The position numbers and the translations under genes were made by a program. Below, in pieces: positions 1 to 64,000 of a stretch of DNA of 64,000 bases; position 1 is the stretch's first letter, and every line of letters begins with the position of its first letter. The stretch is from contig NZ_HE578928.1 of the NCBI RefSeq assembly GCF_000313565.1, positions 86,899 to 150,898 of the forward strand, given 5' to 3'. Origin of the DNA: Dielma fastidiosa. Lineage in GTDB: Bacteria; Bacillota_I; Bacilli_A; Erysipelotrichales; Erysipelotrichaceae. The notes under the pieces are model-generated. The model made no database searches and was not told the origin of the DNA. It saw only the letters and a list, made by a program, of their open reading frames with translations.

Positions 1-10
1 GGATTTTTAT

Positions 11-26
11 GCCCTTTTGGGCTTTT
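11..26 (+). terminator. tet(M) leader attenuator hairpin
   Basis: GCCC (11-14), a TTTT loop and GGGC (19-22) followed by TTTT form a small terminator-like hairpin just before the tet(M) ribosome site. In Tn916, tet(M) is controlled by transcriptional attenuation in a leader of this kind. The rest of the leader is outside the window. Confidence 0.6.
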
Positions 27-43
27 GAATGGAGGAAAATCAC

Positions 44-1962
44 ATGAAAATTATTAATATTGGAGTTTTAGCTCATGTTGATGCGGGAAAAACTACCTTA
101 ACAGAAAGCTTATTATATAACAGTGGAGCGATTACAGAATTAGGAAGCGTGGACAGAGGTACAACGAAAACGGATAATACGCTTTTAGAACGTCAGAGAG
201 GAATTACAATTCAGACGGCGATAACCTCTTTTCAGTGGAAAAATACTAAGGTGAACATCATAGACACGCCAGGACATATGGATTTTTTAGCAGAAGTATA
301 TCGTTCATTATCAGTATTAGATGGGGCAATTCTACTGATTTCTGCAAAAGATGGCGTACAAGCACAAACTCGTATATTGTTTCATGCACTTAGGAAAATA
401 GGTATTCCCACAATCTTTTTTATCAATAAGATTGACCAAAATGGAATTGATTTATCAACGGTTTATCAGGATATTAAAGAGAAACTTTCTGCGGAAATTG
501 TAATCAAACAGAAGGTAGAACTGCATCCTAATATGCGTGTAATGAACTTTACCGAATCTGAACAATGGGATATGGTAATAGAAGGAAATGATTACCTTTT
601 GGAGAAATATACGTCTGGGAAATTATTGGAAGCATTAGAACTCGAACAAGAGGAAAGCATAAGATTTCATAATTGTTCCCTGTTCCCTGTTTATCACGGA
701 AGTGCAAAAAACAATATAGGGATTGATAACCTTATAGAAGTGATTACGAATAAATTTTATTCATCAACACATCGAGGTCAGTCTGAACTTTGCGGAAAAG
801 TTTTCAAAATTGAGTATTCGGAAAAAAGACAGCGTCTTGCATATATACGTCTTTATAGTGGCGTACTGCATTTGCGAGATTCGGTTAGAATATCGGAAAA
901 GGAAAAATAAAAATTACAGAAATGTATACTTCAATAAATGGTGAATTATGTAAAATTGATAAGGCTTATTCCGGGGAAATTGTTATTTTGCAGAATGAGT
1001 TTTTGAAGTTAAATAGTGTTCTTGGAGATACAAAGCTATTGCCACAGAGAGAGAGAATTGAAAATCCCCTCCCTCTGCTGCAAACGACTGTTGAACCGAG
1101 CAAACCTCAACAAAGGGAAATGTTACTTGATGCACTTTTAGAAATCTCCGACAGTGACCCGCTTCTGCGATATTATGTGGATTCTGCGACACATGAAATC
1201 ATACTTTCTTTCTTAGGGAAAGTACAAATGGAAGTGACTTGTGCTCTGCTGCAAGAAAAGTATCATGTGGAGATAGAAATAAAAGAGCCTACAGTCATTT
1301 ATATGGAAAGACCGTTAAAAAAAGCAGAGTATACCATTCACATCGAAGTTCCACCGAATCCTTTCTGGGCTTCCATTGGTCTATCTGTAGCACCGCTTCC
1401 ATTAGGGAGCGGAGTACAGTATGAGAGCTCGGTTTCTCTTGGATACTTAAATCAATCGTTTCAAAATGCAGTTATGGAGGGGATACGCTATGGCTGTGAA
1501 CAAGGATTGTATGGTTGGAATGTGACGGACTGTAAAATCTGTTTTAAGTATGGCTTATACTATAGCCCTGTTAGTACCCCAGCAGATTTTCGGATGCTTG
1601 CTCCTATTGTATTGGAACAAGTCTTAAAAAAAGCTGGAACAGAATTGTTAGAGCCATATCTTAGTTTTAAAATTTATGCGCCACAGGAATATCTTTCACG
1701 AGCATACAACGATGCTCCTAAATATTGTGCGAACATCGTAGACACTCAATTGAAAAATAATGAGGTCATTCTTAGTGGAGAAATCCCTGCTCGGTGTATT
1801 CAAGAATATCGTAGTGATTTAACTTTCTTTACAAATGGACGTAGTGTTTGTTTAACAGAGTTAAAAGGGTACCATGTTACTACCGGTGAACCTGTTTGCC
1901 AGCCCCGTCGTCCAAATAGTCGGATAGATAAAGTACGATATATGTTCAATAAAATAACTTAG
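44..1962 (+). pseudogene. tet(M): tet(M) ribosomal protection protein gene, frameshifted
   Basis: The translation matches TetM, an EF-G-like GTPase that removes tetracycline from the ribosome. GGAGGA (31-36) is placed for the ATG at 44; an upstream in-frame ATG at 29 lacks a ribosome site. The GTPase motifs [17 protein letters not shown] and NKID are intact. A stop at 908-910 cuts the protein at 288 residues, and the rest continues in the next frame from about 911 to 1962. From memory of the family, this segment reads [11 protein letters not shown] and needs six A bases where 903-907 has five. One A is therefore missing, which separates the G domain from the C-terminal domains that contact the ribosome. 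Apart from this the full 639-residue family length is present. It may be a true inactivating mutation or a homopolymer sequencing error. Confidence 0.93.
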
Positions 1963-2059
1963 TGTATTTTATGTTGTTATATAAATATGGTTTCTTGTTA
2001 AATAAGATGAAATATTCTTTAATAAAGATTTGAATTAAAGTGTAAAGGAGGAGATAGTT

Positions 2060-2248
2060 ATTATAAACTACAAGTGGATATTGTGTCCTGTATGTGGAAA
2101 TAAAACACGATTAAAGATAAGGGAAGATACTGAATTAAAAAAATTCCCCCTCTATTGTCCGAAATGCAGACAAGAAAATTTAATTGAAATAAAGCAGTTC
2201 AAAGTAACTGTGATTACAGAGCCAGACGCAAAGACGCAGAGCCGATAA
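2060..2248 (+). CDS. Cysteine-rich KTR protein (Tn916 orf6)
   Basis: This is a 62-residue protein with two CPVC/CPKC-type knuckles (WILCPVCGNK near residues 6-15 and YCPKCRQE near 32-39), so a small zinc ribbon is likely. It ends in DAKTQSR, the motif that gives the cysteine-rich KTR family its name. The start is chosen as ATT at 2060, giving MINYKW, because AAGGAGG at 2044-2050 is well spaced and no ATG, GTG or TTG fits upstream. It follows tet(M) and is probably read from the same transcript. Its function is unknown. Confidence 0.7.
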   Translation: MINYKWILCPVCGNKTRLKIREDTELKKFPLYCPKCRQENLIEIKQFKVTVITEPDAKTQSR

Positions 2249-2280
2249 AATGAGATTAATACAATCTCATTTTATCGGCT
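2240..2280. terminator. Long bidirectional hairpin between orf6 and orf9
   Basis: A perfect 18-bp stem (2240-2257 with 2263-2280) with a 5-base loop sits at the end of orf6 and before the end of the convergent orf9. It can stop transcripts from both sides, although the T-run after it is short. Confidence 0.75.
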
Positions 2281-2307
2281 CTTTCCGTTATGTATGGATT
2301 CTTTTAA

Positions 2308-2661
2308 TTAGTCTTCGATGTTTCTTGCTTCGTTGATACCGCTGGCTAAAGATTCCATTAAGGATAGTTCTTTGTCTGTAAAGCTATCCATGTATTTCTC
2401 TATCTGTAATCGTCGGGTGCTTTTTACCAAGTTATTAGCAGGTAAGAAAAATTCATCAACGGAAACATGAAGTAACGATACAAGGTCATAAAGAACTTGT
2501 ATGCTGGGGTGTTGCCCCTTATTTTCAATATTAGTTAAGTAACGTGGGTCAATTTCAATCAATGCTCCCACTTGTTCACGAGTTAAACCTCGTTTCAATC
2601 GAGCTTCTTTAATGGCTAAACCAAAGGCTCTAAAATCATATTTATCTTCTTTTTTACGCAT
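2308..2661 (-). CDS. Xre-type HTH regulator (Tn916 orf9)
   Basis: This 117-residue protein has an HTH_3 domain at about residues 10-65: [14 protein letters not shown] is the first helix pair and the recognition helix follows at [12 protein letters not shown]. It matches Tn916 orf9, which is thought to repress expression of the downstream regulatory module until tetracycline-driven transcripts from tet(M) run through. AGAGGTGG precedes the ATG. It is transcribed against its neighbours, as in the reference element. The C-terminal half probably mediates dimerisation. Confidence 0.9.
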
Positions 2662-2864
2662 AGTAGACCACCTCTATACATTTTACTGTTCCTATTGAAT
2701 TAGAAACAGGTATAGAAAAACATGTTATATAGTTTATAGGTTCATATTTAATAAAAAGCACTACTAAACGCCAATAAAAAAACCGTTATATGGTAGTGCT
2801 ATTTATGCTGTTAAAATATTGTATCTTACTTCCAAATGGCGGTTTGTTGGAGGTCAAAGTCGCC

Positions 2865-2936
2865 ATGAAGTATATCACATACAATCAAGTTCCCCACATT
2901 GAGTATTTATCAAAAAAAGTCGTCTATCTGCAATAG
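2865..2936 (+). CDS. Possible 23-residue peptide upstream of orf7
   Basis: An ATG at 2865 with GGAGG at 2849-2853 opens a 23-codon reading frame ending at TAG 2934-2936. It lies in the otherwise non-coding 500-base stretch between orf9 and orf7. It could be the small orf10 described for Tn916, but I cannot confirm that identity. The frame is too short for coding statistics, and it may act only as a leader peptide or be chance. Confidence 0.35.
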   Translation: MKYITYNQVPHIEYLSKKVVYLQ

Positions 2937-2985
2937 ATAAGTACGTCCACCAATGTGGTTTTATAAATCATATAGATAGAAAAAT

Positions 2986-3030
2986 AAAAGCATGTAAACA
3001 GAGAAATCAATCTGTTTGTGTGCTTTTTTG
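2986..3030 (+). terminator. Terminator upstream of orf7
   Basis: AAAAGCA...AAACAG (2986-3001) pairs with CTGTTT...TGCTTTT (3012-3027), with a 3-base internal mismatch, and is followed by a T-run. It would stop transcripts before orf7-orf8 and so could gate that module. Confidence 0.65.
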
Positions 3031-3164
3031 GTTATTCAGAACTTTTTTACAAAGTTTATTCATCAGTAATGCAACAAATCCCCCTTTCACATTGGGACTA
3101 AGAGTGAAAGGAGATAAAAGAGCAAGGCTCACTTCCTTTCCTAGACAGAAAGGGGGTGAGAAAC

Positions 3165-3587
3165 ATGAAACCATCTTTTTTTCAGACCACAATAGAAAAT
3201 CAGTTTGACTATATCTGTAAACGTGCTATGGAAGACGAGCGAAAGAATTATCTGCTTTATCTTTCAAGGATCGCAAAGCGTGAAGTGTCCTTTTCTGATG
3301 TTGGCGATTATCTTGTTAGCCAGTTTGCGACAACAGATAACTATTCAACTGACTTTCAGATTTTTACACTCAATGGAATATCAGTTGGTGTTGAAAATGA
3401 TTTATTGAGTGAAGCATTACGTGAGTTGCCAGACAAGAAACGTGAAATTCTACTGCTGTTTTACTTTATGGACATGAGCGATTCAGAAATTGCAGACCTG
3501 TTGAAATTGAACCGTTCTACTGTCTATCGGCATAGAACCAGTGGACTAGCCTTAATCAAAAAGTTTATGGAGGAATTTGAAGAATGA
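3165..3587 (+). CDS. Sigma-70-like regulator (Tn916 orf7)
   Basis: This is a 140-residue protein with a sigma region 4-like helix-turn-helix at about residues 95-135 (LPDKKREILLLFYFMDMSDSE, then LNRSTVYRHR). The start at 3165 is chosen over an in-frame GTG at 3156 because AGGGGGTG lies at the right distance from 3165. In Tn916 the orf7 and orf8 products activate readthrough into xis, int and the transfer genes. The stop codon overlaps the start of orf8, which suggests translational coupling. Confidence 0.9.
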   Translation: MKPSFFQTTIENQFDYICKRAMEDERKNYLLYLSRIAKREVSFSDVGDYLVSQFATTDNYSTDFQIFTLNGISVGVENDLLSEALRELPDKKREILLLFYFMDMSDSEIADLLKLNRSTVYRHRTSGLALIKKFMEEFEE

Positions 3588-3814
3588 AAACACAATATCC
3601 TATGATTCCCTTTCCTCTCATTGTAAAGGCAACAGATGGCGATACAGAAGCGATTAACCAGATTCTACATCATTACAGAGGGTACATAACGAAACGTTCC
3701 CTACGACTTATGAAAGATGAATATGGCAATCAAAGTATGGTCGTTGATGAAGTCTTACGTGGAAGAATGGAAACCAGACTGATTACAAAGATTCTGTCAT
3801 TTGAAATTAAGTAA
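3584..3814 (+). CDS. Helix-turn-helix protein (Tn916 orf8)
   Basis: This 76-residue protein overlaps the end of orf7 by four bases (ATGA). The sequence PLIVKATDGDTEAINQILHH is typical of the Tn916 orf8/HTH_16 family, whose members resemble sigma-factor region 2. It is thought to work with the orf7 product in switching on excision and transfer. The length is the usual one for the family, and no defect was seen. Confidence 0.9.
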   Translation: MKTQYPMIPFPLIVKATDGDTEAINQILHHYRGYITKRSLRLMKDEYGNQSMVVDEVLRGRMETRLITKILSFEIK

Positions 3815-4262
3815 TAACCTCTCTCTTTTCGTGGAAGCGTGCCATACTATTCCACGCTTCCCGAACAGGGAGGTTTGTTATTCCATCAAAGCATATTGAG
3901 CTTTCAATGTGTTTTGATAGGCTAACGAGCCATTGTTCTTTGAAAACTGAATAAAAGTAATTGAATACGTTTCGATAAGAAAAGAGCCAACGGAGCTAAC
4001 CGCCATGACCTATCTTCTAAAGATAGCGAGCGTTTCAGTTAGTGTTCCGAAAAACAATCTTTAGCAGGATTGCCAGCGACGACTTTCTTATCGTGATAAT
4101 GATACTCCCATACAGTCAATAGTCCGAGCGTTAAAAGCGTCGCAGGCAATGAGTATGGCTACATGAGAACCATGCAGGGGTGGAACTCCCGTGAGCTTTG
4201 CTAGAGCTGTTCGATTGCTTGTAAAACAACTTTTATGAAATCCAATAAGTGATTTGGAAAGG
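3815..4262 (+). ncRNA. Structured non-coding block before xis
   Basis: These 450 bases have no convincing gene but many pairing segments. GGAAGCGTG (3833-3841) pairs with CACGCTTCC, inside AATAACCTC with GAGGTT-TTATT. CGATAAGAAA (3973-3982) pairs with TTTCTTATCG (4084-4093), enclosing a CTATCTT-AGATAG hairpin and a CAATC-GATTG hairpin. ATACTC pairs with GAGTAT, and GCAAT with ATTGC near 4145 and 4213. The amount of nested pairing suggests a folded RNA between orf8 and xis. No function is known to me, and it was not matched to an RNA family. Confidence 0.4.
3934..3948 (+). promoter_or_regulatory. boxA-like antitermination motif
   Basis: TGTTCTTTGAAAACT closely resembles the boxA found in rRNA leaders of Gram-positive bacteria, where NusB/S10 bind to prevent early termination. 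Here it lies in the non-coding block upstream of xis and int. The motif is seen directly; an antitermination role is an inference. Confidence 0.5.
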
Positions 4263-4270
4263 AGGATTTT

Positions 4271-4474
4271 ATGAAGCAGACTGACATTCCGATTTGGGAG
4301 CGTTATACCCTAACTATTGAAGAAGCGTCAAAATATTTTCGTATTGGCGAAAACAAGCTGCGTCGTTTGGCAGAAGAAAATAAAAATGCAAACTGGCTGA
4401 TTATGAATGGCAATCGTATTCAGGTTAAACGAAAACAATTTGAAAAAATTATAGATACATTGAACGCAATCTAG
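4271..4474 (+). CDS. xis: Excisionase of Tn916 family
   Basis: This 67-residue protein matches Tn916 Xis (orf5). The wing-helix segment is [20 protein letters not shown], and a basic C-terminus ([10 protein letters not shown]) follows. Xis binds the element ends and directs Int toward excision. AAAGGAGGATTTT precedes the ATG. It lies 81 bases upstream of int. Confidence 0.95.
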
Positions 4475-4525
4475 CGTAGCCAAAGGGTCTTGTATATGAT
4501 AAAATAGTATTAAGTCGTATCAGGG

Positions 4526-4547
4526 CTCTTTCCATAATGGAAAGGAG
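4526..4547 (+). promoter_or_regulatory. Hairpin covering the int ribosome site
   Basis: CTTTCC (4528-4533) can pair with GGAAAG (4539-4544), burying part of the AAAGGAG (4541-4547) ribosome site of int, eight bases before its ATG. An upstream AT-rich stretch near 4490-4505 could hold an int promoter. Confidence 0.4.
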
Positions 4548-4555
4548 CAAATGCC

Positions 4556-5773
4556 ATGTCAGAAAAAAGACGTGACAATAAAGGTCGAATTTTAAAGACT
4601 GGAGAGAGCCAACGAAAAGACGGAAGATACTTATACAAATATACAGATTCATTTGGAGAACCGCAATTTGTTTACTCGTGGAAACTTGTGGCTACAGACA
4701 GAGTACCAGCAGGAAAGCGTGATTGTATCTCACTTAGGGAGAAAATCGCAGAGTTACAGAAAGACATTCATGATGGTATTGATGTTGTAGGAAAGAAAAT
4801 GACACTCTGCCAGCTTTACGCAAAACAGAACGCTCAAAGACCAAAGGTTAGAAAAAATACTGAAACTGGACGCAAATATCTTATGGATATTTTGAAGAAA
4901 GACAAGTTAGGTGCAAGAAGTATTGATAGTATTAAACCATCAGACGCTAAAGAATGGGCGATTAGAATGAGTGAAAATGGTTATGCCTATCAAACCATCA
5001 ATAACTATAAACGTTCTTTAAAGGCTTCATTCTACATTGCGATACAAGATGATTGTGTTCGGAAGAATCCATTTGACTTTCAACTGAATGCAGTTCTTGA
5101 TGATGATACTGTCCCTAAGACCGTACTAACAGGAGAACAGGAAGAAAAACTGTTAGCCTTTGCGAAAGCTGATAAAACCTACAGCAAAAATTATGATGAA
5201 ATTCTGATACTCTTAAAAACAGGTCTTCGTATTTCAGAGTTTGGTGGTTTGACACTTCCAGATTTAGATTTTGAGAATCGTCTTGTCAATATAGACCATC
5301 AGCTATTGAGAGATACTGAAATTGGGTACTACATTGAAACACCAAAGACCAAAAGTGGTGAACGTCAAGTTCCTATGGTTGAAGAAGCCTATCAAGCATT
5401 TAAGCGAGTGTTAGCGAATCGAAAGAATGATAAGCGTGTTGAGATTGATGGATATAGTGATTTCCTCTTTCTTAATAGAAAGAACTATCCAAAAGTGGCG
5501 AGTGACTATAATGGTATGATGAAAGGTCTTGTTAAGAAATACAACAAGTATAATGATGATAAGTTACCACACATCACTCCACATAGTTTGCGACATACAT
5601 TCTGTACCAACTATGCAAATGCAGGAATGAACCCAAAAGCATTACAATACATTATGGGGCATGCAAATATAGCCATGACGCTGAACTATTACGCACACGC
5701 AACATTTGATTCCGCAATGTCAGAGATGAAACGCTTGAATAAAGAGAAGCAACAGGAGCGTCTTGTTGCTTAG
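4556..5773 (+). CDS. int: Tyrosine recombinase, Tn916 integrase
   Basis: This 405-residue protein has the exact family length. It carries an N-terminal arm-binding domain (residues 1-75), a SAM-like core-binding domain (about 80-180) and a tyrosine recombinase catalytic domain. Catalytic motifs are seen at TGLRISEF (Arg near 225), PHSLRHTF (His and Arg near 344-347), MGHANI (His near 370) and LNYYAHAT (Tyr near 379). It cuts and joins the element ends during excision and integration. The gene appears intact, so this end may still be mobile if the rest of the element is complete. Confidence 0.97.
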   Translation: MSEKRRDNKGRILKTGESQRKDGRYLYKYTDSFGEPQFVYSWKLVATDRVPAGKRDCISLREKIAELQKDIHDGIDVVGKKMTLCQLYAKQNAQRPKVRKNTETGRKYLMDILKKDKLGARSIDSIKPSDAKEWAIRMSENGYAYQTINNYKRSLKASFYIAIQDDCVRKNPFDFQLNAVLDDDTVPKTVLTGEQEEKLLAFAKADKTYSKNYDEILILLKTGLRISEFGGLTLPDLDFENRLVNIDHQLLRDTEIGYYIETPKTKSGERQVPMVEEAYQAFKRVLANRKNDKRVEIDGYSDFLFLNRKNYPKVASDYNGMMKGLVKKYNKYNDDKLPHITPHSLRHTFCTNYANAGMNPKALQYIMGHANIAMTLNYYAHATFDSAMSEMKRLNKEKQQERLVA

Positions 5774-6045
5774 TAGTACAAATGAATTTACTACTTATTT
5801 ACCACTTCTGACAGCTAAGACATGAGGAAATATGCAAAGAAACGTGAAGTATCTTCCTACAGTAAAAATACTCGAAAGCACATAGAATAAGGCTTTACGA
5901 GCATTTAAGAAAATATAAAAAGATAATTAGAAATTTATACTTTGTTTATATTAAAAATTACGAGAATTGGAAACAAGACAATCAGGAAATCAAATAAATA
6001 CGACAATTTATCTTTGATAAAGGATGCTAGTACATAAAATACGGT
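5774..6045. other. Right end of the element and chromosomal junction
   Basis: There is no gene here. AGTAGTA (5772-5778) and TACTACT (5789-5795) form a short inverted repeat right after int. The AT-rich tail up to about 5960 looks like the right terminus of a Tn916-type element, and the remainder to 6045 should be chromosomal flank. The precise att site could not be fixed. Confidence 0.6.
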
Positions 6046-7269
6046 TTATTTATGACTGCCTGCATCTTTTACTTCAAGTTGATTCAAGTCATCATTTAAG
6101 CACATCAACAAAAAGGCAAGTATAAATATAACTGCTAAATAAATGAAACCCAGCCAATGATTCACCTGCATAATAACTGTCCCCATGAACATGCCAATGC
6201 TTGGTGACAATAAAATAATGGTATCTATACCGCCTAATACCCTGCTCCTTATTTCTTTATCAATACTTGATATTGTATAACTGAATAAGGGCTGGGTGAT
6301 CGCATCAAAAAATCCATAGCTTAAAAATAAGAACACAAGTAAAAAGGTGTTCACTGGCAAGATCATGAAAATCATACACATTGCACAGCCAATCATACTG
6401 ATTTTAAATAAGCGGCTGACCTTATTGCCGCACTTAGCTACAAGCAGTAAGCCAAGCAAACTGCCTAAGGTTATGGCTGATTTTATAATTCCAAAAGTCA
6501 TTGAATTATTATTCTCTGCGGAAAATACTAAAGGTAGAATATTAGGTATAAAGCCATAGGCAAGATTTAAGATAAACATAATCAGTGTGAAATATCTGAA
6601 ATACTTCTTCTTATAGATATAATTCATTGCAGTTTTCACATCCGCAATGACAGATTGGAATATGTGTTTACGATGCATTGTGATATTACGTTTCTGATAA
6701 ACATAATGTATTTGCATAACGAATAATGATGAGCAAATAAAAGTTAAAACATCAAGTAAGAAAATAGCAGAATAAGGGATTAAAGCAATCAGCAAGCCGA
6801 TGATGGCTGAGCCGATAACATCGATGATTTTATTAGCAATACCAATCATTGATTGAAATCGTATAAATGTTAATTTATCAGAAAATTCGGCACCCATAGC
6901 TAAACTGCTTCTATAAAAGATTTCATTGTTGACATTATTAGCCAAAATTAACAGCAGGCAAACATTAACATTACTTATATAGTAATTAAAGCCAAAGGCA
7001 AATGATAATATAATGATGATGGAGGATAGGTTAGCGAATAAAATCAATTTTTTCTTATCAAAACGGTCGGCAATAATACCTGAGAACATTGCTAAAACAG
7101 CTCTGAATAATATCGATCCGCTTAAAAGGTAAACGGCATCCATGATGTTATTATACCTAATCGTTATTTCCCAAATAATAAATAAATCAAAGAAAACATC
7201 TCCAAATTTATTGATGATTGATGATAATAAAAGCAGTATTAGATTTCTGTTCCTGTTTAAATAATTCAT
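6046..7269 (-). CDS. MFS transporter
   Basis: This 407-residue membrane protein has about 12 hydrophobic segments in two halves joined by a basic loop near residue 200. The loop after TM2-TM3 has IADRFDKKKLI, the conserved MFS signature between helices 2 and 3. The overall layout is like the MFS_3 or EntS/macrolide-efflux-like branch, so export of a small molecule is plausible, but the substrate is not predictable. A modest AAGGGGATT site precedes the ATG. It is the first chromosomal gene next to the transposon end and is transcribed toward it. Confidence 0.8.
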   Translation of the reverse strand: MNYLNRNRNLILLLLSSIINKFGDVFFDLFIIWEITIRYNNIMDAVYLLSGSILFRAVLAMFSGIIADRFDKKKLILFANLSSIIIILSFAFGFNYYISNVNVCLLLILANNVNNEIFYRSSLAMGAEFSDKLTFIRFQSMIGIANKIIDVIGSAIIGLLIALIPYSAIFLLDVLTFICSSLFVMQIHYVYQKRNITMHRKHIFQSVIADVKTAMNYIYKKKYFRYFTLIMFILNLAYGFIPNILPLVFSAENNNSMTFGIIKSAITLGSLLGLLLVAKCGNKVSRLFKISMIGCAMCMIFMILPVNTFLLVFLFLSYGFFDAITQPLFSYTISSIDKEIRSRVLGGIDTIILLSPSIGMFMGTVIMQVNHWLGFIYLAVIFILAFLLMCLNDDLNQLEVKDAGSHK

Positions 7270-7316
7270 AATTTAAATCCCCTTAATCATCAACTAATTG
7301 CCCAAACCGCAAGAAA

Positions 7317-7334
7317 AAAGCGGTTGCCCGCTTT
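7317..7334 (-). terminator. Terminator after the cold-shock gene
   Basis: AAAGCGG and CCGCTTT form a tight hairpin. On the minus strand it is followed by a T-rich tract, just downstream of the cold-shock gene that ends at 7346. Confidence 0.75.
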
Positions 7335-7345
7335 CCTTTGTTTTT

Positions 7346-7543
7346 TTATAGTTTAACGATATTATGTGCTTGAAGACCACGATCAGTTTCAACGATTTCG
7401 AATTCAACTGGTGTGTCATTTTCGATAGTTTTGAAACCTTCCATCATTAATTGAGAATAGTGGAAGAATACATCCTTACCATCTTCTAATGTAATGAATC
7501 CGTAACCCTTCTCTTGGTTAAACATTTTTACTTTTCCTTGCAT
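7346..7543 (-). CDS. Cold-shock protein
   Basis: This 65-residue single CSD protein has RNP1-like KGYGFI (residues 12-17) and RNP2-like VFFHY (25-29). Such proteins bind single-stranded RNA and DNA as chaperones. The second motif position after KVK is Met-Phe instead of the usual Trp-Phe (compare MQGKVKWF in its neighbour), so one surface aromatic is changed. It has its own ribosome site (AGGAA) and a terminator after it. Confidence 0.93.
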   Translation of the reverse strand: MQGKVKMFNQEKGYGFITLEDGKDVFFHYSQLMMEGFKTIENDTPVEFEIVETDRGLQAHNIVKL

Positions 7544-7626
7544 TTCTTTTATTCCTATACCTTTCTATGATGTTGCTATCCAACTACATATTAATATTAT
7601 AGCTTAAATCCGTCAAATTGCAACCT

Positions 7627-7824
7627 TTATTTTCTGCGTACATCGCGTGCCTGAAGCCCTTTATCTGCGCTTGCAGCTTCGAATTCCACAGCGTTGCCTT
7701 CCTCTAAAGTTTTGAAGCCTTCCTGACGAATTTGTGAATAGTGAACAAAGTATTCTTTCTCATCCTCACCGACAATAAATCCGAATCCTTTTTCTTGATT
7801 AAACCACTTTACTTTACCTTGCAT
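7627..7824 (-). CDS. Cold-shock protein
   Basis: This second CspA-family protein has 65 residues when started at the ATG at 7824, starting MQGKVKWF. That start is preferred to an upstream ATG at 7842, because GGAAAGGAG lies between them and serves as its ribosome site. The RNA-binding motifs KGFGFI and YFVHY are present. It lies 83 bases upstream of the other csp gene in the same direction, and the two are probably paralogues from a tandem duplication. Confidence 0.93.
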
Positions 7825-7879
7825 ACTGTACTCCTTTCCCATGCACCCTTAGTATAGAAGACGCTCTGACTTGATACAA

Positions 7880-8512
7880 CTAATTTTCATCGCAGGTTTC
7901 GACAAAATGACGATGAACGCAAATCACTTCGGCCGTGATTTGATCGTTATATTCACGCAATAAATCATATGCCGCCAGCAATGTTGAACCGCTTGTACAG
8001 ACATCATCAAATAGGACAAGTTTTTTGGTAGGAATTTCAGCTGCTGATTTAAGCTTCATAACATCTTTGATCTGACCTCTTGATTTTCCGCGATGTAGAC
8101 TTTGTTTGTAATCTTCACTTTTTACCAGACAATCACAGCACTCAATATCCATTCCCTTCAGCATCTCGTGCAGATGGCTGAACCCACGCTCACTTATTTT
8201 CTGCTGCGCGCTGGGCATAGGAATCAGCACCTTATGTCGGCATCTGTCGAACAATTCTTCACGCACTGCTGCCAAAAAAACTTCTGCAAGAGCAATATCA
8301 CGCCCCTCTTTATATTGAAAAAGCAGATTCTCAACGTAATCATTGTAATAATAAAATGCGTGAATATTCAGTGCATGAAGCTGATAATTTTCATTGCATT
8401 CCTCAAAATTTGCCCGGCATTTACCACAGATACCATCCCCTCCCTTCAGCCAGCGCATAAAAGGCTGATGCTCATCCACAGATTTAAAACAGATTGGACA
8501 CCAATGTTTCAT
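7880..8512 (-). CDS. comFC: ComF family protein, ComFC-like phosphoribosyltransferase
   Basis: This 210-residue protein has an N-terminal zinc-finger-like CPIC...CGKC pair (residues 5-33) and a phosphoribosyltransferase-like domain whose PRPP loop reads LVLFDDVCTSGSTL near residues 165-178. In naturally transformable bacteria ComFC works with ComFA in DNA uptake. The gene overlaps the end of comFA by 29 bases, so the two are co-transcribed and likely co-translated. Confidence 0.92.
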   Translation of the reverse strand: MKHWCPICFKSVDEHQPFMRWLKGGDGICGKCRANFEECNENYQLHALNIHAFYYYNDYVENLLFQYKEGRDIALAEVFLAAVREELFDRCRHKVLIPMPSAQQKISERGFSHLHEMLKGMDIECCDCLVKSEDYKQSLHRGKSRGQIKDVMKLKSAAEIPTKKLVLFDDVCTSGSTLLAAYDLLREYNDQITAEVICVHRHFVETCDEN

Positions 8513-9638
8513 TCATTTTCTCCAAAGCACGCACACAGCGTTTGATTGCCGTTGTTTTCCGTATACAGTAAAAAACACCCATTCCTGAAGGGCAGTCACG
8601 ACTCCTGCCAACCCTGCCGATAATTTGTATTAATGATGCTTCATCAAAGACAGGATGATCACTTTGTAAAACAACAACATCTACGCCGGGAATCGTGATG
8701 CCGCGTTCAAGAATGGTTGTGGTGAAGATGAAATCAAGCTCACGCTTTCTCAGCCTGCTGATAATCTGATCCTTTTCAATTGTCTTGCTGGTCAGTGACG
8801 CACAGTGAAAAAGCGGTGAAAAGAGCAGTCCATAACGTTGTGCCAAGTCAATAGTCGGCACAAATATCAACATCGGCTTTTTCTGCTGACGCATAATCAT
8901 TAATAGACTGACCAACTGCAAAGGCACAGGCAGCTGTTTAATAAGGGGCAGAACTAAGGGATGACCATGCGGCCGCTGGAACAATTCGACCATCTTCAGC
9001 CTGCCCTCGCTTACCTCTTTCTGCATGGCAGAATCAGGCGTAGCTGTCAGATAAAGAATCCTCCCTTTACAGCTATTTCTGGCAACTGCCGCCAGCAATT
9101 CATTTCCCTTATAGGGAAAAGCATCGACTTCATCCATAACAAGTAAATCAAAGGCTTGATGATAGCGATAAAGCTGGTGCATCGTACAGACAATCAGATC
9201 ACCCTCAGTAATCTCAGTAAAACCTTGACAAACCGGAACAACCTTTAACGTCTTAAATGCCCTCTGCATCCGCTGGGCAATTTCTAAAACAACCTGTCTG
9301 CGTGAAATCGCTATGCCTACCTTTTTCCCCGCATTCAGTGCCTGTTTCAAAGGCTCCATCGTTAATTCAGTCTTGCCCGCACCGCATGCCGCATAAACCA
9401 GAACATCATAACCCGCTGCAAGATGGGCCACTATTTCCTTACTGGCCTTTAATTGCTGATCAGTCAGCTGAAACTCAAGATCATAATTACAGCGATGACG
9501 TTTTGGCACGTATGTATAAGCCTTGGGAACTATTCCTACATCAAGCCGTCCGAATGCAATGCAGCGGCGGCAATAATAAGTTCCCTTATCATTGTAGAAA
9601 TATTTGGGATCAGTATTCTGACAGCGTTCACATCTCAT
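8484..9638 (-). CDS. comFA: ComFA-type DEAD/DEAH DNA helicase
   Basis: This 384-residue protein has a four-cysteine zinc motif at the N-terminus (CERC...CRRC), Walker A AACGAGKTEL near residue 83, a DEVDAFP Walker B box, TATP, and a C-terminal helicase domain with QIIGRVGRS. ComFA is an ATPase that pulls single-stranded DNA into the cell during transformation. GAGGTG precedes the ATG. Other competence genes are not in the window, so natural competence is only hinted at. Confidence 0.93.
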   Translation of the reverse strand: MRCERCQNTDPKYFYNDKGTYYCRRCIAFGRLDVGIVPKAYTYVPKRHRCNYDLEFQLTDQQLKASKEIVAHLAAGYDVLVYAACGAGKTELTMEPLKQALNAGKKVGIAISRRQVVLEIAQRMQRAFKTLKVVPVCQGFTEITEGDLIVCTMHQLYRYHQAFDLLVMDEVDAFPYKGNELLAAVARNSCKGRILYLTATPDSAMQKEVSEGRLKMVELFQRPHGHPLVLPLIKQLPVPLQLVSLLMIMRQQKKPMLIFVPTIDLAQRYGLLFSPLFHCASLTSKTIEKDQIISRLRKRELDFIFTTTILERGITIPGVDVVVLQSDHPVFDEASLIQIIGRVGRSRDCPSGMGVFYCIRKTTAIKRCVRALEKMNETLVSNLF

Positions 9639-9841
9639 GCTTCACCTCACCTATATATATACAAGAAAATAAGATAAGTCTAAAAATTATATGGGTTGAT
9701 GGTCATTGAGTACTGAAATCATTGCTGCAAGTAAAAATTTAGTCAAGAAGGCATTATACTGTTCATTCTAGTGTGATTCATTTAATATCTTTTCAAATAA
9801 TCTTATAAAGCATATGATAATTGTATCAAGAGGTAATCCCT
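9639..9841. other. Intergenic region before a lipoprotein gene
   Basis: About 200 bases lie between the divergent comFA and lipoprotein genes. They are AT-rich and must hold the promoters of both, but I could not assign clear -35/-10 boxes. Confidence 0.5.
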
Positions 9842-10708
9842 ATGAAAAAATTAATCGTCTTAAATCTTGTTTTATTTATACTAATTGGCTGCACCTCTGT
9901 TGCGAATGAAGACATTTCCAATGATTCCCATGTAGAACCACAGGTAGAAACACCCACTAAGAATTCACAACAAAATCAAGAACAGCCTGTTTTCGATAAA
10001 ACGCTGCATAAAGAATTAATTGAAAAATTCACTTTAGATAACGGTGCTTTCATTGAGCATTATAGAACAGTATTTCCACATGATGAAAAACAAACACTTA
10101 AACTTGATTATCTAAATGATATTTATCTTCCTTATAATCGAGTGGGTGCTGAAGAGATTCTTTTTTCCGGTTTTGATGATGCAGGAATTGATGAATTAGC
10201 TCTAGATATTCAAACAAGCTATGAGTTTGCTGTTCAATCGATACGATATGCTAATTACGGAATTCCTGAAGATAATGAATATCTGCAAGAATTTGATATT
10301 GTATTCTATGATATTTATCAAAATGATGATGTACTTTCAATTGTCGAAACCAAAAATCATATTCTTTGGGGAGCCGGCAGCATGCCATATGAATATCGTG
10401 TCTTTAATATTGACATAAAAACAGGCAAGTTATTATCAAATTCTGAACTAGTTCCTGATTATGAAACACTTACGGATAAAGCAATCGAAAAGCTGACAAG
10501 CTTAGGATATGAACTTTCAGATTCATCTTTAGATGACAGCATTCAGCGTTTTAAACTTAGATCAGCAGATGAATTCAATAAAATGGACTTACCTATTACC
10601 GATAGCTCTCTCATCTATAAGCAGGATAATCAATATTATTTAATCATTCAAATCTATATTGTTGGCGTAAATGGCGGCCGCAGAATTAAAATTAATCTCG
10701 ATGTGTGA
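9842..10708 (+). CDS. Secreted lipoprotein, DUF3298/RsiV-like
   Basis: This 288-residue protein starts at the ATG at 9842 (GAGGT ribosome site), not at the upstream ATG. The signal peptide ends in the lipobox LIGC, so the mature protein would be anchored by Cys17. A low-complexity acidic linker follows. The C-terminal part contains FNIDIKTGKLLSNSELV, which resembles the DUF3298/RsiV-type domain (pattern: fnidlktGk-ltlsdll). The three lipoproteins at 25498-28086 share the same plan. Function unknown. Confidence 0.75.
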   Translation: MKKLIVLNLVLFILIGCTSVANEDISNDSHVEPQVETPTKNSQQNQEQPVFDKTLHKELIEKFTLDNGAFIEHYRTVFPHDEKQTLKLDYLNDIYLPYNRVGAEEILFSGFDDAGIDELALDIQTSYEFAVQSIRYANYGIPEDNEYLQEFDIVFYDIYQNDDVLSIVETKNHILWGAGSMPYEYRVFNIDIKTGKLLSNSELVPDYETLTDKAIEKLTSLGYELSDSSLDDSIQRFKLRSADEFNKMDLPITDSSLIYKQDNQYYLIIQIYIVGVNGGRRIKINLDV

Positions 10709-10718
10709 TGCAATTAAA

Positions 10719-10747
10719 AAAACGCATTCAAATCAGAAATGCGTTTT
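10719..10747. terminator. Terminator between the convergent lipoprotein and galE genes
   Basis: AAAACGCATT (10719-10728) pairs with AATGCGTTTT (10738-10747), and A/T runs at both sides make it usable in both directions. Confidence 0.8.
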
Positions 10748-10762
10748 CTTTATATATTCAAC

Positions 10763-11761
10763 TTATTTTTGTTTTTGCACAAAATTCCAAGCATCACGGC
10801 ACATTTCCTCGATGCCCTTTTGTGCGCTCCAGCCAAGTTCTTCCTTAGCCTTTGTTGGATCAGCATAACAAGCCGCAATATCACCAGGACGGCGGTCTGT
10901 AATCTTATATGGAACCTCAATATTATTCACACGGGCAAAGGTTTTCACCAAATCAAGCACTGAGAAACCATTACCAGTACCAAGGTTATAAATCTTCACA
11001 CCGCTTCCCTGAGCGATTTTCTCAACAGCTTTGATATGACCTAATGCCAAGTCAACAACATGGATATAATCACGAACCCCTGTGCCATCAGGTGTATTAT
11101 AATCATCACCAAAGACATTCAGATGCGGGAGCTCTTTGTTAGCAACCTTAACAATATATGGCATTAAATTATTAGGAATATCATTAGGACTTTCCCCTAA
11201 CAATCCTGATTCATGCGCGCCAATCGGATTGAAATATCTCAGCAAACCAACGCTCCATTCCTTATCCGCATACTGCAGATCCGTCAGAATTCTCTCAATG
11301 AACAATTTTGTCGTACCATAAGGATTCGTTGTAGAAAGCGTAAAATCCTCCTTGATCGGCAATGATGCAGGATCGCCATAAACCGTAGCACTTGATGAGA
11401 ATACAATGCGTTTGCAATTAAACTCATTCATCACTTTGCATAATACGATTGTAGAATCAAGATTATTCTGATAATACATCAAAGGCTTCGCAACACTTTC
11501 ACCAACTGCTTTATAACCCGCAAAATGAATTACCGCGTCAATCTTATGATCCGTAAAGATACGTCTTACCGCTTCTTCATCACAAACATCATTTTCATAG
11601 AAAGCAAATTTCTTATTTGTAAGCTGTTCAATCTTATCTACTACCTCTAATTTTGAATTATACAAATTATCAATAATGACAACTTCATAACCAGCATTCA
11701 ATAATTCCACACATGTATGAGAACCAATATAGCCTGTTCCACCGGTAACTAATATTTTCAT
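10763..11761 (-). CDS. galE: UDP-glucose 4-epimerase
   Basis: This 332-residue short-chain dehydrogenase-fold enzyme has the NAD-binding motif TGGTGYIGSH at residues 7-16 and the catalytic Ser-Tyr-Lys set in SSSATVYG and NPYGTTK (Tyr near 147, Lys near 151). It interconverts UDP-glucose and UDP-galactose for galactose use and for cell-surface sugars. Length and motifs match the family. It stands alone here with GAGGAAAGA before the ATG; no other gal gene is next to it. Confidence 0.96.
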   Translation of the reverse strand: MKILVTGGTGYIGSHTCVELLNAGYEVVIIDNLYNSKLEVVDKIEQLTNKKFAFYENDVCDEEAVRRIFTDHKIDAVIHFAGYKAVGESVAKPLMYYQNNLDSTIVLCKVMNEFNCKRIVFSSSATVYGDPASLPIKEDFTLSTTNPYGTTKLFIERILTDLQYADKEWSVGLLRYFNPIGAHESGLLGESPNDIPNNLMPYIVKVANKELPHLNVFGDDYNTPDGTGVRDYIHVVDLALGHIKAVEKIAQGSGVKIYNLGTGNGFSVLDLVKTFARVNNIEVPYKITDRRPGDIAACYADPTKAKEELGWSAQKGIEEMCRDAWNFVQKQK

Positions 11762-11939
11762 ATTCTTTCCTCGCTTTCAACTGTATTCATTATAACAACA
11801 TTCCATCTTTTATGATATAAAATTTATGTTAAGAAACAGTAAATGAAGAGTAAAAGCCAATATTTCTAAAACTGTAAACACTATCATTAAAAGTCCATCA
11901 ATCAGCATTATGAAAAACAAACACATCACTGCTGCTCTA

Positions 11940-12470
11940 TTATTTTGAAACCCGCCCGCGATATTCACCGCGAATGATTTCATCCATTTCTTCCGGTGTC
12001 TCTTTACAACCGCCGGCAAGCCACTTTTTCACGATCGCATTAAAGCCGCTTCTGAAAAATTCGACATGATATTCAATATGCCGATTGTCAAAATGCTGTT
12101 TTGCCTGATGAATGTCATAATATTCAAGCTTAAACTGATTATCATAACCTAGCTTAAAATAGGTGCGGTAGAATAATTGATTATCCTTGATATGATAAAA
12201 CAGCTTTAAATAATCATTGCTGTTAAAGCCTTGTGTTGTTTCCGCTTCATAAAGCAAATTCACTTCACGCTCCAAATCTTCTCTAACCTTGTCTGCAAGC
12301 TCATAAATATCTACAAAATTAGCGTAAAACGTACTGCGATTTAATTCACAGCGCTTGCAAATATCTGAAACACTTATCTCATGAAGTTCTTTGGTTTGCA
12401 GCAATTCAATAAAGACTTTCTGAATACGTTCCATTGACTCACGGCGCCTTCGATTATTTTTTGTGTTCAT
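11940..12470 (-). CDS. TetR family regulator
   Basis: This 176-residue protein has an N-terminal TetR-type HTH (residues 15-60: FIELLQTKELHEISVSDICK, then ELNRSTFYANF). The C-terminal ligand-binding region is of the TetR_C_7-like kind. It faces the membrane-protein operon starting at 12597, and a 32-base near-palindrome in the shared intergenic region is a likely operator. It probably represses that operon and perhaps itself. The ligand is unknown. Confidence 0.88.
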   Translation of the reverse strand: MNTKNNRRRRESMERIQKVFIELLQTKELHEISVSDICKRCELNRSTFYANFVDIYELADKVREDLEREVNLLYEAETTQGFNSNDYLKLFYHIKDNQLFYRTYFKLGYDNQFKLEYYDIHQAKQHFDNRHIEYHVEFFRSGFNAIVKKWLAGGCKETPEEMDEIIRGEYRGRVSK

Positions 12471-12549
12471 TGGTTCCCTCTCCCATTATTCCAACACTTC
12501 GCATCAAACTGATGATTGTTTCTGTCGGTTATTACAATTATACTGAATT

Positions 12550-12581
12550 TGTATTAAAACAACAACTGTTGCTTTAATACA
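12550..12581. promoter_or_regulatory. Likely TetR operator, 32-bp near-palindrome
   Basis: Of the 16 base pairs in this 32-base element, 14 are symmetric: TGTATTAAA-CAACA on the left mirrors TGTTG-TTTAATACA on the right. It sits immediately before the ribosome site (12585-12590) of the 12597 gene. A candidate promoter with TTGTTT, 17 bases and TATACT near 12540 would start transcription at its left edge. Binding there would block transcription. Confidence 0.7.
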
Positions 12582-12596
12582 GATGGAGGTATTCAA

Positions 12597-12968
12597 ATGA
12601 AAAAAAGCAGTTTTGTCGCATTAGGTTTAGGAACCATCAGCACGGTTCTATTTGCTCTTGGTATGTGTATGGCAATGATAAAAGAATGGGGAGCCTTTCA
12701 GCCGGGTGTTGTCTTTGGCTGTGTCGGACTTCTGCTCGGACTAATCACATGGATTCTATGGCGGAAAATGGAACACAAAGAACCTGTCCAAATCACAGCA
12801 AAAACATTCCTCATGGTGATGGTGGGTGTAATTGGTGCTTTAGCTTTAGGTATTGGCATGTGTTTCAGCATGGTCTGGGGTAAAATGATTCAGGGAATTA
12901 TTATCGGACTGATTGGTATTGTTTTGCTGCTTGGTTTGATTCCTTTGACAACCGGCATTAAAGAATAA
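12597..12968 (+). CDS. Small integral membrane protein
   Basis: This 123-residue protein has four predicted membrane helices in two similar halves: GTISTVLFALGMCMAMIKEWG and GVIGALALGIGMCFSMVWGK look like an internal duplication, each with an LGMCM/IGMCF core. The family is common in gut Bacillota and is uncharacterised. It is the first gene of a likely three-gene operon under the TetR operator. GGAGGT precedes the ATG. Confidence 0.75.
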   Translation: MKKSSFVALGLGTISTVLFALGMCMAMIKEWGAFQPGVVFGCVGLLLGLITWILWRKMEHKEPVQITAKTFLMVMVGVIGALALGIGMCFSMVWGKMIQGIIIGLIGIVLLLGLIPLTTGIKE

Positions 12969-13011
12969 AGCGTTACTTGAAAATATGGGTGAATTTAAAC
13001 CATTATCTTAA

Positions 13012-13731
13012 ATGTCAAAATTTATAACCATGGGCATCAAGCAAAAAATATACAGCAGAATTGAAGTCACAAATCTCGGCAGGCATACCATAAACGATCA
13101 GCGTACCCGAATTATCTTATCAGCAGCTTTTAGCTTCATGGTAAATTTAGTATATGCACTGGTACATGGCGCACTGGGCATAGCCAATCAGTCATTGTGG
13201 TTTATTACCATGTGTGCCTACTATACTATTTTGAGCGTCATGCGTTTTTCAGCTATTTTGTGTGAAAGAAAGAATCATTCTAAAATTTCCATTGACGCAG
13301 AATATTTTGTGATGACATTAACCGGCATCCTGCTTTCAGCACTGAGCTTTGTTTTAATTGGCGTCATTTATCTTAGTCTGACTGAACACATCGCCGCAAA
13401 ATACGAATCTGTGATCATGATAACCATAGCCGCTTATACGTTTTATAAAATCACTATGGCCATCCTACGCGCAGTTACACAGCGCAATAACCCCTCGCCA
13501 TTACTTGCGGTAATTCGCTGTATTGGTTATAGCGATGTCGCTGCTTCGGTATTAACTTTACAGCGTTCGATGCTTGTTTCATTTGGTACCATGAGTGATG
13601 CAAACACAGCCCTGATGAACATTTTAACTGGTGCCGCTGTCTGTTTATTTATATTAGCATTAGGAATATCGATGATAAAGAAAGGAATAAAAAAGAAAGG
13701 TGCAGCATTATGGCAAAATCAAAAATCATAA
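13012..13731 (+). CDS. Multi-pass membrane protein, unknown
   Basis: This 239-residue protein has about six hydrophobic segments and a basic C-terminal end (KKGIKKKG). No enzymatic motif was seen. The ATG at 13012 lacks a clear ribosome site and an in-frame ATG at 13030 is an alternative, so the start is uncertain. It lies 43 bases after the first gene of the operon and overlaps the start of the third. Its role is unknown, but it travels with the TetR pair. Confidence 0.65.
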   Translation: MSKFITMGIKQKIYSRIEVTNLGRHTINDQRTRIILSAAFSFMVNLVYALVHGALGIANQSLWFITMCAYYTILSVMRFSAILCERKNHSKISIDAEYFVMTLTGILLSALSFVLIGVIYLSLTEHIAAKYESVIMITIAAYTFYKITMAILRAVTQRNNPSPLLAVIRCIGYSDVAASVLTLQRSMLVSFGTMSDANTALMNILTGAAVCLFILALGISMIKKGIKKKGAALWQNQKS

Positions 13732-13901
13732 AAGCGAATGAAAAGATCGCAGAAAAGGTCGTTGGAACATTTGAAAAAATAGAGGATTCAGTAGTCGGCG
13801 GTTATACTAAAATAGAAGACGCCTTTGTTGATCGCTATTTAACCAAAGACGATGAAACAATTGAAGAAGCTAAAGCCCGCTTACGAAAAGAAAAAGCATA
13901 A
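13710..13901 (+). CDS. Small charged protein, unknown
   Basis: This 63-residue soluble protein is highly charged and probably helical. It has two similar segments, KVVGTFEKIEDS and VVGGYTKIEDA, and a C-terminal AKARLRKEK tail. AAAGGTG lies before the ATG inside the preceding gene, so it is coupled with it. I recognise it as a recurring uncharacterised protein of Bacillota, usually beside small membrane proteins. Confidence 0.7.
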   Translation: MAKSKIIKANEKIAEKVVGTFEKIEDSVVGGYTKIEDAFVDRYLTKDDETIEEAKARLRKEKA

Positions 13902-13909
13902 GTTTAATT

Positions 13910-13940
13910 AACAGTTTTGGATGTTCAAAACTGTTTTTTT
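13910..13940 (+). terminator. Terminator of the TetR-controlled operon
   Basis: AACAGTTTTG pairs with CAAAACTGTT and is followed by seven Ts. Confidence 0.85.
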
Positions 13941-13944
13941 ATAA

Positions 13945-13966
13945 TAAAAAACCGGTGTTACCGGTT
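13945..13966 (-). terminator. Terminator of the lic operon
   Basis: AACCGGT and ACCGGTT (13950-13956, 13960-13966) form a hairpin that overlaps the licC stop codon and is followed on the minus strand by TTTTTTATTAT. Confidence 0.8.
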
Positions 13967-14659
13967 CATAAAATCATCAAATTTAGCACATATATCATGG
14001 TAATTCTCTACCGTATCCATCTCATCTACCAGTGATTCATCAACCTGATGCACACCGACATTAAGTACATCTAAAAGATCTACAGGCACATTATCCCAAT
14101 ATTTTTTAGGATCAAGATAATTGGCGCTGTCCTTTAATCGCTGTTCAATTTCCGCCTTAATGATTTCACAGTCATGAGCGTTCCAATAAGAAATGCCAAG
14201 CATACTCGGCCGATAAGCGTCCGTAATATCCATAGCGACTACCCGTCCATTCTCAACTTTGGGGCACCAGTCAAAATCAGGCCCGGCTTTCCGCTGTACT
14301 GTATAATAAGCGCTTTGACTCATTGGACACAGAACTTGATCAAGCAGGACAACATCAGCATCAATCACCACCGTATCACTGAAATACGGCAGTGCTTTAG
14401 CCATTGAATAGAGATTGTTATAATCAGCATAATGTTCATTATAGACAAGCTTTACTTGATATTTTTCTTTCAGATAATCAAATAATTCAGCCATATGACC
14501 TACAACAATAGTAATATCGGTAATATCAGCCTCATGCAGATAGCCGATGGTTCGCTCAATGTTAGGAATGCCGCCGATTGGCAGCAATGCCTTATGATTA
14601 TGCTTTGTTATTTCCTTAAACCGCGATCCAAGTCCGGCTGCTAATAATAATGCATTCAT
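13958..14659 (-). CDS. LicC-like cholinephosphate cytidylyltransferase
   Basis: This 233-residue nucleotidyltransferase has the signature LLAAGLGSRF near the N-terminus, then KALLPIGG, and a VIDADVVL metal site. It resembles LicC, which makes CDP-choline from CTP and phosphocholine for decorating teichoic acids or other surface glycans. It overlaps the choline transporter gene by four bases. The neighbouring fusion protein carries a second nucleotidyltransferase domain, so the operon has two; one may act on another substrate. Confidence 0.8.
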   Translation of the reverse strand: MNALLLAAGLGSRFKEITKHNHKALLPIGGIPNIERTIGYLHEADITDITIVVGHMAELFDYLKEKYQVKLVYNEHYADYNNLYSMAKALPYFSDTVVIDADVVLLDQVLCPMSQSAYYTVQRKAGPDFDWCPKVENGRVVAMDITDAYRPSMLGISYWNAHDCEIIKAEIEQRLKDSANYLDPKKYWDNVPVDLLDVLNVGVHQVDESLVDEMDTVENYHDICAKFDDFMNR

Positions 14660-16194
14660 CGTATATCTCCCTCAATCTGCGGATGATCCTTGCGCAGATC
14701 CTTTACAAAGCTGACAACGACCATGATCATGATAATTCCCAACGGGAAAGCCGCGATAATCGCTATTGTCTGAAGCATGCTTAAGGTTGAGTCTGAGAAT
14801 AGTAAGGCCACCGGCAGCAATAAGAAGACCACCGACCAGAATGCCCTTAGCTTTCGCCGCGGTTCATCCTGATGTTCAGGCATTTTCTCTGAATAGCTGG
14901 CTACAACCATCGTAATCGCGTCAAAGGTGCTGGCATAGAAGGCAATCATTGCGACAATCAATATACCCAATACAAGATTGGTCATGGGCAGCTGATCAAA
15001 AATCATTAAGATTACCGCAGATGGTGCTACGCCAGAAGCAATCATGCTGGCTACATCTAAGATACCATGTGTCTGCAGATATAAACCATAACCGCCGAAT
15101 ACAATAAAGGATGTGAACGTTCCGCCTAAGCCGCACGCCAAACCGCCTAAGATGGTTTGCTTAATCGTTCTGCCTTCCGATATTTTCGCAATGAAGAATG
15201 GTGTAGCAACAAACCATGCAATCCAATACGCCCAATAGAAAATCGTCCAATCCTGAGGGAAGCCGCTGATGCCTAATGGGTCCATCCAGGTAGCCATATT
15301 GAAGAAATTATTGATCACCTTGCCAATCGCGGTAATACCTGTTTCAATGATATAAACCTTTGGCCCGGCAATTAAAAATGTAGCTAATAAGAGTACAAAT
15401 ACGACAACACAGAAATTAGCCAGATAACTGATGGCCTTCATTCCCTTTAATACCGCAACCATGAAAACGAAGCAGATAATTGCCAGGATCGCGATTGAAA
15501 GGAAATGGCTCGTCTCAATATTTAAAATCTTTGCCAGCGCACCTGACAGAAGCGGTGTCGCTAATGAAAAGGTAGTTGCCGTACCAGCTAATAAACCGCA
15601 GACAGCGAAGACATCAATCAAACGGCCCGCTTTTCCATCGCTGTGTTTGCCAAGCAGCGGTCTTACAGCTTCCGATAACGTCTGACGCTTACGTCCCTTT
15701 ACAAAAAACATATAAGCATAGGCACAGGCTGGCAGGATATAGAACGCCCATGGAATGGGTCCCCAGTGAAACAGCGGATAAGCACTTGACCAATCCTGCA
15801 GCTGAGCCGCCGTCATATTTTCCATGCCAAAAGGCGCCGCTGTGTAGTAATAGCTCCATTCACATAATGACCAATATAAGATATCCGCAGCCATCGTAGA
15901 GGTAAAAATCATTGAACCCCAGCTGAATGTTGAATACCGCGGTTTATCCAGATTGCCTAATTTTATATTGCCAAAGCGGCTGAAAGCCATGATGATAGCC
16001 GCAATCAGAATCCCCAGACCCAGCAGGATATAAAAGAAACCAAATTCATTGACAAATAAATTACGCAAGGTATTAATCACTTCACCGCTGGCTTGCGGAA
16101 ACAGCATGAGCAGTGATGAAATAATGCCGATAATGACTAAGGGTAAGATTGTAATCACCCAGTCGATACTCTTATCTAGTTTAAAATTTTTCAT
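14656..16194 (-). CDS. BCCT family choline/betaine transporter
   Basis: This 512-residue, 12-helix membrane protein has the BCCT tryptophan-rich segment (TIFYWAYWIAW near residue 325) and FHWGPIPWAFY near residue 140. BCCT carriers bring in choline, betaine or carnitine with Na+ or H+. It sits between the cytidylyltransferase and the choline kinase fusion with four-base overlaps on both sides, which makes choline the likely substrate. In the classical lic operon this place is held by the unrelated LicB. Confidence 0.92.
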   Translation of the reverse strand: MKNFKLDKSIDWVITILPLVIIGIISSLLMLFPQASGEVINTLRNLFVNEFGFFYILLGLGILIAAIIMAFSRFGNIKLGNLDKPRYSTFSWGSMIFTSTMAADILYWSLCEWSYYYTAAPFGMENMTAAQLQDWSSAYPLFHWGPIPWAFYILPACAYAYMFFVKGRKRQTLSEAVRPLLGKHSDGKAGRLIDVFAVCGLLAGTATTFSLATPLLSGALAKILNIETSHFLSIAILAIICFVFMVAVLKGMKAISYLANFCVVVFVLLLATFLIAGPKVYIIETGITAIGKVINNFFNMATWMDPLGISGFPQDWTIFYWAYWIAWFVATPFFIAKISEGRTIKQTILGGLACGLGGTFTSFIVFGGYGLYLQTHGILDVASMIASGVAPSAVILMIFDQLPMTNLVLGILIVAMIAFYASTFDAITMVVASYSEKMPEHQDEPRRKLRAFWSVVFLLLPVALLFSDSTLSMLQTIAIIAAFPLGIIMIMVVVSFVKDLRKDHPQIEGDIR

Positions 16195-18062
16195 AACAGA
16201 TCCCTTTCATATTGCTTACAGAATACTTCAATAGCCTGTAAGCCGCGGTTCAGACGGTCGATGCCATAAGTACCGAAATCTTCGCCATTAGCTTCCTTGG
16301 CCATGGTCCATGCCGACCAAAGAATATCCTGAGTAATTTTGAATAACTGAATCTTTTCTTTTTCAACAGCACTCAAGCCTTTGCCCTCAGTATAGTAATA
16401 TTCAAACAATTCCTCTTCACTCGGCGTAAATTCACATTCAACAAAATGACCGGCAAGATCCCACATCGGATCATTAAAACCCGCGTATTCCCAATCAATC
16501 AGATACATTCTTCCATGTTCATCCTTAATCAGATTCTCCGCAACCAGATCGCAATGACACGGCTTCAGATTCCAGCCTAATCGATCCATCACGACAGCCA
16601 GCTTGTCCATAAAGGCTCTGGCCTGATCGTAGTTCTCATAAGGTGTTACATGTGAAGCAGCCATTAAATCTTCATATTTCTTTAATTCATCAAAGACATT
16701 AAAGCGGCCCTTCAATTCACATTCACTTGTATGCAGCTTACGCAGCAGCGCCGCTGTCAGCTTCATATTCTTTTCCAGACGCACCGTCGGTCCAGTCATC
16801 GTTTTCGCATTTGGAATATAAATACTTACTTTAACGCCGCTTGCTTCATTAAAATAAACCGTATCAACATTTAAACCAAGCAGATAACCAAATTTACCAT
16901 TTACCTTTTCATTGCTGCGGGAGATCATCGTCTCGGTACAGCGTCCCGGCATTCTCAGAATATAACGGTTATTGGTTGTTTTTACCTTATAATTAGTATT
17001 TGTCATCCCACCAGCAGCCTCAATACTGATAAAATCCTTTTCATCAATCCCCATGACTTCGATAAATAATTTCTTTAATTGAAGCAGATTGCGTTCATTC
17101 TCTTTCTTCTTTAATTTAGGGAAATAGATATTGACCATATCGTTATACTGTTTCTGATTATCTATATCCATACAGATACAATCATCGATGCCGCAGGTCG
17201 TAATCTTATACAAACGGCCAAGGTTTTCAATAACATATTCATAATTCAGATATGGATTTTTATTTTCATCAAATATATTCAACATTTTTTTATAAATTGA
17301 ATAACTGATTTTATTCACACCGCATAATTCAGCATCAATATGATTTAATTCATGGATATCTTTTGAAATACGATATAAATCATTATGCTCATCCAGCTCC
17401 ACAAAGGCTTCATCACCGCTGCCCCTCGGCGCGTTGACAAACAGACAATTCGGCGCTTCATTTTCAAGCAAGGCGGTTACTACCGCTTTTTCAAATACAT
17501 AGTCACTTTCAATCAGTAAGAAATCAGAATCAATAAGTGGTGCCGCGCAAGCCAGTGAGGCCATGGTTCCCGTCCATTTATAACGGCTGTTTTCCACAAA
17601 TTGAACTTCCCGCTGATTCTTAAAGGCTTCCTCATACATTGCCTTTTGATAACCGGTAACGATGATAATTTTAGTGATTGAATGATCCAGCAGGATATCA
17701 ACGATACGCTGAATCAGGGATACACCTTCAATGGTTAAGAAACCAACAGGGATATTAAAATCCTTATTTTGACCGGCAGCCAGAATGACAGCCGTATGCA
17801 GATCCTGTGATTTCACAGTCAGCTGCAGCTTATCCATCTGTCTTTCACGCAGAATATTTTCCAGACATTCATTGCCGCTTTCAGTAAGCTCATATTCAAA
17901 CCGGCCCTTTTTCGCATGAATGGTGATCAGGCCCTGTTCCTCCATATTTTTCAGCAGGGTGTTGACCATGCCTAAAGAGAAACCTGTTTCTTTCGCAATG
18001 TCACGCTGTGTCGATGTATCACTTTTCTTTAAACATTTTAGAAGCTGATAAATTTTATCCAT
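16191..18062 (-). CDS. HTH - nucleotidyltransferase - choline kinase fusion (LicA/LicC-like)
   Basis: This is a 623-residue three-part protein. Residues 1-70 are a winged helix (QRDIAKETGFSLGMVNTLLK). Residues 85-315 are a LicC-like cytidylyltransferase (VILAAGQNKDF, ENSRYKWTG, LIESDYVF). Residues 340-620 are a LicA-type choline kinase with CHCDLVAENLI and LIDWEYAGFNDPMWDLAGH. The start at 18062 follows AGGAG; an upstream ATG at 18080 lies inside a palindrome. It would phosphorylate imported choline and activate it to CDP-choline. The DNA-binding part could sense substrate and control the operon through the two palindromes upstream. No LicD transferase is nearby. Confidence 0.88.
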   Translation of the reverse strand: MDKIYQLLKCLKKSDTSTQRDIAKETGFSLGMVNTLLKNMEEQGLITIHAKKGRFEYELTESGNECLENILRERQMDKLQLTVKSQDLHTAVILAAGQNKDFNIPVGFLTIEGVSLIQRIVDILLDHSITKIIIVTGYQKAMYEEAFKNQREVQFVENSRYKWTGTMASLACAAPLIDSDFLLIESDYVFEKAVVTALLENEAPNCLFVNAPRGSGDEAFVELDEHNDLYRISKDIHELNHIDAELCGVNKISYSIYKKMLNIFDENKNPYLNYEYVIENLGRLYKITTCGIDDCICMDIDNQKQYNDMVNIYFPKLKKKENERNLLQLKKLFIEVMGIDEKDFISIEAAGGMTNTNYKVKTTNNRYILRMPGRCTETMISRSNEKVNGKFGYLLGLNVDTVYFNEASGVKVSIYIPNAKTMTGPTVRLEKNMKLTAALLRKLHTSECELKGRFNVFDELKKYEDLMAASHVTPYENYDQARAFMDKLAVVMDRLGWNLKPCHCDLVAENLIKDEHGRMYLIDWEYAGFNDPMWDLAGHFVECEFTPSEEELFEYYYTEGKGLSAVEKEKIQLFKITQDILWSAWTMAKEANGEDFGTYGIDRLNRGLQAIEVFCKQYERDLL

Positions 18063-18073
18063 GAAATCACTCC

Positions 18074-18144
18074 TGTTCATTTTTTGTACAAGTCTATTTT
18101 ACACTGGCTGAGCGAGATGTCAAGTACATGTTCATTTTTTGAAC
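18074..18144 (-). promoter_or_regulatory. lic operon promoter with two operator palindromes
   Basis: On the minus strand, TTGACA (18118-18123), 16 bases and TAAAAT (18096-18101) form a strong sigma-A promoter. GTTCA-AAAAA-TGAAC (within 18129-18144) lies just upstream of the -35. A near-copy, TGTACA-AAAAA-TGAACA (18074-18090), covers the expected transcription start. Both share the 13-base core CAAAAAATGAACA. Two matching sites around one promoter suggest cooperative or looping repression by the HTH domain of the first gene. Confidence 0.72.
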
Positions 18145-18160
18145 TCAAAGTATTATAAAA

Positions 18161-18185
18161 ACAGCGCCCTTTGTCAGGAACGCTG
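18161..18185 (-). terminator. Terminator of the PTS-sulfatase operon
   Basis: On the minus strand CAGCG...CGCTG with an inner CCT/AGG pairing is followed by TTTTTAT, just after the sulfatase gene. Confidence 0.65.
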
Positions 18186-18194
18186 CAAGTTGGA

Positions 18195-19559
18195 TTAATA
18201 GAATTTGCCTTCAGATAAATAATCTTCAGGATTTTTACTGGACGCTTCAATGCAGTCAGGTTTATTGACCTTATAGCTCGGTTTTACCGGCAGCGGGCCA
18301 TTTAATAACGGATCGTTCGTCTTTACCTGAAATTCATGAAGCTGGTTTCTGAATTCATCAATGATTTCATGCAGTTCTTCATGATCGATGAGATTATTCA
18401 TTTCATCCGGATCATAAATCAGATCATAAAATGCTTCCTCTGCCTTAGGATAGCTGGCATAGCCATTTTCCATATAGAAATCCTTGACCTTATTGCTGTC
18501 TGTATTGCTTGGATTAACAAACAAATGAGTGCGGTCATAGTAGCGGATATATTTATAACGCTCACTTCTGACTGCCCGGCATGGCTCATAAGAGGTATGG
18601 AAATTAATTTCAGAGTATACATATTCATCACCGGCGGGTAAGCCATAGAAACAGTTGCTGAATGATTTGCCTTCCAAATAATCAGGCTGATCCAGCTTCA
18701 ATAGATCACAAAGTGTTGGGAACACATCAATCTGTGAAACCAGCGCGTCGCAGACATTCCCTTTCTCAAGGGAATCAGGAACTCTCATAATTAAAGAAAC
18801 ACCAGTTCCTTTATCGCTTAAATAGCATTTATTAAATGGATAAGCGACACCGTGATCGGTTGTAAATAGAATAATGGTATTCTCATAGCAGCCAGCTTCC
18901 TTCAACGCGTCGATTACGATCTTAAAGCATTCGTCGGCATGCTGAGCTGAGGTGAGATATTGCGCTGTATCATGGCGGTTCTCGGCATTATTAAATATCG
19001 GCTGCCAAGGCTTCACATAATTCTCATTCACCCTTTCACTGATTTCCAATGGGAATGGGCGATGTGTGGAATGCATACCATAGCTCATGAAGAATGGTTG
19101 GTCATGATCAGCATGCTTCAGCCAGTCAGCCGCTGCCTGAGCGTTTTCCTGATCCCAAAGGTGGTAATCCTCTTTCTGATAGACAAAGGGATCATGCGTC
19201 AATACCTCATGATAGCCGATAGTTTTTGACGCTTCCACATTGGTGTAGAAATCCACCTCATGCTGGATTCCGCTAAGCACCGTATGATACCCATTGCGTT
19301 TCAAGAAGTTGCATAAATGCTGATCCGTATCATTCAAGCCAAAACCGCGCTGAGCTAATCCCAGCATGCCGTTTTGGTGCGGATAGATGCCAGTCAGCAT
19401 ACTTGCCCGGCTTGGTGAGCAGGTTGGATTGACACAGTAACCATTCGTAAACGTTGTCGCATCCTTTGCGAAAGCAAGCAGATGATCACTCGGCACTGAA
19501 TAACCATAAGGGCTGAAATAACGTCCGCTGTCATGCGTATGAATATAAAGGAGATTCAT
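18195..19559 (-). CDS. Cytoplasmic sulfatase, sulfoglucosamine sulfohydrolase-like
   Basis: This 454-residue sulfatase has the formylglycine motif CSPSRASMLTG near residues 48-58, followed by YPHQNGMLGL. This pattern is close to that of N-sulfoglucosamine sulfohydrolases. Further metal-site motifs are HSTHRPF and TTDHG. The protein begins MNLLYIHTHDSG with no signal peptide, so it should act inside the cell. Cys-type sulfatases of anaerobes need a maturase (anSME), which is not in the window. It is the last gene of the PTS operon and would remove sulfate from the imported sugar phosphate. Confidence 0.85.
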   Translation of the reverse strand: MNLLYIHTHDSGRYFSPYGYSVPSDHLLAFAKDATTFTNGYCVNPTCSPSRASMLTGIYPHQNGMLGLAQRGFGLNDTDQHLCNFLKRNGYHTVLSGIQHEVDFYTNVEASKTIGYHEVLTHDPFVYQKEDYHLWDQENAQAAADWLKHADHDQPFFMSYGMHSTHRPFPLEISERVNENYVKPWQPIFNNAENRHDTAQYLTSAQHADECFKIVIDALKEAGCYENTIILFTTDHGVAYPFNKCYLSDKGTGVSLIMRVPDSLEKGNVCDALVSQIDVFPTLCDLLKLDQPDYLEGKSFSNCFYGLPAGDEYVYSEINFHTSYEPCRAVRSERYKYIRYYDRTHLFVNPSNTDSNKVKDFYMENGYASYPKAEEAFYDLIYDPDEMNNLIDHEELHEIIDEFRNQLHEFQVKTNDPLLNGPLPVKPSYKVNKPDCIEASSKNPEDYLSEGKFY

Positions 19560-19561
19560 AA

Positions 19562-21097
19562 TTATGACTCCTTATTGAAAATTGGACTGCTCCAAGCCAT
19601 GCAGCCATTTTTCTGATGCACTCTGACACGAACATGATGAGCCGCTGAAAGATCGAGAACTGTTGTACCCTGATACATAAAATCAGCCTTTACAGCCGCT
19701 TTATTCGCCTTAAATTTATAAGTGTTATGCCACCATGTATCATTGCGGTAAAAGCTCTCCTCCTGATAAGTGTCATAGATCAAGCGCTTCGCTTCTTCAT
19801 CAAGACTGAACAGCATCGAATCATTTAAAAGCGACTGCACCGGCAATTCATAATCAATACCATCTACATTCAGCTTTAATACCTCATCCGCGGCTGTTTC
19901 TATTTCAAAGATAAAGCCTTCGGTCGTAATTGCCGCTGAACCCATCCATTTACCGGTCTGTGTTGTCTTATACGTCGTTAATTCAAATTCAAAATCATTC
20001 TCATCCTGATGCAGAATAGCCTGTCCCATCGTATTCCAGACATTTTCCACACTTAAGATGCTGCCTTCGGTATGCAGACAGCCATGCCACTTTCTTGAAG
20101 CGATATCCGGGAATACACGGCGATCCGGTCCCCAGCCAAATTCAAGCTTGAACTTAAAGTGAACCTTGCCTTCAGGCTTAGATGAACGATGATTGCAGTT
20201 AATGATATCTGCCACATCATTATCCACAATGACTTCAATACGGTCTAACGCATTGCTGCCTTCAATATTCAGATTCAGCTCTGAAGCTTCTTTAAAGGAA
20301 GTACAGTCTCCCATCATGGCTCCGTCAAGATCCATTCTTAATTTAATACGTTCATTGCTGACACCATAGACATGACGTTTCTGCATCGCCTCCCATATGG
20401 CATCCTTCGTCCTATTTTCAGCTAAGACTGCCATACTGCCAAATTCACTGACTGCCGGTACTGAGTGATTGTCACCGGAAGCGATCAAGCCAAAATGATA
20501 ACCGCGTTTATACCCTGATTCAACACTGTTGGCACCAACTCTTGGGCCCATATGCACATGACGGTTCATCGGTATGCTACCATAATCATTTTCACTGGAG
20601 CCATGTGAAGAATAAACCTCCGCAAATGGTGAAAAGGCTTCAATATGCGTATCCCAATTCTTACCGCGGCTGCCGCTTTGATAAGCTAAATGATGCGGAA
20701 TAGCAATCGCATCTTTATCCTTATATAATTCATACAGTTCCTGATAACGAAGCGGGAAGGCAATCTCATTCTCATTATTTTTAAAGAATACATTATGATC
20801 GCCGTCAAGACCGCTGCCCTGCCATTCATAACCCATAAACATCGGCCAGCCCTCAGCATTAGCCTTATTCACAAAGCTTCTCAGTTCCTCCCAGTCAGCC
20901 TTTACCTTATCCAAATCATGAATATCCTCTACCCCCATTCCTGAAGGCAGCTTTCGCATATAATACGGATAATAAGCAATCGGCCAGAAATCAAGCATGC
21001 TTTTGGCATGCGCATACCATTTAGGAAGCTCACTCATTCCTTCATGGTGAATATTGCTGTGCATATCCGTCCACAAAATCTTATATTTGTTTTCCAT
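19562..21097 (-). CDS. DUF3604/PHP-like metal-dependent protein
   Basis: This 511-residue protein has an N-terminal PHP-like metal site (WTDMHSNIHHEG at residues 9-20), then IPHHLAY, VYSSHGSSE and LIASGDNHS. These histidines and acids are typical of the DUF3604 family, which is related to PHP phosphoesterases. The C-terminal third is beta-rich. Its reaction is unknown. Position between nanE and a sulfatase suggests it acts on the phosphorylated or sulfated amino sugar. AGGAGGG precedes the ATG. Confidence 0.78.
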   Translation of the reverse strand: MENKYKILWTDMHSNIHHEGMSELPKWYAHAKSMLDFWPIAYYPYYMRKLPSGMGVEDIHDLDKVKADWEELRSFVNKANAEGWPMFMGYEWQGSGLDGDHNVFFKNNENEIAFPLRYQELYELYKDKDAIAIPHHLAYQSGSRGKNWDTHIEAFSPFAEVYSSHGSSENDYGSIPMNRHVHMGPRVGANSVESGYKRGYHFGLIASGDNHSVPAVSEFGSMAVLAENRTKDAIWEAMQKRHVYGVSNERIKLRMDLDGAMMGDCTSFKEASELNLNIEGSNALDRIEVIVDNDVADIINCNHRSSKPEGKVHFKFKLEFGWGPDRRVFPDIASRKWHGCLHTEGSILSVENVWNTMGQAILHQDENDFEFELTTYKTTQTGKWMGSAAITTEGFIFEIETAADEVLKLNVDGIDYELPVQSLLNDSMLFSLDEEAKRLIYDTYQEESFYRNDTWWHNTYKFKANKAAVKADFMYQGTTVLDLSAAHHVRVRVHQKNGCMAWSSPIFNKES

Positions 21098-21105
21098 AGT
21101 CCCTC

Positions 21106-21825
21106 CTAGTAAAATAAACTGCGCTTTTCCGGATAGCCGTTCACATGATCATAAAACCTTCTCATAATCAGATGCGGGCGGGTAATGGCACTGCCAATAA
21201 CCACTGAATGAGCGCCGTAATGGAATGCCCTGATTGCATCATCCGGTGTCCAGACCTTGCCTTCCATCATAACTTTACCCTTATCCTTACAGCAAGCACA
21301 CATTTTCGCAAACATTTCCCAATCGGCCAAATCCGATGATTTCGCGTCTTTCTTAAAACGATAGAACGTTGGCGCGACAATATCCGCCCCTAAAGCAAGG
21401 GATGCAAGCGCGTCTTCTTCATCACGGACATCCGCAAAAATAACCGTATCAGGGAAAGTCTTTTTAATTTCCGGAATTAAATCATAACCGCGGCGGCCCT
21501 GAATCATGCGGTCAGTTCCATCAACCGCTACTATATCCGCACCAGCTTCGATTACCTCTGCCACCTCTTTCATTGTCGGTGTCATAAAGATTTCCGTTTC
21601 ATCGCTGAATACCTTCACTAAACCAATGATTGGCAGTTCAGTAATACCCCTGATTTTTTTAATATTATCAATGCCATTCAAACGCAGGCCGCAGGCACCG
21701 CCCCAGATTGCGGAACGCGCCATTAATTCAACCATGTCCTCATGCCAGCATGGCGCATGCTTTTCAATCTGACAGGATACGATCAAACCGCCCTTCAGAC
21801 TTTCCAAAAGCTCATGTTTATCCAT
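21106..21825 (-). CDS. nanE: N-acetylmannosamine-6-phosphate 2-epimerase
   Basis: This 239-residue TIM-barrel protein has LIVSCQ at the first strand, GLVKVF with the catalytic lysine, IVAVDGTDR and HSVVIGSAITRP, all standard NanE motifs. It converts ManNAc-6-phosphate to GlcNAc-6-phosphate. No sialic acid lyase or kinase is nearby, so here it probably handles an amino sugar brought in by the PTS rather than sialic acid. Confidence 0.9.
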   Translation of the reverse strand: MDKHELLESLKGGLIVSCQIEKHAPCWHEDMVELMARSAIWGGACGLRLNGIDNIKKIRGITELPIIGLVKVFSDETEIFMTPTMKEVAEVIEAGADIVAVDGTDRMIQGRRGYDLIPEIKKTFPDTVIFADVRDEEDALASLALGADIVAPTFYRFKKDAKSSDLADWEMFAKMCACCKDKGKVMMEGKVWTPDDAIRAFHYGAHSVVIGSAITRPHLIMRRFYDHVNGYPEKRSLFY

Positions 21826-21855
21826 AACACACCTCCTTGATTCTCTTAATAAGAA

Positions 21856-21876
21856 AGGTCAGAGTGATTCTGACCT
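21856..21876 (-). terminator. Intercistronic hairpin after the PTS genes
   Basis: AGGTCAGA and TCTGACCT form a perfect 8-bp stem followed on the minus strand by TTTCTTATT. It lies between the IID gene and nanE within the operon, so it may trim or partly stop the transcript and lower expression of the enzyme genes relative to the transporter. Confidence 0.55.
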
Positions 21877-21881
21877 ATCAT

Positions 21882-22712
21882 TTATGCTAAAATTGTTGTA
21901 AAGTATCCAATTACCGAGATTATCAGCATAAGGATCATCAGTTTATTAACACTGACATGTTTTTTAGCCAGTAAATAATAAGTAACAAAAGCCATGATCA
22001 GAACGAGAATCTTCGGCTGTATATTATTGATAATATCATTCACATTGATTACCAAATCACCCTGCGTATACATTAAACCTGTTTTAATGTTGCAGGTAGA
22101 AGCGGTAACTGCACCGATAACGGTCAAACCAACGATATTAGCAGCACTGATTACTTTATCTTTAAGCCCGCTGGTCAGAATTGTTTGAACACCATCAAGA
22201 CCTAAACGATAGGCATTATAGAAAAGGAACCAGCTGACAGTTGGTACAATCAGCCAGAATAAGGCAATGTAAAGCAATGGGCCGACAATTGAACCAGTCT
22301 CAGAAGAAATACCGATACCAATAGCCAATAAAATAGGAATCAGTGTTGATTGGAACAATGAATCAAATAAACCGGCAGCCGGTCCCATCAATGCTGTTTT
22401 AATACTGCTTGATAATTCATCAGGCACTTCATCATTCATTGCTTTTTCTTCTTCAATGGCTAATGAAATACCAATAATACAGCCGCCCCAGATTGGCTCT
22501 GTGTTGAAGAATTCCATGTTTCTTTCCATGAGATCCTTCTGTTTTTCACGTTTGCCAGGATAAAGCTTATCCTTAACTGTCCATAAAGCTCTTACTAATG
22601 CAGGTGCCTGCATACGTTCCATGTTTTGTGTTGAAAGATTCAGCCACATCCAGTTAAACCAGACTTTTTTGACGTCCTTCTTATCTAGTAAGGTCGTTTT
22701 TGTTTCTGCCAT
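21882..22712 (-). CDS. PTS mannose/sorbose family IID component
   Basis: This 276-residue protein has the IID signature (WFNWMWLNLSTQNMERMQAP near residues 16-35, and EFFNTEPIWGGCIIG) and C-terminal helices. It forms the membrane channel with IIC. Its start overlaps the IIC stop by one base. Confidence 0.95.
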   Translation of the reverse strand: MAETKTTLLDKKDVKKVWFNWMWLNLSTQNMERMQAPALVRALWTVKDKLYPGKREKQKDLMERNMEFFNTEPIWGGCIIGISLAIEEEKAMNDEVPDELSSSIKTALMGPAAGLFDSLFQSTLIPILLAIGIGISSETGSIVGPLLYIALFWLIVPTVSWFLFYNAYRLGLDGVQTILTSGLKDKVISAANIVGLTVIGAVTASTCNIKTGLMYTQGDLVINVNDIINNIQPKILVLIMAFVTYYLLAKKHVSVNKLMILMLIISVIGYFTTILA

Positions 22713-23470
22713 TATTCTGCACCTCCTACGGAACCATATTTAAAGTCGATACATGCAAATACTAACGCAACTACGAAGATCGCAATGATGCTGACTTGGA
22801 AGCTTGTAAATAAGATGAAGCCAAATACAAAGTAGAGCAGTTCATAATATTGCTTCACACATGTCTTTAAAATGATTGCGAAACCAATTAATGGCAGCAT
22901 ACCGCCAAAGATACCGATGATTGCGGAAAGCTGCGGTGGAATTGCATTCATAACCCCCTGCATGATTTCAGGTCCCAACAGACAAGCTAAGAAAATTGGG
23001 AAGAAACGGCAGATAAACAAGAAGATATTGCCATACAGCGGAACTCTTGCCGCATTATCCAGATTATCAGCTGCGATTTGTTTTTCCATAACACGAATCC
23101 AGTATACATTGATAATCTTAACAAAGTTCCACATGAATACACCTAAAGCACCCAGTAAAGCTGCCAGTGTTAAAGCTTCTTCTACCGTTGCTCCGGATAC
23201 CATGGCCAGCGGTATACCAATGTAAGCCGCGAAGTTGATATCGTTAGCCGCTACACCGCCAACCGTGATACTTCCTAAATAAAGCGCGTTGACTGCACAG
23301 CCCAGAATAATTCCCTGTGATACATTTCCCAGAATAATACCGATAAGCATACCAGCAACAAGCGGACGTCCGCATGTCCACCAGCCTCCCATGTCGCCCC
23401 ACAGAGGAATTGCCCATTTAGCGGAACAATAACCGAGTAAGCCGATAAGTAATGCTTGAACGAATGTCAT
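22712..23470 (-). CDS. PTS mannose/sorbose family IIC component
   Basis: This 252-residue polytopic protein has GCAVNALYLGSITVGG and ANDINFAAYIGIPLAM, both typical of EIIC of the Man family. It forms the sugar-specific channel with IID. The order IIA, IIB, IIC, IID in transcription is standard. Confidence 0.95.
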   Translation of the reverse strand: MTFVQALLIGLLGYCSAKWAIPLWGDMGGWWTCGRPLVAGMLIGIILGNVSQGIILGCAVNALYLGSITVGGVAANDINFAAYIGIPLAMVSGATVEEALTLAALLGALGVFMWNFVKIINVYWIRVMEKQIAADNLDNAARVPLYGNIFLFICRFFPIFLACLLGPEIMQGVMNAIPPQLSAIIGIFGGMLPLIGFAIILKTCVKQYYELLYFVFGFILFTSFQVSIIAIFVVALVFACIDFKYGSVGGAE

Positions 23471-23500
23471 ATTTTACCTCCTAGATGGTTTTATCTTAGT

Positions 23501-23983
23501 TTAAAGTTTACTTGCGATCGATGACCATTCAGTAACCGCGCCGCTGGCACCGATTGAGTTAAAGTAAATTCGTACCCCGTCAGCCGCTAATGCTTTGCAG
23601 GCTTCAACATCTTCTTGATGCAGGGTAGCGAAATCTACACATTTAACACCATCTCTTGCCATCTGCGGTCCGATGTTCAATTCATTTGGCAAGTCAGAAA
23701 CATTCTTGCGCAGCTGAACCAGTGTCCGCGGATTTTTCATCAGCAGCAGTGTATTGGTTGAATCAGTAATCGCCCCTTTAATTTCTTCAGTTGCCTGATC
23801 TACCGTATAAACATCTGCTTTCAGTGCTTTTGGTACTGCCGTCGTGAAGATTGTTTTCAATACCGGATTCATTGCTGTGGCATTATCAACAACAAGTATC
23901 CGCTTGATTGAGTAATCACTGACGATAAACTGCATGCACTGACCATGAATCAGCCGTTCATCACATCGAATCAATGAAATCAT
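23501..23983 (-). CDS. PTS mannose/sorbose family IIB component
   Basis: This 160-residue protein has the phosphorylated histidine in RCDERLIHGQ near residue 14, and DNATAMNP. It passes phosphate from IIA to the incoming sugar. Length and motif order fit EIIB-Man. GGAAAGGAG precedes the ATG. Confidence 0.95.
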   Translation of the reverse strand: MISLIRCDERLIHGQCMQFIVSDYSIKRILVVDNATAMNPVLKTIFTTAVPKALKADVYTVDQATEEIKGAITDSTNTLLLMKNPRTLVQLRKNVSDLPNELNIGPQMARDGVKCVDFATLHQEDVEACKALAADGVRIYFNSIGASGAVTEWSSIASKL

Positions 23984-24003
23984 AAGTTTTCTCCTTTCCT
24001 TGG

Positions 24004-24408
24004 TTAACTACCAAATACTTCCCTTGAGGTTTTTAATGAAACAGCATCGCAATGCGATTGAAGAACTTCTCTGGCCAGACTTTCCGGTGTGTACCCTTCG
24101 CCTGCTCTTTTGATAACCAGCTCCAGCATCAATGGCATTGAAGCTCCTGATAAGATAACATTATCGGTATAGGCGATTGCCATCAGTGCCGCATTGAAGG
24201 GTGTGGCATTCTCAAGATCAGTAACAAAGATACAGCCGTCGCTGAATCCTTCAGCAGCCTTTTTAAGCTGTTCCCCATATTCTTCAAGTCCGATATCTCC
24301 CATAAAATTCAAAGCTGTCAGCTGCTCCTGCGGGCCGGCAATCATTTCTACGGCATTGCATAAGCCCTGAGCAAAATCAGAATGTGTACATATTGCGATT
24401 CCTATCAT
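24004..24408 (-). CDS. PTS mannose family IIA component
   Basis: This 134-residue protein starts MIGIAICTHSDFAQGL, with the phosphorylated His at residue 9. The ATG at 24408 follows AGGAGGATACTAAA and is preferred to an in-frame ATG at 24441. It is the first gene of the operon, receiving phosphate from HPr. Confidence 0.93.
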   Translation of the reverse strand: MIGIAICTHSDFAQGLCNAVEMIAGPQEQLTALNFMGDIGLEEYGEQLKKAAEGFSDGCIFVTDLENATPFNAALMAIAYTDNVILSGASMPLMLELVIKRAGEGYTPESLAREVLQSHCDAVSLKTSREVFGS

Positions 24409-24441
24409 TTTAGTATCCTCCTCGAGCAAATGATAACACAT

Positions 24442-24455
24442 TGTAATTGTTTACA
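24442..24455. promoter_or_regulatory. cre-like catabolite repression site
   Basis: TGTAATTGTTTACA (TGTAAACAATTACA on the other strand) matches the cre consensus TGWAANCGNTNWCA at 13 of 14 positions on each strand. It lies in the promoter region of the PTS operon, so CcpA control of this sugar system is likely. Confidence 0.6.
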
Positions 24456-24505
24456 CAATACATTTTAATCATTTATATTATAAACATATCATTTTTCTTT
24501 TTATA

Positions 24506-24534
24506 TGTATTATTTTCATATCATTAATAATACA
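24506..24534. promoter_or_regulatory. Inverted repeat, possible GntR operator
   Basis: TGTATTATT and AATAATACA are perfect 9-base inverted arms separated by 11 bases, in the shared region between the PTS operon and the divergent GntR gene. Confidence 0.5.
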
Positions 24535-24585
24535 TTTATTTGCAATTTACCTTTAATTAAGCTACCATGAGTACGAGGTGAAATC

Positions 24586-25299
24586 ATGCATACAAATAAA
24601 ATACCTTTATATGAAAAAATTTACCATGACCTGCGGGAGAAGATTCAGACCAATTATTATAAAGCCGGGGAAATCATTCCTACGGAACAAGAACTCATGA
24701 ACCTTTATCATGTATCAAGAGTCACGGTCAGAAAAGCAACAGATCGGCTTGTCGAGGCGGATCTGCTGACTAGAAAGCCTGGTTATGGAACAGTTGTCAA
24801 GGAGCGCTTTTTTACTAACAAGACAGTCGAATACCGTGGATTCAATGAAGAAATGAAATCGCACGGCCGTGCTGCCAGCACAAAGGTCACAGCCTTTTCC
24901 ATTATCAGCTGTGATAATTGCCTTGCCAGCATTTTAGGCATCGAACCGAATGACCAAGTTTATCATTTTATCCGACACCGTTATGGGGACGGCATCCTGC
25001 TGCAGATTGAAGAATCATATATGCCAGTAAAAATTTTCCCTGACCTTTCAATACAATGGCTTGAGAACAGCAAGTTTGATTATATCCGCAAATGCGGGTA
25101 TACCATCGATTTCGCTATGCATCTGACTACTCCCATCCTGCCAGATACGGAAACCGCGGCGAAATTCGACCTTGACCCGCTGACTCCCATCATAAAAATT
25201 AATAATACTACATTTACGATTGAGGGCATGGTTGTCGATTATACGGAACAATATCTCAATTCACCCAAGTACCAGCTGCAGTATATGAAGAAGAAATAA
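24586..25299 (+). CDS. GntR/HutC family regulator with UTRA domain
   Basis: This 237-residue protein has an N-terminal GntR winged helix (PLYEKIYHDLREKIQ, then PTEQELMNLYHVSRVTVRKA at about residues 27-46) and a C-terminal UTRA ligand domain (VYHFIRHRYGDGILLQIEES). This subfamily typically senses phosphorylated amino sugars. It is divergent from the PTS-NanE-sulfatase operon and most likely controls it. GAGGTG lies before the ATG. Confidence 0.92.
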   Translation: MHTNKIPLYEKIYHDLREKIQTNYYKAGEIIPTEQELMNLYHVSRVTVRKATDRLVEADLLTRKPGYGTVVKERFFTNKTVEYRGFNEEMKSHGRAASTKVTAFSIISCDNCLASILGIEPNDQVYHFIRHRYGDGILLQIEESYMPVKIFPDLSIQWLENSKFDYIRKCGYTIDFAMHLTTPILPDTETAAKFDLDPLTPIIKINNTTFTIEGMVVDYTEQYLNSPKYQLQYMKKK

Positions 25300-25304
25300 A
25301 ACAA

Positions 25305-25345
25305 AAAGAGCATTCAGATTAAAATTGGAAATCTGTTTGCTCTTT
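25305..25345 (+). terminator. Terminator of the GntR gene
   Basis: AAAGAGCA pairs with TGCTCTTT, with an inner CAGATT/AATCTG pairing, then T-rich sequence. Confidence 0.8.
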
Positions 25346-25497
25346 ATTATTATAATTTGCCGATACCTTTACCAATGCAATGAATATCCATGTCATCATT
25401 ATTCTCTTACTAATTTCTTATGTTATTTTCTTAGCAGCGCATAACATAGGAATCCTGCGGCAAATATCGTATACTTATAGTAACGAGGTGGGAAGAT

Positions 25498-26286
25498 ATG
25501 AAAAAAATACTAATAAGTTTCTTATTGATAGCTATGACAGCAGGTTGTGTTCAAACACCATCAGAGACAGATAAGCCAGAAGAACCGCCGGTTGTTGAAC
25601 AGCCTGAAAAACCTGTGGATCAGGAAAAGCCGGAAGAAACTAAGTATGTAGAGAAAATTGATGAAACTAAGGATTGGGTGTATATCAAGGAACAGGAAGT
25701 TGTTACAAAAAATGATTTGGAATTAAATCCCGTATTAAATCAGATGAATTATTATGATTTTCTTGATTGGCTAACCCTTCCATTTGATGATGCACCTAAA
25801 AAAGAGAAACTAATTGTAAATATAAACGCCGAAAGTGTTTCTGCAATAAATGAAGATTTTGAAGCAGGATATAAAGATCCTGTAAATTTTATTTATGAGT
25901 TTAAATGGTTCATAAATGATGCCATGATTACGATTGTAAATAAGTACGGTTCACTAGCACCCCACATGCTGCCTATTTTCTTGGAGGCATATCATATTGA
26001 TTTGAAATCAGGTGAATTAATGTCCAATAATGATCTGTTGTCGGTATATGGATTAACGAGTAGTGATGTTCAAAATATTGTGAATGAATATATATCAGAA
26101 ACCAAGCTTCCTGATGATGATTCTTTCATTGTAAAACAACAATTACTACTAGGAAAAGAATATACAACAAAATACAGTAATAAATCATTACTGATTGTAG
26201 ATAATAATGATTTATATTATATCATCGGATATTATTCTAAAGCTATGTCAGGTAATATCGTATTTCAGAAAATCAAATTAAATTAA
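25498..26286 (+). CDS. Tandem-family lipoprotein, copy 1
   Basis: This 262-residue protein has lipobox TAGC near residues 14-17, a proline/glutamate-rich linker (PVVEQPEKP repeated) and the motif KIDETKDWVYI near residue 58. The C-terminal domain contains YHIDLKSGELMSNNDLL, similar to DUF3298/RsiV-type domains. The first 65 residues are almost identical to those of the next gene, while the rest differs. GAGGTGGGAAGAT precedes the ATG. The role is unknown; such proteins are exposed outside the membrane. Confidence 0.78.
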   Translation: MKKILISFLLIAMTAGCVQTPSETDKPEEPPVVEQPEKPVDQEKPEETKYVEKIDETKDWVYIKEQEVVTKNDLELNPVLNQMNYYDFLDWLTLPFDDAPKKEKLIVNINAESVSAINEDFEAGYKDPVNFIYEFKWFINDAMITIVNKYGSLAPHMLPIFLEAYHIDLKSGELMSNNDLLSVYGLTSSDVQNIVNEYISETKLPDDDSFIVKQQLLLGKEYTTKYSNKSLLIVDNNDLYYIIGYYSKAMSGNIVFQKIKLN

Positions 26287-26331
26287 ATCATAGAATTGAT
26301 TTTAATGAGTGGAAAGACGAGGTGGAAAGAC

Positions 26332-27153
26332 ATGAAAAAAATACTAATAAGTTTTTTATTGATGGCAATGATAGCGGGATGTGTGCAAACACCGCCGGAG
26401 GCAGAGAAGCCAGAAGAAGCGCCGGTTGTTGAACAGCCTGAAAAACCTGTGGAACAGGAGAAGCCGGAAGAAACTAAGTATGTTAAGAAAATCGATGAGA
26501 CAAAAGATTGGGTGTACATTAATGACATTCATACTTCAGATATGGATTTTGCATATCTTGATATGAAACAGACAATACTTGATTCAGAATTTACATCAGG
26601 TAATGAACTGGAAAACTGGTTCAATACAATCGTAACATATACACCCGAAATTCAAGATTTTACGATTAATATGGACAGCATTGATGCAGAAAATATCAAC
26701 CGTTGGATTCAGGAACAAGTGCGATCAAAACTTGCTGATCCTAAATCTAGGGGTGAACATGTATTTAAAGCAAAAGCATTTGAAAACGAGGAAATCTTAT
26801 CCGTTTTAATTCGTTCATGCTTATTTCTCCCTGGTTCAGGTTGGACCAGCGATACCTATATCTATAATTTTGACTTATTCTCTGGTAAAACACTGACAAA
26901 TGAAGAACTTTTAGAGAAAGTGCTTCTGGACAATTTACAAGTAAAAGAATTATTAAAACGTACTTTTGATGAAAATTATGAAATAGCTTGTGATTATCCT
27001 GTTAATCTAACATCCTGTTACTACTGGCAAGATTTTGATGTAAATGATATTAATTATAATTATATCTTTATGGTTGATAATCAGTTGAATATTCTATGGT
27101 CATGTAGTGATGAACAAGGCTACGAATATTATAAACAATTTTCAATAAAATAG
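26332..27153 (+). CDS. Tandem-family lipoprotein, copy 2
   Basis: This 273-residue protein starts at the ATG at 26332 after GAGGTGG. It has lipobox IAGC, the same Pro/Glu linker and KIDETKDWVYI, then a domain with YNFDLFSGKTLTNEELL. Nucleotide identity to copy 1 is high through the first 190 bases and then falls off sharply. It likely arose by duplication 46 bases downstream of copy 1. Confidence 0.78.
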   Translation: MKKILISFLLMAMIAGCVQTPPEAEKPEEAPVVEQPEKPVEQEKPEETKYVKKIDETKDWVYINDIHTSDMDFAYLDMKQTILDSEFTSGNELENWFNTIVTYTPEIQDFTINMDSIDAENINRWIQEQVRSKLADPKSRGEHVFKAKAFENEEILSVLIRSCLFLPGSGWTSDTYIYNFDLFSGKTLTNEELLEKVLLDNLQVKELLKRTFDENYEIACDYPVNLTSCYYWQDFDVNDINYNYIFMVDNQLNILWSCSDEQGYEYYKQFSIK

Positions 27154-27244
27154 ATGCGTTTCAAAGGGAAAATGTTTAAAACGCCAACTTCTAAAAATAG
27201 CTCACCCACTTAGTTTTGTGGGAATCTTATATAAGTATAAAAAT

Positions 27245-27370
27245 CGTATACTTTTATACATGAGGTAGGAAAGGATGAAAAATACAAAACCAGTTAATTT
27301 GTATAAAGTCATTTTTATGAAGAAAGCCAACAAGATTATCCTTATGCTGCAACCGAAACAGGCCTTATAA
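27245..27370 (+). pseudogene. Remnant of a lipoprotein gene 5' end
   Basis: The upstream segment ATCGTATACTT and the GAGGTAGGAAAGG-ATGAAAAA start region (ATG at 27275) repeat the start region of copy 1, but the reading frame ends after 31 codons with no signal peptide. It looks like a decayed duplicate. Confidence 0.45.
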
Positions 27371-27395
27371 TTAAGTCTTAATAAATGGTGGAAAT

Positions 27396-28086
27396 ATGAA
27401 AAAAATAATAACAATCTTATTAATGATGGCAATGATCGCAGGGTGTGTGCAAGCCCCATCAAAAGCAAAACATGAATATGTTAAGAAAATTGATGAAACA
27501 AAAGATTGGGTTTATTATGAAGATGAAGATGATGAGAAATACTATGATTATTCAGAAGCAACATTAGAAGAATGGTTGAACGTGTATTGTGAAAGAGACA
27601 AACAAGGTTATCCTATCTTTTTAAATATTGATAGTGAGGATGCTGATGAATACAACAATCCTTCACCACCATTAGACAAAGATGGCAACCCTGTTACGAG
27701 ATCCGGAGTGTATAACTGGCGAGAAAGCACTATCTGGCGGATATTATCTTTGGGGAACAAGAACATTTAGTTTATTCGATGGCAGAGAGATTACTAATTC
27801 TGAATTATTAGAAAACTTCGGACTTACAATGGAAAGCGCATCAAAAATAGCTGAAGCAGAAGTAATAAAAAGAGGTTGTATATCAGATAGTACAGTAGAA
27901 TATGAATGTCTTTATGACACAGAGAAAATCGCAATACCACTTAATGATAATTATTCAGTTTCTCTTGATGATGGCAGTCTTTTGTTTGTGGATGAAAATA
28001 ATCATTTGAATGTGATTCTCAATCTTAAAGTATCAGGTCAAGGACAAAACCCCGATCTCAAAATCATTATTAATTTAAGTGAATGA
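27396..28086 (+). pseudogene. Tandem-family lipoprotein, copy 3, broken
   Basis: The first part (124 codons) has lipobox IAGC, a shortened linker and KIDETKDWVYY. It stops at about 27770 after reading out of frame. The matching downstream part (SLFDGREITNSELLENFGL) is in the next frame up to 28086. The distance between the conserved blocks is also shorter than in copies 1 and 2, so a deletion of a length not divisible by three is likely, rather than one sequencing slip. Confidence 0.75.
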
Positions 28087-28128
28087 CTAAGTTAAATAAT
28101 GCTATATTTTTCTAATCCCCATTCAAAA

Positions 28129-28166
28129 AGCAGTGAAACAAATACCCACGTATCTATTTCACTGCT
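28129..28166 (-). terminator. Terminator of the amidase gene
   Basis: AGCAGTGAAA pairs with TTTCACTGCT. On the minus strand it is followed by TTTTTGAAT. Confidence 0.75.
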
Positions 28167-28186
28167 CCTTATTTATTAAAGACTTA

Positions 28187-29488
28187 TTAACCCTGCCAAA
28201 GCGGTGAACGATAAATACCATAAGAATTGATCCAGCAGCCATCTACTGACTGATTATAGACCATCTTACCTTCACCATCGACATAATACCAGCGACCTTC
28301 AGTGGTTGCAATCCATAGATTTGTTCCCATGCGCCCTTTGCCATCCATATAGAACCAGTTGACACCGGAAGCAATCCATTTAGAAACCGCCATTGTGCCA
28401 TCTTCATTGTAATAATACCAATAACCATCAACAGCCTGATACCAGCCAACTACCGGTGATTCAGGAATAATCAGGTCATCATAAGCTTCTTGAATTTTTG
28501 TCAGGAATTCATCCCAGCGATCCTCGCCGATAATAACATTCGGACAATTTTTTCCTGACCAGTCACGGTGCATTTTTACAGCGTCAATATCAAGATGCAG
28601 ATCCGCAAGCAGATGAGCTACTAACTGTACTGTATTGTCAAAAGCCTTGTTGAAATCACCATCACTGTTTTCACAGATTTCAATAGCAATTGAATCACCA
28701 TTACCCGTAGACATACCGTCACCTGCATGATATGCAATCTCATTCAATGGCATACTTTGAATAATCTGATGATCATCGACAGTAAAATGCCATGAAGATA
28801 CGGTCTTGTTGTTCGGATTACTCTGCAGATCAGCATGACGCTGAGCATCTGAACCTTCATTTTTATTCGCTGTGTTATGTATCGTAATATACTTAGGAAT
28901 CATTGTATAGCCTGGCCGGCGATTATCTGAATAATTGATAATCTGCGTTTTATAAGCTACACCTTCGATTTCAGGATCTGCATATTCGCCAATCGTGTTA
29001 TCAAAAACAGCCTGACCTAATTCAGCTTCAAACCATCCCTGATATGTTCCATCATCAACATACAGCCAGTCAAAGGCTTTTTTAGTAATCTTATACTGAC
29101 CCTGCGGTAAAGTAGTGCCATTTTTATACTCATCCTCATCAAAAGGATCAGAATACAGTTCTTTATCCATATACAAGGTCAGGGAATCATTGTTCATATC
29201 GACAATTTCCTTTACTTCTACATATGGATACTTATAAAGCCACTGTTCCTCACCATCAGCTTCTACTTTATAAAAGTTGTTATGTCTTTCATAAGACATA
29301 TAAACACCAGTCTCAAGCTCAGATGTTTTATCACTGTCCAGATCCGCGTCCTTATTCAATTCAGCCGGTTCACTGACATTAATGATCCAAACACCCTCCC
29401 GCTGATACTCCTCGGCTTTTATTGGCTGCACTGTGAAAGAAAATACACATGTCAGACACAATAAAAGAATACAAAATCTTTTCTTCAT
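28187..29488 (-). CDS. N-acetylmuramoyl-L-alanine amidase with choline-binding-type repeats
   Basis: This 433-residue secreted protein has a signal peptide (residues 1-25), SH3-like segments to about 170, then an Amidase_2 domain with zinc ligands in TIHNTA, ...YHAGDG and HRDWSGKNCP. C-terminal repeats of the GWYQAVDGYWYYYNEDGTMA kind follow, rich in Trp/Tyr/Gly. It would cut the amide between MurNAc and L-Ala in peptidoglycan. The repeats are the type that bind choline on teichoic acids, which fits the phosphocholine operon at 13958-18062. It is released or surface-bound. Confidence 0.9.
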   Translation of the reverse strand: MKKRFCILLLCLTCVFSFTVQPIKAEEYQREGVWIINVSEPAELNKDADLDSDKTSELETGVYMSYERHNNFYKVEADGEEQWLYKYPYVEVKEIVDMNNDSLTLYMDKELYSDPFDEDEYKNGTTLPQGQYKITKKAFDWLYVDDGTYQGWFEAELGQAVFDNTIGEYADPEIEGVAYKTQIINYSDNRRPGYTMIPKYITIHNTANKNEGSDAQRHADLQSNPNNKTVSSWHFTVDDHQIIQSMPLNEIAYHAGDGMSTGNGDSIAIEICENSDGDFNKAFDNTVQLVAHLLADLHLDIDAVKMHRDWSGKNCPNVIIGEDRWDEFLTKIQEAYDDLIIPESPVVGWYQAVDGYWYYYNEDGTMAVSKWIASGVNWFYMDGKGRMGTNLWIATTEGRWYYVDGEGKMVYNQSVDGCWINSYGIYRSPLWQG

Positions 29489-29728
29489 TTTTCTGCCTCC
29501 CTAGTTATAAAGTTTAACACGAAATATGTAGAAAAAAATGTTATTTTTTGTGATTAGGGAATACTGGTAATTTTTAACATTTCATAGCACAAACAATTCT
29601 GAATTACAATTATTTTATTAAAAAACTTATCTGATATAATATTTCTGGAAAGATCAAAGCAAATGCTAAGATCATTACATTCATAATGTTTGATTCAATG
29701 TTATTGTATATGCAGGAGGAACAGGAAT
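29489..29728 (+). other. Intergenic region with likely promoters
   Basis: This divergent intergenic region contains TATAAT near 29635, a likely -10 for the small gene at 29729. Nothing else was recognised. Confidence 0.4.
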
Positions 29729-29926
29729 ATGCAAAATAAAGAAGAATTGATCAACTTACTTAACTGCTTACGTCAGGGTATCGATGAAGGCGAACTTCAT
29801 CAATTAAAGGAAAGGGAGTCACGCTTGATTTCTCAGGCATGTCATTGTGGATTCATTGAAAGTGATCTTCAGCTTACACCGATTGGTTTAAATTATCTGC
29901 AGAATAATTCAGCTTGCTTCAATTAA
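29729..29926 (+). CDS. Small hypothetical protein
   Basis: This 65-residue protein starts at the ATG at 29729 after AGGAGGAACAGGA. An upstream in-frame start would add 13 cysteine-rich residues and is less likely. It is helical and charged (LLNCLRQGIDEGELHQLKERE), and LTPIGLNYL near the end resembles the wing of a winged helix. It has its own promoter and a strong terminator. Function unknown. Confidence 0.65.
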   Translation: MQNKEELINLLNCLRQGIDEGELHQLKERESRLISQACHCGFIESDLQLTPIGLNYLQNNSACFN

Positions 29927-29934
29927 TTACCAAG

Positions 29935-29992
29935 AAAAGACTATGATTCTTAAGAGTGATGTGTAATTTCACTTTTAATGTCATAGTCTTTT
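29935..29992. terminator. Two-part bidirectional terminator
   Basis: AAAAGACTATGA (29935-29946) pairs perfectly with TCATAGTCTTTT (29981-29992), and an inner AGTGA/TCACT pairing extends the stem. It serves both the small gene and the convergent NERD gene. Confidence 0.85.
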
Positions 29993-30004
29993 TTCAGATA
30001 TTAG

Positions 30005-30895
30005 CTATTTATCCAGCTTCTCCATATATCTGCATGAAGGAAAATTTGAACAGCCATAAAATTGTTCTCCTGCATGGACACCTTTTTTAGAAGTCCTAAT
30101 TATCAAACTGCTGCCGCAGCGCGGACATATATGTTCTGTTTTATATGATTTCTCCTTAGATGTTTCATAATAGGTCTTACGAATCGTTTCGACGTGTGCT
30201 TTTTTTACCTCATCACTAACCTGCGTTTGGGCAATTAGCAAGTTATAAATCCAATCAATTTGCTGATGAGTCAAACATACTCCTGATATACTTGCATTAT
30301 GTGATACGGATCGCAGTAAATTATACCGATTAACCACATAATGCTCTTGACTGGTTAAGGTTACATTTTTTAATTCACACCGATCACTAAATACAATGTA
30401 TGAGTAAAAAGGATATTCATCACCTTCGTTAAGATAGGCTTTAAGCCATTTTATATGCCCCTTATTCTGCATGATTGGATTGAAAAAATATGATTTCTTT
30501 GAGCGGTTGCGCCCTGATGGCAGTGTCTGCGTCCATTGCTTCTGATTTTCCGTTCCAAAGATCCAGCCGCTGTAATTCTTCGATTCAAAGACATAGATTC
30601 CTGATTCATGAAGCATGATTACGTCAATTTCCGTATCTGTTCCTGCTTCCTTGGGTACATAGCAATTAAACAGAAATCTTTTATATCCTTTCAATGGGGA
30701 AAGATACTTAAACGTATAATACTCACCTAGACGTCCGGTATCATTAAATAGTTTATAATAAGGAAAATGTGTAGCCTGATAATACTCCGTTTTTTGATAA
30801 TTGTGCTTTAGTATTAAATATATTAACAGCATTCCAAACAAAATCACAAACAATATAGTAAACGAAAATACGTTTAATTTATTTATCCCCAACAT
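30005..30895 (-). CDS. NERD-domain protein with zinc ribbon
   Basis: This 296-residue protein has one N-terminal membrane helix (residues 12-32), a NERD (nuclease-related) domain at about 50-165 (GRLGEYYTFKYL, TEIDVIML, GIYVFESKNYSGW) and a C-terminal topoisomerase-type zinc ribbon (CPRCGSSLIIR...CSNFPSCRYMEKL). The D-x(n)-E-x-K motif supports a nuclease-like fold. The target is unknown. AAGGGGGAAA precedes the ATG. Confidence 0.85.
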   Translation of the reverse strand: MLGINKLNVFSFTILFVILFGMLLIYLILKHNYQKTEYYQATHFPYYKLFNDTGRLGEYYTFKYLSPLKGYKRFLFNCYVPKEAGTDTEIDVIMLHESGIYVFESKNYSGWIFGTENQKQWTQTLPSGRNRSKKSYFFNPIMQNKGHIKWLKAYLNEGDEYPFYSYIVFSDRCELKNVTLTSQEHYVVNRYNLLRSVSHNASISGVCLTHQQIDWIYNLLIAQTQVSDEVKKAHVETIRKTYYETSKEKSYKTEHICPRCGSSLIIRTSKKGVHAGEQFYGCSNFPSCRYMEKLDK

Positions 30896-30967
30896 ATCTA
30901 ATTTCCCCCTTAGTTGTTTTTATTGGATTCTTTAAATTATTCCTGCCAGCATCCACTGAAAATATGT

Positions 30968-32554
30968 TTACCCTTCATTTTCTGACAGCATTTCTGCATA
31001 TTGAACCAGTTCTTCATCGCTCAGCGATAATTGATGCTGCCATCCCATTAAAACATGACGGGCATTGAGATGTCTGCCTGACTCTGAATAATATCGGTCA
31101 TTGAGACAGTCACCAACCGGCAAACCACTTATAAAATCAAGCGAACATACTGCTTGTTGAGGATCGTTGGCATCAACTCCCTCCCCATATTCTGAACCAA
31201 GCCGCAGCTGCGCGTAGCTCTCATCCTGCTGTATCTTAAATATTAAATCCTTTGCCTGATAGCTGATAATAAGCTTGCCATAAATAGGATCAGTAACTGA
31301 TGCCGTATAAGTAAACCCATCTTTTGTATAGCCAAGCTGTATAAGATAGCTGTCAAGATCTGTAACGTTACCCAGCATCGGTTTATCCGCAGTGTTTTCA
31401 GGATAAAGTTCAGACAGCTGCTCAGTGAAACGCTTTTCCTTTTCATTGATTAAGAAAGCTCTGACATCACTCATCGTCAGCTCCATGGCATTAAATAACT
31501 CATCAATCTGGGTTCTTAAATCAAGATACTTTGCTTTAGCTTCATCAAGCGTACAGCCCTCACTATCTTGAGCATTCAAAAAATAAGTACAGCTGACATC
31601 CTCACCCATATCAAACTGCGATGTATCTGAAAGCAGGTTATAACTACTGATATGCTCATCATCGATAAACTGAATCGTTGTTTCATTGATGATACCTTTA
31701 GGCGTTGATTCACGGGTAAATTCATGGGTTTCTTCATCATAAATAAAGCCATTAATTTCAAGCTGGGCGCCGACACCGCTATCAAAAACAGTGCTTTGCC
31801 GATAGGCAGGATTCTTTACCTGAACTGTTTTCAGCATATATTCTGAAAGCTGCTTTGATAAGACAGCATCCTGAAAATCAAAGCTTACCCATTCATCATT
31901 TAGGCCGATAAAGCGTCCCTCTTCATTCATGGACAGGCATAGCAGAATTGTTGAGTTAGAAAGCGTCGTTAATTGTATATAATCAGTAATTTCCTTTGGC
32001 TTTTCCGCTTTTTTCCCAAATGCAAGCATTCTTAGATAAAGCTGGAAATCATCCAACGCCTCATCCTTTAACTGGTCGGCTTTACACATTGCTTCCTCGC
32101 ACGGTTGAAAAAGTACAGCCTTTTTTAATGGTTCAGCAAAAGCATCAGATAAAAAAGCTGATATCTCTGTATATTCAATATGCTTAGCATCTGCTGCCGC
32201 CAATTTCATGAAGGAAGCCTGATCCCATTTTGCACAAGCTTGTGCGCAGATCTGTTCTTCACTAAACGTAAAACGCTCACTGCTGTTATCCGCGTATACT
32301 ATTACCACAAAGTTTTCTTTTTCCGTTCTCTTTTCATCAGCAGCTGATAAATCTTTAAGATATTCAAGCAAGTTATGAATCTGCTTGGGATTGCGAATAA
32401 TCTGTGCTGAATCTGCATCGCTGACAATGATTTTTTCAATGTCTGACGATGATGCTTTATCAAACAGCGTTGTTTTCTGCAGCGGTTCTTCTTTTATTGG
32501 CTGCTGGCAGCCGGCAAGCAAGAAACATAACAGTACAAGCAAATATTTCTTCAT
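30968..32554 (-). CDS. Large lipoprotein, unknown
   Basis: This 528-residue protein has signal peptide and lipobox LAGC at residues 13-16. The rest is mixed alpha/beta with no domain I recognise; acidic patches (DDFQLYLRM, EKRTEKENF) are seen. Its ATG overlaps the ABC-F stop (TGATG), so the two are co-translated, although a functional link is not obvious. A role outside the membrane is likely. Confidence 0.7.
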   Translation of the reverse strand: MKKYLLVLLCFLLAGCQQPIKEEPLQKTTLFDKASSSDIEKIIVSDADSAQIIRNPKQIHNLLEYLKDLSAADEKRTEKENFVVIVYADNSSERFTFSEEQICAQACAKWDQASFMKLAAADAKHIEYTEISAFLSDAFAEPLKKAVLFQPCEEAMCKADQLKDEALDDFQLYLRMLAFGKKAEKPKEITDYIQLTTLSNSTILLCLSMNEEGRFIGLNDEWVSFDFQDAVLSKQLSEYMLKTVQVKNPAYRQSTVFDSGVGAQLEINGFIYDEETHEFTRESTPKGIINETTIQFIDDEHISSYNLLSDTSQFDMGEDVSCTYFLNAQDSEGCTLDEAKAKYLDLRTQIDELFNAMELTMSDVRAFLINEKEKRFTEQLSELYPENTADKPMLGNVTDLDSYLIQLGYTKDGFTYTASVTDPIYGKLIISYQAKDLIFKIQQDESYAQLRLGSEYGEGVDANDPQQAVCSLDFISGLPVGDCLNDRYYSESGRHLNARHVLMGWQHQLSLSDEELVQYAEMLSENEG

Positions 32555-34323
32555 CAGAATTTACCTTGTTTAAAGTCTTGGATCTTCTGGTAAAGATCGT
32601 TCAGATAAAGCCATCTTTCTTCGGTTTCTGCCTGTAAAGCCTCAACGCTGTCTCTTTTTTGACTTAATGTCTGAAGCATTGCGAAATCATTTGCATGCTC
32701 AGCAATTTCTTCATCAATCTGTTTCAGTTCCTCACCAATTTCCTCAAGCCGCTGGTCAATGCCTTCAAATTCTTTTTTCTCTTTGCTGGTCATCTGTGGA
32801 ATAGCACTTCTAACCCGCACACCCTTTTCCTTTTCTTTCTTTTCTAAAGGCTGCCGCTTCTCTTCATAATCAGTGTAACCGCCAGGATATGAGCGTATAC
32901 TGCCATTTTCAAAGGCAAAAATCTTATCGACAACCTTATCAAGGAAATAGCGGTCATGACTGATCGTAATCAATGCACCGTTAAAGGTTTCCAGAAATTC
33001 TTCAAGGATGGTCAGCGTTTCAATATCAAGATCATTGGTCGGTTCATCAAAAAACAGTACATTTGGTTTAGCCATCAAAATACTCAATAAATATAACCGT
33101 CGTTTTTCACCGCCGGATAAGCGGCTGACTTGACTCCACTGTGCTTTCGCGTCAAACAAAAATTTCTCACACATCTGAGAAGCTGTACAGATACCCTCAG
33201 TTGTTTCAATTGAATCTGAGATATCAGTAATAATATCAATAACACGTTTCTGTGGATCTAATTCCTCACTCATTTGAGAAAAATAACCAATGCGCACCGT
33301 TTCACCAATCGTAATTGTTCCACAATCAGGCTGAAGTCTGCCAGCTAACAGATTCAGCAGTGTAGATTTACCGCTGCCATTAGGTCCCACAATACCAATA
33401 CGGTCATTGCGCAGCAGATTGTAACTAAAATCCTGAAACAGCACCTTGCCGTCAAAGGCTTTTGAAAGACCCTCAATCTCAATCGTTTTCTTACCCAGTC
33501 TTGATTCAACGGTATTTAATGATACATTGCTTTTCTGCTGAGGGCCGCTTTGCTCATTCAGCTTATTAAAACGTTCAATACGTTCACGGCTCTTTGTCGA
33601 TCTGGCAAGTGCGCCCCTCGATATCCATTCCGATTCTTTACGCAGGATGGTCTGTCTCTTGCGTTCACTGGCCAATGCCATTTCTTCCTGCTGAGCTTTT
33701 AGTTTTAAATAATTAGCATAGCCGCCGGTAAAGGTTGAACATTGACCATGGTCTAATTCAATAATGCGGTTGCATACACGATCAAGAAAATACCGGTCAT
33801 GGGTTACCATAAGAATATTGCCGTTATATTGTGCCAGCCGCTTTTCTAACCATGTTACCATTTCTGCGTCCAAGTGGTTCGTCGGCTCGTCAAGAAGCAG
33901 ACAGTCACTCTCACGCATCAGCACACAGGCCAGTGCCACCCGTTTCAGCTGACCGCCGCTCAAGGTTGCGATGCTCTGATTCAGATCAACAATTCCCAGC
34001 TTAGTAAGAATTGCTTTTACTTCATACTCCTGATGATCATCCTTTTTGGCATCTAAGCCTTCATGAACAACCTCAAAAATAGATTTATACCGGTCAAGCT
34101 CAGGATTTTGGGGCAGATATAATATTTTCTTGCCGCTGCTTTTGAGAATCGTACCGCTCTCACTTGGCTCCTTATCTGCCAATATTTTTAATAAGGTAGA
34201 CTTTCCAGTACCATTCACACCGATGATACCAATCTTATCTTTATCATTGACATTTAGTGAAACATCTTTCAGAATCACTTTCTCATTAAATGTTTTATTT
34301 AGCTTATCTATTGAAATCAGCAA
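32554..34323 (-). CDS. ABC-F family ATPase
   Basis: This 589-residue protein has two ABC domains without membrane segments. The first has GVNGTGKST and LSGGQLKR, the second GPNGSGKST and LSGGEKRR. A linker with charged helices lies between, and a C-terminal coiled coil (residues 520-589) follows. This matches the ABC-F class that acts on ribosomes (Uup-like) rather than in transport. It begins with TTG at 34323 after GAGGTGATT, an unusual start that fits the family N-terminus LISIDKLNKTF. Confidence 0.9.
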   Translation of the reverse strand: MLISIDKLNKTFNEKVILKDVSLNVNDKDKIGIIGVNGTGKSTLLKILADKEPSESGTILKSSGKKILYLPQNPELDRYKSIFEVVHEGLDAKKDDHQEYEVKAILTKLGIVDLNQSIATLSGGQLKRVALACVLMRESDCLLLDEPTNHLDAEMVTWLEKRLAQYNGNILMVTHDRYFLDRVCNRIIELDHGQCSTFTGGYANYLKLKAQQEEMALASERKRQTILRKESEWISRGALARSTKSRERIERFNKLNEQSGPQQKSNVSLNTVESRLGKKTIEIEGLSKAFDGKVLFQDFSYNLLRNDRIGIVGPNGSGKSTLLNLLAGRLQPDCGTITIGETVRIGYFSQMSEELDPQKRVIDIITDISDSIETTEGICTASQMCEKFLFDAKAQWSQVSRLSGGEKRRLYLLSILMAKPNVLFFDEPTNDLDIETLTILEEFLETFNGALITISHDRYFLDKVVDKIFAFENGSIRSYPGGYTDYEEKRQPLEKKEKEKGVRVRSAIPQMTSKEKKEFEGIDQRLEEIGEELKQIDEEIAEHANDFAMLQTLSQKRDSVEALQAETEERWLYLNDLYQKIQDFKQGKF

Positions 34324-34478
34324 TTAAATCACCTCTTCCAAGCTAGTATACCATAAACCGGTCATGCTTTGAAAGAAAGGGAAGACGCGGTGAATTAAAT
34401 TGTAAATATTTCATTAAAAGTAACAATTTCATCTTATTTTTTGATATGATTATGGAGAAATGAAGGAGAGCTGAATCT

Positions 34479-35768
34479 ATGTTTACTAAAATACTTACAA
34501 AATTGGGCTATACAAAAGAAGAAACCAGCTGGGTTCTCTATGATATCGGTAATTCCGCACAGGTATTAACGACGATGACGGTATTATTTCCATTGCTGAT
34601 TGCTTCTATCACACCGGGTGACAGCACGGTTTATGTCGGCTGGGCAAATGCTGCCTATGCTTTAATTCTTGCTTTTTTATCACCTATTCTGGGGACGATT
34701 GCTGATTATAAAGGGAAAAAGAAACGCTTCTTTAAATTTTTCCTCTATCTTGGTATCATTACTGGTTTTCTGTTAGCCATGCCGTTCTTTGACTGGCGCG
34801 CCTGTGTTATTCTATATGTTCTGGCAATGATCGGTTATACTGGTGCTAATATTTTCTATGATGCTTTTCTGGTTGACGTTACGACAGATGAGCGCACTCA
34901 CACTGTTTCGGCTGCCGGTTATGCATGGGGATATATCGGTTCAGTTCTGCCTTTTATCGTTTTCATTATCCCTTTCGCATTAGTTACTTTATTCGGCGGT
35001 GAGCTTGGTTATATCATGATCGGCGGATTTAAACTGACAAATCGTCTGGCAATTACAATATCCATGGTTTGTGCAGTTGCTTGGTGGTTTGCGTATTCAA
35101 GACCCATCATCCGCAATGTGCATCAAATTCATTATCACGAAGAAGTACCGCATGTTGTAAGAGAGAGCTTTAAGCGTTTATTTGCTACTTTTAAAAATCT
35201 AAGTAAAAATCGTAACGTATTCCTGTTCTGCCTCGCCTATTTTTTCTATATTGATGCGGTTAACACTGTTATCTCAATGGCTATTTCATTAGCTACGGAT
35301 ATGGGCATTGATCAGATTGTCTCATTGGGAGTTGTCATATTCATCAATATTATCGCCTGTCCAGGTTCAATTATCTTCGGCCGGCTGGCGACTCGATTCG
35401 GCGGTAAAAAAATGATTCTGACAGCTATCATGGGTTATCTGGTAATTGTACTGGTTGGCAGCCAGCTCTCTAAAAATGCGAACCTGATCTGGGTCGTAGG
35501 CTTCTTAGTCGGCATGTTTCAAGGCGGTATACAAGCCGTATCCCGCTCATATTATGCTTTGCTTATTCCTGAGAAGGATGATGCCAATGAATACTTTGGC
35601 TTCTTTGAAATCTTCTCTAAATTCGCTGCAATCATCGGGCCGGTTATTATCAGCGTATTAACAATGGTTACCGGTAAACCAGAAATTGCTATTCTCGGTC
35701 TGATTCCATTGATGGTTTTAGGTACAATCTTCTTATTAATGGTAAAGGATCACGAAGTTAAAGCATAA
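34479..35768 (+). CDS. UMF1/Atg22-like MFS transporter
   Basis: This 429-residue, 12-helix protein begins SWVLYDIGNSAQ, the typical UMF1-family start, and contains LSPILGTIADYKGKKKRF as the MFS loop. UMF1 proteins relate to the yeast vacuolar amino acid effluxer Atg22. The bacterial substrate is unknown, with amino acids or sugars possible. GAAGGAGAG lies before the ATG, and it is a single-gene unit with its own terminator. Confidence 0.88.
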   Translation: MFTKILTKLGYTKEETSWVLYDIGNSAQVLTTMTVLFPLLIASITPGDSTVYVGWANAAYALILAFLSPILGTIADYKGKKKRFFKFFLYLGIITGFLLAMPFFDWRACVILYVLAMIGYTGANIFYDAFLVDVTTDERTHTVSAAGYAWGYIGSVLPFIVFIIPFALVTLFGGELGYIMIGGFKLTNRLAITISMVCAVAWWFAYSRPIIRNVHQIHYHEEVPHVVRESFKRLFATFKNLSKNRNVFLFCLAYFFYIDAVNTVISMAISLATDMGIDQIVSLGVVIFINIIACPGSIIFGRLATRFGGKKMILTAIMGYLVIVLVGSQLSKNANLIWVVGFLVGMFQGGIQAVSRSYYALLIPEKDDANEYFGFFEIFSKFAAIIGPVIISVLTMVTGKPEIAILGLIPLMVLGTIFLLMVKDHEVKA

Positions 35769-35777
35769 AATTTCAAT

Positions 35778-35826
35778 AAGCTGCGGCAAGTAAGAGAAAA
35801 TAAAATATCTCTGAAAGTCGCAGCTT
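35778..35826 (+). terminator. Terminator of the UMF1 gene
   Basis: AAGCTGCG pairs with CGCAGCTT with an inner AGAGA/TCTCT stem, then TTATTATTAT. Confidence 0.7.
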
Positions 35827-35908
35827 TATTATTATATTTGGCAATTTTTTTCTATGTGCATTTAGGTCTCTTTGTAATTCTTTACTTCCTGCTAAATTTA
35901 TACCATGG

Positions 35909-36442
35909 TTATTTCAGCAAGTCAGCAAGATAAAGCTCATCTCTCTGATGTTTTCCTTTAAGCTGTTTGTAACGCTTAATTGAATCTACCAGCAGATCAA
36001 TTCTTTCACCATAATAATCACGATAGAACGCCGTGTTATTGTTGTATCGTATTCGGTTGTAGATTACATTTTCCTTACTGAAAGTTTTAGGAGAAATTCT
36101 AGATTTCACTTTTTCAAAATCTGACTCTTTGTTTTCAGATAGTATCAGCAACATTTCCAATTCCGGTTTTGTACAATATTTTTTTATGTCTTTTATTTTT
36201 CCTTTGTACTCTCTTGGAATTTTCAGTTCATCATTAAGCTTATCACCGATTCGAAGTACATGTACATCTCCATGGTACAAATTCAGCGCAGCTTTTACCG
36301 CAGCATTATTTCCAATCTGCCTTGCATGGTAAGGAATCAAATTCAATAAATCATCTTCTGTAATTATTAATTGTTCGTGCTCCAACAACAATCGGATAAT
36401 TTCAAGTTCATTTGGACCTTCACACATAATCAGATACTTCAT
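35909..36442 (-). CDS. TOPRIM/RloB-like protein of an AAA ATPase pair
   Basis: This 177-residue protein begins MKYLIMCEGPNELEIIRLLL, the TOPRIM-like opening with an acidic residue in CEG. VHVLRIGDKLNDEL near residues 63-76 may hold the second acidic pair. TKPELEMLLIL near residue 93 recalls the NPxFExW segment of RloB-type proteins. Its start overlaps the ATPase stop by four bases. In known systems such TOPRIM partners are nucleases released by an AAA ATPase on phage attack. The assignment is by motif only; the DxD site is imperfect, so activity is unproven. Confidence 0.6.
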   Translation of the reverse strand: MKYLIMCEGPNELEIIRLLLEHEQLIITEDDLLNLIPYHARQIGNNAAVKAALNLYHGDVHVLRIGDKLNDELKIPREYKGKIKDIKKYCTKPELEMLLILSENKESDFEKVKSRISPKTFSKENVIYNRIRYNNNTAFYRDYYGERIDLLVDSIKRYKQLKGKHQRDELYLADLLK

Positions 36443-37557
36443 ATCATGAGCTCCTTCTTCAATGCCATAAGATCTTCATAATTAACAGAAGTATCAAAAG
36501 CATTATTGTAAAATTGACGGCTCTTTAAAAGTTCCGGTCTGATATTGTAGATTTCATACATATTATCCAAGCGAATCTTATCATCTGATTTTGCAATCCA
36601 AATATTGTCCTGACGATTGAATAAATCTAAAACTTCACAATAATGCGTAGTAAATAAAAGAGTTGCTGATTTTTTATTAACTGTCTTATCTTTAAACAAA
36701 CTAATCATATTTTCAACAAGCGTCTTATGGAAATGATTTTCCACTTCATCTATCAACAGATCAAATCCATTTTCCAAAGCCGCAACTACCATTATATATA
36801 GAAGTACGCCTTTTGTCGTACCGCTGGATAAAGTGTAAATCAGTTCTGAATCAGAAAGTTCTTTTACATGATTCTGATACACAAGTTTGTAATGATTATC
36901 ATCGACCATTTCCAAACTCTGAATCTTATCATCAAAAATTTTAATCACTTTTGTCAGAACATTCTTTGAAATTTTATAGTTTTTCATAGTTCGGAACATT
37001 AGACGATATGTGTCTGCACCTTCACCATCACAGTTAAAATATATAGCTCGGGTAGCTTTCTTTTTTAAAATAAAGAACACAATAGAAGTATCTTCTGGAA
37101 GCTCTCCTAAATCGAAAATTTCTTCAAAACCTTCGATAGAATAAATTTCTTTATTCTTTGATTTATAATATTTTTTTCGATAGATATGCTGCTCGGTGAA
37201 ATTGGCTTTATTTCCTAATATCGCATCAGATTTTAAAACTGTATTGTATTTATAGATGGTATCTTCATGATAGAAAATGATTTCTAATTTCACATTGTCA
37301 TAATTATAATGTTTATCTTCCAAACGGAACTCGCCAAGAATAGAGTAACCGCATTCCATCAGCTCAATCGCAGAAGTTTTACCAGAAGCATTCTTACCGA
37401 TGAATGCAGCTGTATTAAACACATATAAATCTTCCGCAATCTCCTGCAGCTCATATTCCTTATCCTCACTTGTTTTTTTAGATTTTGCCACAAGATCAAT
37501 GGTAAAATCATCGCAGCAGTTTTTATAGTTTGATGCACGAACTCTTAATAGTTTCAT
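36439..37557 (-). CDS. AAA15-type ATPase, likely phage-defence component
   Basis: This 372-residue SMC/RecF-like ATPase has Walker A IGKNASGKTS near residues 54-63, a middle coiled insert, the signature-like LSSGTTKG near residue 245, the Walker B LLIDEVENHF and the following LLFTTHYCEVLD. The pattern fits AAA15/AAA21 (OLD-like) ATPases, which sense phage or damage together with a TOPRIM nuclease. It forms a two-gene unit with the 35909-36442 gene. AAGGAAGG is before the ATG. PARIS-type, RloAB-like or other pairs are possible. Confidence 0.85.
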   Translation of the reverse strand: MKLLRVRASNYKNCCDDFTIDLVAKSKKTSEDKEYELQEIAEDLYVFNTAAFIGKNASGKTSAIELMECGYSILGEFRLEDKHYNYDNVKLEIIFYHEDTIYKYNTVLKSDAILGNKANFTEQHIYRKKYYKSKNKEIYSIEGFEEIFDLGELPEDTSIVFFILKKKATRAIYFNCDGEGADTYRLMFRTMKNYKISKNVLTKVIKIFDDKIQSLEMVDDNHYKLVYQNHVKELSDSELIYTLSSGTTKGVLLYIMVVAALENGFDLLIDEVENHFHKTLVENMISLFKDKTVNKKSATLLFTTHYCEVLDLFNRQDNIWIAKSDDKIRLDNMYEIYNIRPELLKSRQFYNNAFDTSVNYEDLMALKKELMI

Positions 37558-37800
37558 ATAATTTACCTTCCTTTACCATCATCTATTCGTATTATAACCA
37601 AATAAGTTATTTAAAACAAGTTTTTTGTTTTAATTTGTTTTATTTATATATTTATGTGTTTTTTATTTATTTTTAATGTATTATTTTGTATTAAATATTT
37701 CACTTGTTAATCTAATGTGATTAGCAAAAAACTTTTGGCAGAATACTGCATTCTTATTCAATTTTTTTAATGCTCTCTTCTGAATTGCAAATATTAAAAA
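37558..37800. other. AT-rich intergenic region
   Basis: These 243 bases are very AT-rich and hold no gene. They carry the promoter region of the ATPase pair and lie downstream of the acyltransferase. Low GC here may mark the edge of an acquired segment. Confidence 0.5.
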
Positions 37801-37826
37801 AACCTGAAATCAAAGGATCTCAGGTT
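37801..37826 (-). terminator. Terminator of the acyltransferase gene
   Basis: AACCTGA (37801-37807) and TCAGGTT (37820-37826) pair, overlapping the stop codon, and on the minus strand they lead into seven Ts. Confidence 0.8.
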
Positions 37827-38865
37827 ATTCAAATAGCTTTTTAAGCAGCGGTACTTTTTTCAGACACCATGCCGCCAACGCACAGAATGCAAATAAAAAT
37901 ATTTCATATAATACGACGCTGACAAGACGGTTATTAAAATACAGAATTTCATAACGTACAACACTCAGATGGGTATTATAAATCATATGGACAACATAGA
38001 TGCCAAAGGTCGTAGCCGCAACATTGGACAGCATTTTGCCTGACCATCCTTTAAATTCACATTTACCCGCCAGCGTATAGACTGTGAAAAACACCAGCAC
38101 CGCCAGTATCATCGTTGGCAGGTAATAAAGATTATCCAGCATCAAATACATCTGTCCCCATGTATTTAACTCATACAAGCCGCTGTATACACTTAGAATC
38201 AATATACAAGGAATTGCCAGCAGTGTCAGCAGCCAGCCGCACCGCTGTACTTTAAGACTGAAATCAGTCTGAGTAATTGCATAACCGGCAAACATATAAC
38301 CGATAAAATTACTCATAATCTGCACATCAAACCAGAAAGTAACCGTCGGTATAATTTCATAACGCACCAATACCGGCAGCAAGCCGCTGAAAAAAGCCCA
38401 GCCGATGAAGAAATAAAGCCAGTCCGCCTGCTTCATGGCGATGATGATCTTTCTTAAAAACGGCAGAATGAGATAAGCACCTAACAGCATATAAAAATAC
38501 CAGTAAGAAGTGATAATCGGTGCTTCAATAATACGATTGATAAAATCATGAAGATTGAATGCATTGCCTTCTTCAACTAAATATATATAAAGTGAAAATA
38601 AGAGTAAAACTGCCGCAACCTTACCCACTTTATGAATCAGCAGCTCCTTGTAGCTGTACTCTCTGCGCAGCAGCAGCGCTCCTGAAATCATCAAAAAGAT
38701 TGGTACCGCAATTTTACTGAAATAAAAATATGCCAGTGATAATGCCCAGGTCAGACTGGGATTCATTCCTAAAAATACTTCTGAATTCGTATGATTGACA
38801 ATTACCAGGAAACACGCCAGAATCCTTAAAATATCAAATGCATAATTATGTCCTCTTTGCTTCAT
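37825..38865 (-). CDS. Acyltransferase family 3 membrane protein
   Basis: This 346-residue, ten-helix protein has an FDILRILACFLVIVNHTNSE start in which the conserved R and H of acyltransferase_3 are seen. Such proteins acetylate or otherwise modify cell-surface sugars. The start at 38865 follows AGAGGAGG; a GTG at 38886 in frame is less likely. It stands alone. Confidence 0.88.
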   Translation of the reverse strand: MKQRGHNYAFDILRILACFLVIVNHTNSEVFLGMNPSLTWALSLAYFYFSKIAVPIFLMISGALLLRREYSYKELLIHKVGKVAAVLLLFSLYIYLVEEGNAFNLHDFINRIIEAPIITSYWYFYMLLGAYLILPFLRKIIIAMKQADWLYFFIGWAFFSGLLPVLVRYEIIPTVTFWFDVQIMSNFIGYMFAGYAITQTDFSLKVQRCGWLLTLLAIPCILILSVYSGLYELNTWGQMYLMLDNLYYLPTMILAVLVFFTVYTLAGKCEFKGWSGKMLSNVAATTFGIYVVHMIYNTHLSVVRYEILYFNNRLVSVVLYEIFLFAFCALAAWCLKKVPLLKKLFE

Positions 38866-39033
38866 AGTGCCTCCTCTTCCTTTCACTATAATAACCGATT
38901 TATTTCACTTTATCAATCATGCCATGAAAGATCATGAAAATCCTTACTCAAAGTACAAAAACAACAGAAACATGATATAATAAAATACATATAAACATAA
39001 CGGCAAATAGAAATGGTTACCCTGGAGGTGCAT

Positions 39034-40596
39034 ATGGAAACTTCAATTAATCAAATCAAGGACCAGATTCTTATCGCCAGACAAAACGACCTTGAAGAAT
39101 CAAAACGTCTTTGTCTCAGTCTTTTGAACAATAATAATGCTGATTATCATACATACGCATTCGCATATACATTCCTTGCTGATTATTATATGGCTAAAGA
39201 TGACATGGATAACTGTACCTATATGCTGTATATGGCTAAAACCCTTTCAGAAAAGAATAACTTTGAAGATCTTTTAATCCGTATCTATCTTTATTATGGC
39301 ATGATCTATCTGAATTACAGTGATTATCAGACTTCCGTGGATCATTATTTCAAGGCGCTTGCACTCGCTAAAAAGAATAATGAAACACTGTTTATTTCTG
39401 CTATTTATAATAATATAGCTAATATATTTGAATCTGCTGATGATCTTGAAGAAGCCTTTGCTTATTATAAACAAAGCTATGAAACATTAAAGATTCCTGA
39501 TCTGCCCTCCCGCTATTCTTCTGAAGCAATCACTCTGACAAATTTATGCAACATCAGTTTCCAACAAGGAAAACACGATGAGCTGGCACTTTATTACGCA
39601 ATGTTTAAAGAGATACCGGAAGAAGCTTATACTGAAACGATGCTTTTCCTTTTTTATTTTAATAAGTTTTTATATAAGAACAGTGTCCACAAATACGATG
39701 AAGCGCTTGTCGCTTTAGATCAATTGATGGTACTGCAGGAAAAGATGGAAGATCGGCTGACGGTTTATCAGATGCTTGTTTATATTGGTGATATCTTGAT
39801 CAGTATGAAAGAAAAAACAAGGGCTTCAAAAGTGCTGACAATGATCCAAGACAGTGATTCTGCCAAGGAAGCGATCAACGCTTTAAAAATTGTTGATATG
39901 AAGGTGCGTTTCTGTGAACAGTTTGATTTAGAAGACGAATTAAAGCAAGCCTATAAAGAATACTATGAGGCAAATCGCATCAGTTCAAAAATCATTAAAA
40001 AGAATAGCTCAAATGGCTTAAAAGCTAAGATTACCCTGCATCAAAGCAATGATGAACGCATGGCAATCCAGCATCAGAATAAACGCCTTGAATTAATGAT
40101 GAATATTGATGAACCAACCAATCTTTTAAACCGCCGTTTTTTTGATCATTATCTGGTTAAGCTATGCAGTGAAGATGTCTGTCATCCTTTAGGTTTAGCA
40201 ATGATTGATATTGACTGTTTCAAAGAATACAATGACTATTACGGACATATTGAGGGTGATAAGATCCTCTATGAAGTAGGTGATTCATTGAATAAATATA
40301 AAATGGATACGTTTCACATCTGCCGGTATGGCGGTGATGAGTTTGCCTGTATCTTTGAATATTGCAGTGGTGATGATATTGAGCATTACCTGAAGCGGGT
40401 TTATGACGATCTGGCGGCTAAACAGCTGGCTCATATCAAGAGTACAGTGGCATCAAGGGTCACTATCTCAACGGGCTTCATCATGTGCAAAGAGTGTTCT
40501 GACATGGAATTTTTGATTCGCTGCGCGGATGATGAGCTATATAACGCAAAACGCAAAGGACGTAACTGCTGGAGCAAAAGTCCGCAGAGTATATAA
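39034..40596 (+). CDS. TPR-repeat diguanylate cyclase
   Basis: This 520-residue cytoplasmic protein has about seven TPR-like helix pairs (residues 20-330) and a C-terminal GGDEF domain at 355-515. The active site RYGGDEFACIF is intact, as is the DIDCFKEYNDYYGH metal region. It would make c-di-GMP in response to a partner bound by the TPR part. The ATG at 39034 is used since GGAGG precedes it. Confidence 0.9.
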   Translation: METSINQIKDQILIARQNDLEESKRLCLSLLNNNNADYHTYAFAYTFLADYYMAKDDMDNCTYMLYMAKTLSEKNNFEDLLIRIYLYYGMIYLNYSDYQTSVDHYFKALALAKKNNETLFISAIYNNIANIFESADDLEEAFAYYKQSYETLKIPDLPSRYSSEAITLTNLCNISFQQGKHDELALYYAMFKEIPEEAYTETMLFLFYFNKFLYKNSVHKYDEALVALDQLMVLQEKMEDRLTVYQMLVYIGDILISMKEKTRASKVLTMIQDSDSAKEAINALKIVDMKVRFCEQFDLEDELKQAYKEYYEANRISSKIIKKNSSNGLKAKITLHQSNDERMAIQHQNKRLELMMNIDEPTNLLNRRFFDHYLVKLCSEDVCHPLGLAMIDIDCFKEYNDYYGHIEGDKILYEVGDSLNKYKMDTFHICRYGGDEFACIFEYCSGDDIEHYLKRVYDDLAAKQLAHIKSTVASRVTISTGFIMCKECSDMEFLIRCADDELYNAKRKGRNCWSKSPQSI

Positions 40597-40598
40597 AA

Positions 40599-40648
40599 GG
40601 AAAAAGCTGATACCGGCGGTGGGGGAATCGTCCGGTTCAGCTTTTTCC
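40599..40648 (+). terminator. Terminator of the TPR-GGDEF gene
   Basis: GGAAAAAGCTGA pairs with TCAGCTTTTTCC, with an inner ACCGG/CCGGT stem. Confidence 0.85.
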
Positions 40649-40821
40649 AACTACAATTAGAATTCGCTTTATCAATTCTAAAGCTAATTTTATTGTATAA
40701 CGGAGACCCGTGTTTGTAAACCCTTTCATTAAAAAAATAATGAAAGAATTACTGTTATTATGCCAGCCAATCTAACAGAGAAAAATTTACTGTAATGGTG
40801 ATACAATTGCAGCTCCATTTA

Positions 40822-40883
40822 AAAAGTTCCTTTTATTGCAGTGTCCAGCTTTTTGCGGATACTACATTTAACAAGGAACTTTT
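40822..40883 (-). terminator. Likely terminator of the B-box protein gene
   Basis: AAAAGTTCCTT and AAGGAACTTTT are perfect 11-base inverted arms, 40 bases apart, just after the minus-strand gene that ends at 40887. Confidence 0.55.
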
Positions 40884-40886
40884 ATT

Positions 40887-41318
40887 TTATTTTTTATCTT
40901 TGTTTTTAATCAATGCAAGCAGATATTTAGGCAATGCGTAAATACCGACAAACGGTGACAGAATTACTTTCACAAGATAATACAGCAATTCACCGATTCC
41001 TTTGATTTTCATGAAGCTGCTGCGCCTCATTTCGCCTAAATAGATATAACCGCTGGGCATCAGTAAACATACTAATACAAGCAGGAAGGTGGCATAGCCA
41101 AAATTCATCATATAACCAAAGACTAGACCAACGGCTCCCAACAGCAGGGTTGGTTTGCCGATTAGTTTTTCTTCATGGGCTGCTTGACGGATGGATTTAT
41201 GAAAACAATCCATACAGATATTCAGATTTGTGAAATCCGCACATTCTTTACAGAGCGGTTTTCCGCATTTGGAACATGTTGTTGTTGCTTCTCTATCAGG
41301 ATGATATGCACAATTCAT
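40887..41318 (-). CDS. B-box zinc finger membrane protein
   Basis: This 143-residue protein has an N-terminal B-box-like zinc motif (CAYHPDREATTTCSKCGKPL then CKEC...CMDC) at residues 3-38, followed by membrane helices at about 55-85 and a third near 110-130. Such proteins are widespread in Bacillota and are uncharacterised. Single gene, GAGGTTAACC before the ATG. Confidence 0.8.
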   Translation of the reverse strand: MNCAYHPDREATTTCSKCGKPLCKECADFTNLNICMDCFHKSIRQAAHEEKLIGKPTLLLGAVGLVFGYMMNFGYATFLLVLVCLLMPSGYIYLGEMRRSSFMKIKGIGELLYYLVKVILSPFVGIYALPKYLLALIKNKDKK

Positions 41319-41368
41319 AGGTTAACCTCACTTTACCTTTAAAATAATACTATGTGCCGGCTTTCCTG

Positions 41369-41947
41369 TCAACTGTCATATACGGCATGCATAATGCGCA
41401 ATAAACGGCTGTTCATCATAATTAAAAAATCTAATGAACTGTTTTCACGCTGATTGTAATACTTTCTGATCTCTTCATCACGTTCAATCAGCAAACGGGC
41501 TGACTGTTCAAAATCAAATGCATCCCCTGCCCGATATTCGCTGAATTCATGAATTGGCTCACAGCCGCAGACCGGTGCCAAAAAGGTGTTATGAAATTCT
41601 ACAAACGACGTTTCAGACTCCGTGTCACTTTGCTTTTTCAGCTCGTAAAACTGCGTATTTAAAAGCATTCTGACATAAGTCTCATGAAAATTCTCATCAT
41701 TGATCAGCCGCATCGCAAACTCATAGGCGTTTAGGCTATTTAGAAATTCTTCAAGACTCATCGCAAAGTATGGATCAGTCAGTGCTTCACGATTCATATC
41801 TAAAATTTCATCAATAAAATTATTTCTCATACGGCAGCGAACGATTTGCTGGTGCGTAAGTCCCATCATTTTCTGATTCATGTCAGCTAGATAATGATCG
41901 ATGGAAGCCAGCTGGGCTTCCAATTTTTTCTTCTTATCAGATTCCAT
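41369..41947 (-). CDS. Hypothetical helical protein
   Basis: This 192-residue soluble protein starts with a lysine-rich helix and is largely alpha-helical and acidic. No family was recognised. A segment near residue 120 with VCGCEPIHEF is its only cysteine-bearing part. GAGGGGATAGA precedes the ATG. Confidence 0.65.
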   Translation of the reverse strand: MESDKKKKLEAQLASIDHYLADMNQKMMGLTHQQIVRCRMRNNFIDEILDMNREALTDPYFAMSLEEFLNSLNAYEFAMRLINDENFHETYVRMLLNTQFYELKKQSDTESETSFVEFHNTFLAPVCGCEPIHEFSEYRAGDAFDFEQSARLLIERDEEIRKYYNQRENSSLDFLIMMNSRLLRIMHAVYDS

Positions 41948-42029
41948 TCTATCCCCTCATTTCTTAATGAATATCAATATCCATAACGATTCAAAAGGTT
42001 TGCTGATAAACAAACCTTTGTCTTACTTA

Positions 42030-43010
42030 TTAATTTTTAAGCCATTTACCGTTGTTGTCAAAATACATCATTTCACCATCGATCCAACGACCGCCGGTAA
42101 CCATTTTACCGCTGCCGTCAAAATAATACCAATTGCTGCCTGATGCCATCCAACCGGTTTTCATAATACCATCTTTATCCGCATAATACCAGTTATTGTA
42201 TGAAGGTACCCATTTGCTTGTGACAAGCTGGCCCGCTGTGTTGTAGCATTTCCACACACCGCTTTCAAGCTTCCAGCGCAAATCACTGCTGTCAGCCGCT
42301 GTAATTGTACCGCCGGCTTTTTCATAAGCTTCATTATACAGCTTTACAAGATCATCATAAACCGTATAACCGCGGAAACTATTGATAGCGACATAACTCG
42401 CTGAACGGCCGGCTTTCGCGTCTTCCTTGCCGTCAGTAACAACATCCTTCTTCGCCTGTGTCAGTTCTTTGTTGTAGCTGTTATAAGCATCTGTATAAAA
42501 CTCACGGTAATCAGCTTTCTCAGAAGATTTTGTCAGTGAATCCAGCGTCGTATTGCGGCCAAGACGGTTCCAGCAATCCTTCTTTGCATTCTCATCAGCT
42601 AATTCCTGAAGATTATCAACGGCATTATCTTCAAGATCCGCATAAGTTTCTTTATAAACCTTACGCCATTCTGATTTAAAATCAATATCAGAAGGACATT
42701 TTGTGCGGTTCTTGCGCTTTGCCTCAAAATCGTTATTTGCCGCTTCAATGGCCGACTTTGTAGCTTCATCCATCATTTCATCATAAGCCTTATACCAGCC
42801 TGCCTGATAACCGCGCTTATATTCATCAGTACCGCTTTTCTGTGTAAACTTTGTATTGGCATGTTCCTTTTCATAGGCATAGCCATCATCATAGCCTTGT
42901 TTGTAAGTACTCTTATCTGAGGCTGCAACAATTGGCATTACCGATTGAGCGTTATAAGCAACAGGTGCCAGACAGCATGCTGCCAGCAGACAAGCACATA
43001 ATTTTTTCAT
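42030..43010 (-). CDS. Secreted protein with choline-binding-type repeats
   Basis: This 326-residue protein has a signal peptide (residues 1-20, ending in AYNAQS), then a helical region with repeated Y-x-x-G-Y-x-x-G-Y type units (KQGYDDGYAYE, KRGYQAGWYKAYDE, EAYEKAGG), and a C-terminal set of Trp/Tyr-rich repeats from about residue 245 (SGVWKCYN, YNNWYYADKDGIMKTGWM, SGSNWYYFDGSGKM). The repeats belong to the choline-binding/cell-wall-binding type. It should sit on the cell surface; the helical region may be a ligand-binding module. It is the second of three such proteins in the window. Confidence 0.8.
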   Translation of the reverse strand: MKKLCACLLAACCLAPVAYNAQSVMPIVAASDKSTYKQGYDDGYAYEKEHANTKFTQKSGTDEYKRGYQAGWYKAYDEMMDEATKSAIEAANNDFEAKRKNRTKCPSDIDFKSEWRKVYKETYADLEDNAVDNLQELADENAKKDCWNRLGRNTTLDSLTKSSEKADYREFYTDAYNSYNKELTQAKKDVVTDGKEDAKAGRSASYVAINSFRGYTVYDDLVKLYNEAYEKAGGTITAADSSDLRWKLESGVWKCYNTAGQLVTSKWVPSYNNWYYADKDGIMKTGWMASGSNWYYFDGSGKMVTGGRWIDGEMMYFDNNGKWLKN

Positions 43011-43325
43011 AGTGTCATTTCCCTTCTTTTTCTATGGTAAGTATAACAGTTATCTGTCTTAAAAATATGTGATTTCTTTAATTCTTATTCATTTTACCAA
43101 CATTATCAGCAAAAAGCCACAATTCTAACGATATTGTTATGTTTATGATACTTAAAAATGTTACTCTATTTAATCAATAAATTGAAATAAACTATTTATT
43201 AACACAATATATCTATTATGGATTTATTACTGAATAAGATTATGATAACTGCCATAATCAATTGTGAATACTTGAGACATTATCATAAACGAATCATATT
43301 CACTCTATCAACTTGTTGGATTCAT
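43011..43325. other. AT-rich gap
   Basis: These 315 bases hold no gene. The promoter of the 42030-43010 gene must lie at the left end, and nothing else was recognised. Confidence 0.5.
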
Positions 43326-43354
43326 TTGACAAATACAACGATTTGATATATATA
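43326..43354 (+). promoter_or_regulatory. Strong promoter of the repeat RNA
   Basis: TTGACA (43326-43331), 17 bases and TATATA (43349-43354) form a near-consensus sigma-A promoter. Transcription should start near 43361, just before the repeats. Confidence 0.75.
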
Positions 43355-43360
43355 CTAATA

Positions 43361-43492
43361 ATGAACTAAGATTAGTTGGTTGGCAAGCAACGGAAAAATT
43401 TGATACGAAGTGAGAATAACTGGCTCACACTAGTTGGCAAGCAACGGAAAAACTTGATATAATAGAACGCTCCAAACAGCGTTCTATTTTTT
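43361..43492 (+). ncRNA. Candidate repeat RNA, type III antitoxin-like
   Basis: A 26-base block starts at 43380 (TTGGCAAGCAACGG...) and returns at 43434 with one mismatch, so the repeat period is 54 bases. Each block can fold GTTG-gcaag-CAAC, and the spacer has GTGAG...CTCAC. A strong promoter precedes the block and a terminator follows it, then a gene begins at 43507. This is the layout of type III toxin-antitoxin systems, in which repeat RNA neutralises a nuclease. That this RNA is an antitoxin is an inference. Confidence 0.55.
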
Positions 43493-43493
43493 T
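43463..43493 (+). terminator. Terminator between repeat RNA and downstream gene
   Basis: TAGAACGCT pairs with AGCGTTCTA around a 6-base loop, then seven Ts. It would let most transcripts end after the repeats and only some read into the gene at 43507. Confidence 0.9.
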
Positions 43494-43506
43494 AAGGGGG
43501 AAAATA

Positions 43507-44179
43507 ATGGTAATAAAATTTTATGACGAAAAAAATATAATTAGAATCATACAATCTGGATTAGTTAATTAAAAACATATTTATTGAATAAAAGCTTTTT
43601 ATATGTTTACTATGATACCTTAAAAAAGATTACGATTTTATTGAATTAATATTTAAAAAAGAACATTTCAAGCATTTGTGTGGAATAAGCAATAATCCTA
43701 AAGATGTTTTTATTTATGAAAATGCCGGCATTCATAAGGAAGTCTTGTCTCCTATAAAATTTTATGATATTTGTAAAGCTAAACGGTTAGGTTATAAACA
43801 CATAATAATAAAAAAGGATTCTTCAACTATACAAAAAATGAATATCCTTAACAATCTTCATTTATTAACACAAAATGAAACTATTTATTGTAATATATTG
43901 GGTGTACATAATATTTTACGATGCGATGGTATGATTGGGCTTTCAAAAGGCAATATCTCTTTAGCATTGCGTAATTTAAATGGTTATTCCATACCACTAA
44001 GTTCATTAGATTTCGATATAACCGATAGTGGTGAGAATCTATTTGAAGTTTATCTAGTAGCTAGTAAAAAGATAAATGAAAAAAAATATTCTTGTATCAA
44101 TCTACAAAAAATAGATATAGAAAAACTTCCTTATGGAATTAAAGAATTATTAAATATAAAAGATAACGTACATAGTTAA
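43507..44179 (+). pseudogene. Frameshifted gene, candidate toxin, possibly PBECR4-like
   Basis: A GGGGG site and ATG at 43507 open a frame that ends after 21 codons at 43570-43572. Adding one T near 43569 and one A in the run at 43622-43627 gives a continuous protein of about 220 residues: MVIKFYDEKNI..., then YYDTLKKDYDFIELIFKKEHF, KHLCGIS and RLGYKHIIIK. The pattern F-x-K-x-x-F-x-H-L-x-G-I recalls the PBECR4 (BECR-fold nuclease) family from memory; it was not checked. It follows a repeat RNA and terminator, so it could be a type III toxin. The two slips may be real decay or base-call errors in A/T runs. Confidence 0.55.
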
Positions 44180-44300
44180 GTTATGCAAAACTAGACAATT
44201 GATAGTTTTTTATGTAAACTTTTAACCAATGTATCTCATAAAAGTTACTTCATAAATCAAAAAAACCATTGTTATGTTTCTCAACCAGAAAAAGAAGAAA

Positions 44301-44318
44301 GCCGGGTTTTATCCCGGC
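44301..44318 (-). terminator. Terminator of the membrane protein gene
   Basis: GCCGGG and CCCGGC form a hairpin. On the minus strand it is followed by TTTCTTCTTTTT. Confidence 0.85.
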
Positions 44319-44328
44319 ATTCACATGA

Positions 44329-44745
44329 TTAACAACGGCATTCATTTTCAAAGCAATCATTATAAATATGCAAAAACAGGAATATACCGCCAGACATTAA
44401 TGTTAAAAAGAAGAAGCTTAATGCTAGAAATAACTGTTGAAAACTCATTGAGCAATAACCGACCAAGGTTACAAAAAAGGCTGAGATCAGCAGTCCTGAA
44501 GCACCCAAAACCGCCCATGTTCCGGCTGAGCAAAAAGCTATCTTCAACAAACGGCTTTTTGGTGACCACAGCAGTCCAATCACAAAAAAGGTTAATACGA
44601 CAAGGGCTGTAAATGCAAGCCCGGTTGAGAGAATCATCGGATCATCTAAACAAATTTCACCATTGGCAAGCAGCAGATAAACACCAAAGCCAATCAACAG
44701 GCTGACTACCAACAGCGCACTCTTCCATCGATTAATCACTTTCAT
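44329..44745 (-). CDS. Small membrane protein, unknown
   Basis: This 138-residue protein has four hydrophobic segments (for example LLVVSLLIGFGVYLLL and FTALVVLTFFVIGLLW) and a cysteine-rich C-terminus. The ATG at 44745 is chosen since GGGGGG lies six bases before it; a GTG at 44754 is also in frame. No family was recognised. Single gene. Confidence 0.65.
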   Translation of the reverse strand: MKVINRWKSALLVVSLLIGFGVYLLLANGEICLDDPMILSTGLAFTALVVLTFFVIGLLWSPKSRLLKIAFCSAGTWAVLGASGLLISAFFVTLVGYCSMSFQQLFLALSFFFLTLMSGGIFLFLHIYNDCFENECRC

Positions 44746-44912
44746 ATCGTTCACCCCCCTTCATAGACTAAGCTATGCGTCAATTTGCAGTTGGACTGGT
44801 TTTTTATCTTGCCAACATAAAAAAATACCATTTGCAATCAACAGATGGTTTATTATTCATGTTTATTGTTTTATATGACGCAAATTAATATTTTTTCTTT
44901 ATTCATGATATA

Positions 44913-44958
44913 AAATAGGTTCAAAACTTGACTATTACCATCAGTTTTGAACCTATTT
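44913..44958 (-). terminator. Terminator of the CAP-domain protein gene
   Basis: AAATAGGTTCAAAACT (44913-44928) and AGTTTTGAACCTATTT (44943-44958) form a perfect 16-bp stem just downstream of the gene. Confidence 0.8.
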
Positions 44959-44987
44959 ATCATTTAAATTACCGAATAACCTTCAGC

Positions 44988-46880
44988 TTATTTCTGAGTA
45001 AGCAATACTACCCAATACATTTTCTTCTTGTATTCGACAGCGCCTACTGCTATCTTCTTATAACGTGTGTTGTCCACAGCGCTGTCATCAGTGATTTCAT
45101 CAATAACATAATCGATATCATCTTCATCCTTAACAATGATTTCATACGCATATGTACCATAATCATAATCTAAATCATCAAGGAAGTCTTCAATATCATC
45201 CTTATCCTTACCTTGTGCTACCTGTACCACACGCTGGAAGGCATATTTGTCAAGATTGCCGGAAGTGACTTTCGTTAAAGCGGTACCGCTGCGGTAATCA
45301 TTAACACCATTCATAATTTCCAGCTTATCCGTGCGGTATGCTGTAGAACTGTAAGTCAGTGAAGTATCTGGCTCCACAAGCAATACAACTACATATGTAT
45401 GCTTGCCGTCTTCGACAATACCGATACCGACATTTTTGTAATCCTCATCAACAATTGCGCGTTTGTCAGCACGGACATCCATCCATTCATCAACGATAGT
45501 TTCATAATCATCTTCGTCTTTATAAATCAATTCATAAGATGAATTATAATCAACTTTGAAATCATCAAGTACCGTTTCATAATCTTTGCCGTTTGGACGC
45601 GTATCACTGAATTTGCTGGCAATTTCCACTGCCCGTTTATAAGCGGCTTTATCCAATTCATCATTGTAAGCCAATGTCAGTGAATCAACCTTGTCACTCT
45701 TGCGGTAATCATTCAGATAACCTAGAATCTCACGTTTATCAGTACGGTATTCACGATAATCATAACCAGATACACCAGTACCTGAACCGCCGTCTGTCAG
45801 CAGGATCACATAAACATATTCATCATTGCTGTCCTTAGCGATACCCACAGCGATTTCATTGAAATCTTCATTCAGGATATCCCGTTCAGCCCAGCGGTCA
45901 TTAAACAATTCTCTTAACGCATCTTTTGGTGACGCCGCCTTTACGAAATGTTCCTCAACCATATCATAATCCAGTTTTAAATCATCCATCAAATCATCCA
46001 ATGATTTACCGTTTGGACGATCATAGCTGAAATCATCAACTAATTCATTCGCACGAATATAGGCTGCCTTATCAAGGCCGTCAGAACGTACCCATGATAA
46101 TTCATCCAGCTTCTCATAATCACGTTCATCATTCAGATAATCAACAAGCTTACTCTTATCCGTGCGGTATTCCGTCGCACTATAAGCATCGGCATAATCA
46201 ATATCACTGCCGCCCTCGCTTAACAGCACACCGTTTTGCGCAAACGTATAAGTCTTACCGTCAATCTTCTGAGTGCCAATCAGCATACGGTTATCGCTGC
46301 CGCCCAGATAGTATTTCTTTTCTCCCAGTGTCAGCCAGCCTGATTGTTTCACATCATTCTTATAATAATAGAATTGTGTGCCTTCTTTAACCCAGCCGTT
46401 CTTCTTGGTTTCATCTACCTCATCGCTCTTATCGCCTTTGCTGACAAAAGCACCGTTCTGCTGGAAAACATAATTATAACCGTCAATAACATGATTGCCG
46501 CGAACCATGATGCCATGTTCATCAAAATAGTATTTTGTACCGTCACTTTCAACCCAAGTCTTAGCCTGCATAATACCATTAGCCGGATTCAGATAATACC
46601 AATCAGTTGAATTGGCAGCGATCCAGCCAGTTTTCATTTTACCTGTCTCATAATCTAACAGATACCATGCCTGACTTGAATCCTGTGTCCAGCCCTTAAC
46701 CATTTCACCAGTATTGCTGAAATAATACCAGGCATCCTCAATATATCGCCAGCCAGTTGCAAATGCACCGTTGTCGATCCAATGATTATTGCCATCCCAT
46801 TGGGCATGAGCAGGAACCGCAGATATGGAGAAGGCCATCGCGGCCGCTATACTTGCACTGATCCACTTCTTTCCATTCAT
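44988..46880 (-). CDS. Choline-binding-type protein with three CAP domains
   Basis: This 630-residue secreted protein has a signal peptide (MNGKKWISASIAAAMAFSIS, cleavage near PAHA), six or more Trp/Tyr-rich cell-wall binding repeats (residues 30-220, e.g. NTGEMVKGWTQDSSQAWYLL) and three CAP/SCP-like domains at about 230-370, 375-505 and 510-630, each with YRTDK, LNDYR and DKAAYxRA-type motifs. Typical CAP histidines are not obvious, so the domains may bind rather than cut. Start: the ATG at 46880 is spaced nine bases from AGGAGG, while the ATG at 46886 is too close. It is likely anchored on phosphocholine and exposed. Confidence 0.85.
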   Translation of the reverse strand: MNGKKWISASIAAAMAFSISAVPAHAQWDGNNHWIDNGAFATGWRYIEDAWYYFSNTGEMVKGWTQDSSQAWYLLDYETGKMKTGWIAANSTDWYYLNPANGIMQAKTWVESDGTKYYFDEHGIMVRGNHVIDGYNYVFQQNGAFVSKGDKSDEVDETKKNGWVKEGTQFYYYKNDVKQSGWLTLGEKKYYLGGSDNRMLIGTQKIDGKTYTFAQNGVLLSEGGSDIDYADAYSATEYRTDKSKLVDYLNDERDYEKLDELSWVRSDGLDKAAYIRANELVDDFSYDRPNGKSLDDLMDDLKLDYDMVEEHFVKAASPKDALRELFNDRWAERDILNEDFNEIAVGIAKDSNDEYVYVILLTDGGSGTGVSGYDYREYRTDKREILGYLNDYRKSDKVDSLTLAYNDELDKAAYKRAVEIASKFSDTRPNGKDYETVLDDFKVDYNSSYELIYKDEDDYETIVDEWMDVRADKRAIVDEDYKNVGIGIVEDGKHTYVVVLLVEPDTSLTYSSTAYRTDKLEIMNGVNDYRSGTALTKVTSGNLDKYAFQRVVQVAQGKDKDDIEDFLDDLDYDYGTYAYEIIVKDEDDIDYVIDEITDDSAVDNTRYKKIAVGAVEYKKKMYWVVLLTQK

Positions 46881-46956
46881 TCTCATTTTCCTCCTGTTTC
46901 CTTTAAACTATTATATCATGCTTTTCTTACAAGAAATCTAAAGATTTTGTCACATA

Positions 46957-47691
46957 TTAATGATTATGAAACCGTTTTACTTTTTCAGCATCAACAGCAT
47001 CATAAGAATCGCCGTTGATATACGCATAATTGACGGGTGAACCATAGTTGGTAGTCGGATCAATTTTCCAGCATTTAGCAGAAGTATGCAGCTGTTTTAT
47101 TCCCGTATTGCGAATGATTTCCAACGCGTTCTCAGCATTCACACCGCTGCCGGCTAAGAATTCAATAGAGCTGCCATAGGTATCCTGAAGATATTTTAAA
47201 GCTTTAATACCCTCAACGGCAGTTTTAGCTTGACCGCTTGTTAATATACGGTCGCAGCCGCATTCAATCAGCTGTTCACAGGCTTTCATCATATCGCTTG
47301 TACAATCAAAGGCTCGATGAAATACCGCTTCACCATTAAATTCATGAATCAGTTTTACCATCTTACACGTTTGTTCAACATTGATCGTCTTATCTTGATT
47401 CAAGAAGCCAAAAGCGATGCCATCGGCACCATGCCGCAGCAATTCTCTTGCTTCAAGAAAAATAACCGCCAATTCACTTTCATTGTAACAGAACCCCGCA
47501 CCGCGCGGACGCACCATGCAGATAATTGGCAGCGCCGTTTGCTGCTTCGCAAGAATCAGCGTGGCACATGTTGGTGTCAGACCGCCTAAGTATAAGGCTG
47601 AGTTTAATTCAACCCGATCCGCGCCGCCGGCATCAGCCGCGATTACATCCTCAAGACTGCCGCAGCAGATTTCTAAAATATTATTCTTCAT
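46957..47691 (-). CDS. cutC: CutC family protein
   Basis: This 244-residue TIM-barrel protein has ILEICCGSLEDVIAADAGGADRVE at its start (the CutC signature), then LTPTCATL and VRPRGAGFCY. CutC has been linked with copper homeostasis, though its reaction is debated. The ATG at 47691 overlaps the fumarase beta stop by 11 bases, so it follows in the same transcript. Confidence 0.92.
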   Translation of the reverse strand: MKNNILEICCGSLEDVIAADAGGADRVELNSALYLGGLTPTCATLILAKQQTALPIICMVRPRGAGFCYNESELAVIFLEARELLRHGADGIAFGFLNQDKTINVEQTCKMVKLIHEFNGEAVFHRAFDCTSDMMKACEQLIECGCDRILTSGQAKTAVEGIKALKYLQDTYGSSIEFLAGSGVNAENALEIIRNTGIKQLHTSAKCWKIDPTTNYGSPVNYAYINGDSYDAVDAEKVKRFHNH

Positions 47692-48202
47692 ATAAGTTAT
47701 GACCCTCACCGTCAATGGCTAAGGTTACCGGAAAATCAACAACCTCCAGACGATAAACCGCTTCCGGGCCAAGCTCTTCAAAAGCGACTAGTTCAGCCTT
47801 TTTAATACATTGTGATAAAAGTGCCCCGGCACCGCCGATGGCAACCATATAGGCGGCGTGATTGCGTTTAATCGCATCCACAACCGCTTGGGTGCGGTAG
47901 CCTTTGCCAATGCTTACGCTTAAACCCAGATCATAGAGCCGGGGTGCATAGGCATCCATCCGCATCGAGGTTGTAGGTCCAGCGCTGCCAAACACATGGT
48001 TAGGTGCTGCCGGTGTCGGACCAACATAATAAATCACCGCATCCTTAATATCAAAAGGCAGCTCCTCCCCGCAATCAAGCATCTCATTCATTCGCTTATG
48101 CGCGGCATCACGGGCAGTATAAATAGTACCGGTTATTTCGATTGCATCACCGGCTTTTAAGCCAGCCAGCTTTTCTTTAGTAATGGGTGTTGTCAGCTTC
48201 AT
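47681..48202 (-). CDS. Fumarate hydratase class I, beta subunit
   Basis: This 173-residue protein is the swivelling beta domain of the iron-sulfur fumarase/tartrate dehydratase family: TPITKEKLAGLKAGD, VGPTPAAP and GPTTSMRMD. The start at 48202 follows GAAGGGAG. It pairs with the alpha subunit to interconvert fumarate and malate. The aspartate ammonia-lyase next door makes fumarate, which favours fumarase over tartrate dehydratase. Confidence 0.9.
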   Translation of the reverse strand: MKLTTPITKEKLAGLKAGDAIEITGTIYTARDAAHKRMNEMLDCGEELPFDIKDAVIYYVGPTPAAPNHVFGSAGPTTSMRMDAYAPRLYDLGLSVSIGKGYRTQAVVDAIKRNHAAYMVAIGGAGALLSQCIKKAELVAFEELGPEAVYRLEVVDFPVTLAIDGEGHNLYEE

Positions 48203-48203
48203 C

Positions 48204-49049
48204 TTAAAACTCCCTTCTCGCATGTCTAGTGATATGACATGATATATTGACCGCGCATGGCAGGCAGGCAATATGTGTCGCATGGGTTTCAATGTTTACC
48301 TTAAGCGCCGTAGTATCGCCCTTTAATCCCTGCGGACCGATATTTAACTGATTGATTTCACTCAGCAGCTGGTCTTCAAGCGCTGCGTAGCGTGGGTCTG
48401 GATGCGCGCTGTCACAGCTTCTTACCGTAGCCTTTTTGGCCAGATAAGCCGCGTAATCAAAGCTGCCGCCCAAACCGACACCGATCACCATCGGCGGACA
48501 GGCATTAGGGCCGGCTTTTTTTACAGCATTGAGTACCGTTTGTTTTACACCTTCAATACCCTGCGCGGGTTTCAGCATCTCAATGACACTCATATTCTCA
48601 CTGCCGGCACCCTTACATGTAATTTCAAGAATCACCTGTTCACCGTCAATGATGGAAGTATAAATCATACAAGGTGTATTATCCTTCGTATTAACACGTT
48701 CAAACAACGGCTCTGAAACCATTGATTTTCTTAAATAACCCTTATCATAGCCCTGACGCACACCTTCCTGAATCGCCTCATTGACCGAACCATGAGTAAA
48801 ATGCACATCTTGACCGACATACAGATATACGGCAACCATCCCGGTATCCTGACAGATTGGGATATGCTTTTCATCCGCAATAGCCGCGTTCAGCTTTAAA
48901 TATTCCAGCGTTGCTTTACCGATGCGGCTGGTTTCTTTTTCACAGGCTGAATCAAGACAGTGCTTCACATCTGCAGGATAGCGGTAGTTCACATCCTGAA
49001 CCATGGTGGATACAGCCTCTGTGAGCTGTCTTACATCAAATTCACGCAT
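48204..49049 (-). CDS. Fumarate hydratase class I, alpha subunit
   Basis: This 281-residue protein has the three cluster cysteines in ICQDTGM, ITCKGAGSENMS and ACLPCAVNIS. It holds the [4Fe-4S] active site. Adjacent to aspA and the beta subunit, it allows aspartate to be turned via fumarate into malate. AGGAGGATAAG lies before the ATG, inside the aspA end. Confidence 0.93.
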   Translation of the reverse strand: MREFDVRQLTEAVSTMVQDVNYRYPADVKHCLDSACEKETSRIGKATLEYLKLNAAIADEKHIPICQDTGMVAVYLYVGQDVHFTHGSVNEAIQEGVRQGYDKGYLRKSMVSEPLFERVNTKDNTPCMIYTSIIDGEQVILEITCKGAGSENMSVIEMLKPAQGIEGVKQTVLNAVKKAGPNACPPMVIGVGLGGSFDYAAYLAKKATVRSCDSAHPDPRYAALEDQLLSEINQLNIGPQGLKGDTTALKVNIETHATHIACLPCAVNISCHITRHARREF

Positions 49050-50486
49050 CTACTTATCCTCCTTTTTACGCTTATGACGGCGCATTCCCGGGATACCCGG
49101 CCGTGTCATTTCACGCGCATTCAGCACCTCATCAAGCTTTTCCTTAGAGATCAGACCCGCTTCAAGAATCAGTTCCTTCAGCTTTTTATTCTCCGCCAGT
49201 GCCTGTTTCGCATACTTCGAGGCATTGGCATATCCGATATGCGGTGCCAGCGCTGTCGCGGTACCCAAAGATATATCCACAAGATCGGCACACCGTTCTT
49301 TATTCGCAACAATACCCATGATGCAGTTGCAGCGCAGTGTCGCACACGCGTGACTTAATGCCTCAATTGACTGAAACAAATTGAAGAACAGCACCGGTTC
49401 AAACACATTCAATTCCATCTGACCGGCTTCCGCCGCTTTTAAAATCGTTACATCATTGCCGAATACTTGGAAGCAAACCTGATTTACCACCTCAGGAATA
49501 ACCGGATTAATTTTACCCGGCATGATTGAGCTGCCCGGCTGACGGGCAGGCAATATAATCTCATAAAAACCAGTTTTAGGGCCTGATGCCATTAAACGCA
49601 GATCATTGCACATTTTAGATAAATTGACACCCAATGTCTTTAAAGAACTATGCGCCCAGACAAATGGATCAACATTGCGTGTACCGTCAATCAAATCTCT
49701 GGCACTGGTCAGATCAATATCTGTAATCTCACTTAAAATTGGAATTAAAGTACGGCGGTAATTCTCATCAGCATTCAAGCCAGTACCCACCGCGGTAGCA
49801 CCCATATTCACTGATTTTAAGTTTTGAAAGGCAATTTTAATCCGCCGGATATCTCTTACCAAAGAAGTCGCATAGGCATGAAACTCCTGACCTAACGTAA
49901 TCGGTACAGCATCCTGAAGATGAGTTCGGCCTAATTTGATGACATCATTAAATTCCAGACTCTTATCAAGCAATGCTTCCTGAAGCAGCTGCAGCTCATT
50001 CAGCAGCTCATCAACTAAAAACAGACAGGTAATCTTACCTGCGGTCGGAAACACATCATTGGTTGACTGTCCAAAATTAATGTGATCATTAGGGTGTATG
50101 TAATCATATTTGCCTAATTCACGGCCAGCCAGCTGAGCCGCCCGATTAGCGATAACCTCATTGGTATTCATATTTACTGAAGTGCCGGCACCGCCCTGGA
50201 TAACATCAGTAACAAAATATTCATTCAGCTTGCCGGCAATCACATCATCGCAAGCCTGTAAAATATAATCAAGCCGTTCTTTATCAAGATGATTGGTGCG
50301 ATAATTAGCCAATGCGCAGGCTTTTTTAACCATTCCTAATGAACGGACCATCATCGGATGTGTCCGCAGACCGGTAATTGGGAAATTTTCCTTTGAACGC
50401 TGAGTCTGAATGCCATATAATGCATCCTTAGGAACCAGCTTTTCACCTAATGAATCTCTCTCCAACCGGTAATCTTTTTCTTCCAT
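49050..50486 (-). CDS. aspA: Aspartate ammonia-lyase
   Basis: This 478-residue fumarase/aspartase-fold enzyme has the signature GSSIMPGKINPV near residue 320, GGAGTSVNMNTNEV and NFGQSTNDVFPT. It cleaves L-aspartate to fumarate and ammonia. It leads the fumarase subunits in one operon, giving an aspartate-fumarate-malate route. AGGAGGTTTAA precedes the ATG. Confidence 0.96.
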   Translation of the reverse strand: MEEKDYRLERDSLGEKLVPKDALYGIQTQRSKENFPITGLRTHPMMVRSLGMVKKACALANYRTNHLDKERLDYILQACDDVIAGKLNEYFVTDVIQGGAGTSVNMNTNEVIANRAAQLAGRELGKYDYIHPNDHINFGQSTNDVFPTAGKITCLFLVDELLNELQLLQEALLDKSLEFNDVIKLGRTHLQDAVPITLGQEFHAYATSLVRDIRRIKIAFQNLKSVNMGATAVGTGLNADENYRRTLIPILSEITDIDLTSARDLIDGTRNVDPFVWAHSSLKTLGVNLSKMCNDLRLMASGPKTGFYEIILPARQPGSSIMPGKINPVIPEVVNQVCFQVFGNDVTILKAAEAGQMELNVFEPVLFFNLFQSIEALSHACATLRCNCIMGIVANKERCADLVDISLGTATALAPHIGYANASKYAKQALAENKKLKELILEAGLISKEKLDEVLNAREMTRPGIPGMRRHKRKKEDK

Positions 50487-50518
50487 GTTTAAACCTCCTA
50501 ATGGAAATATTAAAGAAA

Positions 50519-50549
50519 ATGCATTGATTCACTTAATGAAACAATGCAT
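50519..50549 (-). terminator. Terminator of murA
   Basis: ATGCATTG and CAATGCAT pair. On the minus strand it is followed by TTTTCTTT. Confidence 0.65.
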
Positions 50550-50554
50550 ATATC

Positions 50555-51823
50555 TTAAATCGTTTCTCGCCAGATTTTAGCACCCAGTGCTTCTAATTTA
50601 CCGTCAAGGTTTTCATAACCGCGGTCAATATGATATACAGCATGTATTTCAGTAACACCATCAGCAATCAAACCGGCAATCACTAAACAAGCACCGCAGC
50701 GCAGATCGGTTGCCTCTACCACACTGCCGGATAAACGGCTTGGCCCATTGATAAAAGAGGAAGGAATCCGCACATCAATATCCGCACCCATTTTATTCAA
50801 TTCCTGACAATGCTTAAAGCGTTCCGTATAAATCGTTTCAGTAATTACCGACTGGCCGTGCGCCTGCGTCAGCAAGGCAGTCAGCGGCTGTTGGATATCA
50901 GTCGCGAAGCCCGGATACGGCAAAGTTTTAATATCCGTACACTTTAAAGGCTGATCACCGCGGCGAATCGTCACCTTATCCACATCAACCTTAATATCGA
51001 TACCAATTTCCTGCAGCTTAGAAAGCAGACTTTCAAGATGAGCCGGAATAATATTTTCAACCGTCATCTCATCAGCCGCAGCCGCAGCCAGTACAATATA
51101 TGTGGCAGCCTCAATACGGTCTGGAATAATCTCATGGAAACATCCATCAAGATGATCCACACCATCAATCGTAATCACATTCGTACCAACACCGCGAATC
51201 TTTGCGCCCATTTTATTAAGCAGGGTTGCGACATCGATAATTTCCGGTTCCTTGGCGGCATTCTCAATAATCGTACGGCCCTGCGCATAAACGGCAGCCA
51301 TCATGATATTGATTGTAGCCCCCACTGAGGAAATATCGAGGAATATCTTATTGCCGATCAGCTTATCAGCCGTAATCTCATAAGCGCCATGCTCATACTT
51401 CACCGCAGCGCCCAGCGCTTCAAAACCTTTAAGATGTAAATCAATTGGCCGCGGCCCCAGATAACAGCCGCCCGGCATTTTCATTACAACCTTGCCATAC
51501 TTACCCAGCAAAGCGCCCATGAAATAATAAGATGCCCTAAGCTTCTGCACCGCATCCTGAAGCATTGGCTTATTTTCCATATGCGTAGGATCAATAACGA
51601 TATGATCCTTACTTTCCTTAATACAAACATCAACACCCAAATCACGAAGTAAAACGGAGAGTGACTCAACATCCGAAATATTCGGAACACCGCAGATCGT
51701 TACCGGCCCATTTGCCAGAATCGCTGCCGGGATCAATGCTACCGTAGCATTCTTAGAGCCGCTGATTTTAACGCTGCCTCTTAATCGATGCCCACCTTCG
51801 ATTTTAATTACTTCTTCACTCAT
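50555..51823 (-). CDS. murA: UDP-N-acetylglucosamine 1-carboxyvinyltransferase
   Basis: This 422-residue protein is the first committed enzyme of peptidoglycan synthesis, adding enolpyruvate to UDP-GlcNAc. The catalytic cysteine is seen in [11 protein letters not shown] near residues 115-125, and [12 protein letters not shown] at the start. The ATG at 51823 follows GGAGGGTTTTTT. A second murA copy is common in Bacillota, so which paralogue this is remains unclear. The cysteine is kept, so fosfomycin sensitivity is expected. Confidence 0.95.
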
Positions 51824-52033
51824 AAAAAACCCTCCATCTGCTTCTATCTTATTCATCAGCCTGTCATCGTGACACACACTGTTTTTTTCACTCCTATTGT
51901 ATCATAAAAGCGATTGCTTCAACATCTAAAAAATTTAACTTATCCTTAAGCGATCCGTTCAATATTATACACGATCAAACAAGTACCGTCTTTTTGAATC
52001 AGCTGTAATATTTTCCAATTAAACGATCCGCCT

Positions 52034-54298
52034 TTAATTATGAATGCTGATGCGATTCTTACCGCTGCGCTTGCTTTCATAAAGCGCCTGATCGGCACTC
52101 TCATATAAATCAGCAAAATTATGATGCTGCTGATCAATAAATGCAATACCGATACTGACTGATATCCTCAGCTCGACACGTTCAGGCAGCTTAATATTTT
52201 GAATATCTGCCAATATCCGCTCTGCGATATCCATAACATCCTGCCGTTTGTCACCCTTTAAATAAGCGACAAATTCATCACCGCCAAAGCGGGCGATTGA
52301 TATTTCACACAAACCGTTATGATCGCGGATATCACGCAGATGATAAGCAACCTGCATCAGCAGCTCATCGCCTGCATTATGTCCCAATGTATCATTCACC
52401 AGTTTAAATTCATCGAGATCCATCATAAAGAAAGCCGCCGTCTGATTCAGCGATAAGCTGTTTAAATCATCATTTACCAGCTGTTCAAAAGCCGTTCGGT
52501 TATACAGGCCGGTCAGCGGATCTCTTTCAGACTTAAATTTAAGCTCCATGCGTCTTCGCTTTTCCTCGTTGATATTCATCGTATAACATAATAGCATCGG
52601 TGTTTGATTATCTAATGTGTAAAAACTAAATACACTCTCTACCCAGATAAAATCTTTTACCTCATGACGCCGGTTGATGCGATATTCAATGCGCTGTTCC
52701 CTGCCTTCCGCAAATTCACGCTTCAAATTAGTGAAATTCATTGCCTCGGCAACCAGTTCAGCATCATCCTCATGAACAATTTTCAGCATTGCCAAACAAA
52801 TCTCATCATAATTTGCTTCAACCGCATCCTGAATCATGCCATCACGCGTGTAGCTGCAGATAATCTTGCTGTCAAGATTCAGTGTCCAAACACTGATAGC
52901 TTCATGGAACAGCGCTTCTTTCATGCTGATTTCCTGTTCCAGCTGACGGCGTTTGCGCACATCATCGCTGATATCTTCCACTATGCCCAGAATATTTTTA
53001 CCGTCGGCTTCTGAGGGCAGCTTGGCCAGCGTAAAACGGAACCAGTGCGGCTCATCAAACTTTATCCCTGAACTAATTTCAAAAACGGCTTTTTCAGCGC
53101 CATCTGCCATCTGGCTCAGTGCGTCCAACAGTTTCTCTTTTTCCGTCTCATTCAGACAACGTTTTTCAAACACCAGCTTGCTGAACGGACACAGACTGTC
53201 ATAATCACAAAGCGCTTTGATATTTCTTTCCTTCAAGAAATAGGCGGCATCCTTTTGTATATCATATTCAAACATCGTCGCAAAGGAGTGCTGGAGCGCC
53301 AGCTCAAACATTCGATTGCTGCGTTCCACTGATCGTTTAGCTTCTATTGTTCCTTGATAAGAACGGTTTGCCAAATAATAATAAGCGGCAAAGAAACAGA
53401 TAAAGGTCAAAACCAGCTTAATGGTCAGATAATAAGCAGACTTTGAAAGCTTCTCATTTTGAACCAGTAAATTATCACTGGATACCAAAGTAAACAAATA
53501 CCAATTATTAATAGGCAAAGGACGGATATACACATAACGATGCTGACTGCCAATACTCAGATAAAAGCTGCCCGTCTCGTTATTCATCATCATAGCCTGT
53601 AATTCATCAACCGTTATACCGGGATCATCCATCGATTTGAGGTAGTCATAATAATTACGGCCGTCATACAGTGAATCCTGATGTTCACTCTGCTGAATCA
53701 TTGTGCCATCAGCCGCGATGACATAATAATACGCGTTGCTTTGAAAAGTCGTATTCAAACTTGTGTCAGCAATCTTTTCAATCGACATTGTCGCGATGAA
53801 TTCACCTGCCAGCTCACCATTATTAAAAGCCGGAACATAGTAGCTGATGACTTTTTGATTCATCGATCCCAGCTGATAAACATCACTGATGCCTTCCTGC
53901 CCAAAAAGCGATGAATCATAAAAACGCAGATCTGCCAGTGAGCTTTCTATGCCGCTGACAGCCAGCTGCTGATTTTCCTTATCAATAAGTAAAAACTGAT
54001 TGAAATGATCATTATCCATCAGCTTTTCCATCACTTCATAGCGAGCATTAGCGTCTGTTTCCTGAATCAGATAGTCCGCAGTAAAGCGAAGATTAACCAG
54101 TCTGTCATTGACTTGACGGATTATGGAGTCACTTCCCTGATTGGCGCTTTCCATAAGATAGCTTTGTGTGATAGCTTCAACCTGATAATCAGTACGGCGA
54201 TTAAAGTCATAGAGGAAAATCACAGTGAGGATTGATAATAAACAGATCCCAATCGCTATAATCTTACGGCTATGCAGCAGCAACTTATCATTCTCCAT
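52034..54298 (-). CDS. Membrane sensor diguanylate cyclase (Cache-PAS-GGDEF)
   Basis: This 754-residue protein has two membrane helices (residues 10-30 and about 285-310) flanking an extracellular dCache-like domain, then PAS-like modules (about 330-570) and a GGDEF domain with RFGGDEFVAYL. The metal site DLDEFKLVNDTLGHNAGDE is intact. It would make c-di-GMP in response to an outside signal. GGGGGGAG lies before the ATG. Confidence 0.9.
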   Translation of the reverse strand: MENDKLLLHSRKIIAIGICLLSILTVIFLYDFNRRTDYQVEAITQSYLMESANQGSDSIIRQVNDRLVNLRFTADYLIQETDANARYEVMEKLMDNDHFNQFLLIDKENQQLAVSGIESSLADLRFYDSSLFGQEGISDVYQLGSMNQKVISYYVPAFNNGELAGEFIATMSIEKIADTSLNTTFQSNAYYYVIAADGTMIQQSEHQDSLYDGRNYYDYLKSMDDPGITVDELQAMMMNNETGSFYLSIGSQHRYVYIRPLPINNWYLFTLVSSDNLLVQNEKLSKSAYYLTIKLVLTFICFFAAYYYLANRSYQGTIEAKRSVERSNRMFELALQHSFATMFEYDIQKDAAYFLKERNIKALCDYDSLCPFSKLVFEKRCLNETEKEKLLDALSQMADGAEKAVFEISSGIKFDEPHWFRFTLAKLPSEADGKNILGIVEDISDDVRKRRQLEQEISMKEALFHEAISVWTLNLDSKIICSYTRDGMIQDAVEANYDEICLAMLKIVHEDDAELVAEAMNFTNLKREFAEGREQRIEYRINRRHEVKDFIWVESVFSFYTLDNQTPMLLCYTMNINEEKRRRMELKFKSERDPLTGLYNRTAFEQLVNDDLNSLSLNQTAAFFMMDLDEFKLVNDTLGHNAGDELLMQVAYHLRDIRDHNGLCEISIARFGGDEFVAYLKGDKRQDVMDIAERILADIQNIKLPERVELRISVSIGIAFIDQQHHNFADLYESADQALYESKRSGKNRISIHN

Positions 54299-54327
54299 AA
54301 CGCTCCCCCCAATTTTGGAACATTAAA

Positions 54328-54349
54328 TCATTTTGATTCATCAAAATGA
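54328..54349. promoter_or_regulatory. Perfect palindrome upstream of the GGDEF gene
   Basis: TCATTTTGA and TCAAAATGA flank TTCA, 30-50 bases before the start of the membrane GGDEF gene. It could be an operator or a leader hairpin; no T-run follows on the minus strand, so a terminator is unlikely. Confidence 0.45.
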
Positions 54350-54560
54350 ACCTCTTTCTATCATAATATCACATTGTTTGGATTTTTGCTGAATTAATGT
54401 AAATTTCAATACCATTCCTTATATATAAAAGTAAATTTATAAATAACTGAAACCAATGAAAGACTTACTCTTATTTTGTAATTATTTATTCTCAATATCT
54501 TTTTATAAAAGATCAATTATGGTAAAATAGTTAAGGTTATGGCAAGAAAAGAGGGATAGT

Positions 54561-56045
54561 ATGAAAAAAATTGGTTTTGATAATGATCTGTATCTGAAAT
54601 TACAATCCAAGCATATTCAGGAACGTATTTCACAGTTTGATAATAAGCTGTATTTAGAGTTTGGCGGCAAGCTTTTTGATGATCATCATGCTTCCCGTGT
54701 ATTGCCTGGTTTTCAGCCAGACAGCAAGTTAAAAATGCTGCTGACGCTGAAGGATCAGGTAGAGGTGCTGATCGTAATCAGTGCCGGTGATATTGAAAAG
54801 AATAAAGTCAGAAGTGATCTTGGCATTACATATGATGTAGAGGTATTAAGACTGATTGACGCATTCCGCGGCGTAGGTCTTTATGTCGGCAGCGTCATTA
54901 TTACACAATATACCAATCAGCCATCAGCTGATGCATTTAAGAAACATCTGGAACAATTAGGCATTAATGTCGCGCTGCATTATCCGATTGCCGGTTATCC
55001 AAACAGTGTTTCAGTCATTGTTTCTGATGAAGGATATGGCAAGAATGATTATGTAGAAACAACGAAGCCTTTAGTCGTTGTGACAGCGCCGGGGCCTGGC
55101 AGCGGTAAGATGGCGACTTGTCTTTCACAGCTTTATCATGAGCATAAGCATAATGTGAAAGCCGGATATGCGAAATTTGAGACATTTCCGATATGGAATC
55201 TGCCTTTAAAGCATCCGGTAAACCTGGCATATGAAGCGGCTACCGCTGATTTGAATGATATTAATATGATTGACCCGTTCCATTTGGAGGCTTATGGTGA
55301 AACAACGGTTAACTACAACCGTGATGTAGAGATTTTCCCAGTATTAAATGCTATTTTTGAAAGAATTGTCGGGGTATCGCCTTATAAGTCACCTACGGAT
55401 ATGGGGGTTAATATGGTTGGCAAGTGCATTGTCGATAATGATGTCTGCATCAAAGCCAGTCAGGATGAAATTATCCGCCGTTATTATCAGGCGCTGGTGG
55501 ATCAGAAAAAGGGCTACGCCGATGAAGCGACAATTAATAAAATTGAAATTGTTATGGGACAGGCGAATGTGGAAACTTCTTCACGGCGCTGTGTCAAACC
55601 GGCACTGGATAAGGCTGAGCTGACTGATGCTCCGGCTATGGCAATTGAATTAAATGACGGACGGATCGTGACAGGCAAAACGACTTCATTGTTAGGCTCT
55701 GCCAGTGCCGCTATTCTTAACGCGTTGAAACATTTAGGCAATATTGATGATCAGATTCCTTTAATCTCACCGAGTATCATTGAACCAATTCAGAAGCTGA
55801 AAGTAGAAAATCTAGGCAATAATAACCCGCGTCTGCATGTAGATGAAATATTGATTGCCCTGGCAATTTCAGCTACTACCAATCCATTGTCACATTTGGC
55901 AATGACTCAGCTTGAAAAACTAAAGGGCTGTGAAGCTCACTCCAGTGTAATCTTATCTGATGTAGATATGAATGTTTTCAGAAAACTGGGTATTAATTTA
56001 ACGTGTGAGCCAAAGTATCATACAAAAAAGCTTTATCATAAATAA
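54561..56045 (+). CDS. DUF1846 family protein
   Basis: This 494-residue cytoplasmic protein matches the DUF1846 family throughout. Conserved blocks include KKIGFDNDLYLKLQSKHIQ at the start and VVVTAPGPGSGKMATCLSQL near 175-195, which holds a P-loop-like GPGSGKM. Its reaction is not established in what I recall; the P-loop-like segment suggests nucleotide or phosphate binding. GAGGGATAG precedes the ATG. Single gene. Confidence 0.92.
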   Translation: MKKIGFDNDLYLKLQSKHIQERISQFDNKLYLEFGGKLFDDHHASRVLPGFQPDSKLKMLLTLKDQVEVLIVISAGDIEKNKVRSDLGITYDVEVLRLIDAFRGVGLYVGSVIITQYTNQPSADAFKKHLEQLGINVALHYPIAGYPNSVSVIVSDEGYGKNDYVETTKPLVVVTAPGPGSGKMATCLSQLYHEHKHNVKAGYAKFETFPIWNLPLKHPVNLAYEAATADLNDINMIDPFHLEAYGETTVNYNRDVEIFPVLNAIFERIVGVSPYKSPTDMGVNMVGKCIVDNDVCIKASQDEIIRRYYQALVDQKKGYADEATINKIEIVMGQANVETSSRRCVKPALDKAELTDAPAMAIELNDGRIVTGKTTSLLGSASAAILNALKHLGNIDDQIPLISPSIIEPIQKLKVENLGNNNPRLHVDEILIALAISATTNPLSHLAMTQLEKLKGCEAHSSVILSDVDMNVFRKLGINLTCEPKYHTKKLYHK

Positions 56046-56080
56046 AAGATTTAAAGAGATTTTACAGATAGGCTGCATAT

Positions 56081-56113
56081 AGCACACCCAATCAAAAAGG
56101 GCGTGCTTTTTTT
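56081..56113 (+). terminator. Terminator of the DUF1846 gene
   Basis: AGCACACCC pairs with GGGCGTGCT with one mismatch, then seven Ts. Confidence 0.8.
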
Positions 56114-56346
56114 GTGTTTATGTAAACCAAATTATTTAATCACATTAAACAAAACTATGCCAATAATTTTCTCATTAAGCATTTCGTAAGGGTTATAGTA
56201 TACAAACTTAAAACCGTACCTTTCATTGACTTTTCTTATTTGCTCAGGTAATTAATGGTATTTTCAGCTAATTTTCACTTAGCCAACAAATATCATTCAC
56301 CTGCTTACCGTATTGTATATGATATGAAAAGGAGAGTGTTTCTGAG

Positions 56347-58071
56347 ATGAATCTAAAAGTCCAACTACCTAAAAAGCTTCCTAATATCCATTTCACAAAA
56401 AAGAGGGCAGCCATTTTGTGCTGTGCGGTACTGATTGGCGCATCAGGGGTCGTTTATGCCTTAAAGGTAAGCGGCAGCAGCAATGAAGTAATTTATACAC
56501 CCTATACTTTGGATACTGGCAGCATTACTACCAGTATCAGCGGCAGCGGTACTTTAACGGCCGCTAAAACCTACACCCTAACTGCCAATGTTAAGGGCGA
56601 GGTGCTCAGCGATGATTTTGAGATCGGTGACAGTGTCAGCGAGGGACAAGTCCTTTATGAATTAGATAACAGCGATGCTGTTGAGGAATTAAACAACACG
56701 AGTCTTTCCCTGAAGCAGCAGCAGTTAACCACTCAGCAGGCACAGACAGCGCTCACCAATTTAACTATTACCGCTCCGCTTTCCGGGTTGGTCAGCGAGG
56801 TTTATGTCAAGGTCGGAGAAAGTGTTAACATCGGCACAAAAATTGCCGAGATTGTCAACAATGAGGATTGCACACTGCGGCTTCAGTTTAACGCTTCAGA
56901 TATTGATTCAATAAAGATCAACGATACAGCATCGGTATACTTGCTGAGCAGCGGTGAAACGGTCAGCGGGACAGTCAGCAAGATCAACAGCGGTGCTTAT
57001 TATAACAGCGCGAATGCTTATGTAAGTGATGTGGAAATCAGCTTCACAAATCCAGGCGGTATTACTGAGCTTGACAGTGCGGCGGCAATCGTCAACGGCA
57101 TCGCGGGCAATAATGAGGGAAGCATCAGCTTTAATTCTTCGGCTACCCTGACAGCAAAAACATCAGGCGAAATCACTGCTTTAAATATTGATACAAATGA
57201 TTATGTCAATCAAGGGGATCTTTTGGTACAGCTTGAAAATGACAGCACTGTACTGCAGGGAGAATCAGCGGCGCTTTCACTCTCCAATGCCGAACAAAGC
57301 TATAAGAATAAAGAAGAAAAGCTTGCTGAATATACCATTACCGCACCCTGCAATGGTACCGTTTTAAGCAAGAATATACAGGCTGGCGATACGATTAATG
57401 AAGCAGGAACAACAATGGCTATCGTCGCTGATCTTTCCAGTATGAAATTCACTATGAGTATTGATGAATTAGATATTAAAAATGTCTCTGTGGGACAAAA
57501 GGTCACCGTAACAGCCGATGCCGTAAATAAGGTTTATACCGGTGAAATTACAGCCATCGTATTAAACGGTACAACGGCCAATGGTGTAACGGTGTATCCT
57601 GTAACGGTTACCTTAGAAGAGTGTGATGAATTATTGCCGGGAATGAATGTAACGGCACAGATTATCACTCAGGAAGCTAATGATACATTGCGCGCGCCAA
57701 TCAGCTGTGTTTCCCGCAATGATATGCTGCTGATTGATGAAGCAAGCGCTAAGTCTTTAAATGCGGAAACTGCCGAATCTATTCAAAGCGCTGAAGTAGG
57801 CCAAATCATTAAATCCGATGATTATAAGGGATATTACTTTTTGAAAGTGGAGTCCGGTCTGTCAAACAGCAGCTATACCGCGATTTTAGATGGTGCAAAG
57901 GAAGGGCTGACTGTTTATGCGGTATCAAATGCCAGCGGCAATACCAGCAACAGTGAACCAAATATGATGAATATCGGTAAAGATTCTTCATCCGGCGGTG
58001 CTTTTTCCTTTGACGGCGGCGGCATGGGCGGCCCGCAAGGCGGTATGGGCGGCCCGGGAGGAATGCAGTGA
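56347..58071 (+). CDS. HlyD/MacA-like efflux adaptor
   Basis: This 574-residue membrane-anchored adaptor has a signal-anchor helix (residues 20-40), biotinyl-lipoyl-like and barrel-sandwich segments (TLTANVKGEVLS; ITAPLSGLVSEV; ITAPCNGTVLSK), and short coiled coils. The extreme C-terminus is Gly/Met-rich (GGMGGPQGGMGGPGG), typical of MacA-like proteins in Bacillota. It links the MacB-like pump across the envelope. AAAGGAGAG lies before the ATG. It is the first gene of a four-gene operon. Confidence 0.9.
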   Translation: MNLKVQLPKKLPNIHFTKKRAAILCCAVLIGASGVVYALKVSGSSNEVIYTPYTLDTGSITTSISGSGTLTAAKTYTLTANVKGEVLSDDFEIGDSVSEGQVLYELDNSDAVEELNNTSLSLKQQQLTTQQAQTALTNLTITAPLSGLVSEVYVKVGESVNIGTKIAEIVNNEDCTLRLQFNASDIDSIKINDTASVYLLSSGETVSGTVSKINSGAYYNSANAYVSDVEISFTNPGGITELDSAAAIVNGIAGNNEGSISFNSSATLTAKTSGEITALNIDTNDYVNQGDLLVQLENDSTVLQGESAALSLSNAEQSYKNKEEKLAEYTITAPCNGTVLSKNIQAGDTINEAGTTMAIVADLSSMKFTMSIDELDIKNVSVGQKVTVTADAVNKVYTGEITAIVLNGTTANGVTVYPVTVTLEECDELLPGMNVTAQIITQEANDTLRAPISCVSRNDMLLIDEASAKSLNAETAESIQSAEVGQIIKSDDYKGYYFLKVESGLSNSSYTAILDGAKEGLTVYAVSNASGNTSNSEPNMMNIGKDSSSGGAFSFDGGGMGGPQGGMGGPGGMQ

Positions 58072-58745
58072 TGATTGAATTTAAAAATGTATACAAAATC
58101 TATCATATGGGTGACAGTGAGGTAAGGGCCATTGACGGCATTTCTTTCACTATTGATAAAGGGGAATTTGTGGCCATTGTCGGTCAGTCCGGCTCCGGTA
58201 AATCAACATGCATGAATATCATCGGCGCTCTTGACCTGCCCAGTGAGGGTGAATATTTACTTACCGGTTTAAACATCACCCGCTATGATGAAGATCAGCT
58301 GGCTCAAATCCGCAACCGCACATTAGGTTTTATTTTCCAGCAATACAATTTAATCCCCAAGCTTAATGTTTATGAAAATGTTGAATTGCCGCTGATTTAT
58401 GCCAATGTACCGGAAAAAGAACGCTATGAAAAGGTTATCCGCGCGTTAGAACGGGTCGGGCTTGCCAACCGAATGAGGCATTATCAGCATGAATTATCCG
58501 GCGGTCAGCAGCAGCGGGTATCCATTGCCCGTGCCTTAGTCAACGATCCAAGTGTAATTTTAGCGGATGAACCTACCGGTGCCCTTGATTCTAAAACCGG
58601 CATTGAGGTGCTGGAACTATTGAAACAATTAAACAATGAAGGGAATACGATCGTTTTGATTACCCATGATAATTCAATTGCCCATCAGGCGAAGCGAATG
58701 ATTCAGATTCATGATGGCAAAGTAGTCAGCGATACGCTGAATTAG
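58068..58745 (+). CDS. MacB-like ABC transporter ATPase
   Basis: This 225-residue protein has Walker A GQSGSGKST near 39-47, LSGGQQQRVSIARAL and ILADEPTGALDSKTG, the typical LolD/MacB-type ATPase. Its ATG overlaps the adaptor stop. It powers the permease that follows. Confidence 0.96.
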   Translation: MMIEFKNVYKIYHMGDSEVRAIDGISFTIDKGEFVAIVGQSGSGKSTCMNIIGALDLPSEGEYLLTGLNITRYDEDQLAQIRNRTLGFIFQQYNLIPKLNVYENVELPLIYANVPEKERYEKVIRALERVGLANRMRHYQHELSGGQQQRVSIARALVNDPSVILADEPTGALDSKTGIEVLELLKQLNNEGNTIVLITHDNSIAHQAKRMIQIHDGKVVSDTLN

Positions 58746-58753
58746 GTGTGCCT

Positions 58754-59926
58754 ATGCAAGTGAAACAAGCATTTAAAATGGCCGTGAAAAGCATTAAAGG
58801 GAATCGCTTCCGTTCCTTTCTGACGATGCTGGGAATCATTATCGGCGTTGCCTCAGTTATCGTTTTAGTTGCCCTAATCAATGGCTTCTCAAGTGACATG
58901 AGCGAATCCTTTTCAACCCTGGGCACCGAATTAATTACAGTCAATATTACCGGTCGTTCCGCCGATAATCAGGTTGCTGTTGATGAAATGATTGAGGTGC
59001 TTGACAGTTCAGAGAATTTGGCTTATTGTTCACCGCAGGTCAATATCTCAGTAACTGCAAAGGCAGATAATGAAAATGTCTCAACTACAGCTTTCGGTGT
59101 TAATGAAGATTACACCAGCATTAAGGGTTATCAGCTTAATGAAGGCAGAATGCTGCAGTATGGGGATACCAAAAACCGGCTCAAGGTGGCAGTGATCGGC
59201 ACTTATATCGCCGACACATTATTCAGCGGCAAGAGTCCGATCGGCAAATCAATTAAGCTTAACGCGGAAAGCTATGAAATTGTCGGTGTACTTGAAGAGA
59301 AGGCAGACAGCAGTGAGGGCAGCGATGATGATATCGTGCTGATTCCCTACTCAGCCGCCTCCCGTCTGACCCGCAATTCAACCATTTCTTCTTATCTGTT
59401 CAATGCCTCAAGCAGCACCAGCGTAGAAGCTGGGATCAATGATATTCAAGCATTTCTGAATACGAAGTTTACCAGCTCTGATTATTACCGCATCAGCAGC
59501 GCCGCTGAATCACTGGAACAAGTTAATTCATTAACCTCGACACTGACACTTGTATTAGTGGGGGTAGCCTCCATTTCCCTTTTGGTCGGCGGTATCGGCA
59601 TCATGAATATCATGCTTGTGTCAGTCAGTGAAAGAACTAAAGAAATCGGTATCCGTAAATCTTTAGGCGGAAGATACCGGGATATTCTGACTCAGTTTGT
59701 AATTGAAGCGGGTCTGACCAGCGCCATGGGCGGGGTAGCCGGAATCTTCCTTGGTATTATTTTAGCCTACATCGCATCAGGTCTTTTAGGCATGACAGTA
59801 AAAATATCACTGTTATCCGTTGCCGTCTCATTCAGCGTTTCAGTGGGTATCGGCATCCTCTTCGGCTATTCACCAGCCCGCAAGGCTGCGCGTCTAAGTC
59901 CGATTGAAGCGCTGCGTTATAGTTAG
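58754..59926 (+). CDS. MacB-like ABC transporter permease
   Basis: This 390-residue FtsX-family permease has an N-terminal helix with GNRFRSFLTMLGIIIGVASVI, a large extracellular MacB_PCD domain (residues 45-265) and three C-terminal helices (GGIGIMNIMLVSV; RTKEIGIRKSLGG). The start at 58754 is chosen over GTG at 58748, given AGGTG upstream. The pump may export peptides or antibiotics. Confidence 0.94.
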   Translation: MQVKQAFKMAVKSIKGNRFRSFLTMLGIIIGVASVIVLVALINGFSSDMSESFSTLGTELITVNITGRSADNQVAVDEMIEVLDSSENLAYCSPQVNISVTAKADNENVSTTAFGVNEDYTSIKGYQLNEGRMLQYGDTKNRLKVAVIGTYIADTLFSGKSPIGKSIKLNAESYEIVGVLEEKADSSEGSDDDIVLIPYSAASRLTRNSTISSYLFNASSSTSVEAGINDIQAFLNTKFTSSDYYRISSAAESLEQVNSLTSTLTLVLVGVASISLLVGGIGIMNIMLVSVSERTKEIGIRKSLGGRYRDILTQFVIEAGLTSAMGGVAGIFLGIILAYIASGLLGMTVKISLLSVAVSFSVSVGIGILFGYSPARKAARLSPIEALRYS

Positions 59927-59938
59927 GAGAATAAGCAA

Positions 59939-61072
59939 ATGAAAAAATTAATTACCGCGGCTTTAAGCATGCTGCTGGTATTGGGGAATGTCCAGCCAGT
60001 GCAAGCCGCAGCCAGTTCAATCTATGAGATTTTAGTATTAATGAATTTACTGACCTATGACAGTGACAATACAATCAGTGAAACAACACCGATTTCACGA
60101 GCCGAATTTGCCAAGGCACTGTATCTTCTGGCCGGTTATGGTACAACCGCTGCCAATTCCTACACCTCTCCCTTTAGTGATGTTTCGTATTCAAATCAAT
60201 ATGCAGGATATATTAAAACCGTTGCCTCATTAGGTTATATGAGCGGTTATGCGAAAGGCTATTTCAAACCGGATCAGACAATTACCACTGATGAAGCAAT
60301 TAAATCACTCCTGCTGATACTGGGCTATTCAGCAAATGAAATCGCTGGATCAGACTTGCTTTATCAGACAGCCAGAATTAAAGGGTTATTGGATAATACA
60401 GCATTGAATGTCAATCAGCCATTGAATAAGGGTGATTATGCCCAGCTGATTTACAACGCGCTGTCAGCTGCTTTAAAAAACAGCAATCAAACACTTGCCC
60501 AGTCTTTAGGTTATACGCTGCGCAGTGATTCCTTAAGTTTATCCGATGTTATCGATGTTAATGCCGTGGGGCCGATTGCCCTGACCGGTTCAGCATCTGC
60601 CAGTGATTTCGGTTTGACTTCACCAACTACCTATCTCAATGGTGTAGAAAAAAGCGTATCAATGCGTAAGGGTGATGTTGTGTATTATTCTACTGAAACA
60701 AATAAATTATGGGTATACCGCAATTATGCATATGGCACGATTACCCAAATCAGCGCTAATCTGGAAGATGTTACCTCCTTTACTGCCGGCGGTAATTACA
60801 CTTGTTCCACCGATGTCATCAAGGAACTATTTGCCGCCAACAAGCTGCGAGTCGGATATCCGGTAAGAATCAGTCTTGACCGTGACGGCAATGCCGCCTA
60901 TGCCAGCTATTATGAACAAGAAAGTGATACCGACAGCACAAGCTCAAATTCAAATTCCGGCAATAATTCAGGAAACCCTTCAAGTTCCACCGTTGTTTAT
61001 GTCAATGATGGCTATGTCTATCTAACGATTGACGGTAAAACATATACTTTTGAATTAAATTCCGCATCATAA
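59939..61072 (+). CDS. Secreted SLH-domain protein
   Basis: This 377-residue protein has a signal peptide (cleavage near QAA, residue 24), SLH-like units (residues 25-185: SPFSDVSYSNQYAGYIKTVA, GYFKPDQTITTDEAIKSLL) and a C-terminal beta-rich part with a Ser/Asn-rich linker (residues 330-350). SLH domains dock on secondary cell-wall polymers. Standing last in the efflux operon, it might form an outer part of the export system. TAGGAGAATAAG precedes the ATG. Confidence 0.86.
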   Translation: MKKLITAALSMLLVLGNVQPVQAAASSIYEILVLMNLLTYDSDNTISETTPISRAEFAKALYLLAGYGTTAANSYTSPFSDVSYSNQYAGYIKTVASLGYMSGYAKGYFKPDQTITTDEAIKSLLLILGYSANEIAGSDLLYQTARIKGLLDNTALNVNQPLNKGDYAQLIYNALSAALKNSNQTLAQSLGYTLRSDSLSLSDVIDVNAVGPIALTGSASASDFGLTSPTTYLNGVEKSVSMRKGDVVYYSTETNKLWVYRNYAYGTITQISANLEDVTSFTAGGNYTCSTDVIKELFAANKLRVGYPVRISLDRDGNAAYASYYEQESDTDSTSSNSNSGNNSGNPSSSTVVYVNDGYVYLTIDGKTYTFELNSAS

Positions 61073-61073
61073 A

Positions 61074-61117
61074 AATGATTCCTCCTAAGCAGTACGAATT
61101 GCGAAGGGGGAATCATT
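61074..61117. terminator. Terminator of the efflux operon
   Basis: AATGATTCC and GGAATCATT are inverted arms around a 26-base loop, then TATTTATTTT. Confidence 0.75.
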
Positions 61118-61216
61118 ATTTATTTTAATATATTTTCTTTAATCGCTGATTGAAAACAGATCGCTTTGAAGCATGTCTGAATCATTAAACAGCTTAACAC
61201 CTGGTACGCTTAATGT

Positions 61217-61705
61217 TTAGCTTGCATTCTCTTCTGCTGAATCCTCTTCTGCAGCCTTGGCAGCATCCCGATGCTTATTCTTAATCACCTGATCGATTTC
61301 CTTAAGCATGCGCTTTGCTCTGCGCTTGATTTTACGCTGATAGAAAAAATCTGATACTTTAAACAAGAAACCATGTTCTTCAACTTTAGCCTTAAAATCC
61401 TCATAGTAACAAACTTCACATAAACCATTTTCTTCAGATTCAAAACGCATCCCCATTGTAATCGTACCACTGTTTGTCTGAACCTTTAAATTATAACCCT
61501 TTTCAGGATCAAGCTCAGTCAGATGATAATGATAATCAACAGTATGCTTTCCTTTTTTCTGATGCTTTGTATGCTTAAAACCCTTCTTTAAAGATGATTT
61601 ATTAATTTTCTTATTCGAGGATTGACTCACTTCATAATACAAAGAATCCAGAACAATATCATAAACCTCAGCTTTTGAACCGCTCAACAGCATATACATT
61701 TCCAT
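61217..61705 (-). CDS. DUF3284-like protein
   Basis: This 162-residue basic protein has LLSGSKAEVYDIVLDSLYY at its start and a lysine-rich middle (KKGFKHTKHQKKGKH), and resembles what I recall of DUF3284 proteins from Bacillota. The C-terminus is acidic and alanine-rich. No function is known. GAGGGAATAAG precedes the ATG. Confidence 0.65.
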   Translation of the reverse strand: MEMYMLLSGSKAEVYDIVLDSLYYEVSQSSNKKINKSSLKKGFKHTKHQKKGKHTVDYHYHLTELDPEKGYNLKVQTNSGTITMGMRFESEENGLCEVCYYEDFKAKVEEHGFLFKVSDFFYQRKIKRRAKRMLKEIDQVIKNKHRDAAKAAEEDSAEENAS

Positions 61706-61866
61706 GACTTATTCCCTCTTTCTTTCCTTATCATAACATAAGTACATGTGCATACTCAATCACTCATCTTCTTGTTTCAGTTTGTTTCATTAAATTATGA
61801 TAATTTATCATTTACTAGAAATCTTTTTCAAGGTACAATAGGAATAGAATGTTGAGAGGTGAACTT

Positions 61867-62358
61867 ATGGAAGAAAAAGTATTATTATCACTCATAGAAA
61901 AGAATGCCAGAAGGACGGTGAGTGATTTAGCGGATATTTTACAGGAAAGTGAAGAAAACATCTTAGATACCCTCACTGAACTTGAAAAAGAAAAGGTCAT
62001 TAATGGTTATCATACCATCATTAACTGGGATCGGGCTAATGTTGACCGTGTAACCGCCGTCATTGATGTGAAATGCTCACCGGAACGTGATTATGGCTAT
62101 GACCGCATCGCTTCGATGATCTATGCTTATCCGGAAGTGGATACAATGTATCTGATGAGCGGCAAAACTGAGTTTATTGTAATTATTTACGGCAAGAGTA
62201 TGCAGGAAATTGCGAACTTTGTCGGCAGCAAGCTGGCAGTTGTAGATGGTGTTACGGGTACGTCTACTAACTTTGTGCTGAAGCAGTATAAATCAGCTGG
62301 GGTAATCTTTGACCAAAATGAAGATGATGAAAATGAAAGGTTAATTGTGACGCCCTAA
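61867..62358 (+). CDS. Lrp/AsnC family regulator
   Basis: This 163-residue protein starts at the ATG at 61867 after GAGAGGTG. It has an N-terminal winged helix (RTVSDLADILQESEENILD) and a C-terminal RAM ligand domain (TAVIDVKC...PEVDTMYLMSGKTEF). Such proteins sense amino acids. Its last base is shared with the aminotransferase start codon (TAATG), so it likely controls that gene and is co-translated with it. Confidence 0.9.
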   Translation: MEEKVLLSLIEKNARRTVSDLADILQESEENILDTLTELEKEKVINGYHTIINWDRANVDRVTAVIDVKCSPERDYGYDRIASMIYAYPEVDTMYLMSGKTEFIVIIYGKSMQEIANFVGSKLAVVDGVTGTSTNFVLKQYKSAGVIFDQNEDDENERLIVTP

Positions 62359-63521
62359 TGTATGAAGAATTACTAAGCGATAAGGTCAAAGTTCTTAAAC
62401 CTAGCGGTATCCGTAAATTTTTTGATTTGGCAGCTACCCGTGAAGGGGTTATTTCACTTGGTGTAGGCGAGCCTGATTTTGCGACACCATGGCATATCCG
62501 TGAAGCCGCTATTTATTCTATCAAACAAGGTAAAACGTTCTATACCGGCAATGCTGGACTGCTGCCGCTGCGCAGGGAAATCTGCAGCTATATGCACCGG
62601 CAGTTTAATCTGGACTATGATCCGGTAAAAAATGTCATTGTGACAGTCGGCGGTTCAGAAGCCATTGATATTACCTTAAGAGCCATTGTGAATCCAGGTG
62701 ATGAAGTTATTTTGCTTCAGCCTTGTTATGTAGCTTATGAGCCAAGTGTGATTCTTGCCGATGGGGTGCCTGTTTTTATTGAATTAAAAGAAGAGAATCA
62801 GTTTAAACTGACCGCTCAGCAGTTAGAAGCGGCAATCACTGATAAAACAAAGGCAATTCTGCTGAACTTCCCTTCCAATCCTACCGGCGGGGTGATGACG
62901 CGTGAAGATTATGCACCGTTAATTCCGATTATCAAGAAACATAATCTGATTGTGATCAGTGATGAAATTTATGCGGAATTAAGCTATTCTGAAAAACACT
63001 GCTCACCGGCTAATTTTGATGAGATCAAGGATCTTACTATTATCATCAGCGGTTTTTCTAAGGCTTTTGCGATGACTGGCTGGCGGCTTGGCTACATGCT
63101 TGCTAATGAAACCTTTATAACCCAGATTTTAAAGATTCATCAATATGTTATTATGTCGGCACCGACAGCCGCGCAATTCGGCGCGATTGAAGGTCTTCGC
63201 AATGGTCAGCGCCATGTTGATGAGATGGTGGAGCAGTATAAGCTGCGGCGTAATTTCATTGTTAATGGCTTTAACCGCATCGGTTTAAAAACACATATGC
63301 CGGAAGGTGCCTTTTATATTTTCCCAAGTATTAAATGCACTGGACTCAGCTCATTAGAATTCTGTGAGCGCCTGCTTGAGGAACAGAATGTTGCCTGTGT
63401 ACCGGGTGACGCCTTTGGGTCTGCAGGTGAAGGGTATATCCGTGTTTCCTATGCATACAGCATTGAAGAAATCAAAGGTGCGCTGGAAAAAATCGGCGAA
63501 TTTATGAAACAATTCCAATAA
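62358..63521 (+). CDS. Class I/II pyridoxal phosphate aminotransferase
   Basis: This 387-residue PLP enzyme has GVGEPDFATP, NFPSNPTGG, DEIYAELSY and the cofactor lysine in SGFSKAFAMTGWRLG. The substrate may be an aromatic amino acid or aspartate; motifs do not settle it. It is coupled with the AsnC-type gene before it and followed by a strong terminator. Confidence 0.94.
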   Translation: MYEELLSDKVKVLKPSGIRKFFDLAATREGVISLGVGEPDFATPWHIREAAIYSIKQGKTFYTGNAGLLPLRREICSYMHRQFNLDYDPVKNVIVTVGGSEAIDITLRAIVNPGDEVILLQPCYVAYEPSVILADGVPVFIELKEENQFKLTAQQLEAAITDKTKAILLNFPSNPTGGVMTREDYAPLIPIIKKHNLIVISDEIYAELSYSEKHCSPANFDEIKDLTIIISGFSKAFAMTGWRLGYMLANETFITQILKIHQYVIMSAPTAAQFGAIEGLRNGQRHVDEMVEQYKLRRNFIVNGFNRIGLKTHMPEGAFYIFPSIKCTGLSSLEFCERLLEEQNVACVPGDAFGSAGEGYIRVSYAYSIEEIKGALEKIGEFMKQFQ

Positions 63522-63529
63522 ATAGAAAG

Positions 63530-63550
63530 AACTCTCCGCGGAGAGTTTTT
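63530..63550 (+). terminator. Terminator of the aminotransferase operon
   Basis: AACTCTC and GAGAGTT around CGCG (part of a longer palindrome), then TTTTTTATT. Confidence 0.88.
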
Positions 63551-63696
63551 TATTAGTTAAGCTGTTTTTTTTAGTTTGCGCAAATCAACACGAAGCGATG
63601 GAAAACCTTGGTAAATATGATATACTAATCATATATGTAAAGCATAAATTTTATAATAACATAATCATAAAGCTGGGGCTTAGGGATGGAATTCAT

Positions 63697-64000
63697 ATGA
63701 ATAAATATAAAATCAGAAAAGTCATACCTGTTTTCTTTACAGCTCTCTTCTGCATCATCGCTCTGGTGATGCTTTCTACCATCTGGAGTCTGCAGGGAAA
63801 CGCGAGAGTAATCAATTATACCGGCATTATCCGCGGAGCCTCACAGCGGCTGGTTAAACAGGAAATGGCGATGCAGCCCGATGATGAACTGATCGTTAGG
63901 CTGGATGCTATTCTTAGTGAACTGGCAAGCGGCCATGGGGATAACAAACTCACCAAGCTGCCTGATGAAGAGTATCAGCAATATATTAAACAGCTGCAGG
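63697..64000 (+). CDS. N-terminus of a PilJ-like membrane sensor, cut by the window
   Basis: The first 101 codons are seen. One membrane helix (residues 10-30: FFTALFCIIALVML) is followed by NYTGIIRGASQRLVKQEM, the pattern of the PilJ/type IV pili methyl-accepting-like N-terminal domain (NIT-like helices). A signalling domain, often GGDEF or histidine kinase, would follow beyond the edge. No ribosome site of consensus strength is seen; GGGATGG lies nine bases before the ATG. Confidence 0.6.
   Translation, partial: MNKYKIRKVIPVFFTALFCIIALVMLSTIWSLQGNARVINYTGIIRGASQRLVKQEMAMQPDDELIVRLDAILSELASGHGDNKLTKLPDEEYQQYIKQLQ

Follow-up and report, generated by a model that had tools for sequence, protein, structure and literature searches.

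The window, i.e. the whole stretch of 64,000 nucleotides from Dielma fastidiosa that was analysed, contains two overlapping genes on its minus strand. Gene A (36439-37557, minus strand) is an open reading frame for a 372-residue ATPase of the ABC/Rad50 type that is sister to AbiLi. It is followed by gene B (35909-36442, minus strand), whose 177-residue product is a putative effector and, judged from the reading frame, alignments and a structural model, carries the residues of an OLD-type metal site (E8, E12, D67, T91 and E94/E96). The stop codon of A and the start codon of B share the 4 bp ATGA (36439-36442, minus strand), which confirms the overlap of two minus-strand reading frames described in the first-pass annotation and is likely to cause translational coupling. 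Overlaps or near-overlaps of both genes were also found in the loci L111 and L113-L118. Upstream of gene A we read from the sequence a ribosome-binding site GGAAGG (37566-37571), a -10-like hexamer TATAAT (37591-37596) and, separated from it by a spacer of 17 nt, a -35-like hexamer TTGTTT (37614-37619; absent from the list of the consensus scan), all on the minus strand. The latter lies inside the right arm of a dyad with the 17-bp core AAACA-N7-TGTTT (37614-37630), the extended form of which spans 37611-37633 (TTAAAACAAAAAACTTGTTTTAA).

In the window the pair is flanked by genes for an acyltransferase and an MFS transporter. Elsewhere in the window we noted a seemingly split gene of the tet(M) ribosomal-protection type (29-910 and 922-1962; 293 and 346 residues) with a Tn916-type integrase gene nearby (4556-5773), both named from their sequence. 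Besides, two lipoprotein-like genes in tandem (25498-26286 and 26296-27153) closely resemble each other and are likely the product of a recent duplication, and a reading frame of 167 residues (43676-44179) has a GC content of 26%, far below its surroundings, and is possibly an acquired gene.

The product of gene A contains all four motifs of an ABC ATPase, namely Walker A (GKNASGKT), signature (LSSGTTKG), Walker B (LLIDEVENHFHK) and H-loop (TTHY), and they are conserved in 28 relatives. The first three had already been noticed in the first-pass annotation. In Pfam, the profile AAA_21 was matched above its cut-off (9.4e-12), and AAA_15, the label used in that annotation, only below its cut-off (6e-4). 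In Foldseek the predicted structure (pLDDT 87) matched Rad50, PtuA, retron PtuA and TsOLD, Rad50 heads being the top fold matches. Gene A thus encodes a Rad50/PtuA-like ABC ATPase. Among the PADLOC models AbiLi scored best (PDLC02335; 1.6e-36, 124 bits), followed by AriA (1e-12, 46 bits). Maximum-likelihood analysis of 60 ATPases placed the A proteins that are paired with B in one clade (34/34, support 99/98), which adjoins the ATPases paired with RloB. Members of the B-paired family reached 98-127 bits on AbiLi, compared with 227-316 bits for RloB-paired ATPases of the same class, the partners of which match AbiLii. From the position of the A clade beside the RloB-paired ATPases and the higher score for AbiLi than for AriA we conclude that the pair represents a sister branch of AbiL with a different partner, and does not belong to PARIS.

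A scan with A as query detected 43 loci in bacterial genomes, mostly of Lachnospiraceae and other gut and rumen Firmicutes, and more distant pairs came from related genomes, from plasmids and from viral contigs, the last again searched with A. Altogether, dozens of Firmicutes from gut and rumen carry the pair, which is also present on contigs of prophages and plasmids; its carriers further include megaplasmids of Bifidobacterium and a plasmid of Ligilactobacillus salivarius. The B homologue of this plasmid (WP_095759350.1; L075:5124-5666, 180 residues) has the motifs of B and is annotated as 'N-6 DNA methylase', which looks like a misnomer. In all loci examined an intact gene B directly follows A. 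Moreover, all 12 intact B genes that a B-profile search detected in 392 genomes of the phylum were preceded by A, and searches with B in related genomes and in the phylum found no intact B without A. The protein distances of A and B were closely correlated (r = 0.97, Mantel p 0.0005, 25 pairs), and the dN/dS of the pair was 0.03-0.06 where computable, with dS near saturation. These data support the view that A and B behave as an obligate pair; a two-gene unit had been supposed at first reading.

The pairs most similar to that of the window come from Lachnospiraceae, with a DNA identity of about 81% that is confined to the unit, and the distribution is patchy (9/98 related genomes, 15/392 genomes of the phylum). 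Therefore, the pair has spread horizontally, and it occurs across families with unrelated flanks. Similarity at the DNA level begins about 85 nt before A and ceases where B ends, i.e. it comprises promoter and genes. A transposable unit with defined ends was considered and rejected, as neither terminal repeats nor a target duplication were established. Upstream of the intact pair of locus L045, at a distance of about 3 kb, there is a second, partial copy of the ATPase gene (2401-2781), which covers residues 1-127 at 58% identity.

Several pairs are located beside defence genes. These comprise Thoeris ThsB and TIR genes (L032), a TIR gene (L057), AbiH (L066), HsdR/HsdM (L070) and GmrSD (L052), and a macro-domain gene adjoins the pair in L041. 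Relaxase or recombinase genes are neighbours in L032, L040 and L043, while viral contigs with the pair contain terminase, integrase or phage helicase, primase or polymerase genes. The remaining loci, including the window, have housekeeping contexts; across genomes the neighbours are accordingly not housekeeping genes only.

The region upstream of gene A had been regarded as a sign of acquisition because of its AT-richness. The AT-richness is real (GC 0.31 across 36001-38000) but is by itself no evidence of acquisition, since the region holds a conserved promoter and the operator-like dyad. Most close relatives have a TATAAT-like hexamer at the corresponding position, and in most the right arm of the dyad doubles as the -35 box, as it does in the window. 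Allowing for one mismatch at most, the dyad AAACR-N7-YGTTT precedes gene A in 39 of 52 pairs (3.1 expected from dinucleotide shuffles), at a position 14-66 nt before the start codon. With the same tolerance it was present in six of nine further loci on viral contigs, none of which had been used to define it, and it was found before none of 12 RloB control pairs. In many loci the arms reach about 12 bp. They covary, with changes on both sides in 11 of 12 pairs and a covariation score of 0.277 compared with 0.148 in shuffles (0/500 as high), and slid registers dropped to background. The covariation is restricted to Watson-Crick pairs; G-U pairs were not above shuffles, which indicates selection on double-stranded symmetry. 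Since the core also lies upstream of the -10 hexamer in the window, a DNA operator fits better than an RNA hairpin, and a hairpin or retron-like element was rejected.

Both deep branches of the A tree have retained the dyad, and it is present on a Lactobacillus plasmid and in Bifidobacterium. Together with its varying position relative to the genes, this makes it look like an operator that is read by the system itself. It is possible, though we hold it somewhat doubtful, that the dyad is instead the site of a host regulator or a mere part of an AT-rich promoter. No DNA-binding domain recognisable in Pfam was found in A or B, and the right arm coincides with the -35 box in most close relatives, both of which would suit such an origin. 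Against this reading speak the retention of the dyad across the distant lineages named above, its location only 14-21 nt from the ATG in L004, L005 and L076, and its absence before the RloB pairs. Moreover, the extended site is unique in the host genome when up to three mismatches are allowed. As to the protein that reads the putative operator, our tentative proposal is that the dyad is bound by the ABC ATPase, either by itself or together with B, in place of a helix-turn-helix protein. The module would thereby repress its own transcription, and a phage that captures the complex would both free the effector and raise expression.

The product of gene B begins with MKYLIMCEGPNE. The CEG motif at the start of this 177-residue partner had been recognised before, and C7, E8 and G9 are indeed invariant in an alignment of 27 relatives, as is E12. 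In 25 diverse members the invariant positions comprise E8, G9, E12, R41, D67, T91, E94, E96 and L98. The B proteins of the family have 170-190 residues and lack a DxD motif. Of the acids in the segment GDKLND, which had been proposed for a check whether they form a Toprim site with E8, only D67 is invariant; of the Toprim pattern of a glutamate and a DxD, E8 and D67 are retained and the second aspartate is absent. Searches of Pfam, PADLOC, NCBIfam and the PDB sequences yielded nothing for gene B that exceeded chance. A profile search for DUF4435 had been proposed, and this profile (PF14491) matched none of the 27 B proteins. Single B members matched PDC-M38B, Csx26 and Cas11d weakly; these matches were at chance level and were discarded.

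The AlphaFold model of B (pLDDT 94, pTM 0.90) has the order strand-helix-(short strand)-helix-strand-(short turn)-strand-helix, which in the model appears compatible with a Toprim fold. E8 follows strand 1 and D67 strand 3, while T91-P93-E94-E96 are located at the start of the helix that follows strand 4. The two-metal Toprim site of BpOLD is built by E400, E404 (+4), D455, D457, T506 and E508, with E508 contributed by a helix of its helical domain (PMC6755086). Each of these ligands except D457 has a counterpart in B, where E8, E12 (+4), D67, T91 and E94/E96 correspond to E400, E404, D455, T506 and E508; the spacing from threonine to glutamate differs. A Foldseek search with this high-confidence model found no match with E < 1e-3 in PDB or BFVD, and no Toprim fold. 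The earlier description as Toprim- or RloB-like may hold: the residue pattern and the order of secondary structure elements fit an OLD-type Toprim site, but the fold search did not recover one, and the resemblance to RloB is slight. In a comparison with a profile of 20 RloB proteins three motifs were in register and the score beat 300/300 column shuffles, whereas the hhalign probability was not significant (16% local, 28% global at best) and 2/200 block shuffles scored equally high. At the level of sequence profiles the similarity of B to RloB is therefore weak and suggestive. Membership of B in the RloB family was rejected, as neither the AbiLii nor the RloB profile (PDLC02337, PF13707) matched it.

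From the residue pattern and the modelled architecture we consider B to be probably a Toprim-like nuclease. If B were instead an alpha/beta effector or adaptor with no relation to Toprim that depends on A, this would agree with the missing fold and family matches and the incomplete DxD. We think such a protein unlikely, because the order of strands and helices and the placement of the invariant acids match Toprim and the in-register similarity to the RloB profile exceeded all column shuffles.

With AbiL, a system of Lactococcus and other bacteria, the pair shares the arrangement as a two-gene operon in which the ATPase comes first and a small partner overlaps or adjoins it, and the order of motifs is alike in B and RloB (EG..E, D, S/TxP..E). 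In contrast to canonical partners, which match AbiLii at 61-88 bits, B never does; it lacks the DxD, A forms a separate clade with lower scores on AbiLi, and the dyad is lacking before the RloB pairs. PARIS likewise encodes an ATPase and a Toprim-type effector on separate genes, with a proposed logic of sensor and effector. However, the match of A to AriA is far weaker than that to AbiLi (46 and 124 bits), and B is shorter and shows no DUF4435 match. Therefore, the kinship to PARIS proposed in the first-pass annotation was abandoned, while its idea of a distinct subtype gained support. OLD, Gabija GajA and retron-associated OLD also combine an ABC ATPase with a Toprim domain, and the invariant residues of B mirror the BpOLD ligands just as A matched TsOLD. 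Here, the domains reside on two proteins and B lacks the second aspartate of the DxD. Unlike in Gabija and retron OLD systems, no GajB helicase or reverse transcriptase adjoins the pair; in the window neither a UvrD-like helicase nor a reverse transcriptase with an ncRNA was found beside it. Finally, the NetFlax pairs of an AAA ATPase (D29) with TOPRIM_OLD proteins (D44, D60) resemble our pair in that an AAA ATPase neutralises a Toprim-type toxin (PMC10440598), with the difference that B is no member of the Pfam RloB family. A further type of pair was seen in L085, L086, L138 and L140, in which an ATPase is accompanied by a protein of 240-260 residues with EG..TE and S-P-C-E motifs that stands between RloB and unassigned; the partner in L085, which was checked, was not recognised as AbiLii by PADLOC.

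Gene B decays selectively. We counted 33 loci from the scan with A that had a full-length A and sequence covering the place of B, and B was broken in 13 of them. The lesions differ and comprise internal deletions, replacements and the insertion of a recombinase gene; of the 13 loci, four derive from isolates and the rest from metagenome-assembled genomes. In four more loci both genes were broken, and none had an intact B with a broken A. The asymmetry of 13 to 0 is significant (exact test, p = 0.0002), bearing in mind that the use of A as query could favour A; the searches with B added one further intact A with a frameshifted B (L121). Loss of B with A kept, and never the reverse, is expected if B does harm unless A restrains it. 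In Intestinimonas butyriciproducens An565 (L036:7116-8598) gene B enters after about 125 codons a recombinase-like frame resembling a serine recombinase, which suggests insertion of a mobile element into B. At L061 near-identical terminator-like sequences lie on both sides of the damaged unit (about 5860-5920 and 7245-7310), perhaps as a trace of an insertion or deletion.

Taken together, we favour the interpretation, with a probability of roughly two in three, that A and B constitute a horizontally spread two-gene defence module in which an ATPase sensor and a small nuclease effector would work in analogy to AbiL and PARIS. What had been proposed as a candidate phage-defence pair is thus retained with respect to the ATPase, its obligate small partner, the horizontal transfer and the occasional proximity to defence genes, but without the relation to PARIS. 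By analogy with AbiL, PARIS and AAA/TOPRIM_OLD pairs, A most likely senses infection and holds B, and B most likely cuts nucleic acid. A probably forms dimers or larger assemblies, would hold B inactive and would respond to a phage-derived trigger. B probably cuts via an OLD-type two-metal Toprim site, and its target may be RNA, as the tRNA that is cut by AriB (PMC12409363), or DNA, as for OLD. The infected cell would then stop, so that the phage could not spread. One promoter presumably drives the operon and overlaps the 17-bp palindromic putative operator, which is inherited with the system; autoregulation by A or an A-B complex, as in toxin-antitoxin operons, is the simplest reading. The toxicity that we infer for B has precedents, since pairs of AAA with TOPRIM_OLD were validated as neutraliser and toxin (PMC10440598), and one AbiLii was toxic in E. 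coli, where its AbiLi did not neutralise it (PMC3985639).

The same observations bear on the idea of a plain toxin-antitoxin or addiction module, in which B is the toxin, A the ATPase neutraliser, and mobile elements are maintained with no role in phage defence. The asymmetric loss of B, the private dyad before the operon, the carriage on ICE-like, plasmid and prophage contigs and the known TOPRIM_OLD toxins neutralised by AAA proteins (PMC10440598) would all agree with it. Nevertheless, so large an ABC ATPase, in which the Walker and signature motifs are strictly conserved, would be costly as a mere antidote, and several loci adjoin defence genes; although this reading overlaps with that of a defence module, on its own it seems rather improbable. 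A housekeeping pair for nucleic-acid repair or processing, composed of a Rad50/SbcC-like ATPase and a small nuclease, is very improbable, for despite the Rad50 heads among the best fold matches of A and the housekeeping genes that flank many loci, the pair is confined to 9/98 related genomes and 15/392 of the phylum, is spread over families with unrelated flanks, often loses B and is carried by phages and plasmids.

The interpretation as a defence module has consequences for the annotation of such systems. B is not recognised by PADLOC, Pfam or NCBIfam, only an incomplete AbiLi-like label is possible, and the pair has therefore probably been overlooked in gut and rumen Firmicutes. Beyond the first-pass annotation, the comparison revealed the conserved putative operator and the preferential breakage of gene B. 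The recurrent decay of this one partner predicts which of the two proteins is toxic, and a conserved private operator would provide a direct handle on how defences composed of an ATPase and an effector are silenced and switched on.
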